NCBI GenBank assembly: GCA_903840385.1
Contig: CAIMFT010000007.1
Span: 1-43,176 of the forward strand
Length of the DNA stretch: 43,176 bases
DNA from: an uncultured Holophagaceae bacterium
GTDB lineage: Bacteria; Acidobacteriota; Holophagae; Holophagales; Holophagaceae
Direction of reading: 5' to 3'
Position 1 is the stretch's first letter, and every line of letters starts with the position of its first letter. Made by a program: the position numbers and the translations under genes. The notes under the pieces are model-generated. The model worked only from the letters and a program-made list of their open reading frames with translations. It was not told where the DNA came from and ran no database searches. Below are positions 1-43,176 of this stretch, in pieces.

Positions 1-266
1 CGCAGGGTGGCGGCCAGGGCCTCGCCGTCCGGCAGGGCCTTCTCCAGGCTCTGGGCCTCGTCGCCATCGAGGGCTCCCGGGGGCAGGATCTGGAGGTGGC
101 CGAGGCCGCCGCGGATGGCGCCGTCCGAGAGCCCCTGGAAGGTCTGGGCCATGAAGCCCCCGGCCAGGCTCAGGGCCAGGAAGCCCGCCACCACCACCAG
201 CAGGGTCAGCGCCGTGCGCCGCCGCTGGCGCAGCAGGTTCCGCAGGGCCAGCCGGGCCAAGATCAT
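1..266 (-). CDS. ABC transporter permease, N-terminal part (runs off window)
   Basis: The first 88 codons of a membrane protein are visible; the rest lies beyond the left edge. The N-terminus has a short basic stretch (RNLLRQRRRTAL) followed by one long hydrophobic segment, and then a soluble region beginning near residue 40. This is the usual opening of FtsX/LolC/MacB-type permeases. Its ATG (264-266) overlaps the TGA of the upstream ATPase by four bases (ATGA), so the two are translationally coupled and should form one exporter or lipoprotein-release transporter. The substrate cannot be told from this fragment. Confidence 0.8.
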   Translation of the reverse strand, partial: MILARLALRNLLRQRRRTALTLLVVVAGFLALSLAGGFMAQTFQGLSDGAIRGGLGHLQILPPGALDGDEAQSLEKALPDGEALAATL

Positions 267-937
267 GGGGTGTCCTCTGCCTGGAGGCGACCGTCCTGGA
301 GGCGGAAGACGCAGTGGGCACGGGCGATGACGGCGGGGTCGTGGCTGGCCACCAGGAAGGTGACGCCCCGCTCCGCCGCCAGCTCGGCCAGGAGATCCAT
401 GAGGGGGCCGCCGTGGGCGTGGTCCAGGGCGGCGGTGGGCTCGTCCGCCAGCACCAGGAGGGGCTCTGGGGCCAGGGCGCGGGCGATGGCCGTGCGCTGC
501 TGCTGGCCGCCGCTCAGCTGACCCGGACGGTGGTGCAGGCGGTCGGCGAGCCCCACCCGGGCCAGGGCGGCCTCGGCCCGGCGGCGGGCCTCGGCCTCCG
601 GCAGACCCTGCAGCTGCAGGGGCAGCATGACGTTCTCCAGGGCCGACAGGACAGGCACCAGGTTGGCGGCCTGGAACACGAAGCCCAGGCGGCGCAGGCG
701 CAGGTCGCAGCGGGCCACCTCGGGCAGGGCGGAGACAGGCTGGTCGTCCAGGAGGACCTCGCCCTCGTCCGGCGTGTCCAGCAGGCCCGCCAGCTGCAGC
801 AGGGTGGTCTTGCCGCTGCCACTGGGCCCCGCCAGCACCGCCAGGCAGCCCTTCGGCACCGACAGCGACACCCCGAACACGCCGGCGCGCTCACCGCCGA
901 GTTCGTAGGCGCGGGTAATGGCGCGAAGCTCCAGCAT
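263..937 (-). CDS. ABC transporter ATP-binding protein, LolD/MacB-type
   Basis: This 224-residue single-domain ATPase powers the permease that overlaps its 3' end. Walker A (GPSGSGKTT, residues 37-45), the ABC signature LSGGQQQR (141-148), Walker B with catalytic Glu (LVLADEP, 161-167) and the H-loop His (about 199) are all intact. Length and the tight pairing with an FtsX-like permease fit the LolD/MacB/FtsE class (type VII ABC systems), which act in lipoprotein sorting, efflux or cell-wall control rather than import. It begins with ATG after a 5'-TTGGG stretch. It could be lolD, but no LolC/E features can be checked, so no symbol is given. Confidence 0.93.
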   Translation of the reverse strand: MLELRAITRAYELGGERAGVFGVSLSVPKGCLAVLAGPSGSGKTTLLQLAGLLDTPDEGEVLLDDQPVSALPEVARCDLRLRRLGFVFQAANLVPVLSALENVMLPLQLQGLPEAEARRRAEAALARVGLADRLHHRPGQLSGGQQQRTAIARALAPEPLLVLADEPTAALDHAHGGPLMDLLAELAAERGVTFLVASHDPAVIARAHCVFRLQDGRLQAEDTP

Positions 938-1005
938 CCCAAGAGGATAACCGGTGAGGGGTTCCTAGCCTTCCGAGCCGGTGGACCTCAAAGGAAAAAG
1001 GTTCA

Positions 1006-1062
1006 TCCGGGAATTCCGGGAAAAAGAACTGCCAACCACAGAGAACGCAGAGAGCGCAGAGG
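1006..1062. repeat. Left arm of inverted repeat, CAGAGAACG-type units
   Basis: The arm starts TCCGGGAATTCCGGGAAA and ends in units with 9-bp period (CAGAGAACG, CAGAGAGCG, CAGAGG). It matches the reverse complement of 1349-1402 along nearly its whole length, with a few substitutions and small gaps. Confidence 0.8.
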
Positions 1063-1348
1063 CGCGCCGACCCACCGTGCATGGGCCCGCCGAAGGCGGC
1101 TTCCGGCGTCGCCGGAAGTCATCCCGGGGTGCCCCGGCCGCGCCCCCCAAGAGGCGCGGCAGCGGCGCCCCGAGATGGAGCCCATGCGCCGTGCAGCACG
1201 GCCCAAGTGCTTTATCCCGCTCCTCCCCGTCCATCCCCGGCTAAGAAGCTCTTCCGACCCAAGCACTCAGGCCGTTCTCCGCTCTCCTCAGCTCCTCGGT
1301 TTTCCTCCGCGTTCCTTCCTTTCCTTTCAGCCACCCCTTGCCTGTTTT

Positions 1349-1402
1349 CCTCTGCGTTCTCTGTGTTCTCTGCGGTGAGATTTCTTTCCCTGAAATCCCG
1401 GA
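1349..1402. repeat. Right arm of inverted repeat, CAGAGAACG-type units
   Basis: Reading the minus strand, this arm starts TCCGGGATTTCAGGGAAAG and ends with three 9-bp units (CAGAGAACA, CAGAGAACG, CAGAGG). With 1006-1062 it bounds a gene-less interval of about 400 bp, as the two ends of a small non-autonomous element would. Confidence 0.8.
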
Positions 1403-1419
1403 AGAGCCAAGAAAAAGCA

Positions 1420-1447
1420 GACGGGGATAAATGGGATAGACGGGGAT
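1420..1447. repeat. 28-bp inverted repeat, left copy, before CPBP gene
   Basis: The repeat consists of GACGGGGAT, AAATGGGAT and AGACGGGGAT blocks. Its reverse complement recurs at 2508-2535 with 26 of 28 bases identical. The pair encloses the CPBP protease gene. Confidence 0.85.
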
Positions 1448-1463
1448 ACAGCGAAAGAGGAAT

Positions 1464-1494
1464 TAACCACAAAGAGCACAAAGGGCACAAAAGG
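1464..1494. repeat. 9-bp period array (CACAAAGAG/CACAAAGGG)
   Basis: Three near-identical 9-bp units follow AACCA. A related array in the opposite orientation (units like CACGAAGA) lies at 2606-2628 beyond the CPBP gene, so this is a second, inner inverted pair around the same gene. Confidence 0.7.
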
Positions 1495-1612
1495 ACCCAA
1501 ATGAGGGGTGGGTGCCGGGTAAGCTCTGGCTGAAAATACTCGACATTCCTTGGTTGAGCATGGACATCGCAGGCATTCGTGCTGGAGTGTTCCAAACCAT
1601 CCGGGGCAACCC

Positions 1613-2491
1613 ATGACAGAAGAAGCGATCCCCGCCGTACCGGCCGAGGAACCGGTTCCTGCCGCACCGGCCGAAGAACCCAGCCGCATCAACCGCGCCT
1701 TTGCGGGCGTGGGGGTGGCGGTGGGGCTGATTATCTGGGGCATGGTCTTCCCCCTTCCACTGGCGCTCCCCGGATGGGTGGTGATGAAGTCCCACCCGCG
1801 CATCGGGATGTTCCTGGGGTTCCTGGGCCTCCTGCTGGTGGTGCCAGGCATGCTCTGGAAGGCCAAGTCCGTCTGGGGTGCCGACTGGCGGAAGGCACTG
1901 CCCCTGGGCCGCGCAGGAGCAGGGATCCTGGTCTGGACGTGGCTTTGCATCCTCGCCTATATCCCGGTAGCCCTGGTTTGGTATGAGTTCGCGCATAGGA
2001 TCCTCGGCTTGCCAGAGCCGCTGGATCCTACGAGCATGGGGGTTCTCGCTTTGGTCCTGGGGGCACCGCTCTCGGAGGAGTTCCTGTTCCGGGGCTATGG
2101 ATTGGCGCGCATTCGGGAGCTGGCCGGGGATCGGCGGGCGCTGGTGTACACGGCCGTCATCTTCGCCCTTGTGCACGGCAGCCTGACCAAGCTACCGGAT
2201 GTGTTCATCGGGGGCCTCTTCCTCGGGTGGTTGGTCCTGAGGACCGGCTCGCTCTGGCCTCCCCTGCTCGCCCATTTCACAGTGAATGCTACGGGGTACC
2301 TTCAGGACTTGGCATTTGCCGAGTTCCACTGGGGTCCGCCCCCGCTGCCCTGGACCTGGGTGATTGTCCCAGGGCTCGTGGGTGCCGTGGTCCTGGGCAT
2401 CCTCTGGTCGCCCCAGGTGCGGGGGCGGATCAAGGAACTCGCGCCGCGGCCTGGCGGCGGCAATCCAGAAACAATGGAATCCCAGGCCTGA
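1613..2491 (+). CDS. CPBP-family intramembrane metalloprotease
   Basis: This 292-residue multi-pass membrane protein belongs to the CPBP/CAAX-protease (Abi, Rce1-like) family. The family's three motifs are present in order: EEFLFRG (residues 155-161, the catalytic Glu pair), FALVHG (184-189) and HFTVNA (221-226), so the enzyme looks active. The first 25 residues are a Pro/Glu/Ala-rich cytosolic tail, followed by several hydrophobic segments. I chose the ATG at 1613; a TTG 63 bases upstream is in frame but adds a basic, non-conserved leader. It stands alone, between repeat arrays, and inverted 28-bp repeats flank it at 1420 and 2508. Bacterial members act in peptide maturation, immunity to self-made bacteriocins or signalling; nothing here tells which. 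Confidence 0.9.
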   Translation: MTEEAIPAVPAEEPVPAAPAEEPSRINRAFAGVGVAVGLIIWGMVFPLPLALPGWVVMKSHPRIGMFLGFLGLLLVVPGMLWKAKSVWGADWRKALPLGRAGAGILVWTWLCILAYIPVALVWYEFAHRILGLPEPLDPTSMGVLALVLGAPLSEEFLFRGYGLARIRELAGDRRALVYTAVIFALVHGSLTKLPDVFIGGLFLGWLVLRTGSLWPPLLAHFTVNATGYLQDLAFAEFHWGPPPLPWTWVIVPGLVGAVVLGILWSPQVRGRIKELAPRPGGGNPETMESQA

Positions 2492-2507
2492 TAACTGGTT
2501 ATTTTTA

Positions 2508-2535
2508 ATCCCCGTCCATCCCTTTTATCCCCGTC
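2508..2535. repeat. 28-bp inverted repeat, right copy, after CPBP gene
   Basis: This is the reverse complement of 1420-1447 with two mismatches. It begins 17 bases after the CPBP stop codon. The core CCCCGTCCATCCC also occurs at 1225-1237. Confidence 0.85.
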
Positions 2536-2549
2536 AAAAAGGCTTTTTA

Positions 2550-2577
2550 AACAGGGATGAAGGGGATGAAGGGGATA
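2550..2577. repeat. 28-bp repeat identical to the one ending the GxxExxY gene
   Basis: AACAGGGATGAAGGGGATGA and the following eight bases are identical over all 28 positions to 10531-10558, eight kilobases away. The unit GATGAAGGG has a 9-bp period. Confidence 0.9.
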
Positions 2578-2605
2578 ACTGCAGAAGGACTTTATTTAAC
2601 AGTTT

Positions 2606-2628
2606 TTCTTCGTGTCTTCGTGGTGAAT
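2606..2628. repeat. Short CACGAAGA-type repeat (minus orientation)
   Basis: On the minus strand it reads CACCACGAAGACACGAAGAA. It sits just after the rimO stop codon and is the counterpart of the array at 1464-1494. Confidence 0.6.
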
Positions 2629-2632
2629 CTTT

Positions 2633-4015
2633 TTATTTCGCCATTTGCCTGGCCTTGAACGTGGCCTCGTAGGCGGCGGTGCTGGCTTCCAGGCCGCCTT
2701 CTTCCACTTCGCCGATGAGGTCGTAGGCGTGGGCTTTGACGATGCGGACGCGCTGGATGGTGTTGGTCTGGGGGGTGCCATCCACCAGCAGGACATTGCC
2801 GTCGATCTCCGGGGCCTGGCCCTGGTGGCGGCCCTTGACGATGAGGTCGGTCTCTTCGTGGGCGCCCTCCACCAGCACGTCGATGACCTGGCCCACCTTC
2901 TCCTGGTTCTTCTCCCGGGCGATCTTCTGCTGCAGTTCCAGGAGGCGGCGCTTGCGGGCCTCCTTGGTGCGCTTGGGGATGGGGTCGCCCAGGGCATGGG
3001 CCGAGGTGCCCTCCTCGGCGCTGTAGGTAAAGACGCCCACATGGTCGAAGCGGGCCTCCTGCACGAAGGCCTTCAGCTCGGCGAAGGCGGCCTCGTCCTC
3101 GCCGGGGAAGCCCACGATGAAGTTGGACCGGATGGCGATACCCGGCACCAGGCGGCGCACCTTCTCCAGCAGCTTCAGGAACTGCTTGCGGCTGCCGCCT
3201 CTGGCCATGGCCTTGAGGATGGCGGCGTCGGCGTGCTGCAGGGGCATATCCAGGTAGCGGGCGCAGTTGGGCGTCTCCGCCATGGCCCGCAGCAAGCCGT
3301 CCGTGAGGCGGTTGGGGTAGGCGTAGTGGATGCGGAACCAGCGCAGGCCGGCCACCTGGCCCAGGGCCCGCACCAGCTTCTCCAGGGCGTCGGGGTCGCC
3401 GAAGTCCCGGCCGTAGTCCGTGGTGTCCTGGCCCACCAGGCTGATCTCCAGCACGCCCTGGGCCACCAGGTTCTCCGCCTCGGCCACCACGCTCTCGATG
3501 CGGCGGCTGCGCTGAGCGCCCCGGAGCAGGGGGATCACGCAGAAGGCGCAGGCATGGTCGCAGCCCTCGCTGATCTTCAGGTAGGCACTGGCCTTGGGGG
3601 TGGTGAGCAGGCGGGGGCTGGTCTCGCTGTAGAGGTAGTCCGGGTTGGGATTCAGCTCGAAGGAAGCGCCGGCGCCAATGATCTCGGCGATCTGCTCGAT
3701 GTCCCGGGTGCCCAGGCAGGCATCGATCTCCGGCATCCCGGCCATGAGCTCATCCCGGTAGCGCTCCACCAGGCAGCCCGCCACGATGAGCTTCTCGCAG
3801 GCGCCGGTCTTCTTCATGGCGGCGGCCTGGAGGATGGCCTCGACGCTCTCCTGCTTGGCGGCGTCGATGAAGCCACAGGTGTTCACCACCAGCACCTGGG
3901 CCTCCTCCAGCACCGGGGTGATCTGGTAGCCCTTGAGCCGCAGGTGCCCGAGCATGACCTCCGAGTCCACGAGGTTCTTGGGGCACCCCAGGGACATGAA
4001 TCCGACTTTGGTCAA
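2633..4015 (-). CDS. rimO: Ribosomal protein S12 methylthiotransferase RimO
   Basis: RimO is a radical-SAM enzyme that adds a methylthio group to the conserved Asp of ribosomal protein S12. The order is an N-terminal MTTase domain with three cluster-binding cysteines (about C11, C47, C81), the radical-SAM cluster CDHACAFC (C152, C156, C159), and a C-terminal TRAM domain that ends the protein. Length (460) is normal. I start at a TTG (4013-4015): it gives the usual opening MTKVGFMSLGCPKN and has TGGAGG four bases upstream; an in-frame TTG at 4030 would sit directly against the AGGAGG. It follows the FHA gene by a short gap on the same strand and is probably cotranscribed with it. Confidence 0.95.
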   Translation of the reverse strand: MTKVGFMSLGCPKNLVDSEVMLGHLRLKGYQITPVLEEAQVLVVNTCGFIDAAKQESVEAILQAAAMKKTGACEKLIVAGCLVERYRDELMAGMPEIDACLGTRDIEQIAEIIGAGASFELNPNPDYLYSETSPRLLTTPKASAYLKISEGCDHACAFCVIPLLRGAQRSRRIESVVAEAENLVAQGVLEISLVGQDTTDYGRDFGDPDALEKLVRALGQVAGLRWFRIHYAYPNRLTDGLLRAMAETPNCARYLDMPLQHADAAILKAMARGGSRKQFLKLLEKVRRLVPGIAIRSNFIVGFPGEDEAAFAELKAFVQEARFDHVGVFTYSAEEGTSAHALGDPIPKRTKEARKRRLLELQQKIAREKNQEKVGQVIDVLVEGAHEETDLIVKGRHQGQAPEIDGNVLLVDGTPQTNTIQRVRIVKAHAYDLIGEVEEGGLEASTAAYEATFKARQMAK

Positions 4016-4039
4016 CGAGCCTCCAGGCAACCTCCTAGG

Positions 4040-4534
4040 TTACCGTCCCCCGCCGAAAAGCTGCCGGAAGAAGCGGGCCAGGGCGGATCCCTGGGGCGGC
4101 TCGGGGCTGGGTGGGGGGACCGTCCGCACCGGCCGGGTGGGCTGGATCTCCGGGATGGGGCGGGAGGCGGCGTGCAGGGCCGCCAGCTCCGCCGGGGACA
4201 TGCGGACTGTGCCGGAGGGCGCCAGGGGTCGCTGGGGGACCTCTGTGGAGCGGGGGTTCTGAAAGGTCAGCTGCACCTGGCCTAGGGTGATGCGGTCGCC
4301 GTCCGCCAGTTCCCGTGCCTGGTGGCGGTCCCCATTCACCAGCACCCCATTGCTGCTCTGGAGGTCCTGGATCTCGTAGCCGAGTTCAGTCTTCCGGAGC
4401 ACGCAGTGGTGGCGGCTGATGCTGGGGTCGGGCAGGCGCAGGGTGTTGTCCAGCTCCCGGCCCACATGGACCTCCGGGTCCACGAGCTCGAACTCGCGGA
4501 CTCCGGCACGCTCGTGAACCAGGAGTTTGGCCAT
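4040..4534 (-). CDS. FHA-domain protein
   Basis: This 164-residue cytosolic protein has one N-terminal forkhead-associated domain (about residues 5-92), a phosphothreonine-binding fold. The key residues are visible: GR at 25-26, SRHH at 40-43 and SNG at 61-63. The rest is a Pro/Arg-rich linker (RPIPEIQPTRPVRTVPPP) ending in a basic amphipathic tail (ARFFRQLFGGGR) that could touch a membrane or partner. The ATG at 4534 has GAGG six bases upstream. The frame stays open far upstream across the GTPase gene on the other strand, but that part has no domain. It is divergent from the MglA-like GTPase, and FHA proteins often read Ser/Thr kinase signals, so a shared polarity or signalling role is possible but not shown. 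Confidence 0.9.
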   Translation of the reverse strand: MAKLLVHERAGVREFELVDPEVHVGRELDNTLRLPDPSISRHHCVLRKTELGYEIQDLQSSNGVLVNGDRHQARELADGDRITLGQVQLTFQNPRSTEVPQRPLAPSGTVRMSPAELAALHAASRPIPEIQPTRPVRTVPPPSPEPPQGSALARFFRQLFGGGR

Positions 4535-4657
4535 GGCTGACCTCAGGTATGGACTGAGGGCCAGTCTAGCGCACCCATCCGGGGGGCCGGAACGGGTTCT
4601 TCCTTGACGATGCCAGTGGGAGAGCCCAATCTTCCCCCAAGACTGGAAGGTGGGTTC

Positions 4658-5527
4658 ATGGTGCTCTTCAATGCGGCCACCAAGGAGTTGACGGCCAAGA
4701 TCGTCTACTACGGGCCGGGGCTCTGCGGCAAGACGACCAACCTCCAGCATGTCTATGACACTCTGCCGGGGGACGGGCGGGGGCGGATGCTCTCCCTGGC
4801 CACCCAGACGGACCGCACCCTCTTCTTCGACTTCCTGCCCATCGACCTGGGCACCATCCGAGGGATGAAGACCCGCATCCAGCTCTACACGGTGCCGGGC
4901 CAGGTCTTCTATGATGCCACCCGCAAGCTGGTGCTCCGGGGGGCGGACGCCGTGGTCTTCGTGGCTGACTCCCAGGCTCCGGCCCTGGAGAGCAACAAGG
5001 AGAGCTTCCAGAACCTCATCGTCAACCTCAAGGAGCAGGGCGCCGAGCTGGAGAAGATCCCCCACGTCATCCAGTGGAACAAGCGGGATACCCCCAATGC
5101 CCTGCCCATCGCCACCCTGGAGAAGGAGATCAATATCTTTGGCGCTCCCACCTACCCGGCCTGCGCCATGCGCGGGGAGGGCGTGAAGGAGACCCTCACG
5201 GGGGTGGCCAAGCTGGTCCTGCGCAGCCTGGCCGACCGCTACGGCGGGGGCGTGGTGGAGGAACCTGTGGTGGCCCTGGGTGGTCCCCCGGACCCGCCTC
5301 CACCCGCGGTGGAGCACAGCCGGCCCCTGGAGGTGGAGGAGCTGTCCGCCGGGGAGCTCCTGGAAGAGATCGAGGAGATGCCCCTGGAGACGGTCCCCGC
5401 CCAGCATCACCAAGAGTCTGCCCCCAGGTCCCAGAGCAGCGTGGTGGAGGTGCCGGTGGTCCTGGACCGCAGCCTCTTCAACGGCGACCACCCCGTCGAG
5501 ATCAAGCTGAAGATCTACCTCAAGTAG
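4658..5527 (+). CDS. MglA-family Ras-like GTPase with C-terminal extension
   Basis: The first ~195 residues are a bacterial small GTPase of the MglA family: P-loop GPGLCGKT (19-26), the switch-II region TVPGQ (78-82) and the base-specific NKRD (141-144). MglA sets the leading pole in gliding and twitching cells with its GAP, MglB. MglA is normally about 195 residues; here ~95 more follow, an acidic, proline-rich linker ending in a conserved-looking block (VPVVLDRSLFNGDHPVEIKL). I start at ATG 4658, which has GGAAGG upstream and aligns with the family N-terminus; an in-frame ATG at 4610 is also possible. No mglB is next to it. The extension may replace or recruit a partner; this is inference. 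Confidence 0.9.
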   Translation: MVLFNAATKELTAKIVYYGPGLCGKTTNLQHVYDTLPGDGRGRMLSLATQTDRTLFFDFLPIDLGTIRGMKTRIQLYTVPGQVFYDATRKLVLRGADAVVFVADSQAPALESNKESFQNLIVNLKEQGAELEKIPHVIQWNKRDTPNALPIATLEKEINIFGAPTYPACAMRGEGVKETLTGVAKLVLRSLADRYGGGVVEEPVVALGGPPDPPPPAVEHSRPLEVEELSAGELLEEIEEMPLETVPAQHHQESAPRSQSSVVEVPVVLDRSLFNGDHPVEIKLKIYLK

Positions 5528-5630
5528 ATTCCGGGCCTCAAGGTCGTTTGGGATCTCGACCCCCTCCCCGGTTCCGGGGACAATGGCCGGGAGTCCCCGT
5601 GGCGTGCGCCCCGGGCCCCGGAGACCCTCC

Positions 5631-7184
5631 ATGGCAACGTTTATCCAGACCCTCCTTCGCCGCCTTCCCGCCTTCCTCCTGGCGGCCTGCCTGGCTCTGC
5701 CGGCCCTGGCCCAGACCCCCCAGCCCCAGGAGCTGAAGGACTATCAGGCCGCCGTGGCCCTCAAGGATCCCGCCGCCAAGCTCAAGGAGCTGGAGCGCAT
5801 CAAGGCCGCCTACCCGCCCAGTGCCGTGTCCTCATACGTGGAGGCCCAGATCCTCGCCGCCAAGGCGGCCCTGGCGGGCACCCTGGACGAACTCCTGGCC
5901 CTCCAGCAGCAGAACCAGGCCAGCACCAAGGGCGTTCAGCTGCTGGTGAACCTCGGGGCCTATCCGGGCCAGCTCCTCGACCACGCCAAGGTCGCAACCT
6001 TTGACAAGGCCAAGGTCCTGGCGGCGGTGAAAGCCTACCGGGACCAGGCCCGGAAGGTGGCGGCGGACCCCGCTGTGCTCGCCGCGGCCTCGGAACAGAA
6101 CCGGGAATACCTGCCCATCATGGCCAACGACCTGGAGCTGGCCGTGGCCAAGGCCCAGCTGGCCTCGGGCGAGACCGCCCCGGCCCTGGCCTCCCTGGAG
6201 GCCTACCTGAAGGGCGGGGGCAACCCCAGTGCCGGCTATCAGCTGGTCCGGGCGGACATCCTGGAGGCCCTGAACCGGCCCAAGGAGGCCTACGAGGCCC
6301 TGCTGGCTGCGGCTGTGGAGAACAACCAGGCCGGGCTGCGCCGAGCCCGGGCCGCCTACGCCAAGTTGAACGGCAAGGAAGACGGCTTCGACGCCCTGCT
6401 GGAGGCCCGCTCCAAGGAGCTGCCCTTCCACCCCACCCCTGTGAAGCCTGGCCCCGCCTGGAAGGGCAAGGCCGTGCTGGCAGAGCTGTTCACGGGCTCC
6501 GAGTGCCCCCCCTGTGTGGCGGCGGACTTTGCCTTCGACGGCCTGCTGGAGGCCTACCCCGCCACGGCCCTGGTGGTGCTGGAGTACCACCTGCCCATCC
6601 CCGGCCCCGACCCGATGATGAACCCCGCCAGCAAGCTGCGGCAGGACTACTACGGCGTCAACAGCACCCCCACCATGCTGTTTGATGGCCAGGACAAGAC
6701 CACCGGCGGGGGTGGCCGCAGTGCTGCGGCTTCCAGCTACAAGCGGGTCTCCGCCAAGGTGCAGGAGCGCCTGGATGGGGCCCCCGGCGTGGCCCTCAAG
6801 CTGAAGGCCGCCCGCAAGGGGGACCTCGTGTCGGCGGCCCTCGTTCTGGGCAAGGCCCCCGAGGGGGTCGACTTCCACCTGGTGCTGGTGCAGGCCCAGC
6901 AGGACCACAAGGGCGGCAACAAGCTCATGGTGCACAAGATGGTCGTCCGCGACCTGGTGACCCTGGCCACCACAGCCACCACCCATGCCTTTGACCTGGC
7001 CGCCTCCGAGAAGGCCACGGACGCCTACCTGACGGACTTCGAGCAGACCAGCACCCGCTTCAAGGGCTTCACCTTCCCCCTGCGGCGCAGCGCCATCAGC
7101 CGCCAGGGCCTGAAGGTGGTGCTCTTCGCCCAGGAGCGGGCCTCCAAGCGGGTCTTGCAGGCGGTCATCGCCGACGTGGAATAG
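5631..7184 (+). CDS. Secreted protein with thioredoxin-like CPPC domain
   Basis: This 517-residue protein begins with a Sec signal peptide (hydrophobic core FLLAACLALPALA, cleavage near ALA-Q). Residues ~25-270 are Ala/Leu/Lys-rich helices of TPR-like character. A thioredoxin-like segment follows, with the redox motif CPPC at 292-295 in the context LFTGSECPPC and a later STPTML loop carrying the cis-Pro expected of the fold. The C-terminal ~130 residues have no recognised domain. It is likely a periplasmic or outer-membrane-associated disulfide enzyme. CPPC is an unusual active-site pair compared with CGPC or CPHC. I chose ATG 5631 (GGAG just upstream) over an in-frame ATG at 5583 because only the former gives a clean signal peptide. 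The following gltX starts 58 bases on. Confidence 0.8.
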   Translation: MATFIQTLLRRLPAFLLAACLALPALAQTPQPQELKDYQAAVALKDPAAKLKELERIKAAYPPSAVSSYVEAQILAAKAALAGTLDELLALQQQNQASTKGVQLLVNLGAYPGQLLDHAKVATFDKAKVLAAVKAYRDQARKVAADPAVLAAASEQNREYLPIMANDLELAVAKAQLASGETAPALASLEAYLKGGGNPSAGYQLVRADILEALNRPKEAYEALLAAAVENNQAGLRRARAAYAKLNGKEDGFDALLEARSKELPFHPTPVKPGPAWKGKAVLAELFTGSECPPCVAADFAFDGLLEAYPATALVVLEYHLPIPGPDPMMNPASKLRQDYYGVNSTPTMLFDGQDKTTGGGGRSAAASSYKRVSAKVQERLDGAPGVALKLKAARKGDLVSAALVLGKAPEGVDFHLVLVQAQQDHKGGNKLMVHKMVVRDLVTLATTATTHAFDLAASEKATDAYLTDFEQTSTRFKGFTFPLRRSAISRQGLKVVLFAQERASKRVLQAVIADVE

Positions 7185-7242
7185 GTCCGTCCCGCCGACT
7201 GGCAGGTTGAGGCACACTGGGAGGCTGCAGGGAAAGGCCCCC

Positions 7243-8709
7243 ATGACCCGCCCGATCGTCACCCGCTTTGCCCCATCGCCCACCGGCATGCTCCACATCG
7301 GGGGGGTCCGCACCGCCCTCTTTTGCTGGCTCTTCGCCCGGCGGCACGGCGGCCGCTTCATCCTGCGCATCGAGGACACAGACCTCTCCCGCAGCACCGA
7401 CGACAACATCCGCATCATCGAAGAAGGCATGGCCTGGTGCGGCCTGGACTGGGACGAGGGCCCGGTGGTGGGGGACCCCAGCGCCTGGACCGGTCCCCAC
7501 GGACCCTACCGCCAGATGCAGCGCATGGACCGCTACCGGGCCCGCATCCAGGACCTGCTGGACCAGGGCCTGGCCTACCGCTGCCGCTGTGACCGGGAGG
7601 CTCTGGCCCTCCGCCGCACGGCCGTGGAGAAGGCGGGCAAGGTCTTCCAGTACAACCGGGGCCTGGATGCCGGGAAGGGCTGCGCCGAGGCCGGCCATGA
7701 TGCCAGCCAGGCCGCCGCCATCCGCTTCCGCATGCCCGTGGGTGGGGACATCGTGGTCCGCGACCTCATCAAAGGCGACACCCGCTTCCCCGCCGACAGC
7801 CTGGACGACTGGATCATCGCCCGCACCGGGGACGGTCCCGGCGAGATCGGCGTGCCGACCTACAACTTCTGCGTGGTGGTGGACGACACCCAGATGGAAG
7901 TGACCCACGTGATCCGGGGCGACGACCACCTGAACAACACCCCCAAGCAGATCCCGCTCTTCGAGGCCTTCGGCTACGACCTGCCGGCCTTTGCCCACGT
8001 GCCCATGATCCTGGGGGCGGACGGGGCCAAGCTCAGCAAGCGCCACGGTGCCACCAGCATCACCGAGTACCAGGCCATGGGCCTGCTGCCCTCGGCCGTG
8101 CGCCTGGCCCTGGCCCGGCTCTCCTGGACCCCCAAGATCGATGGCAAGGCCGTGGAGAGCGCCGAGGAAGAATTGCTCACGGACGCCCAGATGATCCAGC
8201 TCTTCGACCTGGACGACTGCCAGAAGAGCGCTGCCCGCTTCGACATGGACAAGCTCCAGTGGATCAACCAGAAGCTCATCCAGCGCTCCCCCTGGCAGGA
8301 GCTGGAGCCCCACCTGCGCCCCTTCCTGCCCGCCGCCTGGGCCGAGAAGCCTAAGGCCTGGCGGGCCCGGGCCATCCAGTGCACCCAGAAGGGGAAGTCC
8401 CTGAAGGACATGGCCGAGGCCCTGACCTTCGCCTTTGTGCGCCCCGAGACCTTCGAAGGCGCCGAGAAGTTCCTCACTCCCCTGGTGCTCCCGGCCCTGC
8501 GGGAGGTGCGGGCCCTGACCGATTACAGTCACGAGGGGCTGGAGGCCGCCTTCACCGACCTCCTGGCCCGCCACGGCCTCAAGACCAAGGACCTGGCCCA
8601 GGCCCTGCGAGTGGCCCTCTGCGGGAAGCCCGTGAGCCCAGGCATCTACGACACCCTCCTGCTGGTGGGCCCCGAGGAAGTCGCTGCCCGCCTGGCACGG
8701 TGGCTGTGA
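7243..8709 (+). CDS. gltX: Glutamate-tRNA ligase
   Basis: This class I aminoacyl-tRNA synthetase (488 residues) charges tRNA-Glu in the cytosol. The HIGH-type motif is HIGG (18-21) after RFAPSPTG, and the KMSKS-type loop is KLSKR (about 262-266). A typical bacterial GluRS anticodon-binding region makes up the C-terminal third. The ATG at 7243 gives the standard opening MTRPIVTRFAPSPTG and has GAAAGG upstream. A separate glnS is present in the window (10596), so this enzyme is expected to be discriminating, although an indirect amidation route cannot be ruled out from this window. Its stop overlaps the next start (TGATG). Confidence 0.97.
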   Translation: MTRPIVTRFAPSPTGMLHIGGVRTALFCWLFARRHGGRFILRIEDTDLSRSTDDNIRIIEEGMAWCGLDWDEGPVVGDPSAWTGPHGPYRQMQRMDRYRARIQDLLDQGLAYRCRCDREALALRRTAVEKAGKVFQYNRGLDAGKGCAEAGHDASQAAAIRFRMPVGGDIVVRDLIKGDTRFPADSLDDWIIARTGDGPGEIGVPTYNFCVVVDDTQMEVTHVIRGDDHLNNTPKQIPLFEAFGYDLPAFAHVPMILGADGAKLSKRHGATSITEYQAMGLLPSAVRLALARLSWTPKIDGKAVESAEEELLTDAQMIQLFDLDDCQKSAARFDMDKLQWINQKLIQRSPWQELEPHLRPFLPAAWAEKPKAWRARAIQCTQKGKSLKDMAEALTFAFVRPETFEGAEKFLTPLVLPALREVRALTDYSHEGLEAAFTDLLARHGLKTKDLAQALRVALCGKPVSPGIYDTLLLVGPEEVAARLARWL

Positions 8710-9053
8710 TGGACCTCCAGGAGTTCACCCACCTCACCCTGGCGGTGCTGCAGGACCAGGGCACGGCGACCTATGCGCCCACCCTCATCGCCGGGGAGAC
8801 CGTGCAGGTCATCCAGGGGATTCCCGAGGGTCTGGACCACCGGGAGGCCCTCCAGGAGACCGTCCTCCGCCTGGGCCTGGGGCGGGGGGAGTTCTTTTTT
8901 GGGGTGCGGTCCGGCCCCGGCGAGGTCACCACGGGCTACCACGATGCCGAGGGCACCCGCTTCCAGCGGATCTCCGAGATGCGCCAGGGCTTCGTCATCT
9001 CGGAACTGGAGGACTGCGCCTGGTGGACCCTGGACCAGGGTCCGGAACAGTAG
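8709..9053 (+). CDS. Small conserved-looking protein coupled to gltX, unknown function
   Basis: This 114-residue soluble protein has no signal peptide or membrane segment and I do not recognise the family. It is mildly acidic, with alternating hydrophobic strands (TYAPTLIAGETVQVIQGIP; GEFFFGVRSGPGEVTTGYHD). The start ATG shares its A with the gltX TGA stop, so it is translationally coupled and probably cotranscribed with gltX. Codon use matches its neighbours. The frame is open upstream inside gltX, but that is a shadow. Confidence 0.75.
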   Translation: MDLQEFTHLTLAVLQDQGTATYAPTLIAGETVQVIQGIPEGLDHREALQETVLRLGLGRGEFFFGVRSGPGEVTTGYHDAEGTRFQRISEMRQGFVISELEDCAWWTLDQGPEQ

Positions 9054-9070
9054 GCACAAGGGTTTCCCGG

Positions 9071-9090
9071 CCTCCGGCCCTGTCCGGAGG
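9071..9090. terminator. Hairpin after the gltX unit
   Basis: CCTCCGG and CCGGAGG form a perfect 7-bp stem with a 6-base loop, 17 bases after the stop of the 114-residue gene. No T-run follows (CCGCTCTTGG), so it may be a weak or Rho-assisted end, or an mRNA-stabilising hairpin. It also occupies the -35 area of the proposed proC leader promoter. Confidence 0.45.
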
Positions 9091-9100
9091 GGGCCGCTCT

Positions 9101-9109
9101 TGGTATGCT
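9101..9109 (+). promoter_or_regulatory. Candidate extended -10 promoter for proC leader
   Basis: TGGTATGCT fits an extended -10 element (TG-N-TATGCT). No good -35 box is visible 16-18 bases upstream, as is common with extended -10 promoters. Standard spacing would place transcription start at or very near the A of the leader ATG at 9116, giving a leaderless or nearly leaderless leader-peptide mRNA. Confidence 0.4.
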
Positions 9110-9115
9110 GGAGCC

Positions 9116-9184
9116 ATGTTCTTCCACCCCGGCCTTCCCCCGCAGCCCGGCACCCCTGGTGCCGCGGGACGATGCGCGCGCTGA
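9116..9184 (+). CDS. Candidate proline-rich leader peptide of proC
   Basis: ATG at 9116 opens a 22-codon frame ending in TGA at 9182: MFFHPGLPPQPGTPGAAGRC then A-R. Five of ten consecutive residues (5-14) are proline: P5, P8, P9, P11 and P14. The frame lies directly in front of proC, the last step of proline synthesis, and overlaps a hairpin that competes with the downstream terminator. This is the layout of a ribosome-stalling leader peptide. Proline codons are C-rich and arise easily in G+C-rich DNA, so chance is a real alternative. Too short to judge by coding statistics. Confidence 0.5.
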   Translation: MFFHPGLPPQPGTPGAAGRCAR

Positions 9185-9233
9185 CCTGATCCAGGTTTCG
9201 CCCTCCGTCCCCGCCCCCTGCGGGGTTTTTTGT
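9148..9233 (+). promoter_or_regulatory. Candidate attenuator with mutually exclusive hairpins upstream of proC
   Basis: Three pairings share segments. 1:2 is CGGCACC (9148-9154) with GGTGCCG (9158-9164), a perfect 7-bp stem overlapping the last Pro codons. 2:3 is GCGGGAC (9164-9170) with GTCCCCGC (9207-9214), seven pairs with one bulged C. 3:4 is CCCCGC (9209-9214) with GCGGGG (9220-9225), followed by six T. A ribosome stalled on Pro 8-9 would cover the left arm of 1:2 and free segment 2 to pair with 3, disabling the terminator; a ribosome reaching the TGA would cover segment 2 and allow termination. This matches the trp/his/leu type of attenuation in logic. Confidence 0.5.
9209..9233 (+). 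terminator. Rho-independent terminator before proC
   Basis: CCCCGC, loop CCCCT, GCGGGG, then TTTTTTGTT. The perfect G+C stem and T-run are a textbook intrinsic terminator, located only 14 bases before the proC start codon, which is unexpected unless it is conditional. Confidence 0.8.
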
Positions 9234-9247
9234 TCCAGGGAGCACCC

Positions 9248-10060
9248 ATGAGCCACCCCCAGCTTGCCATCCTCGGATTCGGAACCATGGGCCAGGCCAT
9301 CAGCGCCGGGCTGGTGGAGGCCTCGGGCTATCCGGCGGACCACATCCAGGCCGCTGACCTCCATCCCGCCGCCGGCAAGGCCCGGGCCGACGCGCTGGGC
9401 ATTCGGCTCTCCAGTGATGCCGAAGCCGCTGCCAAGGCCGCCGAGGTGCTCCTCCTCTGCGTGAAGCCCAAGGAGCTCAAGGGCCTTCTGGTCGGGCTCA
9501 CGGAGGCCGGGGCTCTGGACCATCACCCCCTGGTGGTCTCCATCGCCGCCGGCACCACGCTCGCCTTCCTGGCGGAGCATACCCCCGCAGCCACGCCCCT
9601 GATCCGGGCCATGCCCAACACCCCCTGCTCCATTCGCCGGGGCATGACCGTGCTGGCCCCGGGGAAGGGCGTCACCGAGGCCCAGCTGGCCCAGGCCCGC
9701 ACCCTCTTCGAGCCCCTGGGCCGGGTCATGGACCTGGACGAGAAGCACATGGATGCCGTCACCGGCCTCAGCGCCAGCGGCCCCGCCTTCATGTTCGTCA
9801 TCCTGGAGTCCCTGGCGGAGGGCGGCGTTCAGTGCGGCCTGCCCCGGGCCGTGGCCGTGGAGCTGGCCGCCCAGATGACCCTGGGCGCCGCCTCCATGGT
9901 CCTCGAAACCGGGCGCCACCCCGCTGCCCTCAAGGACGAGGTCACCACCCCCGCCGGCTGCACCATCGCCGGCCTCATGGTCCTGGAAGACGGCCGCATA
10001 CGCTCCGTCGTCGCCCGCGGCATCGAGCGCGCCACCCAGGTCGCTGCTGGGCTGGGGTAG
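9248..10060 (+). CDS. proC: Pyrroline-5-carboxylate reductase
   Basis: ProC reduces 1-pyrroline-5-carboxylate to L-proline with NAD(P)H, the final step of proline synthesis. The 270-residue length is standard. The Rossmann fold begins at once (LGFGTMG, residues 9-15), and the C-terminal dimerisation domain carries the family signature (LSASGPAF, then DEVTTPAGCTIAG). I start at ATG 9248, preceded by AGGGAG; an upstream in-frame TTG lies inside the terminator tail. It is transcribed alone: a terminator and possible attenuator precede it, and the repeat-flanked GxxExxY gene follows. No proA or proB is in the window. Confidence 0.97.
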   Translation: MSHPQLAILGFGTMGQAISAGLVEASGYPADHIQAADLHPAAGKARADALGIRLSSDAEAAAKAAEVLLLCVKPKELKGLLVGLTEAGALDHHPLVVSIAAGTTLAFLAEHTPAATPLIRAMPNTPCSIRRGMTVLAPGKGVTEAQLAQARTLFEPLGRVMDLDEKHMDAVTGLSASGPAFMFVILESLAEGGVQCGLPRAVAVELAAQMTLGAASMVLETGRHPAALKDEVTTPAGCTIAGLMVLEDGRIRSVVARGIERATQVAAGLG

Positions 10061-10112
10061 GCGGGGTCCATACACAGGAAATCACTTTCTGCAAAAAGCC
10101 TTCAGTTTTTCT

Positions 10113-10135
10113 CCCCTTCATCCCCTTCATCCCTG
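10113..10135. repeat. 23-bp perfect inverted repeat, left of GxxExxY gene
   Basis: CCCCTTCATCCCCTTCATCC plus CTG is the exact reverse complement of 10533-10555. It lies 7 bases before the GxxExxY start codon and is built from the 9-bp unit seen at 2550-2577. Confidence 0.92.
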
Positions 10136-10142
10136 TGCTTTC

Positions 10143-10541
10143 ATGCCCTTACCTTTTGAACCCCTGACCGCCCAGATCCTTGCCGCCGCTTTTGAAGTTT
10201 CGGGTGAGCTGGGTGTGGGGTTTGTTGAATCTGTCTATGAGGGCGCCATGTTCCTCGCCCTGAAGTCCAGAGGGCTCGAGGTCGCTCGACAGGTCCCGAT
10301 CAAGGTTCACTTCAAGGGGGAATTGGTCGGTCATTTCATCGCAGATCTGGTCGTGAATGATACGGTCGTGGTTGAGCTGAAAGCTGTGAAAGTCCTTTTG
10401 TCTGAGCACCACGCCCAGGTATTGAACTACCTCAAGGCCACAGGGAAACCCGTGGCGCTGCTCATCAACTTCGGGAACCCCAAGCTGGAATTCCGGCGCT
10501 TCGATCACCGCTTCGAAAAAAGCGAAAGTGAACAGGGATGA
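10143..10541 (+). CDS. GxxExxY family protein (PD-(D/E)XK nuclease-like fold)
   Basis: This 132-residue protein carries the name-giving motif GFVESVY (G26, E29, Y32), then an Asp (D68 in FIADLV) and ELK (E78, K80), followed by QVLNYL (92-97) and LINFG (107-111). The spacing of D and ExK, with the preceding Glu, matches the PD-(D/E)XK nuclease core; the biological role of the family is not established. The last residues QG and the TGA stop are supplied by the 28-bp repeat at 10531-10558, so gene and repeat are one unit. Perfect 23-bp inverted repeats flank it. Codon use is less G/C-biased at third positions than in proC and glnS, which suggests a recent arrival. Confidence 0.92.
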   Translation: MPLPFEPLTAQILAAAFEVSGELGVGFVESVYEGAMFLALKSRGLEVARQVPIKVHFKGELVGHFIADLVVNDTVVVELKAVKVLLSEHHAQVLNYLKATGKPVALLINFGNPKLEFRRFDHRFEKSESEQG

Positions 10542-10558
10542 AGGGGATGAAGGGGATA
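10531..10558. repeat. 28-bp repeat overlapping the GxxExxY stop codon
   Basis: Identical over 28 bases to 2550-2577; its first 25 bases contain the reverse complement of the left repeat at 10113-10135. CAGGGATGA within it encodes Gln-Gly-stop. Confidence 0.92.
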
Positions 10559-10595
10559 GGGATGGCAAGATGGCTATTGTCGAACGGATCTGATC

Positions 10596-12299
10596 ATGTC
10601 GCATGAACCCACTGAACCCCGCAGCCTCCACTTCATTGAGGAGATCGTGGAGGCGGACCGCCTCTCCGGCAAGCATGGGGGACGGGTGCTCACGCGGTTC
10701 CCGCCGGAGCCCAACGGCTACCTGCACATCGGCCATGCCAAGAGCATCTGCCTGAACTTCGGCCTGGCGAAGGCCTGGGGCGGCGCCACCAACCTGCGCT
10801 TCGACGACACCAACCCGGTGAAGGAGGACGTGGAGTACGTGGACTCCATCCGCGAGGACGTGCAGTGGCTGGGCTTCGACTGGAAGGGCGAGTTCTACGC
10901 CTCGGACTACTTCCCCTTCATGTACGACTATGCGGAGTACCTCATCGGCCAGGGCAAGGCCTATGTCTGCGACCTCTCCGAGGCCGAGATCCGCGAGTAC
11001 CGGGGCAACTTCCACGTGCCGGGTCGCCCCAGCCCCTTCCGGGACCGCGCGCCCGAGGAGAGCCTGGACCTCTTCCGCCGCATGCGGGCCGGCGAGTTCG
11101 CCGACGGCGCCCGGGTGCTGCGGGCCAAGATCGACATGCACAGCGGCAACATGAACCTGCGGGACCCGCTCATGTACCGCATCCGCCGGGCCCACCACCA
11201 CCGCACGGGTGATGCCTGGTGCCTCTACCCGATGTACGACTACGCCCACGGTGTGTCCGACGCCCTGGAGACCATCACCCACTCCATCTGTACCCTGGAG
11301 TTCGAGGACCATCGCCCCCTCTACGACTGGTTCCTGGACCAGGACACGGAGGGGAAGTTCTTCCAGCGGCCCCTGCCGCGCCAGATCGAGTTCGCCCGCC
11401 TCAACCTCACCTACACCGTCATGAGCAAGCGGCGCCTGCTGCAGCTGGTGCAGGAGGGCATCGTGCGGGGCTGGGACGATCCCCGCATGCCCACCATCTG
11501 CGGCCTGCGGCGGCGGGGCTTCACCCCTGAGTCCGTGCGGGCCTTCGCCGAGCGGGTGGGCGTGGCCAAGCGCGACATGGTGGCTGACGCCGGCCTCCTG
11601 GACTTCTGCATCCGGGAGGACCTGGAGCGACGGGCTCCCCGCCGCATGGCGGTGCTGCGCCCGCTGAAGGTGGTCATCACCAACATGGGTGACAACGAGG
11701 CCTTCGAGGTCGAGCTGCCCAACCACCCCGAGGACACCACCATGGGGACCCGGACCATGCCCTTCACCCGGGAGCTGTTCATCGACCACGATGACTTCCG
11801 CGAAGAGGCCCCCAAGAAGTGGTTCCGCCTGGCGCCCGGCGCCGAGGTGCGCCTGCGCGGCGCCTGTCTGGTCACCTGCCAGGAGGTCCTCAAGGACGCC
11901 GCCGGCCAGGTGGTGGAGCTGCGCTGCACCTGGGATCCTGCCAGCCGGGGCGGCAACGCACCGGACGGCCGCAAGGTGAAGGGCACCCTGCACTGGGTGA
12001 GCGCAGTCCATGCCATCCCGGCGGAGGTACGGCTCTATGAGCCCCTCTTCAGCCAGGAGGACCCCATGGACGTGGCCGAGGGCCAGGACTGGAAGACCCT
12101 CCTCAACCCCGGCAGCCTCGAGACCCTCACGGACGCCCGCCTCGAGCCCAGCCTGGGGGCGGCCCTGCCCGGCGAGCGCTTCCAGTTCGAGCGGACTGGC
12201 TACTTCGTGGTGGACCCGGACAGCGCCACCGGGAAGCCCGTCTTCAACCGGACCGTGGGGCTGAAGGACTCCTGGGTCAAGATCGAAGCCAAAGGCTGA
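10596..12299 (+). CDS. glnS: Glutamine-tRNA ligase
   Basis: GlnRS charges tRNA-Gln directly. The 567-residue protein has the HIGH motif intact (HIGH, 44-47, in [12 protein letters not shown]), the KMSKS loop MSKRRL (about 276-281) and the two C-terminal beta-barrels that read the anticodon. Length is close to the E. coli enzyme. Many bacteria lack GlnRS and amidate Glu-tRNA-Gln instead, so its presence is informative: this lineage probably charges tRNA-Gln directly, as far as one window shows. ATG 10596 gives the standard [17 protein letters not shown] opening. It is separated from proC by the GxxExxY cassette. A strong hairpin overlaps its stop codon. Confidence 0.97.
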
Positions 12300-12328
12300 G
12301 GAATCGCGGGCTTCGCCCACGATTCCTC
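12298..12328 (+). terminator. Strong hairpin overlapping glnS stop
   Basis: GAGGAATCG, one mismatch, GGGC, loop TTC, GCCC, mismatch, CGATTCCTC: a 13-bp stem. It starts inside the TGA stop codon. No T-run follows, so termination may not be purely intrinsic. Confidence 0.55.
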
Positions 12329-12371
12329 CTGTCGCCTGCGGCGCAAGGGCAGGCCAGGGCTTGGCATTTTT

Positions 12372-12410
12372 TCACAGGGGCCAAAGCGCCAGCTTTGGCC
12401 CCCCCTGTGA
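12372..12410. other. Long hairpin between glnS and nuoH
   Basis: TCACAGGGGCCAAAGC (12372-12387) pairs with 12392-12410, leaving three extra C. Six T precede rather than follow it on the plus strand. The function is unclear; it lies in the 224-base gap that must also hold the nuoH promoter, which I cannot identify with confidence. Confidence 0.5.
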
Positions 12411-12523
12411 CCTAGGTCGCAGAGGCCCCTTCGGGGTAGTTTCCCTCGGTGTCCGGAACGGCCTAGTCTGATAGTCTCAGAGGGTTGGGCCTCCCCGCGG
12501 GTGGCCCTGCGGGGAAGCCATCC

Positions 12524-13585
12524 ATGGACAAGCTCGCAAGCCTGCTGCACACATCGCCCGCCACCGCCTGGATGGTGGTGAAGGTGATCATCGTCTTTTC
12601 CGCCGTCATGCTCCTGGCGTCCGTGTGGACCTGGGTGGAGCGGCGGGGATCGGCCATGATCCAGGACCGCATCGGCCCCAACCGGGCCGCGCTGTTCGGC
12701 AAGATCCGGATCATCGGTCTCGCCCAGCTGCTGGCGGACGGCATCAAGTTCTTCTTCAAGGAGGACCTGGTCCCGGCCGAGGCCAACAAGGGCCTGTTCT
12801 GGCTGGCGCCCTTCCTGGCCTTCGTCCCGGCCCTCATGGGCTTCGCCATCATCCCCTTCGGCCGCAGCTTCGTCAGCGGCGGGGTGACCTACCACCTCTC
12901 CGTCCTGGATCCCGGCAACGGCATGGGCATGCTGTACCCCCTGGCCATCGGCGGCATGGCCGTCTACGGCGTGCTGGTGGCCGCCTGGTCCAGCAACAAC
13001 AAGTGGTCGATCCTCGGCGGCATGCGCGCCTCGGCCACCATGGTCAGCTACGAGATCGGCATCAGCCTGGCGGTCATCGCGATCTTCATGTCCGCCAACG
13101 GCTACGACCCCTCTGATGTCATCAAGGCCCAGGGCCACACCCCCTGGACCTGGTTTGTGGTGCGGCAGCCCCTGGGCTTCCTGGTCTTCTTCACCTGCAT
13201 GTTCGCCGAGACCAATCGCCTGCCCTTCGACTTCGCCGAGGGCGAGAGCGAGATCGTGGCGGGCTTCAACACCGAGTACGGCAGCATGAAGTTCAGCCTG
13301 CTGGCCCTGGCGGAGTACTCCCACCTGATGACGGCCTCGGCCCTCATCGCCACGCTCTACTTCGGTGGCTGGCAGGTGCCCTTCGTCAAGGACCCCACGG
13401 TGATGCTGTCTGTGGCCAGCTTCGTGCTGAAGCTCCTGTTCTTCGCCTGGGTCTTCGTGTGGGTGCGGTGGACCCTGCCGCGCTTCCGCTACGACCAGCT
13501 CATGCATCTGGGCTGGAAGGTGATGCTGCCGCTGTCCATGGCCAATCTGGTCTTCCACGCCTGGCGCATGAGCCAGGGACACTGA
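12524..13585 (+). CDS. nuoH: NADH-quinone oxidoreductase subunit H
   Basis: NuoH joins the peripheral arm of complex I to the membrane arm and forms part of the quinone site. The 353-residue protein shows the conserved loops WVERRGSAMIQDRIGPNR (about 35-52), ADGIKFFFKED (about 67-77) and ETNRLPFDFAEGESEIVAGF (about 231-250), all typical. It opens a seven-gene run (nuoHIJKLMN) in the usual order with gaps of about 10 bases or less. I start at ATG 12524; the frame is open to 12485 but the extra residues are not conserved. nuoA-G are not upstream; glnS is. Confidence 0.97.
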   Translation: MDKLASLLHTSPATAWMVVKVIIVFSAVMLLASVWTWVERRGSAMIQDRIGPNRAALFGKIRIIGLAQLLADGIKFFFKEDLVPAEANKGLFWLAPFLAFVPALMGFAIIPFGRSFVSGGVTYHLSVLDPGNGMGMLYPLAIGGMAVYGVLVAAWSSNNKWSILGGMRASATMVSYEIGISLAVIAIFMSANGYDPSDVIKAQGHTPWTWFVVRQPLGFLVFFTCMFAETNRLPFDFAEGESEIVAGFNTEYGSMKFSLLALAEYSHLMTASALIATLYFGGWQVPFVKDPTVMLSVASFVLKLLFFAWVFVWVRWTLPRFRYDQLMHLGWKVMLPLSMANLVFHAWRMSQGH

Positions 13586-13595
13586 GGAGGGGGCG

Positions 13596-14159
13596 ATGGG
13601 CGTTATCGTCAAGAAGGTGGAGCTAACTTGGCTGGACCGGACCTACGTCTGGCCAGTGTTGCAGGGCATGGCCATCACCTTCGGCCACTTCATCCGGAAC
13701 CTGTTCACCACCACCCCCAACCGCTACACCGTGCAGTACCCGGAGATGAAGCGGGAGATCCCCGACGGCTACCGGGGCCTCCACGAGCTCAAGCGCTTCG
13801 AGGGCGGTGAGATCAAGTGCGTGGCCTGCTTCATGTGCCAGGAGGCCTGCCCGGCCCGCTGCATCAGCATCGAGGCCGAGGAGTTCAGCGACCTGAACAT
13901 CACCCAGGGCTTCCAGGAGAAGCGCCCGGCCAAATTCTCCATCGACATGCTCCGCTGCATCTGCTGCGGCATGTGCGAAGAGGCCTGCCCCAAGGACGCC
14001 ATCTGGCTCCGCAAGGACTATGAGCTGGCGGCCTACGACCGGCTGTCCATGCAGTACGGCAAGTGGGACCTGATGAACACCTACTCCGATGCGGACGGCA
14101 AGGCGCACATCAACCAGGACCCCACCCCCTCCGTGCCTCGCCGCACGATCGCGCTGTAG
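13596..14159 (+). CDS. nuoI: NADH-quinone oxidoreductase subunit I (2x[4Fe-4S])
   Basis: NuoI carries clusters N6a and N6b, which pass electrons towards N2. Both ferredoxin motifs are complete: CVACFMCQEACP and CICCGMCEEACP. The 187-residue length is normal, and the C-terminal tail (PTPSVPRRTIAL) is unremarkable. It starts 10 bases after nuoH with GAGGAGGGGGCG as ribosome-binding site. Confidence 0.97.
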   Translation: MGVIVKKVELTWLDRTYVWPVLQGMAITFGHFIRNLFTTTPNRYTVQYPEMKREIPDGYRGLHELKRFEGGEIKCVACFMCQEACPARCISIEAEEFSDLNITQGFQEKRPAKFSIDMLRCICCGMCEEACPKDAIWLRKDYELAAYDRLSMQYGKWDLMNTYSDADGKAHINQDPTPSVPRRTIAL

Positions 14160-14169
14160 GGAGAGGCCC

Positions 14170-14664
14170 ATGTTCCTTACCTTCGCCCTCATCACCCTCT
14201 GCGCCGCGCTCGGGATGCTCCTGCAGAAGAACGTCATCGTGGCGGGCCTCTGCCTGGTGGCGACCTTCTTCGGTCTGGCGGGCCTCTTCCTGCTCCTCGC
14301 CAACCCGGTGGCTGCGGCCTTCCAGCTCATCGTCTACAGCGGCGCCATCATGGTGCTGGTGCTCTTCGTCATCATGATGCTGAACAGCCACGAGGAGGAG
14401 CCTGCCCAGGCCTCCCGGCCGGTCCAGCGCTGGCTCGGCGTGGCTCTGGCGGCCCTCCTGGCCCTGGGCTCCATCAAGCTGGTGTCGGCCTCCGCTGGCG
14501 TCGCGGCGCTGGCCAAGTCCGGGGCCGCCGTGCCCACGGCCATGACCCTGCAGAAGGTGGGGACGACCCTGTTCGCCGAGCATGTGCTGGGCTTCGAAGT
14601 GGCGGGTCTCCTGCTGCTGGTGGCCATGATCGGCGCCGTTGCGCTGACCAAGAGGAACCTGTGA
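14170..14664 (+). CDS. nuoJ: NADH-quinone oxidoreductase subunit J
   Basis: This small multi-pass subunit of the membrane arm (164 residues) contains the conserved segment QLIVYSGAIMVLVLFVIMML, the helix III region with the pi-bulge in known structures. I start at ATG 14170 (GGAGAGG upstream), 10 bases after nuoI; the frame is open further upstream inside nuoI but that part is a shadow. Confidence 0.95.
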   Translation: MFLTFALITLCAALGMLLQKNVIVAGLCLVATFFGLAGLFLLLANPVAAAFQLIVYSGAIMVLVLFVIMMLNSHEEEPAQASRPVQRWLGVALAALLALGSIKLVSASAGVAALAKSGAAVPTAMTLQKVGTTLFAEHVLGFEVAGLLLLVAMIGAVALTKRNL

Positions 14665-14674
14665 GGAGCCCCCG

Positions 14675-15004
14675 ATGACCGGCATGGAAGCGATCCTCAG
14701 TGGCGGCCTCCAGGGATACCTGGTGGTGGCCTTCCTCCTGTTCACCATCGGCCTGGCCACGGTCCTGCTCCGGCGCACCCTGCTCATGCAGTTCATGGGC
14801 GTGGAGCTGATGCTGAATGCGGCCAATGTGGCGCTCCTGGCGTTTGCCCGCTTCCGCGGCGGGGACCCCCAGGGCACGGTCTTCTACCTCTTCATCATCG
14901 CCGTGGCCGCCTGCGAGGCAGCCGTTGGTCTGGCGCTGGTCATCGGCCTCTTCCGCCACCGGTCCACCACGGACTCGGACCGGGCCGCCAGCCTGAAGCA
15001 GTGA
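14675..15004 (+). CDS. nuoK: NADH-quinone oxidoreductase subunit K
   Basis: NuoK has three helices and belongs to the proton path of the membrane arm. The 109-residue protein carries the conserved Glu in MGVELMLNAANV and a second in ACEAAVGLALV. It is slightly longer than the usual ~100 residues because of a polar tail. It follows nuoJ by 10 bases with GAGGAG upstream. Confidence 0.95.
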   Translation: MTGMEAILSGGLQGYLVVAFLLFTIGLATVLLRRTLLMQFMGVELMLNAANVALLAFARFRGGDPQGTVFYLFIIAVAACEAAVGLALVIGLFRHRSTTDSDRAASLKQ

Positions 15005-15011
15005 GGATGCG

Positions 15012-16916
15012 ATGAACAAGTATTACTGGCTCATTCCGATCCTCCCCCTGGTGGGCGCAGCCTTCAATGGCCTGCTGGGCAAGCGCGCCGGCAAGGGCGC
15101 CACCACCTTCGTGGGCCTGGGTGTCATCTTCGGCTCCCTGCTATTGGCCGTCTCCGCTTTCCTGGCCATGAAGGCGACGGCTGACCACCGCCTGGTGCTC
15201 AACTACGGCGAGTGGATGGCCACCGGATCTCTGAGCGTGCCCTTCGGCATGGTGATCGACCCCCTGAGCGGCACGATGATGCTCGTCATCACCGGCATCG
15301 GCTTTCTGATCCACCTCTACTCTGTGGGCTACATGCACGGGGACGAGGGCTACAGCCGCTTCTTCAGCTACCTGAACCTGTTCGTGTTCTTCATGCTGAC
15401 CCTGGTGCTGGGCTCGAGCCTGGTGCTGATGTTCGTGGGCTGGGAAGGTGTGGGCCTCTGCTCCTACCTGCTCATCGGCTACTTCTTCGAGACGGACTTC
15501 GCGCCGGACGCCGGCCTCAAGGCCTTCCTCACCAACCGGGTGGGTGACCTGGGCGTGTCCATCGGCATGATGACCCTCTTCGCCGCCTTCGGGACCCTCA
15601 CGGTCTCGGACATCCTCACCCAGGCGGGGCACGTTGCCCCCGAGGTGGGCTTCGGCGTGCTGACCTTCGCCACCCTGATGCTGTTTGTCGGCGCCACGGG
15701 CAAGAGCGCTCAGCTGCCCCTCTACCTCTGGCTGCCGGACGCCATGGCGGGCCCGACCCCCGTCAGCGCCCTCATCCACGCGGCCACCATGGTCACCAGC
15801 GGCATCTACATGATCTGCCGCCTGGCACCCGTCTTCGCCCTGGCTCCCATCACCATGACAGTCGTCGCCTGGGTGGGTGCTGCCACCGCCCTCTTCGCCG
15901 CCACCATCGGCCTGGTGCAGCGGGACATCAAGAAGGTGCTGGCCTACTCCACCGTCTCCCAGCTGGGCTATATGTTCCTGGGCCTCGGCGCCTCCGGTTT
16001 TGCGGCGGGCTTCTTCCACGTCTTCACCCACGCCTGGTTCAAGGCCCTCCTCTTCCTCGGGGCCGGCAGCGTCATCCACGCCATGCACCATGAGCAGGAC
16101 CTCTTCAAGATGGGTGGTCTCAAGGCCAAGACTAAGATCACCTTCATCACCATGCTCTGCGGCACCCTGGCCATCATGGGCTTCCCCGGCACCAGCGGCT
16201 TCTTCAGCAAGGACGAGATCCTCTACCTGGCCTACCTCAAGTCCCCGGTGCTGTGGGTGATTGGCGTCATCGGGGCCTCCTGCACCAGCTTCTACATGTG
16301 GCGCCTCATGGCTCTCACCTTCTGGGGCGAGCCCCGGGACCACCACGCCTACGACCATGCCCACGAGAGCCCCTTCACCATGACCGTGCCCTTGATGGTC
16401 CTGGCTGCCGGCTCCCTGTTCTGGGGCGTCTGGGGCATCCCCGAGGCCTTCGGCGGCCACTTCGCCATCGGCGAGTGGCTGAAGCCGGCCCTCACCTACG
16501 GCCAGGTCCATGCGGCCCACGGCCACCACGAGGGCCCGGCGGTGCTGCTGGCCTGCATCTCCACCGGCCTGGGGCTCCTCATGGGCTTCCTCGGCTGGTC
16601 CAAGTACAAGAATGGCCCCGCCGCAGAGATCGCCTTCGCCGGCCGCCATCCCTTCATCCATGACCTGCTGCTCAACAAGTACTACGTGGACGAGGGCGTG
16701 GAGCGCTTCCTGCTCGGCCCCACCCGCTGGTTCGGCAACCTCCTGTGGAAGCTCTTCGACGTCATCGTCATCGACGGCGTGGGCGTGAACCTGCCGGGTG
16801 CCCTGGCCCGGGTCTCCGGTGACTTCACGGCCCTCTTCCAGACCGGCCGGGTGCGGAACTACGCACTCAGCATGGCCCTGGGCGGTGCGGTCCTCCTCTA
16901 TGTCTTCCTGAAGTAG
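15012..16916 (+). CDS. nuoL: NADH-quinone oxidoreductase subunit L
   Basis: NuoL is the distal antiporter-like proton pump with the long lateral helix. The 634-residue protein includes the antiporter core motifs FVGWEGVGLCSYLLIG (the TM5 Glu), KSAQLPLYLWLPDAMAGPTP, SALIHAATMVTSG and RDIKKVLAYSTVSQLGYM, so the pumping residues appear intact. The C-terminal part after about residue 480 holds the lateral helix region. It starts 7 bases after nuoK. Confidence 0.97.
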   Translation: MNKYYWLIPILPLVGAAFNGLLGKRAGKGATTFVGLGVIFGSLLLAVSAFLAMKATADHRLVLNYGEWMATGSLSVPFGMVIDPLSGTMMLVITGIGFLIHLYSVGYMHGDEGYSRFFSYLNLFVFFMLTLVLGSSLVLMFVGWEGVGLCSYLLIGYFFETDFAPDAGLKAFLTNRVGDLGVSIGMMTLFAAFGTLTVSDILTQAGHVAPEVGFGVLTFATLMLFVGATGKSAQLPLYLWLPDAMAGPTPVSALIHAATMVTSGIYMICRLAPVFALAPITMTVVAWVGAATALFAATIGLVQRDIKKVLAYSTVSQLGYMFLGLGASGFAAGFFHVFTHAWFKALLFLGAGSVIHAMHHEQDLFKMGGLKAKTKITFITMLCGTLAIMGFPGTSGFFSKDEILYLAYLKSPVLWVIGVIGASCTSFYMWRLMALTFWGEPRDHHAYDHAHESPFTMTVPLMVLAAGSLFWGVWGIPEAFGGHFAIGEWLKPALTYGQVHAAHGHHEGPAVLLACISTGLGLLMGFLGWSKYKNGPAAEIAFAGRHPFIHDLLLNKYYVDEGVERFLLGPTRWFGNLLWKLFDVIVIDGVGVNLPGALARVSGDFTALFQTGRVRNYALSMALGGAVLLYVFLK

Positions 16917-16924
16917 GTGGGGCG

Positions 16925-18544
16925 ATGACCTGGCTGAACTCCCATCCCCTCTCCTTCCTGGTCTTCGCACCGGCCCTGCTGGGCTTCGTCATCCTGGCGA
17001 TTCCCCAAACCCTGGCCCGCCTCGCCCGCATGGTGGGCTTCATGGGCGCAGTGGCCATCTTCGTCCTGAGCCTCTCCTGGCTCCTGGGCCAAAGCGGTTC
17101 CCTGGCGCCGATCCTGGCTGAGCGCGCCCCCTGGTTCACCCTGGTGGGCCTGCCCGTGGACTACTCCCTCAGCGTGGACGGCCTGAACCTCTGGCTGGTG
17201 CTGCTCACGACCTTCCTGGTGCCCCTCACCATGCTGGGCACCTGGAACAGCCTGAAGGACCGCATTGGCACTTTCGCGGCGCTCTTCCTCCTGCTGGAGA
17301 CCGGCATGCTGGGCGCCCTCATGGCCCAGGACCTGTTCTTCTTCTACCTGTTCTGGGAAGCCATGCTGATCCCGATGTACTTCATGATCGGGGTCTGGGG
17401 CGGCGACGAGCGCCGCTATGCCGCCACCAAGTTCTTCCTGTACACCCTGGCTGGTTCGCTGCTTTGGCTGGTGGCCCTGCTCTACCTGGCGGGCAAGGCT
17501 GGCAGCTTCAACCCGGCGGTGATGGGACCGGCCGCTTCGGCGCTCCCCTTCAGCGTCCAGTGCTGGCTGTTCCTGGCCTTTGCCGTGGCCTTCGCCATCA
17601 AGGTGCCGCTGTTCCCCCTGCACACCTGGCTGCCGGACGCCCACGTCCAGGCGCCCACGGCGGGCTCCGTGATCCTGGCCGGCGTGCTGCTGAAGCTCGG
17701 CGGCTACGGCTTCATCCGCTTCGCCATCCCCATGTTCCCTGCCGCGGCCATGCACTACGCCAAGCCCTTGGCCCTATTGAGCGTCATCGCCATCGTCTAC
17801 GGTGCGCTGGTGGCCATGGTGCAGCGCGACATCAAGAAGCTGGTGGCCTACTCCTCCGTCAGCCACATGGGCTTCGTGATGCTGGGCCTGGCCTCCTTCA
17901 CCGTGATCGGGACCCAGGGTGCCATCCTCCAGATGCTCAACCACGGCATCAGCACCGGTGCGCTCTTCCTCCTGGTGGGCATGGTCTATGACCGGGCCCA
18001 CACCCGCATGATCTCGGACTTCGGCGGCGTCGCCGTGAAGATGCCCGTGTTCACCGGTTTCTTCCTGGTGGTCACCCTCAGCTCCATCGGCCTGCCCCTC
18101 ACCAATGGGTTCGTGGGTGAGTTCTGGATCCTCAACGGCGCCTTCTTGTCGGGCTTCGGCTGGGGCCGCCTCTACGCCTCGCTGGCCACCTCCGGCGTGC
18201 TGCTGGGTGCGGTCTACATGCTCTGGATGTTCAAGCGGGTCTTCTGGGGCCCCGAGAACAAGGACGAGGGCAGCGGTACGCACCACCTGCACTCCGATCT
18301 GAATGCCCGGGAGATCGCTGTCCTTCTGCCCCTGGTGGTCCTGATTCTCTGGATGGGCATCCATCCCCGGACCTTCGTGGCCGTCAGCGAGGCCCCCGTG
18401 GTGGCGCTCCTCAAGGACGCCAAGGCCCCCGCCATCCGGACCTTCACCCTGAAGCCGGCAGTGCATGAAGCCCCGGCCGCCCACCCGGCGCCCGGCGGTC
18501 ATGCCGAACCTGCCGAACCCGCCGTTAAAGGGGGTCACCGATGA
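16925..18544 (+). CDS. nuoM: NADH-quinone oxidoreductase subunit M
   Basis: NuoM is the central antiporter-like pump of the membrane arm. The 539-residue protein shows FYLFWEAMLIPMYFMIGVWG (the TM5 Glu), KVPLFPLHTWLPDAHVQAPT, and RDIKKLVAYSSVSHMGFVMLG. A ~45-residue tail rich in Ala, Pro and His (HPAPGGHAEPAEP) extends past the last membrane helix; this is unusual but not disruptive. Its stop overlaps the nuoN start by four bases (ATGA). Confidence 0.97.
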   Translation: MTWLNSHPLSFLVFAPALLGFVILAIPQTLARLARMVGFMGAVAIFVLSLSWLLGQSGSLAPILAERAPWFTLVGLPVDYSLSVDGLNLWLVLLTTFLVPLTMLGTWNSLKDRIGTFAALFLLLETGMLGALMAQDLFFFYLFWEAMLIPMYFMIGVWGGDERRYAATKFFLYTLAGSLLWLVALLYLAGKAGSFNPAVMGPAASALPFSVQCWLFLAFAVAFAIKVPLFPLHTWLPDAHVQAPTAGSVILAGVLLKLGGYGFIRFAIPMFPAAAMHYAKPLALLSVIAIVYGALVAMVQRDIKKLVAYSSVSHMGFVMLGLASFTVIGTQGAILQMLNHGISTGALFLLVGMVYDRAHTRMISDFGGVAVKMPVFTGFFLVVTLSSIGLPLTNGFVGEFWILNGAFLSGFGWGRLYASLATSGVLLGAVYMLWMFKRVFWGPENKDEGSGTHHLHSDLNAREIAVLLPLVVLILWMGIHPRTFVAVSEAPVVALLKDAKAPAIRTFTLKPAVHEAPAAHPAPGGHAEPAEPAVKGGHR

Positions 18545-20040
18545 GCCTCACTCCCAGCCAATGGGCGGCCCTGCTGCCGCTGCTCGTGCCGGCCCTGGCG
18601 GCCTGCCTGATTCCCCTCATGTCCCTGGACAAGGATCAGGCCACTGCCAAGTGGATCCGCGCCGTCATGTACGGCACGGCCCTGCTCGCCGTGGGCGCCA
18701 GCTTCTGGTTCATCACCGAGCTATGGAAGACCGGTGCCCAGCCCAGCTTCTTCCAGATGCGCATGGACCGCCTGGCCCAGTTCACGGGCATCTTCGTCCT
18801 GGTGGCTGCCGCCATGACGATCCTGCAGTCCTGGGATCACTTCCACCAGGAGGGCTGGGTCAAGGGTGAGACCCTCTCCCTGCTGCTTTTTGCTGTGGTG
18901 GGCATGATTCTGTTCGCCACCACCACCAACTTCATCCTGCTGTTCCTGGCCCTGGAGCTCTTCAGCCTGCCCCTCTACGCCCTGGTGGGCACCGTGCGGG
19001 CCCGCCCCGAGTCGGCCGAGGGTGGCATGAAGTACTTCCTCACGGGCGCCGTGGCCGCCAGCTGCTTCCTCATGGGCGGCGTGCTGATCTACGGTCTCAG
19101 TGGCACCCTGGACCTCAGCGCCGCCGCCATCACCCTCAAGGCCCAGGGCCTGGCCCTGGATCCTCTGGTCCTGGTGGGCGCTGCCCTGCTGCTCCTAGGC
19201 TTCCTCTTCAAGGTCTCCGCCGTCCCCTTCCATCAGTGGACGCCGGATGCCTACGAGGCTTCGCCCCATCCCATCGCCGGCTTCATGTCCGTGGCCACCA
19301 AGGGCGTGGCTTTCATTGCCCTGCTCCGCATCTTCGGCAGCAGCCTCGTGCCCCTGGCTGAGGTCGGTGTCCGCATGCAGTCCGTGGCCGCCATCCTGGC
19401 CGTGGCCACCCTGGTGGTGGGCAACCTCACGGCGCTGGTGCAGACCAACGTGAAGCGCATGCTGGCCTACTCCAGCATCAGCCATGCCGGCTACCTCCTG
19501 CTGGGCTTCGTGGCGGGTACCCCCGCCGCCTTCAACGGCGTCCTCTTCTACCTGGTGATCTACCTGGCCATGAACATGGGTGCCTTCGGCCTCCTCACGG
19601 CCTATGGCCTGGTGGGGGACCACACCACCTTCGATGACCTCCGCGGCCTGGGCTGGAAGCGCCCGGCCCTGGGCGTCTCCGCCGCGATCTTCATGCTCAG
19701 CCTGGCCGGCATCCCACCCCTGGGCGGCTTCTACGGCAAGTACATGATCTTCCGCGAGCTGGTTGGGGCGGGTCACGTGAGCCTGGCGATCCTGGGCGTG
19801 CTGGCCAGCCTGGTGAGCGCCTACTACTACCTGCGCTTCCTGGTGGCTCTGTTCCTCCAGACTCCTGGGGCCGAGGCCGAGCGCTTGGCCTCCGACCGGC
19901 CGGCGGTCTACGCCCCTCTGGCCGGTGCCACCGTGCTCGTCTGCGCTGCCATCGTCCTGGCCGGGGGCTTCCTCCAGGCCTTTCTGGCGGATGGCTTCAC
20001 CCGGAGGGCTTTGACCGAGGGTCTTGGCCTGCTCCGCTGA
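18541..20040 (+). CDS. nuoN: NADH-quinone oxidoreductase subunit N
   Basis: NuoN is the third antiporter-like pump. The 499-residue protein carries LELFSLPLYALVG (the TM5 Glu), KVSAVPFHQWTPDAYEASP and TNVKRMLAYSSISHAGYLLLG. It is coupled to nuoM by an ATGA overlap and closes the operon; a GGTTGA/TCAACC hairpin lies right after the stop. Confidence 0.97.
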   Translation: MSLTPSQWAALLPLLVPALAACLIPLMSLDKDQATAKWIRAVMYGTALLAVGASFWFITELWKTGAQPSFFQMRMDRLAQFTGIFVLVAAAMTILQSWDHFHQEGWVKGETLSLLLFAVVGMILFATTTNFILLFLALELFSLPLYALVGTVRARPESAEGGMKYFLTGAVAASCFLMGGVLIYGLSGTLDLSAAAITLKAQGLALDPLVLVGAALLLLGFLFKVSAVPFHQWTPDAYEASPHPIAGFMSVATKGVAFIALLRIFGSSLVPLAEVGVRMQSVAAILAVATLVVGNLTALVQTNVKRMLAYSSISHAGYLLLGFVAGTPAAFNGVLFYLVIYLAMNMGAFGLLTAYGLVGDHTTFDDLRGLGWKRPALGVSAAIFMLSLAGIPPLGGFYGKYMIFRELVGAGHVSLAILGVLASLVSAYYYLRFLVALFLQTPGAEAERLASDRPAVYAPLAGATVLVCAAIVLAGGFLQAFLADGFTRRALTEGLGLLR

Positions 20041-20060
20041 GGTTGAAACCAGGCCTCAAC
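20041..20060 (+). terminator. Hairpin after nuoN
   Basis: GGTTGA and TCAACC form a 6-bp stem immediately after the nuoN stop, with no T-run. It may end the nuo transcript weakly. The adjacent TCAACCTTCAAC is the reverse complement of a GTTGAAGGTTGA repeat at 37604, so it may instead be a repeat remnant. Confidence 0.35.
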
Positions 20061-20148
20061 CTTCAACAAGAAGTGGCAGTCTATACATCGTTATGCGAAG
20101 GTTAAATGCAGGGCCTGTGCGGCCCCTTGACATGCGGAGTGCGGACTC

Positions 20149-21810
20149 ATGAAGCGGAATACTTGGATCGTGATTGGAATCGGCGTCGCACTGGTTGCCG
20201 GGGGCACAGCCTATGTCCTCACTCGTCCCAAGGATGAGGTGAAGTGGCGGCAGGCCAAGGTGGACCGCGGCAATGTCACCCAGCGCATCAACGCCACCGG
20301 GGCCGTCAGCCCCGTGGTGCAGGTGGCGGTGGGCACCCAGGTGTCCGGCGTGATCTCGGCCCTCTACGCCGACTACAACAGCATCGTGAAGCAGGGCCAG
20401 CTGATTGCCGAGATCGATCCGACCATCTGGGAGACCCAGCTGAAGGACGCCGAGGCCGGTATGGACCGGGCCAAGACCAACATGGATGATGCCCGGCGCC
20501 AGTACGAGCGGGCCAAGCGCCTGTTTGCCGAGAAGCTGTTGGCGGACCAGGATCTCGAGGCCAAGCAGGTGACCTTCCAGACGTCCCAGACCAGCTTCGA
20601 GAATGCCAAGGCCTCCCTCGACCGCGCCAAGGCCAACCTGGCCTACTGCAACATCACCGCCCCCGTGGACGGTGTGGTCATCTCCCGTCTGGCGGATGTG
20701 GGCCAGACCGTGGCTGCCAGCTTCAGCACACCGAACCTTTTCCAGATCGCCCAGGACCTCTCCAAGATGAAGGTCCAGGTCAACATCGGTGAGTCCGACA
20801 TCGATGATGTGAAGGTGGGTCAGCGCGCCATGTTCGTGGTGGACAGCCTGCCGGAGAAGCAGTTCGCCGCCACGGTGAGCCTGGTCCGCCAGGAGCCCAT
20901 CACCACCCAAAACGTGGTGAACTACGTGGTCGAAATGATCGTTCCCAACGAGCCCCTGCCCAACGCAGAGGGCGAGGCCCCCAAGGCCGAGGGCGGCCAT
21001 CCGGGCGCACCTACCGCCAAGCCCGAGGGCCGTGGTCAGGCTCCGGCCGGTGGACCCGCCCGCGAGGGTGCCCCCGATGCCGAGAAGGTCTGGGAGCGCA
21101 TGAAGGACCGGCTGCCTGCGGGCACCACCAAGGCCGAGTTCATGAAGCGGTTCCAGGAGCGCCAGGCAGGACAAGGTCAGGGTCAAGGCCAGGGTCAGGG
21201 TCGGGGTGGCCGTGATCAGGGCGGCCGGGGAGCCACGCCGTCTGCGCCCGTCAAGACCATGTCCTTCACCACCTCAGCGCCCACCGGGGACCCCAAGGCC
21301 CTGGCCCGCATCCCCGGTGGCGCCAGCCAGCTGGGTGGCCCCAAGTTCACTGGCGACCTGGCCCTGCGGCCCGGCATGACCGCCAATGTCACCATCATCA
21401 CCAACCAGCGCCGGGATGTGCTCCGCGTGCCGAACGCTTCCCTGCGCTTCAACCCCGCCGCCTTCATCAAGGATGAAAAGAAGACGGACGGACCTCGCCT
21501 CGGCCAGCCTGCGGGCATCCCCGGCATGGGCGGCGGCCAGTCCCGTCCTGCGACCCAGGGCGGCGGCGGTGGCAAGGGTGGCAATGTGATGCGTCGCGAG
21601 GACCGGGTCTGGGTTCTGGAGAATGGCAAGCCCAAGGCCATCGTGGTCAAGGCCGGCGTCACCGACGGCCAGTTCACTGAGGTCACAGGCGAGGGCCTCC
21701 AAGAGGGCATGCAGGTTCTCGTGGGGGTGGAAAACACCAAGACCGCCGGCTCCGGCGCTCCGGCGCCCCTGGGCGGTGCGGCAGCTGGACAGCAGGGCGG
21801 CCGGCGCTAG
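20149..21810 (+). CDS. MacA-like periplasmic adaptor with low-complexity insert
   Basis: This 553-residue HlyD/MacA-type membrane fusion protein links an inner-membrane transporter to an outer-membrane channel. An N-terminal anchor (IVIGIGVALVAGGTAYVL) is followed by a barrel-sandwich half (VGTQVSGVISALYADYN), a coiled-coil hairpin rich in Ala/Lys/Arg (about 100-165), the second lipoyl half (ITAPVDGVVISRLADVG) and a beta-barrel. Between about residues 265 and 375 there is an insert not expected in the family: Pro/Ala/Gly-rich, a short charged helix (KVWERMKDRLPAG) and Gly-Gln repeats (GQGQGQGQGQG) encoded by a hexamer repeat near 21175-21210. The permease follows after 12 bases. Confidence 0.93.
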   Translation: MKRNTWIVIGIGVALVAGGTAYVLTRPKDEVKWRQAKVDRGNVTQRINATGAVSPVVQVAVGTQVSGVISALYADYNSIVKQGQLIAEIDPTIWETQLKDAEAGMDRAKTNMDDARRQYERAKRLFAEKLLADQDLEAKQVTFQTSQTSFENAKASLDRAKANLAYCNITAPVDGVVISRLADVGQTVAASFSTPNLFQIAQDLSKMKVQVNIGESDIDDVKVGQRAMFVVDSLPEKQFAATVSLVRQEPITTQNVVNYVVEMIVPNEPLPNAEGEAPKAEGGHPGAPTAKPEGRGQAPAGGPAREGAPDAEKVWERMKDRLPAGTTKAEFMKRFQERQAGQGQGQGQGQGRGGRDQGGRGATPSAPVKTMSFTTSAPTGDPKALARIPGGASQLGGPKFTGDLALRPGMTANVTIITNQRRDVLRVPNASLRFNPAAFIKDEKKTDGPRLGQPAGIPGMGGGQSRPATQGGGGGKGGNVMRREDRVWVLENGKPKAIVVKAGVTDGQFTEVTGEGLQEGMQVLVGVENTKTAGSGAPAPLGGAAAGQQGGRR

Positions 21811-21822
21811 CCGGGAGGACTC

Positions 21823-23040
21823 ATGCGCTTCCTGGAGTTCCTCAAGCTCGCCTTATTCGCCATCACGCGGAACAAGATGCGCGCCTTCCTGACCATGCTC
21901 GGCATCATCGTGGGCGTGGGGGCGGTCATCGCCATGATCGGCATCGGCGAGGGCTCCAAGCGGGCCTCCATCGCGCTGATCCAGAACATGGGTTCCAACA
22001 TGCTGCAGATCTTCCCTGGCCAGGGCAGCAACCGCTTCGGCCCCTCGGCCATGGGCAGTGCCGACATCCTGCTGGAGAGCGACGTCAACCTCATCGAGCA
22101 GGAGCTGGCCCACAGCAGTGTGGTGTCCGCCAGCCAGCTGGTGCGCACCTCCCGCCCTGTGATCTTCCAGAGCATGAACTACGTGAGCCAGGTCCAGGGC
22201 TCCAATCCCAACTTCCTGCAGATCCGGGGCTGGGATGTGGAATCCGGCCGCTTCTTCACCGAAGGCGAGGTGCGGGGCATGGCCAAGGTCTGCGTCCTGG
22301 GCCAGACCGTGAAGGACAACCTCTTTCCCAACGGGGAAGACCCCGTGGGGGTGACCGTGCGGGTGGGGGCACTGCCCTTTGTGGTCATCGGCGTGCTGGA
22401 GAAGAAGGGCGCCGGCCTCATGGGTGATCAGGACGACCTCATCGTCGCCCCCTACACCACCGTGATGCGCAAGATCATGGGCCGCGACAAGATCCAGCAG
22501 ATCATGGTGAGCGCCCAGGAGGGTAAGGCTGAAATGGCGGAAGCCGAGATCACGGCCCTGCTGCGCCAGCGCATGAAGACCGCGCCCAAGGACGACAACC
22601 CCTTCCAGATCCGCAAGCAGGACGACATCGTTCAGATGCAGAGCGCCCAGGCGGGCATCCTCACCGCCCTGCTGGCAGTGGCCGCCAGCATCTCCCTGGT
22701 GGTGGGCGGCATCGGCATCTCCAACATCATGCTGGTGAGCGTCACCGAGCGCACCCGGGAGATCGGCATCCGCCGCGCCCTGGGCGCGACCCAGAACAGC
22801 ATCCTGTGGCAGTTCCTTATCGAGGCCATCGTGCTGTCCCTGCTGGGCGGCGTCATCGGTGTGGGCTTCGCCTACAGCGCGGTCTTCATCCTGCAGAAGT
22901 TCGCAGTGCCCGCCGTCACCGAGTCCTGGGCCGTGGGCCTGGGCCTGGGCTTCTCGGGTCTGGTGGGCGTGGCCGCTGGTTTCCTCCCGGCCCTGAAGGC
23001 GGCCAAGCTGAACGTGATTGACGCCCTGAGGTACGAGTAG
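21823..23040 (+). CDS. MacB-like ABC permease (no ATPase domain)
   Basis: The 405-residue protein has the MacB architecture minus its ATPase: an N-terminal helix (NKMRAFLTMLGIIVGVGAVI), a ~220-residue periplasmic domain, then three C-terminal helices with FtsX-type signatures (GGIGISNIMLVSVTERTREIG, IRRALGA). It lies 12 bases after the MacA-like adaptor, so the two form one tripartite exporter. The expected separate ATPase is missing from this cluster; the ABC ATPase at 263-937 belongs with another permease. Either a distant ATPase serves it or one ATPase is shared. The cargo is unknown. Confidence 0.93.
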   Translation: MRFLEFLKLALFAITRNKMRAFLTMLGIIVGVGAVIAMIGIGEGSKRASIALIQNMGSNMLQIFPGQGSNRFGPSAMGSADILLESDVNLIEQELAHSSVVSASQLVRTSRPVIFQSMNYVSQVQGSNPNFLQIRGWDVESGRFFTEGEVRGMAKVCVLGQTVKDNLFPNGEDPVGVTVRVGALPFVVIGVLEKKGAGLMGDQDDLIVAPYTTVMRKIMGRDKIQQIMVSAQEGKAEMAEAEITALLRQRMKTAPKDDNPFQIRKQDDIVQMQSAQAGILTALLAVAASISLVVGGIGISNIMLVSVTERTREIGIRRALGATQNSILWQFLIEAIVLSLLGGVIGVGFAYSAVFILQKFAVPAVTESWAVGLGLGFSGLVGVAAGFLPALKAAKLNVIDALRYE

Positions 23041-23046
23041 CCTTCG

Positions 23047-24294
23047 GTGGATGCAGCCATCGGCCCCCACGATCCCTATGCTTCGTTGAGAAGCCGTGAC
23101 TACCGCTGGTTCATCACCTCCCTGGGGCTGGCCACGCTGGGCATGCAGATGCAGGGCGTGGTGGTGGGCTGGCAGGTCTACAACCGCACGGGCGATCCGC
23201 TGGCCCTGGGACTGGTGGGGCTCTCCGAAGCACTGCCTTTCCTCTCGCTGGCCCTCTTCGGTGGCTACACCGCAGACCGGGTGAATCGCCTGCGCATCTG
23301 CATGACCACCACCCTTAGTCTGGCCCTCTGTTCGGCCCTGCTCTGGGCCTTCAGCTGGCGCTTCCAGTCCGGGCCGCTGGCCTCGGCGGTCTGGCCCATC
23401 TACGGGGTCATCTTCCTCACCGGCGTGGTGCGAGCCTACTACCGACCCGCCAACACGGCCCTGGCCACGGACCTGCTACCCAAGGCCCTCTACGCCAATG
23501 GCTCCACCTGGCGGGTGGCGGTCTTCCATGTGGGCATGGTCCTGGGCCCCGCCCTGGGCGGCCTGGTCTACGCCTGGCGTGGTCCCGTGGTGGCCCACTT
23601 CCTGGTGCTGTCCCTCATCGCCAGCGGCTTCCTGGGCCTGCTCTTCATCCGCTACACGCCCCGGCCCCCCAAGCCGCGGGTCGGCTCCATCTTCACCAGC
23701 CTGGGGGAGGGACTGCGCTTCGTGTTCTCCCAGCGCCTGCTGCTGGGGGCCATCAGCCTCGACCTTTTTGCGGTGCTGTTCGGCGGGGCCGTGGCGGTGC
23801 TGCCCGTCTTCGCCAAGGAAGTCCTTCTCACGGGCCCCCAGGGGCTCGGCGCCCTCCGCGCCGCACCGGCGGTGGGCTCGGTGCTCATGGGCTTCACCAT
23901 GGCCCACCTGCCACCCATGCGCCAAGCTGGTCGCACGCTGCTGACCTGCGTGGCCCTCTTCGGCGCCTGCATGATCGCCTTCGCCCTCAGCCGCAGCTTC
24001 ACCTTGAGCCTGCTGCTGTTGGCCGCCAGCGGGGCCGTGGATAACGTGAGCGTGGTGCTGCGCTCCACCCTCCTGCAGATGGTGACTCCGGAGCACATGC
24101 TGGGCCGGGTGTCCTCGGTCAATCAGGTCTTCATCGGCTCCAGCAACGAGATCGGCGCCTTCGAAAGCGGCCTGGCAGCGCGCCTCCTAGGCCTCGTCCC
24201 CTCCGTCGTCTTCGGCGGCTGCATGACCCTGCTCGTGGTGGCAGGCACTGCCTGGAGAGTGCCGGAGCTGCGGAAGATGGATCGGATTGAGTAG
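23047..24294 (+). CDS. MFS transporter, EntS-like
   Basis: This 415-residue major-facilitator protein begins at GTG 23047, six bases after the permease stop, so it is probably in the same operon. The family loop GGYTADRVNRLRI between helices 2 and 3 is present (the GxxxDRxxR pattern), and the middle and C-terminal halves alternate hydrophobic helices as expected. It resembles the MFS_3/EntS group, which exports siderophores or drugs. With the adaptor and ABC permease it suggests an export locus. The TAG stop overlaps the first unit of the 7-bp repeat array. Confidence 0.88.
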   Translation: MDAAIGPHDPYASLRSRDYRWFITSLGLATLGMQMQGVVVGWQVYNRTGDPLALGLVGLSEALPFLSLALFGGYTADRVNRLRICMTTTLSLALCSALLWAFSWRFQSGPLASAVWPIYGVIFLTGVVRAYYRPANTALATDLLPKALYANGSTWRVAVFHVGMVLGPALGGLVYAWRGPVVAHFLVLSLIASGFLGLLFIRYTPRPPKPRVGSIFTSLGEGLRFVFSQRLLLGAISLDLFAVLFGGAVAVLPVFAKEVLLTGPQGLGALRAAPAVGSVLMGFTMAHLPPMRQAGRTLLTCVALFGACMIAFALSRSFTLSLLLLAASGAVDNVSVVLRSTLLQMVTPEHMLGRVSSVNQVFIGSSNEIGAFESGLAARLLGLVPSVVFGGCMTLLVVAGTAWRVPELRKMDRIE

Positions 24295-24325
24295 CTATTA
24301 GCTGTCAGCTGTCAGCTGTCAGCTA
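24292..24325. repeat. 7-bp period array (GCTGTCA), left arm
   Basis: TAGCTATTA is followed by three perfect GCTGTCA units and GCTA. It begins within the stop codon of the MFS gene. The related, inverted array is at 24382-24419. Confidence 0.9.
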
Positions 24326-24381
24326 AGGCCAACAGCCCTGCGGCTGAGTTGGCTCAACCACCCCGTCCGAGCCCTGCTTTT

Positions 24382-24419
24382 GCCGATAGCCGATAGCCGA
24401 TAGCTGACAGCTGACAGCC
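24382..24419. repeat. 7-bp period array (GCCGATA/GCTGACA), right arm
   Basis: Three GCCGATA units and two GCTGACA units follow each other without gap. On the minus strand they read GCTGTCA and GCTATCG-like units (consensus GCTRTCR), in inverted orientation to 24292-24325. The array ends two bases from the tpx stop codon. Confidence 0.9.
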
Positions 24420-24421
24420 CC

Positions 24422-24919
<498 letters not shown>

Positions 24920-25043
24920 GACGGACTCCTTGAAGGAACCTCCAGATTACTCTCCATGGGGGTTGGCCTTAAGCCCCGATGCTGAGAAGGGGGTGGGTAG
25001 GATATCTTCATGCCCTGCGGTGCCGGGGTCAGGCAGGGGCGTC

Positions 25044-25415
25044 ATGGGGAAGGCCGTCCGGATCATCGCTCAGATCGGCCTCCTGGCACTGTTCCAGGTG
25101 CTGGGCCTGCGCCTCGCCGCCGTGGCCCACCTGCCCATTCCTGGCAATGTCCTCGGCTTGCTCCTGCTCTTCCTGGCCCTGCAGTCCGGCTTGGTGCAGC
25201 TCAAGCACATCCAGGAAGGCGCCGACTTCCTGCTTCGGCATCTGGTGTTCTTCTTCATCCCCGTGGCGGTGGACCTGATGAACTGGGGCGGGGTGTTCCG
25301 CCAGCATGGCTTCCGCTTGGCCCTGGTGATCGGCGTGGGCTCGGTGCTCACCTTCCTCGTCACCGGCCATGCGAGCCAGTGGTTGCAGCGGCGGAACCAG
25401 CCATGCAAGTCCTGA
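25044..25415 (+). CDS. lrgA: CidA/LrgA family holin-like protein
   Basis: This 123-residue protein with about four membrane helices belongs to the CidA/LrgA family, which pairs with LrgB and has been linked to murein hydrolase control, cell death and, in some bacteria, pyruvate or small-acid transport. LPIPGNVLGLLLLFLAL and GADFLLRHLVFFFIPVAV match the family. I start at ATG 25044 (AGGGGCGT upstream), which gives MGKAVRIIAQIGLLALFQ; the frame is open further back into the tpx promoter region but shows no conservation. The reading frame overlaps lrgB by 13 bases. The choice between cidA and lrgA cannot be made from sequence alone. Confidence 0.88.
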   Translation: MGKAVRIIAQIGLLALFQVLGLRLAAVAHLPIPGNVLGLLLLFLALQSGLVQLKHIQEGADFLLRHLVFFFIPVAVDLMNWGGVFRQHGFRLALVIGVGSVLTFLVTGHASQWLQRRNQPCKS

Positions 25416-26095
25416 CCACGGCCTTCTGTCTTGCCCTGACCCTGGGTGCCTATCACCTGGCCAAGGCCCTGAACCTCAGGTACCGGCATCCCCTGCTGAA
25501 CGTTGTCCTCCTGGGCGCCACCTTCGTGATCGCTGCCCTGCTGGCGCTGGGGATCCCCTACCAGGCCTACGTGCCGGGCCGCAGCCTCATGACCGCCCTT
25601 CTCGGGCCGGCCACGGTGGGCCTGGCGGTGCCCCTGTTTCGCAACCGGGACCTGCTGCGCCGCCACGCGCCCGCGATCCTGGCTGGCGTTGGCCTGGGGA
25701 CCCTCACCTCGGTGCTGAGCGCCGGGTGGCTGGCGACCTTCCTGGCGCTTCCCCACGACATCGTCCTCTCGCTCCTGCCCCGGAGCGTGACCATCCCCTT
25801 CGCAGTGGAGATCGTGAAGCTGCACGGTGGCAGCCAGGCCCTGGCCTCGGCCTTCGTCGTGGCCACCGGTACGGTGGGCTCGGTGCTGGGGGCGACCCTG
25901 CTCACCTGGACAGGAGTCCGGGATCCCGTGGCCAGGGGCCTGGCCCTGGGGACGGCGGCCCATGGCCAAGGCACGGCCATGGCGTTTCAGGAGGGCGAGG
26001 AGCAGGGCACCATGGCGGGCCTGGCCCTCACCCTGGCGGGCGTCACCACCACCCTGCTGGCACCCCTGCTGATCCGCCTGCTGGTCCCAGCCTGA
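25403..26095 (+). CDS. lrgB: LrgB family membrane protein
   Basis: This 230-residue multi-pass protein is the partner of LrgA. Family signatures include LLGPATVGLAVPLFRNRDLLRR (about 64-85), SLLPRSVTIPFAVEI (about 122-136) and LGTAAHGQGTAMAF (about 185-198). The ATG lies inside the end of lrgA (13-base overlap), so translation is coupled and the pair works together. No regulator (LysR or LytSR) is adjacent. Confidence 0.93.
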   Translation: MQVLTTAFCLALTLGAYHLAKALNLRYRHPLLNVVLLGATFVIAALLALGIPYQAYVPGRSLMTALLGPATVGLAVPLFRNRDLLRRHAPAILAGVGLGTLTSVLSAGWLATFLALPHDIVLSLLPRSVTIPFAVEIVKLHGGSQALASAFVVATGTVGSVLGATLLTWTGVRDPVARGLALGTAAHGQGTAMAFQEGEEQGTMAGLALTLAGVTTTLLAPLLIRLLVPA

Positions 26096-26101
26096 CCGCG
26101 C

Positions 26102-27244
26102 TCAGGACCTGCTGGACCAGTGGGGCTCGATGCTGTCCAGGAGGCGGGCCACGAGGTCCCGGTTGCGGCGGGTGCGCGCCTCCCGGCCCTGGGGCTCGGG
26201 GAAAGCCGGGTTGGGGTCGTGGAGGGCGGGGGCCAGATCGGGGCCAAGCAGGTGCTGCCAGCGGTCCAGCCACGCCTGGGGCAGCTCGGTGGGCAGGGGC
26301 AGGTCCCGCATGACCAGGTAGAGGAGGGTCCACACCCGGGCCACCACCTGGGCCTCGTAGCCTCCGCCCAGGGTCACCAGGAGGCGGTTCTCGGCGTGAG
26401 TCTCGGCCAGGCTCAGGATCCTGCGGAAGAGGCCCTCGAAGGCCTGGGTGGTGAGGGCCAGATCGCCCAGGGGATCAGAGAAATGGGCATCCGCTCCGGC
26501 CTGCACCACCAGCGCCTGCGGCTGGAACCAGGCCAGAGCCTTGGGCACCACGTACTCGAAGGCTTCGAGGTAGTCCGCTGCACCGGTGAAGGGCTCCAGG
26601 GGGATGTTCACGGAGGTCCCCAGGGCCAGGCCGGAACCCATCTCCTGGATGTGCCCGGTGCCCGGGTAGAGGTAGTGACCGGACTCGTGGAGGCTGATGG
26701 TGAGCACCCGGGGGTCGCTGTAGAAGAGGTTCTGGACGCCGTCCCCATGGTGCAGGTCCACGTCCAGGTAGGCCACCCGTAGCCCGGCGTCCACCAGCGC
26801 CTGAATGCCCACGGCCAGGTCGTTGTAGAGGCAGAAGCCCTCGGCCCGGTCCCGCTGGGCGTGGTGCAGGCCGCCGCCCAGCTGCAGCACGCGCCGCTCC
26901 GTGCCCTGCAGGAGCAGGCGGGCGCCGTGGAGCGTGCCGCCCACCAGCCAGCGCGTGGCCTGGTCCATGTCCGGGAAGAGCGGGTTGTCCGGCGTGCCCA
27001 GGCCGTGGCTGACGCCCGCCTCCCGGGGACCGCCCCGGTCCAGGGCCTCCATCATGGCGACATAGGCCTCGGCGTGGACGCTGAGGATCTCCTCCCGCGT
27101 CGCCGCAGGGGCCGCGAGGGGTGCCACGGCATGGCCCAGGCTGCGCAACAGGTCCAGCACCATCTCCAGCCGGGCGGGCGTGAAGGGGTGCTCGGGCCCG
27201 AAGTCGTACCGGGCGTATTCCGGGCGGTGGATCAGTGTGGCCAT
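26102..27244 (-). CDS. acuC: AcuC-like histone-deacetylase-family protein
   Basis: This 380-residue zinc hydrolase of the class I/II HDAC superfamily removes acyl groups from lysine; AcuC of Bacillus deacetylates acetyl-CoA synthetase. Catalytic features are present: the His pair HH (127-128) in GGGLHHAQ, the metal ligands and charge-relay set in LDVDLHHGDG (160-169), and GADAHFSDPLGDL with the third ligand Asp. The GGGYE motif near the end supplies the catalytic Tyr (TLGGGYEAQVV). It overlaps the AcuB-like gene by 13 bases and is the last gene of a three-gene minus-strand unit. Confidence 0.92.
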   Translation of the reverse strand: MATLIHRPEYARYDFGPEHPFTPARLEMVLDLLRSLGHAVAPLAAPAATREEILSVHAEAYVAMMEALDRGGPREAGVSHGLGTPDNPLFPDMDQATRWLVGGTLHGARLLLQGTERRVLQLGGGLHHAQRDRAEGFCLYNDLAVGIQALVDAGLRVAYLDVDLHHGDGVQNLFYSDPRVLTISLHESGHYLYPGTGHIQEMGSGLALGTSVNIPLEPFTGAADYLEAFEYVVPKALAWFQPQALVVQAGADAHFSDPLGDLALTTQAFEGLFRRILSLAETHAENRLLVTLGGGYEAQVVARVWTLLYLVMRDLPLPTELPQAWLDRWQHLLGPDLAPALHDPNPAFPEPQGREARTRRNRDLVARLLDSIEPHWSSRS

Positions 27245-27861
27245 GGCTTGGGCACAGGCCAGAGGATCTCGAAGTTGGCGGCCCGCATGGCATCAGCCAG
27301 CGGGCGGATCTGGTTGGAGTCCAGCCGCAGCACCGTGCGCACCGAGCCGTTGGGGTCCGGGGAGGTGAGGATGGAGTGGATGTTCACCTGGCGGTCAGCC
27401 AGGAAGGCCGTCAGGCGCGCCAGCTCACCAGGCTGGTCCGCCAGGGCGACCTCCATGCGGGAGGAGGGCTTGGTGACACCGGTGAGGCTCACCAGGGCAT
27501 CCAGCAGGTCCATGCCCGTGAGGATGCCCACCAGCTCCGAGCCATCCATCACCGGCAGGCAGCCGATCTTGTGCTCGCGCATGATGCGGGCGGCGTCCTC
27601 CACGGGATCCAGGGGATCGGCGGTGAGGACGTGGGGGCTCATGGCCAGAGTGACGGGGGCTTCGGCGCCCTGAGGGTTGCTGCAGAGGGCGCTGGTGGCG
27701 AAGTGGAGGTCCCGATCCGAGAGGATGCCCACCAGGCGACCCTGGGACACCACGGGCAGGTGGCGGAAGCCCTGGGCCTCGAAGATGGCGAAGGCCTCGC
27801 CGAGGGTGGCTGTGAGGGGGAGCACGGTCACGGGACTGTGCATCTTGTCTTTGACGAGCAA
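27232..27861 (-). CDS. acuB: AcuB-like CBS-ACT protein
   Basis: Two CBS domains (about 5-60 and 75-135) are followed by an ACT-like domain (about 140-209), the AcuB layout. CBS pairs bind adenine nucleotides such as AMP or ATP, and ACT domains bind amino acids or other small ligands, so this is probably an energy sensor for the deacetylase or the acyltransferase next to it. I start at TTG (27859-27861): AGGAGG stands four bases upstream and it yields MLVKDKMHSPVTVLP, the family opening. An in-frame GTG at 27879 would put the AGGAGG inside the coding region. Overlaps acuC by 13 bases. Confidence 0.88.
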   Translation of the reverse strand: MLVKDKMHSPVTVLPLTATLGEAFAIFEAQGFRHLPVVSQGRLVGILSDRDLHFATSALCSNPQGAEAPVTLAMSPHVLTADPLDPVEDAARIMREHKIGCLPVMDGSELVGILTGMDLLDALVSLTGVTKPSSRMEVALADQPGELARLTAFLADRQVNIHSILTSPDPNGSVRTVLRLDSNQIRPLADAMRAANFEILWPVPKPWPH

Positions 27862-27875
27862 GGTTCCTCCTGGGA

Positions 27876-30335
27876 TCACTGGGTGCGGAAGCTGACCTGG
27901 CTGAAAGCCATGCGCAGAGCGGGCTGGAGGGGCAGGGGGCCCCCCGGATCGGGGACGCCGGTCTGGATGCGGACCTGGGCCTCCAGGCTGCTGATCCAGG
28001 GCAGGTCCTCCACCAGCTGGGTGAGGCGCCCTAGGGTCTCGCCCAGGCCGCAGGTGGGGCTGAGGCGCAGCCGCTCCAGCACGTCGGTGATGTCGAGGTC
28101 GGTGAGCGGCGTGATGCGCAGGACCGTGCCCACGCCGGTGCGGCGGAAGCGCCAGGTGGGGCCGAAGTCCGGATCGGCAGAGAGGCTCAGGCTGATGCGG
28201 GCCCCTGTGGGCTGGGCGCCGCCGCTCCGGGCCTCGGCCAGGCTGAGCCCAAAGCAGGCCAGGAGCTCTCGGGACTGCGCCACGGTGAAGGTCCGGGGCT
28301 GGTCCCCTTCGGCGGTCCCGGCGAGCAGGGTCTCCACCCGCCGCCGCGCCGCGCCGCCGTCCAGGGCCTCGTAGCTGAGGATGCGGCCCGGGGGCTGGAT
28401 GCGGAACTGGGCGTAGTCCACTACCTTGGACAGGGCCAGGGCCGCTGACTCCGGGAAGCGGTAGGAGGGGAAGGTGCGGTGGATGCCGCCGCTGTCCCCC
28501 AGCGTGCTGGCACCCACGGCCACCGCACCGCTGACCCCCATGAGGGAGAGCAGGGTGGGCTTGGCGATGCCCGTGGCCCGCTCGGCGCGCACGGCCGCCC
28601 GGCGAATGGCCCGGGCCACCAGGGTGGGGTCGCAGTCCCCCACGCAGGCGAAGGTGGCGATGAGGGCGTCCACCTCTGGATGCTCCAGGGCGGCCAGGCA
28701 GGCCCGCTCGTAGTGCTCGGCGGTGGCCATGGTGTGCAGGTCCACTACGCCGGGGCCGGAGAGCAGCATGCCGTTGGCCTCACAGGCGTCCGCACAGATG
28801 GTGGCGACGCCGCCGGAGTTGCTCACCACCGCCACCCGGTTGCCCCGGGGCAGGGGCTGGTGGGACAGCAGCAGAGCGATGTCGAACAGCTCTTCCAGGG
28901 TGTCGGCCCGGATGACACCGGCCTGATGGAACAGAGCGTCCACTTCCGCATCGTCCCTGGGGCTGGCGCCGATGTGGGCCTGGGCCATGCGGCGGCCGGC
29001 GTGGCTGCGGGCGCTCTTGACGCACAGGATGGGCTTGCGGTGGGAGATGCGGCGGGCCAGGCGGGCGAAGCGCCGGGGATTGCCGAAGGTCTCCAGGTAG
29101 AGCAGGGCCACGTCGGTGTCCGGGTCCTCCTCCCAGTACTGAAGCAGGTCGTTGCCGGAGACATCCGCGCGGTTGCCTGCCGATACGAAGGTGGAGAAGC
29201 CCAGCCCCCGCTCGGCGGCGTACTTCAGGATCACCACCCCCAGCGCAGCCGAGTGGCTGAAGAAGCCCACCCGCCCCCGGGGTGGCATGGTGGAGGCCAG
29301 GCTGGCGTTCAGCTGCACCGCCGGGTTGGTGTTCAGCAGGCCCAGGCAGTTGGGGCCCACCAGGCGCGCCCCCTGGCTGCGGGCCAGTTGCACCAGACGC
29401 TCCTGGCGCCGGGCCCCCTCCGGGCCAGCCTCGGCGAAGCCTGCGGCCAGGGCCAGCAGGCCCCGGGCGCCCTTTTTCAGGGCCGCCTTGGCCATGGGGA
29501 CCACCTTCGCAGCGGGGACCGCCAGGACCACGAGGTCCGGCGCCTCCGGCAGGGAGTCCAGGGAGGGGTAGGCCCGCACGCCCTCGATGGCCCGGGCGTT
29601 GGGGTTGACGGGATAGACCACACCCTTGAAGCGGCTCTGCAGGATGTGGCGGAAGATGGCGTTGCCGATGGAGTTGGGATCCCGGGAGGCACCCACCACG
29701 GCCACCGTCTCCGGGCGCAGGAGGGGCACCAGGGAGTTGGCGGCAGCGACCCGCTCCCGGATCTCCGCCCGCTCCCGGTGGGCCTGGGGGGCGTTGAGCG
29801 GGAAGTGCACGTGGATGATGCCGCCCTCCATGGCCCGGCGGGTCTCGAAGCCCGAGTCCCGGAAGACGTTGTTCATCTTGTCGTTCTCGTAGAGCACATC
29901 GGCTTCGAAGCCCAGGTAGCCGGCGCCGGCCGCCAGGCCCGCGATGCGCTCGAGGATGAGGCTGCTGATGCCCCGGCCCTGGTGCTCGTCGGCGACCATG
30001 AAGCTGACTTCGGCGTTGGCCCCGCCCTGGCCCACGTAGTTGCCCAGGCCCAGCACGCACTGGGTGGCGCCCTCGCCCTCCACGGCCAGGAGGCAGGCCC
30101 GCAGGCGGGGGTCGGGAGTGCAGAGCTCCTCGGCGAAGCGGCGGGCGATGCGGGACACACCCCCCATGAAGCGCATGGACAGGGCCTCCCGGGAGAGGCC
30201 CTGGATGAAGGCGTCCACCCGGTCTGTGTCCTCCGGGGTGGCCATGCGGAGGGAGACCCCCTGACCGTCCTTCAGGAGGACGAACTCTTGGTAGTCTGCG
30301 CCGTCAGGAATGATGCTGAACACGGAAAGCCCCAC
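27876..30335 (-). CDS. GNAT / NDP-forming acyl-CoA synthetase-like fusion (Pat-like)
   Basis: This 819-residue fusion resembles protein acetyltransferase Pat. An N-terminal GNAT domain (about 25-180) carries the acetyl-CoA loop EHQGRGISS. A CoA-binding Rossmann domain (VAVVGASRDPNSIGNAIF, about 210-330) and succinyl-CoA-ligase-like domains follow; the phospho-His site reads AQAHIGAS, so the His is kept. The C-terminal ATP-grasp part is cut down: the strands after LLACFGLSLAEA jump straight to the middle of the domain (SADPDFGPTWRF), without the Lys-bearing ATP-binding half. It should therefore sense acyl-CoA and acetylate lysine rather than make acyl-CoA. In Salmonella Pat the GNAT domain is C-terminal; here it is N-terminal. 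The GTG start at 30335 has no clear ribosome-binding site; GTG 30323 is an alternative. Confidence 0.85.
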   Translation of the reverse strand: MGLSVFSIIPDGADYQEFVLLKDGQGVSLRMATPEDTDRVDAFIQGLSREALSMRFMGGVSRIARRFAEELCTPDPRLRACLLAVEGEGATQCVLGLGNYVGQGGANAEVSFMVADEHQGRGISSLILERIAGLAAGAGYLGFEADVLYENDKMNNVFRDSGFETRRAMEGGIIHVHFPLNAPQAHRERAEIRERVAAANSLVPLLRPETVAVVGASRDPNSIGNAIFRHILQSRFKGVVYPVNPNARAIEGVRAYPSLDSLPEAPDLVVLAVPAAKVVPMAKAALKKGARGLLALAAGFAEAGPEGARRQERLVQLARSQGARLVGPNCLGLLNTNPAVQLNASLASTMPPRGRVGFFSHSAALGVVILKYAAERGLGFSTFVSAGNRADVSGNDLLQYWEEDPDTDVALLYLETFGNPRRFARLARRISHRKPILCVKSARSHAGRRMAQAHIGASPRDDAEVDALFHQAGVIRADTLEELFDIALLLSHQPLPRGNRVAVVSNSGGVATICADACEANGMLLSGPGVVDLHTMATAEHYERACLAALEHPEVDALIATFACVGDCDPTLVARAIRRAAVRAERATGIAKPTLLSLMGVSGAVAVGASTLGDSGGIHRTFPSYRFPESAALALSKVVDYAQFRIQPPGRILSYEALDGGAARRRVETLLAGTAEGDQPRTFTVAQSRELLACFGLSLAEARSGGAQPTGARISLSLSADPDFGPTWRFRRTGVGTVLRITPLTDLDITDVLERLRLSPTCGLGETLGRLTQLVEDLPWISSLEAQVRIQTGVPDPGGPLPLQPALRMAFSQVSFRTQ

Positions 30336-30455
30336 GAAATCGGTCGCAATGCGATCACCCTACCACGGCTTCCAGTGGACTGTTTGGCGCTGAAAGCCTT
30401 TCTTGCCCTTTACATCATCTTTCATTCTGGACGGCGACTGAACGCCGCCCTAAAT

Positions 30456-30464
30456 TGGTTATAG
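30456..30464 (+). promoter_or_regulatory. Candidate extended -10 promoter for the acyl-CoA ligase
   Basis: TGGTTATAG fits an extended -10 element 23 bases before the ligase start codon, in the divergent gap from the Pat-like gene. It has the same TTGG-T start as the proposed proC leader promoter (9101). No clear -35 box is seen. Confidence 0.35.
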
Positions 30465-30487
30465 CACCTGCCAAATTGGAGACCCCC

Positions 30488-32164
30488 ATGAACGAACGAA
30501 AGGCCTTCCTTGATGCCCGACAGTTCATGTTCGACCACAGCGGCGATCGCGTGGCGGCATGCCAGGGATTCCAGTGGCCCGTGCTCGAGCACTTCAACTG
30601 GGCGCTGGACCACTTCGATGTGATGGCGGCCGGCAACGAGCAGCCTGCCCTCTGGATCGTGGAGGAAGGCGGCAGCGAGACCAAGGTCTCCTTCCAGGAG
30701 ATGAGCCAGCGCAGCAACCAGGTGGCCAATGCGCTGCGTGATCTGGGCGTCAAGCGCGGCGACGGCGTGCTCATCATGCTCGACAACGTGCGCCCCCTCT
30801 GGGAAGTGCTGCTGGCCTGCATCAAGCTCGGCGCCGTGATGGTGCCCTCCACCCTGCTGCTGAGCCCGGCGGACCTGACCGACCGCCTGGAGCGGGGCGG
30901 CATCCGCCACCTGGTGGTGGACTCGGCCCAGACCGCCAAGTTCGATGGCATGGATGCCTCCCTCACCCGCATCTGCGTGGGCGACGCCGTGCCGGGCTGG
31001 CATGACGTGGCCACCCTGTACAGCGGCTCCACCACCTACGTGCCGGATGCCATCACCAAGGCCACGGACCCCCTGCTGCTCTACTTCACCAGCGGCACCA
31101 CCGCCAAGCCCAAGCTGGTGCTCCACACCCACCAGTCCTACCCCGTTGGCCACCTGTCCACCGTGTACTGGATCGGCCTGCGCGAAGGCGACATCCACTT
31201 CAACATCAGCTCTCCAGGCTGGGCCAAGCACGCCTGGAGCAACTTCTTCGCCCCCTGGATCGCCGGTGCCTGCATCTTCATCTACCGGTCCACCCGGTTC
31301 AGCGCCGCCGCCGCCCTCCAGGTGATCGCCGACAAGGGCGTCACCAACCTGTGCGCCCCGCCCACGGTGTGGCGCCTGTTCATCCAGGAGGACCTGGCCG
31401 CCTACAAGGTGAAGCTGCGCGGTGTCATCGGCGCCGGCGAGCCCCTCAACCCCGAGGTCATCAGCCAGGTGGAGAAGGCCTGGGGCCTCACCATCCGCGA
31501 CGGCTTTGGCCAGACCGAGACCACCTGTGTGGTGGGCAACTCCCCCGGCGTGCCGGTGAAGCCGGGCTCCATGGGCCTGCCCATGCCGGGCTACGACGTG
31601 GTCCTGCTGGACCTGGACGGCAAGGAGACGGACGAGGGCGAGATCGCCCTGCGGCTCAATCCCCGCCCCCTGGGCCTCATGGAAGGCTACAAGGACGATC
31701 CCTCCAAGATGGAGAAGGCCCTGAAAGAGGGCTACTACCGCACGGGTGACGTGGCCACCCGCGACGCCGAAGGCTACCTCTTCTTCGTCGGCCGCGCTGA
31801 TGATGTCTTCAAGAGCTCCGACTACCGCATCAGCCCCTTTGAGCTGGAGTCCTTCCTCATCGAGCATGACTTTGTGGCCGAGGCCGCGGTGGTGCCGAGC
31901 CCGGACCCGGTGAAGCTGGCGGTGCCCAAGGCCTACGTCATCCTCCGGGCGGGCGTGGAGCCCAGCCGGGAGACGGCCCTGGTCCTGTTCCGCTTCATCC
32001 GCGAGCGCCTCAGTGCCTACAAGCGCATCCGCATCATCGAGTTCAGCGAGCTGCCCAAGACCATCTCCGGGAAGATCCGTCGCGTCGAGCTCCGCAAGCG
32101 CGCCGCCGACCAGGGTGCCTCCGCCACCGAGTGGCGCGAGGACCAGTTCCCTGAGCTGAAGTAG
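30488..32164 (+). CDS. AMP-forming acyl-CoA synthetase (benzoate/medium-chain type)
   Basis: This 558-residue ANL-superfamily ligase activates a carboxylic acid to its CoA thioester via an acyl-AMP. The P-loop YFTSGTTAKPK (about 199-209), GFGQTET (about 340-346) and the hinge region YRTGDVATRD are intact. The C-terminal PKTISGKIRR holds the catalytic Lys (K529), the site acylated by Pat enzymes in this family. The motif SPGWAKHAWSNFFAPW fits the benzoate/2-aminobenzoate or medium-chain (MACS) branch better than acetyl-CoA synthetase; the true substrate is not known. It starts at ATG 30488 with GGAG upstream, divergent from the Pat-like gene, and is followed 51 bases on by an acyl-CoA dehydrogenase. 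Confidence 0.92.
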   Translation: MNERKAFLDARQFMFDHSGDRVAACQGFQWPVLEHFNWALDHFDVMAAGNEQPALWIVEEGGSETKVSFQEMSQRSNQVANALRDLGVKRGDGVLIMLDNVRPLWEVLLACIKLGAVMVPSTLLLSPADLTDRLERGGIRHLVVDSAQTAKFDGMDASLTRICVGDAVPGWHDVATLYSGSTTYVPDAITKATDPLLLYFTSGTTAKPKLVLHTHQSYPVGHLSTVYWIGLREGDIHFNISSPGWAKHAWSNFFAPWIAGACIFIYRSTRFSAAAALQVIADKGVTNLCAPPTVWRLFIQEDLAAYKVKLRGVIGAGEPLNPEVISQVEKAWGLTIRDGFGQTETTCVVGNSPGVPVKPGSMGLPMPGYDVVLLDLDGKETDEGEIALRLNPRPLGLMEGYKDDPSKMEKALKEGYYRTGDVATRDAEGYLFFVGRADDVFKSSDYRISPFELESFLIEHDFVAEAAVVPSPDPVKLAVPKAYVILRAGVEPSRETALVLFRFIRERLSAYKRIRIIEFSELPKTISGKIRRVELRKRAADQGASATEWREDQFPELK

Positions 32165-32215
32165 CCCCACCCCACCCAGTCCCTTCCTTACCCATTACTC
32201 CCAGCCGGAGGTCCC

Positions 32216-34042
32216 ATGCGCTACCTAGACGATCAACGCGACATTCTCTTCAACCTATTTGAGTGGCTGGACCTGGATGCAGTGCTCAAGGGTGCCGCCT
32301 ACGAGGATGTGGACCGGGAGCAGCTGGGCATGGTGCTGGACGAGGCCCTGAAGGTCGCCAAGGGCAGCGTCGCCGCCTGCAATGAGGTGGGCGACCGCGT
32401 GGGCGCCAAGCATGCGAACGGCAAGGTCGAGCTGCCGGAAGGCTTTGCCGGCGCCTTCGACGACCTGGCCTCGGGCGGCTGGATCAGCGCCACCATGAAC
32501 CCCGAGTTCGGCGGCATGGGCCTTCCGGAAGTCGTGGGCACGGGCATCAGCGAGCACCTCATGGGGGCCAACACGGCCCTGGCCCTCAAGACCATGCTCA
32601 CCCGTGGCTCGGCCCACCTCATCGAGACCTTTGGCAGCGATGATCTGAAGGCCACCTACGTCGAGAAGATGTACAGCGGCGAGTGGTGCGGCACCATGTG
32701 CCTCACCGAGGCCGGCGCCGGCAGCGATCTGGGTGCGCTCACCACCAAAGCCACCAAGCAGGAAGACGGCTCCTACCTCATCACCGGCGAGAAGATCTTC
32801 ATCACCAGCGGTGACCACGAGCTCACGCCCAACATCATCCACGCCGTGCTGGCCCGCGTCGCCGACGCCCCCTCCGGTCCCAAGGGGCTCAGCCTCTTCG
32901 TGGTGCCGAAGTTCCGGGTCCATGCCAACGGCAGCCTCGGCGAGCGCAACGATGTCACCTGTGCGGGCATCGAGCACAAGCTGGGCATCCACGGCTCGCC
33001 CACCTGCACGCTGGTGTTCGGCATGGAGAACGGCTGCCAGGGCTTCCTCCTGGGTCAGGAGATGCAGGGTCTGGTCTACATGTTCCAGATGATGAATGCC
33101 GCCCGCTATGAGGTCGGCGTCCAGGGCCTGGGCAATGCTTCCGCCGCCCACCAGGCCGCCATCGCCTTCGCCAAGGAGCGCCTGCAGGGCCGCGCCGGCA
33201 AGGGCGTCGGTCAGTCGCCCATCATCCAGCACCCGGACGTGCGCCGCATGCTGCTCATGCAGTCCGCCTACGTGCAGGCCATGCGGGCCCTCGTGTCCTA
33301 CACCGCCTGGTGCATGGACATGGCCCATGTCTCCGCCGGCGACGAGAAGAACCGCTGGCAGGGCCTCGTGGAGCTGTTCACGCCCGTCTGCAAGGCCTGG
33401 TGCTCGGACTGGGGCTTCCGCGTGACCGAGTGGGCGCTACAGACCTATGGCGGCTATGGCTACACCATGGACTACCCCGCCGAGCAGTACCTGCGGGACT
33501 GCAAGATCGCCTCCATCTACGAAGGCACCAACGGCATCCAGGCCCTCGACCTGGTGGGCCGCAAGTTCCGCATGCAGGACGGCAAGCCCATGAAGGACCT
33601 GCTCCAGCTCGTCGGCGTCACCGTCGAGACCCTGGCCGCCGACCCCATCCTGGGTGGCTCTGCCAGCCAGCTGGGCGCCGCGCTGAAGACTCTGACCGCC
33701 GTGCTCCAGGAAGCGCCCACCCGGCCCAACGGGGGCGCCCTGACGGTCCTCAACGCCGTCCCGGTGTTGGACATGCTCGGCCACGTGGTGTCCGGCCACC
33801 TGCTGCTGCAGCAGGCCGCCATCGCCCAGGCCAAGGGTCAGGCCCTCCTGCAGGAGCGGGGCGTCGCCGCCGAGGACAAGGCGGCCGTGCAGGCCCTCCT
33901 GAAGGACAGCCCCGAGGCCGCCTTCTACAACAACAAGGTGCAGGCCGCGATCCACTTCGCCCACCGTGGACTGCCCCTGGTGGCCGCGCTGGCCGTAGCC
34001 ATCCAGGCCGGTGAGACCGCCCCCCTCGAGGCCGTCTTCTAG
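32216..34042 (+). CDS. Acyl-CoA dehydrogenase, long (FadE5-like) type
   Basis: This 608-residue FAD enzyme oxidises an acyl-CoA to the 2-enoyl-CoA, passing electrons to ETF. It has the FAD/substrate motif MCLTEAGAGSDLGALTTKA (about 162-180), the ITGEKIFITSGDHEL segment, and the catalytic Glu E436 in IYEGTNGIQALDLVGRK. The ~130 residues after it form the extra C-terminal domain seen in the long, FadE5/AcdA class rather than in the 380-residue enzymes. GGAGG lies seven bases before ATG 32216. The acyl-CoA synthetase just upstream should supply its substrate, so the pair begins a beta-oxidation-like path. Confidence 0.95.
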   Translation: MRYLDDQRDILFNLFEWLDLDAVLKGAAYEDVDREQLGMVLDEALKVAKGSVAACNEVGDRVGAKHANGKVELPEGFAGAFDDLASGGWISATMNPEFGGMGLPEVVGTGISEHLMGANTALALKTMLTRGSAHLIETFGSDDLKATYVEKMYSGEWCGTMCLTEAGAGSDLGALTTKATKQEDGSYLITGEKIFITSGDHELTPNIIHAVLARVADAPSGPKGLSLFVVPKFRVHANGSLGERNDVTCAGIEHKLGIHGSPTCTLVFGMENGCQGFLLGQEMQGLVYMFQMMNAARYEVGVQGLGNASAAHQAAIAFAKERLQGRAGKGVGQSPIIQHPDVRRMLLMQSAYVQAMRALVSYTAWCMDMAHVSAGDEKNRWQGLVELFTPVCKAWCSDWGFRVTEWALQTYGGYGYTMDYPAEQYLRDCKIASIYEGTNGIQALDLVGRKFRMQDGKPMKDLLQLVGVTVETLAADPILGGSASQLGAALKTLTAVLQEAPTRPNGGALTVLNAVPVLDMLGHVVSGHLLLQQAAIAQAKGQALLQERGVAAEDKAAVQALLKDSPEAAFYNNKVQAAIHFAHRGLPLVAALAVAIQAGETAPLEAVF

Positions 34043-34070
34043 GACCGGGGTTTCCCAGCTGATCCCGCCC

Positions 34071-34090
34071 CCGATCTGTCTGCAGATCGG
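34071..34090. terminator. Hairpin between convergent genes
   Basis: CCGATCTG, loop TCTG, CAGATCGG: a perfect 8-bp stem between the acyl-CoA dehydrogenase and the convergent propeller gene. No long T-run is present on either strand, so it may be a weak bidirectional terminator. Confidence 0.5.
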
Positions 34091-34110
34091 TTGGGTGGGG
34101 CTGTGGCAGG

Positions 34111-36222
34111 CTACCGGAGTCCCTCTGCCAGGTAGAGGGACTCCGGGTTGCGGTAGCTCTGCAAGAACACCCTGCTCCCATCCGCGGACACCAGGACATT
34201 GTCCAGGTGGGCCCCAGGCTGGGCTCCGGCCGTGCAGGTCCTCCAGAGGGTCCGTGTACCCCGGTTCAGGTCCACCTTCCAGATCCGCAGCGGAGCCGTC
34301 CCGGGCCGATAGAGGTAGAGCCCGCGAGCGTCCTCTGTCCAGCCGGCCACGCGCTCTCCCTCCTGCAGGGCAGGGATCGGTTGGAGGCCCGAAGGGATGG
34401 CACCAAGGTCAACCAGAAGAGAGGTCTCCTCCGTCTCCACCATCACCTGTCGGCCATCGGGGGAAGGCAGGGTGCCCACCATGGCACCCTCCGGCGTGAG
34501 TGGGCGCGGCGGCCCCCCCTCCGTGCTCTGCAAGAAGACGCGGCTGAGTCGCCCCGGTTCGCTGCCCGTGAACAGGATCCTCTTCCCATCCGGCATCCAC
34601 CGCACAGTAATGGCGGGCTGGATCCCCTGGAGGGGAATCTTCCGGGCCTCCCCGATGCCCAGCGGAAGCAGCGCCAAATGCACCTCGGGCTCCCGGAATA
34701 GGGTGGCCAGCCACTTCCCGTCGGGGGAGATGGACTGGCCGAGGCCCCCTCCCGGCAGATCCAGGGGAGGGTCGCCATTGGTGGGGAAGGCCACCGCGTG
34801 GTGCCTGCCCTGGCCGTCCAGGTGCCAGCCGAGCACCTGGCGGCCGTCCCTGGAGATGTCCCGCAGCCAGAAATGTCCCCGCCGCTCCGGGACCCTGGCC
34901 TGCTCCTGTCCCTCCTCCCAGACCAGCACCTCTGGCTGGACCTCGCTCTGGCCCAGCAGCACACGGCCGTCAGGGCCGATGTCGTAGAGTAGGAAGCGGG
35001 TCGTGCCCTTGTACACCACTCGGACCCTTCCCTGCCGGGTCACCGCCAGCAGGTCCGTCTGGGTGGGGATGCCGGCGGTAAACCAGACCTCGTTCCCCCG
35101 CCAGGCGAGACCCCGGACAAAACGGTACTCCCCGGTCAAGGTCCTGATTCCCTTCGTGGCAACATCCATGAGCATTACCCGACCACCCAGGCTTCCTTCT
35201 AGGAAGGCCAGGCTCTTCCCATCAGGGGAAAAGCGTGGGTGCCCAAGGAGGTTAGGGGACTCCAGCAGCAGGGTGCCTGGGGGGGACTCCAGCCGGAATG
35301 ATCCACCCACCCTTCGGACGACCGCCAGCTCTCCTGATGGGGTGAAATCCGCAAAAAAAACGGTCTTGAGGAGCTCCCGCGGGGCGCCTCCGCTGAGGGG
35401 CCCCAGGGCCAGCGTTCCCTGGAAGGTGCCGAAGCTGCCGCGGGTGCGGCGGGGGCGCAGGGCCACGGCAGTCTGCCCATCTGGCCCCACGGCCAGGGGG
35501 TGTCCCTCTATCCCAGTCTCCACCTTCTCCAGACTGGTTAGGTCAATGCGGGTCATGCGAACGGGCCCCCCATTCCACGCCACGCCCAGGACCACCTCCC
35601 GGTTTTGGTGCAGCAGGCGGGCCCCATAGACCTCCGCCTCCCCACCGCTGAGGCGGCGGAAGATGGGAGGGGTGTGGGCCGGGAAGGGTGGCCACTGACG
35701 GCGATAGGCCAGGGCCATCAGGGGGAGGAAGAGGCCCACTCCAACCAGGCTCCCCAGCAAGTGCCCCCTTACCCTCCGGTAGGCTGGGGGAGGGTGACGC
35801 CGCTCCTTCCAATGGGCTCCGTTCCCAGAGTCGTTGGAGGCTTGGTTTTGCCCGGTTTCTTTCGGCTGCGAGGGTGTCTCCTCCTCTGAGAGGTCTCCGA
35901 TGAAGCGGTACCCACGACCTGGAAGGGTCTCGATGTAGAGAGGCGTCTGGGAGGAATCGCCCAGCGCCAAGCGAACCTTTCGGGCCGCCGTGGCCAGAGC
36001 CCCATCAAAGTCCAGATGCACCTCCGGGGGCCAGATCTCCTGCCGGAGTTCCTCGTGGGAACGCACCTGCCCTGGGCGCTCCAGGAGGGCGGCCAGCAGG
36101 CTGAACGGCACATCCTGAAGGGGGATGCGGGCCCCCTCTTGACGCAGCTCCCGGGAGTGCAGGTCCACGTGGAAGGCGTCAAACCGAAGGGTTCTATGAA
36201 CCGGCGGGACACGAGAGTACAT
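34111..36222 (-). CDS. Winged-helix regulator with TM helix and TolB-like propeller
   Basis: This 703-residue protein has three parts: an OmpR/PhoB-type winged-helix DNA-binding domain (about 10-107, ending in the characteristic IETLPGRGYRFIG), one transmembrane helix (about 154-172, HLLGSLVGVGLFLPLMALAY), and an extracytoplasmic beta-propeller of TolB/WD40-like blades with repeated SPDGK and PDGR turns (for example HPRFSPDGKSLAFLEG, ISPDGKWLATLF, RWMPDGKRILFTG). This CadC-like one-component layout, with a propeller as sensor, is frequent in Acidobacteriota. It is divergent from a small secreted protein and the shared 219-base gap has a symmetric site. A 13-bp hairpin overlaps its last codons. 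Confidence 0.9.
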   Translation of the reverse strand: MYSRVPPVHRTLRFDAFHVDLHSRELRQEGARIPLQDVPFSLLAALLERPGQVRSHEELRQEIWPPEVHLDFDGALATAARKVRLALGDSSQTPLYIETLPGRGYRFIGDLSEEETPSQPKETGQNQASNDSGNGAHWKERRHPPPAYRRVRGHLLGSLVGVGLFLPLMALAYRRQWPPFPAHTPPIFRRLSGGEAEVYGARLLHQNREVVLGVAWNGGPVRMTRIDLTSLEKVETGIEGHPLAVGPDGQTAVALRPRRTRGSFGTFQGTLALGPLSGGAPRELLKTVFFADFTPSGELAVVRRVGGSFRLESPPGTLLLESPNLLGHPRFSPDGKSLAFLEGSLGGRVMLMDVATKGIRTLTGEYRFVRGLAWRGNEVWFTAGIPTQTDLLAVTRQGRVRVVYKGTTRFLLYDIGPDGRVLLGQSEVQPEVLVWEEGQEQARVPERRGHFWLRDISRDGRQVLGWHLDGQGRHHAVAFPTNGDPPLDLPGGGLGQSISPDGKWLATLFREPEVHLALLPLGIGEARKIPLQGIQPAITVRWMPDGKRILFTGSEPGRLSRVFLQSTEGGPPRPLTPEGAMVGTLPSPDGRQVMVETEETSLLVDLGAIPSGLQPIPALQEGERVAGWTEDARGLYLYRPGTAPLRIWKVDLNRGTRTLWRTCTAGAQPGAHLDNVLVSADGSRVFLQSYRNPESLYLAEGLR
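34114..34146 (-). terminator. Hairpin overlapping the end of the propeller gene
   Basis: CCGGAGTCCCTCT, seven-base loop, AGAGGGACTCCGG: a perfect 13-bp stem within the last 11 codons of the gene, ending at the TAG. On the coding strand it encodes PESLYLAEGLR. No T-run follows, but a stem this long is unlikely by chance and may end or protect the transcript. Confidence 0.55.
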
Positions 36223-36441
36223 GGCAATGCCTGGTCGAACAAAAATAAGTCATTGCATGAAAAATGCAATAAAAAAAAGATAAAACAATTGACAACAAAT
36301 AATTTATTACCGTCTGTTTTCGGGCTGGCATCGCGATGGACTGCGATGCAGGAATTGTCCATGTGGCGTCCATGGTTTCGAGGACCCCCAGCGCCACCTT
36401 TAGGTGGGCCACTTCTGGCCCCCTTCTCCGGAGGACTCGCC
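36223..36441. other. Divergent regulatory gap, AT-rich
   Basis: The first half is strongly A+T-rich, against a G+C-rich genome, and holds an A-run (36271-36278) and a TTGACA at 36289-36294. No convincing -10 lies 16-18 bases after it (GTCTGT). The second half carries GCATCGC/GCGATGC (36328-36334 and 36343-36349) and the ribosome-binding site GGAGG of the secreted protein gene. Confidence 0.6.
36252..36270. promoter_or_regulatory. Palindromic candidate operator
   Basis: ATTGCAT, five bases, ATGCAAT: a perfect 7-bp dyad 30 bases upstream of the regulator's start codon and about 170 bases from the divergent gene. It could bind the winged-helix regulator encoded next to it (autoregulation and control of the secreted protein), but it might also be a transcript hairpin. 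Confidence 0.4.
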
Positions 36442-37017
36442 ATGGTCCGTCGTGGACTCATCCTCGCAACCATCCTTTCTGCAGGCTTGACTGCCCTCGC
36501 CCAGGGCAGCAGCACGGACCAGATCCGGCAGGTGGCCCGAGACACCTGGCCTGGACCGCGGACCGTGGGCATCGTCTGCAACTACAAGTACAGCCAGGAG
36601 ACCATCCAAGCCATGCTGGGGGAGTTCGAACCCGGAACCACCATCCAGGTGGTGGACGCCCGCCTTCAGGAGCACATCAACCTGGCTTCCCAGATGATGA
36701 GCAACCTCAAGCCCGATTATGTCCTGGTGCTGCCCAACGACACTCTGGTCTGGGACGGTTCCTTCGCTGCAACCCGGGTGATCCACCGCATGAATGCCGC
36801 TGATATCCCCACCCTGGCCACCACCCCGGTGGCCCTGACCCAGGGGGTCTGGGCGGTCATGGGGCCGGCCACAGGTAATCAGCTGCGGCTGAACCCGAAA
36901 TACAGCAACCACCTTGTGTTCACGGCCTACGGCAAGCCGATTCAGCCGGGGCTGGCTTCCAACCGCGACTTGTCTCCCCCGGTCGGGGTGACGGTCCGGG
37001 TGCTGGCCGCCAACTGA
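36442..37017 (+). CDS. Small secreted protein, unknown function
   Basis: This 191-residue protein begins with a Sec signal peptide (GLILATILSAGLTALA, cleavage near ALA-Q). The mature part resembles a Rossmann-like half of periplasmic ABC-substrate-binding proteins (TVGIVCNYKYSQETIQAML, then NLKPDYVLVLPND and ADIPTLATTPVALTQGVWAV), but is much shorter than a full binding protein. I start at ATG 36442 with GGAGG upstream; the frame is open far back but only this start gives a signal peptide. It is divergent from the winged-helix/propeller regulator, which is its likely controller. No transporter lies next to it. Confidence 0.75.
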   Translation: MVRRGLILATILSAGLTALAQGSSTDQIRQVARDTWPGPRTVGIVCNYKYSQETIQAMLGEFEPGTTIQVVDARLQEHINLASQMMSNLKPDYVLVLPNDTLVWDGSFAATRVIHRMNAADIPTLATTPVALTQGVWAVMGPATGNQLRLNPKYSNHLVFTAYGKPIQPGLASNRDLSPPVGVTVRVLAAN

Positions 37018-37024
37018 ACGGACC

Positions 37025-37570
37025 CTAGTTCGGCGGGAACTTGGCGAGGATGTCGCGAACAGCCCTGGGGACGACCTCGTTGGCGTCCTCAGGGCTGTTC
37101 AGACCTGTGAGGGCCCCGGCGGCGACGCCCTGCCACACCATCTGGTTGGACCGGAAGTCCACGATCTCCACCACGATGGTGCCCTCCTTGTGGTGCCGCA
37201 CCTGGCTGCTGCTCACGCCCACCCGGCCGTAGACCGGCCGGTAGCCCCAGCCTGTGCTCAGGCCCACCCGGGTGGTGGTGCGCACCTTCTTGTCCTGCAC
37301 GATGGGGTAGTAGGTCACCAGGAAGTCCGGGTCGCCCTGGGTCTCCAGCTGGAACCCCTTGGTCAGGAGCTCGCTCTGCACCGCGGTGCGGACCCGCTTG
37401 TCCATGAGGTTGGTGGTGCCGCCCGTGCCCTTCTTGGCGGTGTACCAGTCGAAGGTCTTGTAGCGGGCGTAGGGCGCAGAGGCATCGAAGTCGTAGCGGA
37501 TGTCGTAGCCCGCACAGCCCCCGAGCAGGGCCAGGGCGAGCAGGGCAGCGGCGAGGCGGTACAGGCGCAT
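37025..37570 (-). CDS. DUF4136 lipoprotein
   Basis: This 181-residue protein has a type II signal peptide with lipobox LLGGC (lipidated C19), followed by the DUF4136 pattern: YDFDASAPYARYKTFDW, then QSELLTKGFQLETQGDPDFLVTYY and, near the end, VPRAVRDILAKFPP. Proteins of this family are periplasm-facing outer-membrane lipoproteins of unknown function. ATG 37570 has GGAGG four bases upstream. It is convergent with the secreted protein gene (7-base gap) and divergent from the MocR-type regulator. Confidence 0.9.
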   Translation of the reverse strand: MRLYRLAAALLALALLGGCAGYDIRYDFDASAPYARYKTFDWYTAKKGTGGTTNLMDKRVRTAVQSELLTKGFQLETQGDPDFLVTYYPIVQDKKVRTTTRVGLSTGWGYRPVYGRVGVSSSQVRHHKEGTIVVEIVDFRSNQMVWQGVAAGALTGLNSPEDANEVVPRAVRDILAKFPPN

Positions 37571-37710
37571 GGATCCTCCGGAACACCATTATGGATGGCC
37601 GGGAGGGTTGAAGGTTGAAGGCAGCGGAGGACTGGCCCGAGGTGCGGTCTGTTCTGGACTGTGACTTGGTAGGGTTTTCTTTGCTTCCCGAGCGGTTTCG
37701 GTCGATCCTG

Positions 37711-39180
37711 ATGGGGATGGTACTCGATCCCTCCCTCGACCCTGGCGCCTCCAGCCCCCTCTACCTGCAGCTCCAGCGGAAGCTGCGGGTGCTCATCCAG
37801 CAGGGTGAGTGGCGGCCCGGTGTGCGCCTGCCCGCGGTGCCGGAGCTGGCGGAGCGCTGGGGCGTCCACCGCCTCACGGTGCTGAAGGCCCTGGCGGGCC
37901 TCAAGCGTACGGGCTGGATCCAGACCGTGCAGGGCCGCGGTAGCTTCGTGGCGCCGCGCCTGCCCGAGGCCCCCGGCCTGCGAGCCAGCAGCGAGTTCCC
38001 CTTCGAGGGCTCGCCCCTCCTGGTGCACGACGGCGAGCTGGGCTCCTGGCTGGGCGAGACCCTGGAGCGGGCCCAGGACAGCCACCTCATCAGCTTCTCT
38101 GCCGGCTTCATTCCTTCCGACCTGCTGCCGGGCGAGCAGCTGCGGCGCCTGACCGCCCAGGTGCTGAAGGACCTGGGCAGCGAGGCCTGGGTCTACTCCG
38201 CCCCCGCAGGCCACGTGCCCTATCTGGAGGCCGTGGGCCGCTGGCTGGCCTCGGAAGGCGAGCCCATCGATCCGGGCTGGGGGATCCGGGCGCTGCCCGG
38301 CGCCCAGGCGGGCCTGGCGCTGGCCCTGGAGTCCTTTACCGTGCCCGGCGACCGGGTGGTGGTGGAGAGCCCCTGCTACGTGGGCATTCTGGCCCTCATC
38401 AAGGCCCTGGGCCGCGAGGCTGTGCCGGTTCCCGTGGATCGTCAGGGCATGGACCCGGATCGCCTGGCCTCGGCCCTGCAGCGCAGCGAGGCCAAGCTGA
38501 TGTTCACGGTGCCCAGCTTCCACAATCCCACCGGCATGACCCAGTCCAAGGCCCGCCGGGAGCGCCTCCTGGCCCTGGCCCGGTCCCACGGTGTGCTCCT
38601 GGTGACGGACTCGGCCTACGGTGACCTGCGCTTCTCCGGCAACTCCATGCCCCCCTTCCGGCGTCTGGAGGGGGCCGACCACGTGATCCACCTGGGCAGC
38701 TTCAGCAAGTCCCTGGCGGCGGGCCTCCGCCTGGGCTACCTCATCGCCCGGGAGGACATCCTGCGGCGCATGGCGCCCATCCAGGAGGTCCAGACCATCG
38801 CCCTGCCGCCGCTCATGCAGGCGGTGGTGGCCCGCTTCCTGGACAACGGCGGCTTCCGTCGCCACCTGGCCCGCCTGCGCCGGGCCCTCAAGGAGCGCCG
38901 GGATGCCATGGTCGAGGCCCTGGCCGAGTCCTTCCCCACGGGCACGCAGGTCTCCGAGCCCAAGGGCGGCATGCACCTGTGGGTGGTCATGCCCGAGGAG
39001 TACTCGGCCCTGGACCTCCACCGAGACGCCCTGCAGCACGGCCTGGGCTTCGCGCCGGGGCCGCTGTTCTTTGCCGACGGTCGGGGTACCAACTGCCTCC
39101 GCCTCAACTTCTCCACCCATGATCCCGCCACCACCCGGGAAGCCATCGCCCGCCTCGGCCACCTGGTCCACAAGGCCTGA
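37711..39180 (+). CDS. MocR-type GntR regulator with aminotransferase domain
   Basis: A GntR winged helix (about 12-78: LQRKLRVLIQQGEWRPGVRL, PELAERWGVHRLTVLKALA) is joined to a fold-type I aminotransferase domain that binds PLP through K333 in GSFSKSLAAGLRLGYL; NPTG and the Asp of TDSAYGD are also present. MocR proteins use PLP or its amino-acid adducts as signals. Length is 489. Start choice: ATG 37711, or ATG 37717 six bases on; the frame is open to 37615 without conservation. The next gene, ilvE, follows 31 bases downstream on the same strand, so it may be a target. Confidence 0.9.
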   Translation: MGMVLDPSLDPGASSPLYLQLQRKLRVLIQQGEWRPGVRLPAVPELAERWGVHRLTVLKALAGLKRTGWIQTVQGRGSFVAPRLPEAPGLRASSEFPFEGSPLLVHDGELGSWLGETLERAQDSHLISFSAGFIPSDLLPGEQLRRLTAQVLKDLGSEAWVYSAPAGHVPYLEAVGRWLASEGEPIDPGWGIRALPGAQAGLALALESFTVPGDRVVVESPCYVGILALIKALGREAVPVPVDRQGMDPDRLASALQRSEAKLMFTVPSFHNPTGMTQSKARRERLLALARSHGVLLVTDSAYGDLRFSGNSMPPFRRLEGADHVIHLGSFSKSLAAGLRLGYLIAREDILRRMAPIQEVQTIALPPLMQAVVARFLDNGGFRRHLARLRRALKERRDAMVEALAESFPTGTQVSEPKGGMHLWVVMPEEYSALDLHRDALQHGLGFAPGPLFFADGRGTNCLRLNFSTHDPATTREAIARLGHLVHKA

Positions 39181-39211
39181 CGAGGCTGTACCCTGCCAAG
39201 AAGGAGTTTCC

Positions 39212-40309
39212 GTGACCACGCCCATCCAGATTCAGCTGTCGGACCACGCCGCCTCCCCCGCCGAGCGGGCTGCGCGCATGACCAACCCCGGCTTCGGCCG
39301 CATCTTCACCGACCACATGGTGGTGGTGCCCTACCACGAGGGCCAGGGCTGGGGCCCCGGCGTGCTGAAGGCCTATGGGCCGCTGGCGATGGACCCCGCC
39401 GCCTCCGTGCTGCACTACGGACAGGCCATCTTCGAGGGCTTCAAGGCCTTCAAGCAGCAGGACGGCAGCGTCGCCTGCTTCCGTCCCGACGCCAATGCCC
39501 GGCGCTTCAATGTCTCGGCCCGCCGTCTGGCCATGCCCGACCTCCCGGAGGAGCTCTTCCTGGCGGCAGCTCAGGCGCTCATCACCCAGGACCAGGCCTG
39601 GGTCCCGGGCGCCGTGGGCGAGAGCCTCTACATGCGTCCCCTCATGATCGGCACCGAGGCCGCCCTGGGTGTGAAGCCCAGCAACGAGTACCTCTTCATC
39701 CTGCTGGCCAGCCCCAGCGGCGCCTACTTCCCGGCGGGCGTGAAGCCCGTGACCGTGTGGATCTCCGAGGACTATGTGCGCGCCGCCCCCGGTGGCACCG
39801 GCTTCGCCAAGTGCGCGGGCAACTACGCCGCCAGCCTCGTGGCCCAGCACCAGGCCAAGGGCGAGGGCTGCGACCAGGTCGTTTGGCTGGACGCCATCCA
39901 CCGCGAGTACATCGAGGAGATGGGCGGCATGAACCTCTTCTTCGTGTACCAGGAGAACGGCGAGACCGTGGTGGTCACGCCGGAGCTGACGGGCAGCCTG
40001 CTGCCGGGCATCACCCGGGACAGCCTGCTGACCCTGGCCCGCGAGCAGGGCTTCCGGGCCGAGGAGCGCCGCATCAGCGTCAGCGAGTGGCGCAGCGCCA
40101 TCGCCGAGGGCCGCATGACCGAGGCCTTCGCCTGTGGCACCGCCGCCGTCATCACGCCCGTGGGTGAGGTCAAGTCCGCCCGCGGTGGCTGGACCATCCA
40201 CGGTGGCCAGACGGGCCCTGTGGCGGCGAAGCTCCGCCAGATGCTCCTTGACCTCCAGCACGGCCTCGCCCCCGACACCCACGGCTGGATGAAGCAGATC
40301 GTCGGCTAG
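39212..40309 (+). CDS. ilvE: Branched-chain amino acid aminotransferase
   Basis: IlvE transfers the amino group between Glu and the 2-oxo acids of Leu, Ile and Val, the last step of their synthesis. The 365-residue protein is of the longer, type II BCAT class. Lys200 in FAKCAGNYAASLVAQ is the PLP-binding residue; the family sequences LHYGQAIFEGFKAF and EYIEEMGGMNLFFV are present. It starts at GTG 39212, with AAGGAG five bases upstream. It follows the MocR-like regulator, which suggests a link of PLP-dependent sensing with this transaminase. Confidence 0.96.
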   Translation: MTTPIQIQLSDHAASPAERAARMTNPGFGRIFTDHMVVVPYHEGQGWGPGVLKAYGPLAMDPAASVLHYGQAIFEGFKAFKQQDGSVACFRPDANARRFNVSARRLAMPDLPEELFLAAAQALITQDQAWVPGAVGESLYMRPLMIGTEAALGVKPSNEYLFILLASPSGAYFPAGVKPVTVWISEDYVRAAPGGTGFAKCAGNYAASLVAQHQAKGEGCDQVVWLDAIHREYIEEMGGMNLFFVYQENGETVVVTPELTGSLLPGITRDSLLTLAREQGFRAEERRISVSEWRSAIAEGRMTEAFACGTAAVITPVGEVKSARGGWTIHGGQTGPVAAKLRQMLLDLQHGLAPDTHGWMKQIVG

Positions 40310-40334
40310 AACCCCTGCTCAAAGGACGGATGCC

Positions 40335-41048
40335 ATGGACCCCTTCGTACAGCCCACCCCCGACCAGTCCGCTGCCGTGGATGCTGCCCTCAGCACCCGG
40401 CGCTCCATCCGCGCCTTCCTGCCGGACCCCGTGCCCCAGGCCGTGGTGGAGGACCTGCTGAAGGTGGCGTCGCGAGCGCCCTCCGGCACCAACACCCAGC
40501 CCTGGCAGGTGCATGTGCTCACGGGTGCCGCCAAGACGCGGCTGTCGGAGCGCATCCTGGCCCTCTGCGCCGATCCCGCTGCCCTGGCCGAGCACAAGGA
40601 TGAGTACGACTACTACCCCAAGGAGTGGGTCAGCCCCTACCTGGACCGCCGCCGCAAGGTGGGCTGGGACCTCTACGGCCTGCTGGGCATCGGCAAGGCC
40701 GACCGGGAGCGCATGGCGCAGCAGCACCAGCGCAACTACACCTTCTTCGACGCCCCCGTGGGCCTCATCTTCACCGTCGATCGGATCATGCAGCAGGGCA
40801 GCTGGCTGGACTACGGCATGTTCCTCCAGAACATCATGGTGGCGGCGCGGGCCCGGGGCCTGCACACCTGCCCTCAGGCCTCCTTCACCCAGTTCCACAA
40901 GGTCATCGCCGAGGAGCTGAACCTCCGCCCCGAGCAGATGGTGGTGTGCGGCATGGCCCTGGGTTACGCCGATCCCAGCGCCATCGAGAACACCCTCGTC
41001 ACCGACCGGGCACCGGTGGCGGAGTTCGCGAGGTTCTACGGGGAGTGA
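40335..41048 (+). CDS. Nitroreductase-family flavoprotein
   Basis: This 237-residue FMN-dependent oxidoreductase shows the FMN-binding opening TRRSIRAF, then ASRAPSGTNTQPWQVHV, and the later PQASFTQFHKVIAEELNL and VVCGMALGYAD. Members reduce nitro compounds or quinones, or act as flavin or enone reductases; the true substrate is unknown. It starts 25 bases after ilvE with AAAGGA upstream and may share its transcript. A ~30-residue segment around HKDEYDYYPKEW between the first helices is longer than in the minimal family. Confidence 0.9.
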   Translation: MDPFVQPTPDQSAAVDAALSTRRSIRAFLPDPVPQAVVEDLLKVASRAPSGTNTQPWQVHVLTGAAKTRLSERILALCADPAALAEHKDEYDYYPKEWVSPYLDRRRKVGWDLYGLLGIGKADRERMAQQHQRNYTFFDAPVGLIFTVDRIMQQGSWLDYGMFLQNIMVAARARGLHTCPQASFTQFHKVIAEELNLRPEQMVVCGMALGYADPSAIENTLVTDRAPVAEFARFYGE

Positions 41049-41129
41049 ATCGCTGAAGACCCTTGGCTGGGCGAACCGATCGTAGGATCATTCCGGCATC
41101 CGGGAGCCATCCTGGGCGCAGGGGGATCC

Positions 41130-42551
41130 ATGCGTGATGCCCGCACTCCGACCTTGCCGCGCTTCCTGTGGGTTGCTCTCATCCTGTTGCCGGCCCTGGG
41201 CTGTCTGCAGCGTCCGGCCTCCACCACCTCCGCCCTTCCGACGGCTGTCCGCCAGGAAACGCGGAAGGTGAAGGTGGTGGGTCTGCCCCAGGGCGGCGAA
41301 TCTCCTCCCCAGGTGGGGGGCCAGATTGGCAAGGGGAGCGCCACCGGCAAGGGGGCCTTTGCCGGGGCGGGGGGCGGTGCCCTGGCTGGGCTAATGGTCT
41401 CCGCGCAGACCGGACCCTTCGCAGTCTTCCTGGCACCCATCCTGGTTCCCGTCGGTACCGTGATCGGGGCTGGCGGGGGCGCCGTGATCGGGTTTGCAGA
41501 CGGCATTCCGGAGGCCAAGGGCAAGGCCCTTCAGGAGACCCTCGCGCGCAACCAGAGTGACCTTTGTTCCGAGCTGGCCCGACGGGTGACCCAGCGCCTG
41601 GCCTTGGCCGGGCTGGTCGCCCCCGCCGAGGGTGAGGTCGAGGACCTCCGCCTGGAAGTATCGGTGGACAAGTGGGGCATGTTCGGTGGCAGCGGCTCTA
41701 ACCCCATGGGGGACCTCCAAGCCACCATCACCTACCGGGTGCTCCCCCCGCAGGGCCCGGCCCTGCGGGAACGGCACTTCCTCGTGGGGGGCGCCCGGCG
41801 TCCCTTCAGCGAATGGAGCGCCGGCGATGTCCTCCTCCAGCAGGCCCTGGAGGGTCTCCTGGACTCCGCCGCCGAGTCGGTGGTGGATGGGGCCTTCTTG
41901 GTGCAGGACCTGTATCTTTGGAACACCTTCTCCCCCTGGAACTGCGGCCTCAAGCACCTGGATCCTCCCGCCACCTACATGGCCGCCTCGCCCATGCACA
42001 GCTGGCAACGGCGGGTGGGGGGACTGCAGCCGCGCCTCCAGTGGGAGGCCTTTCCCCGGACCCAGGATGCGGTGGCTGGGGCGGAGGCGTTTCTCAAGCG
42101 CATCGCGGATGTGGGCTACGACCTGCGCATCTGGCGCTCTGTGGGCGGCGGTCCCGGCGAGGTGGTCTACGAGCGCCAGAACCTGAGGCTGCCGCCGGTG
42201 GCCGGGCCCGCCGAGCGCAGCGGCAGGTCCCAGGACCTGATCGCAGTGCCTGCGGCCACCCCCGGTGCGGCGGAGCCTGCCACGGAGGTCTCCTCGGAGC
42301 CCCGGGTGGGCCATGTGGTGGAGGTTCCTCTCAGTCCTGGCACCGAGTACCTCTGGTCCGTGCGGGCCCGCTTCCGCTTCGACGGCGAGGTGCGGGTCAC
42401 CCGGTGGAGCATGAACCCGCAGCAGGACTTCCGCACCATGTCCGGGAGTGCACGCTGGATGGGATGGGGCTCGACGAGTGCTGGCAGGCTCGCCTTTTGC
42501 CGAGAAGACGGCATCCCGCCCCTCCACCACCACCGCTTCAGCACGCCGTGA
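41130..42551 (+). CDS. Glycine-rich lipoprotein, unknown function
   Basis: A 473-residue protein with a type II signal peptide (FLWVALILLPALGC, lipidated C25). Residues ~60-130 form a glycine-zipper-like hydrophobic pair (KGAFAGAGGGALAGLMV and VPVGTVIGAGGGAVIGF), as in outer-membrane-inserting lipoproteins. The middle has beta-rich segments; residues ~300-430 resemble a fibronectin-like region (PRLQWEAFP, YDLRIWRSVGGG, LSPGTEYLWSVRARF). I do not recognise the family. The last ~20 residues (FCREDGIPPLHHHRFSTP) lie next to the tRNA-Ser fragment and differ in character, so the native 3' end may have been replaced by recombination. Confidence 0.7.
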   Translation: MRDARTPTLPRFLWVALILLPALGCLQRPASTTSALPTAVRQETRKVKVVGLPQGGESPPQVGGQIGKGSATGKGAFAGAGGGALAGLMVSAQTGPFAVFLAPILVPVGTVIGAGGGAVIGFADGIPEAKGKALQETLARNQSDLCSELARRVTQRLALAGLVAPAEGEVEDLRLEVSVDKWGMFGGSGSNPMGDLQATITYRVLPPQGPALRERHFLVGGARRPFSEWSAGDVLLQQALEGLLDSAAESVVDGAFLVQDLYLWNTFSPWNCGLKHLDPPATYMAASPMHSWQRRVGGLQPRLQWEAFPRTQDAVAGAEAFLKRIADVGYDLRIWRSVGGGPGEVVYERQNLRLPPVAGPAERSGRSQDLIAVPAATPGAAEPATEVSSEPRVGHVVEVPLSPGTEYLWSVRARFRFDGEVRVTRWSMNPQQDFRTMSGSARWMGWGSTSAGRLAFCREDGIPPLHHHRFSTP

Positions 42552-42561
42552 GGTGGGGGCG

Positions 42562-42581
42562 TTCGAATCCCCCTCTCTCCG
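42562..42581 (+). other. tRNA-Ser 3'-end fragment, att-like site
   Basis: TTCGAATCCCCCTCTCTCCG equals the T-loop, T-stem 3' side, acceptor 3' strand and discriminator G of a bacterial tRNA-Ser with a GGAGAGA acceptor. The 5' half of a tRNA (GGAGAGA, D-arm, anticodon arm) is not upstream; that space is the end of the lipoprotein gene. Tyrosine integrases commonly use such 3' ends as attachment sites and leave a copy at the far island end. Confidence 0.75.
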
Positions 42582-42656
42582 TATTTGGGGGTAGCAGTTC
42601 GTTGCAGGGGGATTCCCTCCGGGGCCACTGCTGCGCAGCGTCCCCTCCGGCCGCAC

Positions 42657-42733
42657 GAATCACTCGGCTTTCTGTCCCGGGTCCGACAGCCCCCCGGGCT
42701 GTCTCCCCGGGCCAAAACGAAAGCCGGTGATTC
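42657..42733. repeat. Large nested hairpin
   Basis: GAATCACTCGGCTTTC (42657-42672) pairs with GAAAGCCGGTGATTC (42719-42733) with one bulged T. Inside, CCCGGG pairs with CCCGGG and GACAGCCC with GGGCTGTC (loop CCC). Nearly the whole 77 bases fold on themselves. No integron-type core GTTRRRY is present at the ends. Confidence 0.75.
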
Positions 42734-42761
42734 AGTGATTTCGAATCCCCCGCCTTCTCTT

Positions 42762-42803
42762 CGCCAGCGAAAGAGCCCCGCGAGCGGGGCCCTTTTGCTG
42801 GCG
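42762..42803. terminator. Long hairpin, terminator-like
   Basis: CGCCAGCGAAAGAGCCCCGC pairs with 42784-42803 around a two-base loop; one A-C mismatch and one G-T pair in 20. Internal T's lie on the right arm only, and no T-run follows. Confidence 0.65.
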
Positions 42804-42989
42804 GGGTTTGAGACAGAGAAACCACGAGAAAAGTGTGAAAACGAGGGCCAAACTTGATAAATTTTGGGGTTCAGGCGAATATTTGAAATCGGTAGTCACT
42901 CTAAGTATTTATAAATATTTAACTTGTGTCTATATCTTAAAACATGATCTACTAAATAATGCAATTTTACATGCTTTTGTGGCTTGCGC

Positions 42990-43176
42990 ATGCAACCTAA
43001 CTCTTCTGCGGAGAAGATGTACTTGGATGCGCCCTCCACCCGATGTCTGGAAAGGCACCGGATCCTGCAGGAGGTCGAGGCACTCGGCTCTGTGGCGGCG
43101 GTTGCCAATCGGAAGGGCCTCACTCGACAGACCATCTACTTGTGGAAGAAGCGCTTTGCAGCTTCTGGCCTGGCCG
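42990..43176 (+). CDS. Helix-turn-helix transposase-like protein, 5' part
   Basis: The first 62 codons are visible; the gene runs off the window. After MQPNSSAEKM comes a homeodomain-like HTH (RILQEVEALGSVAAVANRKG, then LTRQTIYLWKKRFAASG), typical of IS3/IS481-type transposases and of related small orf-A proteins. The upstream 170 bases are strongly A+T-rich, unlike the rest of the window, and a tRNA-Ser fragment lies ~410 bases before it, so it fits a mobile island. The start could also be ATG 43017. A plain HTH regulator cannot be excluded. Confidence 0.6.
   Translation, partial: MQPNSSAEKMYLDAPSTRCLERHRILQEVEALGSVAAVANRKGLTRQTIYLWKKRFAASGLA

Follow-up and report, generated by a model that had tools for sequence, protein, structure and literature searches.

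The window, as we call the whole stretch of 43,176 nucleotides from an uncultured Holophagaceae bacterium that was analysed, carries the proC gene at 9248-10060 on the forward strand, the strand of all window features given below. The gene was assigned to pyrroline-5-carboxylate reductase by TIGR00112 (261 bits, cut-off 197), and its product catalyses the last step in proline synthesis. Upstream of proC lies a short frame, MFFHPGLPPQPGTPGAAGRCAR, of 22 codons and a TGA (9116-9184; ATG at 9116, stop codon at 9182-9184), which is probably translated leaderless. The leader promoter is represented by an extended -10 box, TGG followed by TATGCT (9104-9109), ending 6 nt before the leader ATG. Codons 5, 8, 9, 11 and 14 of the frame encode Pro (CCC at 9128, CCC at 9137, CCG at 9140, CCC at 9146 and CCT at 9155), which places five Pro within 10 codons and makes this control region (9128-9157) the putative stall site. 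The intrinsic terminator of the leader, its 3:4 pairing (9209-9231), consists of CCCCGC (9209-9214), CCCCT, GCGGGG (9220-9225) and six T (9226-9231); its stem-loop energy is -10.8 kcal/mol, and it was also picked up by a terminator pattern scan. A Shine-Dalgarno-like AGGGAG of proC (9237-9242) was found on re-reading of the sequence. The re-reading likewise located the Pro-rich frame and the terminator that a first-pass annotation of this DNA had described ahead of proC, with one correction: the distance from the end of the T run to the proC ATG is 16 bases, and not 14 as had been given.

Scanning of the window with the sigma-70 consensus gave no full promoter, and the -10 box of the leader was recognised solely by comparison with relatives. 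Such a combination of features could be due to chance, if a GC-rich, C-rich stretch happened to lie ahead of a terminator belonging to the upstream gene; in a GC-rich genome such as this one, base composition brings G+C-rich stems and C-rich codons together. Yet only three of the 234 frames that begin with ATG and span 15-35 codons on either strand of the window have five Pro in 10 codons, and the frame at 9116 is the sole one that combines this with a terminator behind it and a -10 box at the right distance. Given also the conservation across genera and the recurrence before proBA described below, and the fact that a proC without a leader usually adjoins the upstream gene directly, chance is a very improbable explanation.

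The leader could also be a riboswitch or be bound by a protein, in which case the short frame would be incidental. This would fit the long conservation at the nucleotide level and the extra hairpin present at the stop codon. However, no Rfam family matched in the whole window at the gathering score, relaxed thresholds gave nothing real, and the best weak match of the leader region at relaxed thresholds was Trp_leader (18 bits), itself a leader-peptide family. For the T-box there was no Rfam match in the window at the gathering score and none among the relaxed matches of the leader region. Since the synonymous drift of the Pro codons and the matching of codons to pathways across several gene systems, both presented below, favour translation, a riboswitch or protein-bound leader is scarcely credible.

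Leaders upstream of proC and proBA in relatives

The proC genes of genus and family genomes were collected and their upstream regions compared. A proC leader is carried by 27 of the 43 Geothrix-genus genomes with a detected proC and by seven genomes of other Holophagaceae genera (g3, g7 and g9). The window belongs to a soil- and sediment-dwelling member of Geothrix, and the cultured species Geothrix fermentans has the leader (L067/L015). In most of the 16 genus genomes without a proC leader, proC stands directly behind the upstream gene. At four loci without a leader (L011, L021, L022 and L060) a T run or a small terminator-like remnant remains before proC. No comparable leader was seen in the proC upstream regions of 30 genomes from other families of the phylum, nor in that of G257 of the class.

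All proC leaders found have in common Pro-X-Pro, a hairpin immediately behind it and a terminator, with the middle residue and the flanks of Pro-X-Pro varying. The commonest leader peptide type in the genus is MILIPVIHPRPSTLSAGGSCTTS. An expanded form, HPGLPPQPGTPG, is present in the window and two close relatives, the leaders in four deep-branching genomes follow the pattern MSALHFQTPRPSLPPPGAPAGEGLS, and MTSFAFNPAPSPRPSVAGGGPGTD (g9), MTFHLAPSPCPLPRTLGAVERYGCR (g7) and MSVAPRITMPNPNPGVTAVR (g3) were found in other genera. The PRPS core is nearly unchanged across most proC leaders, and the main type is too uniform for codon selection to be tested on it alone. An intrinsic terminator was found in 54 of 54 proC and proB leaders tested. 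In 29 of the 30 proC leaders inspected, 6-7 nt separate a -10 box of the TATGCT, TATAGT or TATATT type from the ATG, L132 being unclear. This near-constant spacing predicts that the transcript would start at or next to the leader ATG, so that the leader would be translated leaderless, and it lends support to the same idea in the first-pass annotation.

In the genome of the window, proB and proA are on another contig, and a leader with the complete peptide MTAFVSFDPRPSHPAPLMGLHGV is located directly upstream of proB. It has its own terminator and a core, CCGCGCCCTAGC, which is the PRPS core seen in most proC leaders. A proB leader is present in each of the 26 genus genomes that have a full-length proB, with both Pro codons retained in 25 of them. 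The drift of the Pro codons was counted in 24 proB leaders anchored at the motif; because the proB leader sequences have drifted, the persistence of Pro can be tested informatively at this locus. The first Pro was found in 23 of 24 leaders (CCG or CCT) and the second in all 24 (CCT or CCC), the residue between them being R, P, I or N and the next residue S, N, C, G, T or A. Judged by this synonymous third-base drift at Pro and the amino-acid drift beside it, the control codons of proB are kept as Pro codons. The expectation that Pro codons would persist in relatives while the flanks drift was borne out before proC and, independently, before proBA.

The conservation of Pro could alternatively mean that the leaders encode an arrest peptide, with the nascent Pro-X-Pro stalling the ribosome on another signal, such as a drug or a low activity of EF-P, in which case it would not be the supply of proline that is sensed. 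The uniformity of PRPS in most proC leaders would suit this, and Pro-rich stretches are able to stall ribosomes (PMC8129111). A fixed motif is broken, however, by PPQPG in the window clade, by NPNPG in L123 and by SPCPLP in L063, and also by PPPS, PIPS, PNPC and PRPN in proB leaders; Pro alone is shared by all of these.

In g3 and g9 the proC stop touches the proB start, so that one proC leader would serve a proC-proB operon. G065, a g9 genome, has no leader before proC, and its proB has its own leader with the complete peptide MTSAAVRPASPRPSHLGAPERVPSA. Of the genomes lacking a proC leader, those that yielded a full-length proB have retained the proB leader; regulation at the first step of the pathway thus seems more constrained. 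As a separate observation, G008 and G018 as well as the deep-branching G011, G021, G023 and G029 have a proC leader while proB was not found by search, and these genomes may obtain proline from ornithine.

Pairing and folding of the leader RNA

In the window, the anti-antiterminator 1:2 (9139-9168) pairs 9139-9143 with 9164-9168 around a hairpin at 9149-9163 (folding energy -18.8 kcal/mol); in relatives the equivalent hairpin sits directly behind the Pro codons. In the predicted antiterminator 2:3 (9164-9214), GCGGGACG (9164-9171) pairs with CGT (9206-9208) and CCCGC (9210-9214), and C9209 is bulged. This pairing had been noted earlier as 9164-9170 with 9207-9214; it is present, with its limits now re-read. 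The small hairpin GACCTGATCCAGGT (9183-9196) begins in the stop codon and lies inside the 2:3 loop. Three mutually exclusive structures had also been described, with a 7-bp hairpin as 1:2. That hairpin (9148-9164, -11.3 kcal/mol) overlaps the 2:3 pairing at G9164 only, and on its own would hardly be exclusive with it, whereas in the folding model the extended structure of 9139-9143 with 9164-9168 is the true competitor.

The fold of the window leader has a z of -2.68. Segment 1 can also meet segment 4, a possibility that the first pass had overlooked, as 9138-9145 (CCCCGCAG) is perfectly complementary over 8 bp to 9218-9225 (CTGCGGGG), and the naked full window RNA folds as 1:4 plus 2:3, a state predicted to be non-terminated. 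An untranslated leader RNA of the window clade is thus predicted, by folding, to read through via 1:4 pairing.

To simulate stalling, the RNA was cut away as far as 15 nt beyond the first base of the second Pro codon in Pro-X-Pro. Folding gave P(terminator) = 0.00 for the window leader with the ribosome stalled at Pro and 0.99 with the ribosome at the stop codon. Before segment 4 is made, the upstream pairing of the 5' arm of the window terminator amounts in folding to 0.85 in the stalled state and 0.08 with the ribosome at the stop; the mean for shuffled sequences was 0.41, and none of 60 shuffles attained 0.85. Sequestration of the 5' arm exceeds the leader's own shuffle mean in 44 of 54 leaders (Wilcoxon p = 9e-7, which is overstated since the sequences are related). 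In 30 of the 54 the complete stalled RNA at equilibrium still favours the terminator, and these leaders would therefore need co-transcriptional kinetics, that is, the order of synthesis.

Covariation, which had been suggested as a check, was seen in the stop-codon hairpin (across 23 leaders 100% of cells are paired, and a single pair shows a compensatory change). The 1:2 and 3:4 pairs are mostly invariant G-C across the leaders compared, and there were no compensatory changes in 2:3 among the aligned leaders, its segments being G-rich and C-rich with few pairs that vary. When segments were swapped between lineages for 2:3 covariation, native pairs were not favoured in the window clade. That CCTAGCAC forms the 5' arm of 1:2 accounts for its nucleotide conservation, which speaks against an arrest peptide as the cause.

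Phe- and His-codon leaders

A covariance model was built on 23 proC leaders only and used to search 77 genomes of the family and 297 of the phylum. The model trained on proC also recovered the proB leaders and leaders with Phe codons before pheA, here the gene of chorismate mutase/prephenate dehydratase, an example being the complete peptide MTHSRRFFPFSFRTSGARVGGV. The pheA leaders have the same architecture with a terminator (L250-L258, L260-L262 and L264-L267 besides that of the window genome). The one in the window genome, MSTYRRPFLFSFRTPGARPSGI (L263), is located on contig C81 around 5700 on the minus strand, and 30 of 47 genus genomes, the window genome among them, contain the pheA leader core TTYAGCTTTCGCACC exactly. 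Outside the family, the search of the 297 phylum genomes yielded a single match, a His-codon leader with the complete peptide MFGRHHHVHHDSHRVSGWRSCA and a terminator upstream of hisG (L259) in G183, a genome of another family of the phylum. It would be a case of leader-peptide attenuation elsewhere in Acidobacteriota.

With Pro before proC and proBA, Phe before pheA and His before hisG, codon content follows the pathway, and this match is predicted neither by an arrest peptide nor by a riboswitch. The sister leaders with Phe and His codons, together with the broken Pro motifs, make an arrest peptide improbable for the Pro-codon leaders. The leaders of Geothrix, as far as their sequences go, might constitute a homologous family of leaderless attenuators, in which one RNA scaffold was re-coded with Pro for proC and proBA and with Phe for pheA. 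We hold this only tentatively and with some doubt; recovery of the proB, pheA and hisG leaders by the proC model could also reflect shared architecture and composition, and not descent.

Proposed mechanism and relation to known attenuators

We conclude that the proC leader is very probably a ribosome-mediated transcription attenuator, through which proC would respond to charged tRNA-Pro. This reading of the Pro codons was already put forward in the first-pass annotation and is strongly supported by the comparison (27 of 43 genus genomes, seven genomes of other genera and the proBA leaders). The frame, its Pro codons, the promoter spacing, the terminator and the conservation at two loci come from the sequence, and the switch between states from folding; what we infer is that the leader is translated, that ribosomes stall at Pro and that proline elicits a response. 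RNA polymerase would begin its transcript at the leader ATG or next to it, with ribosome loading on the leaderless 5' end. When Pro-tRNA is short, the ribosome would stall at the Pro codons, so that segment 1 (9139-9143) would be masked and segment 2 (9164-9171) could pair with segment 3 (9206-9214); with 2:3 formed, the terminator would be prevented and proC transcribed. With ample Pro-tRNA, the ribosome would proceed to the stop codon (9182) and cover segment 2, the 3:4 terminator (9209-9231) would form and transcription would end 16 nt short of proC. In the same genome, proBA would be controlled by the second Pro-codon leader and its terminator, and with Pro leaders at both proC and proBA the whole proline pathway would share one signal.

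Leader-peptide attenuators are known from textbooks for Trp, His, Leu, Ile/Val, Thr and Phe. Like the trp, his, leu, ilv, thr and phe attenuators, the leader described here has a short frame rich in codons of the end product, a predicted competition between three pairings, 1:2, 2:3 and 3:4, and a terminator just ahead of the first structural gene. Unlike them, it combines proline codons with proC (and proBA) in Acidobacteriota, a predicted leaderless start and few control codons (2-6 Pro). Pro-codon leaders are also known from Salmonella, where mgtL (of mgtA) and mgtP (of mgtCBR) raise transcription when proline-charged tRNA-Pro is low (PMC3641672). These are likewise short Pro-codon frames with more transcription at low charged tRNA-Pro, but their target genes serve Mg2+ transport and virulence and not proline synthesis, mgtP is equipped with a Shine-Dalgarno sequence, and the sequences are unrelated as far as seen. 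In Bacillus subtilis, proBA and proI are under T-box leaders (PMC9245794), which similarly serve proline genes, take uncharged tRNA-Pro as the signal and allow full-length transcription when proline is short. The T-box, however, binds tRNA directly without a leader peptide, and neither a T-box nor any other Rfam match was found here at the gathering score. Transcripts whose 5' end coincides with the leader ATG or is one base away, with leaderless translation of the leader peptide, are known for Sinorhizobium meliloti trpL (PMC7298713) and Corynebacterium glutamicum ilvBNC (PMC11857589). The predicted transcript start at the ATG of the present leader resembles these, whereas their codons are Trp and branched-chain ones and they belong to other phyla.

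Our literature search, in which subscription literature was thinly covered so that priority is not proven, found no leader-peptide control of proline synthesis. The principle is known; as far as we found, the specificity for proline, the phylum and the conserved leaderless start are new. If the idea of a re-coded scaffold family in Geothrix is true, a change in the amino-acid specificity of an attenuator with a constant hairpin frame could be followed. Acidobacteriota gain a specific, testable attenuation system at two proline loci, for which the Phe and His leaders provide internal controls.
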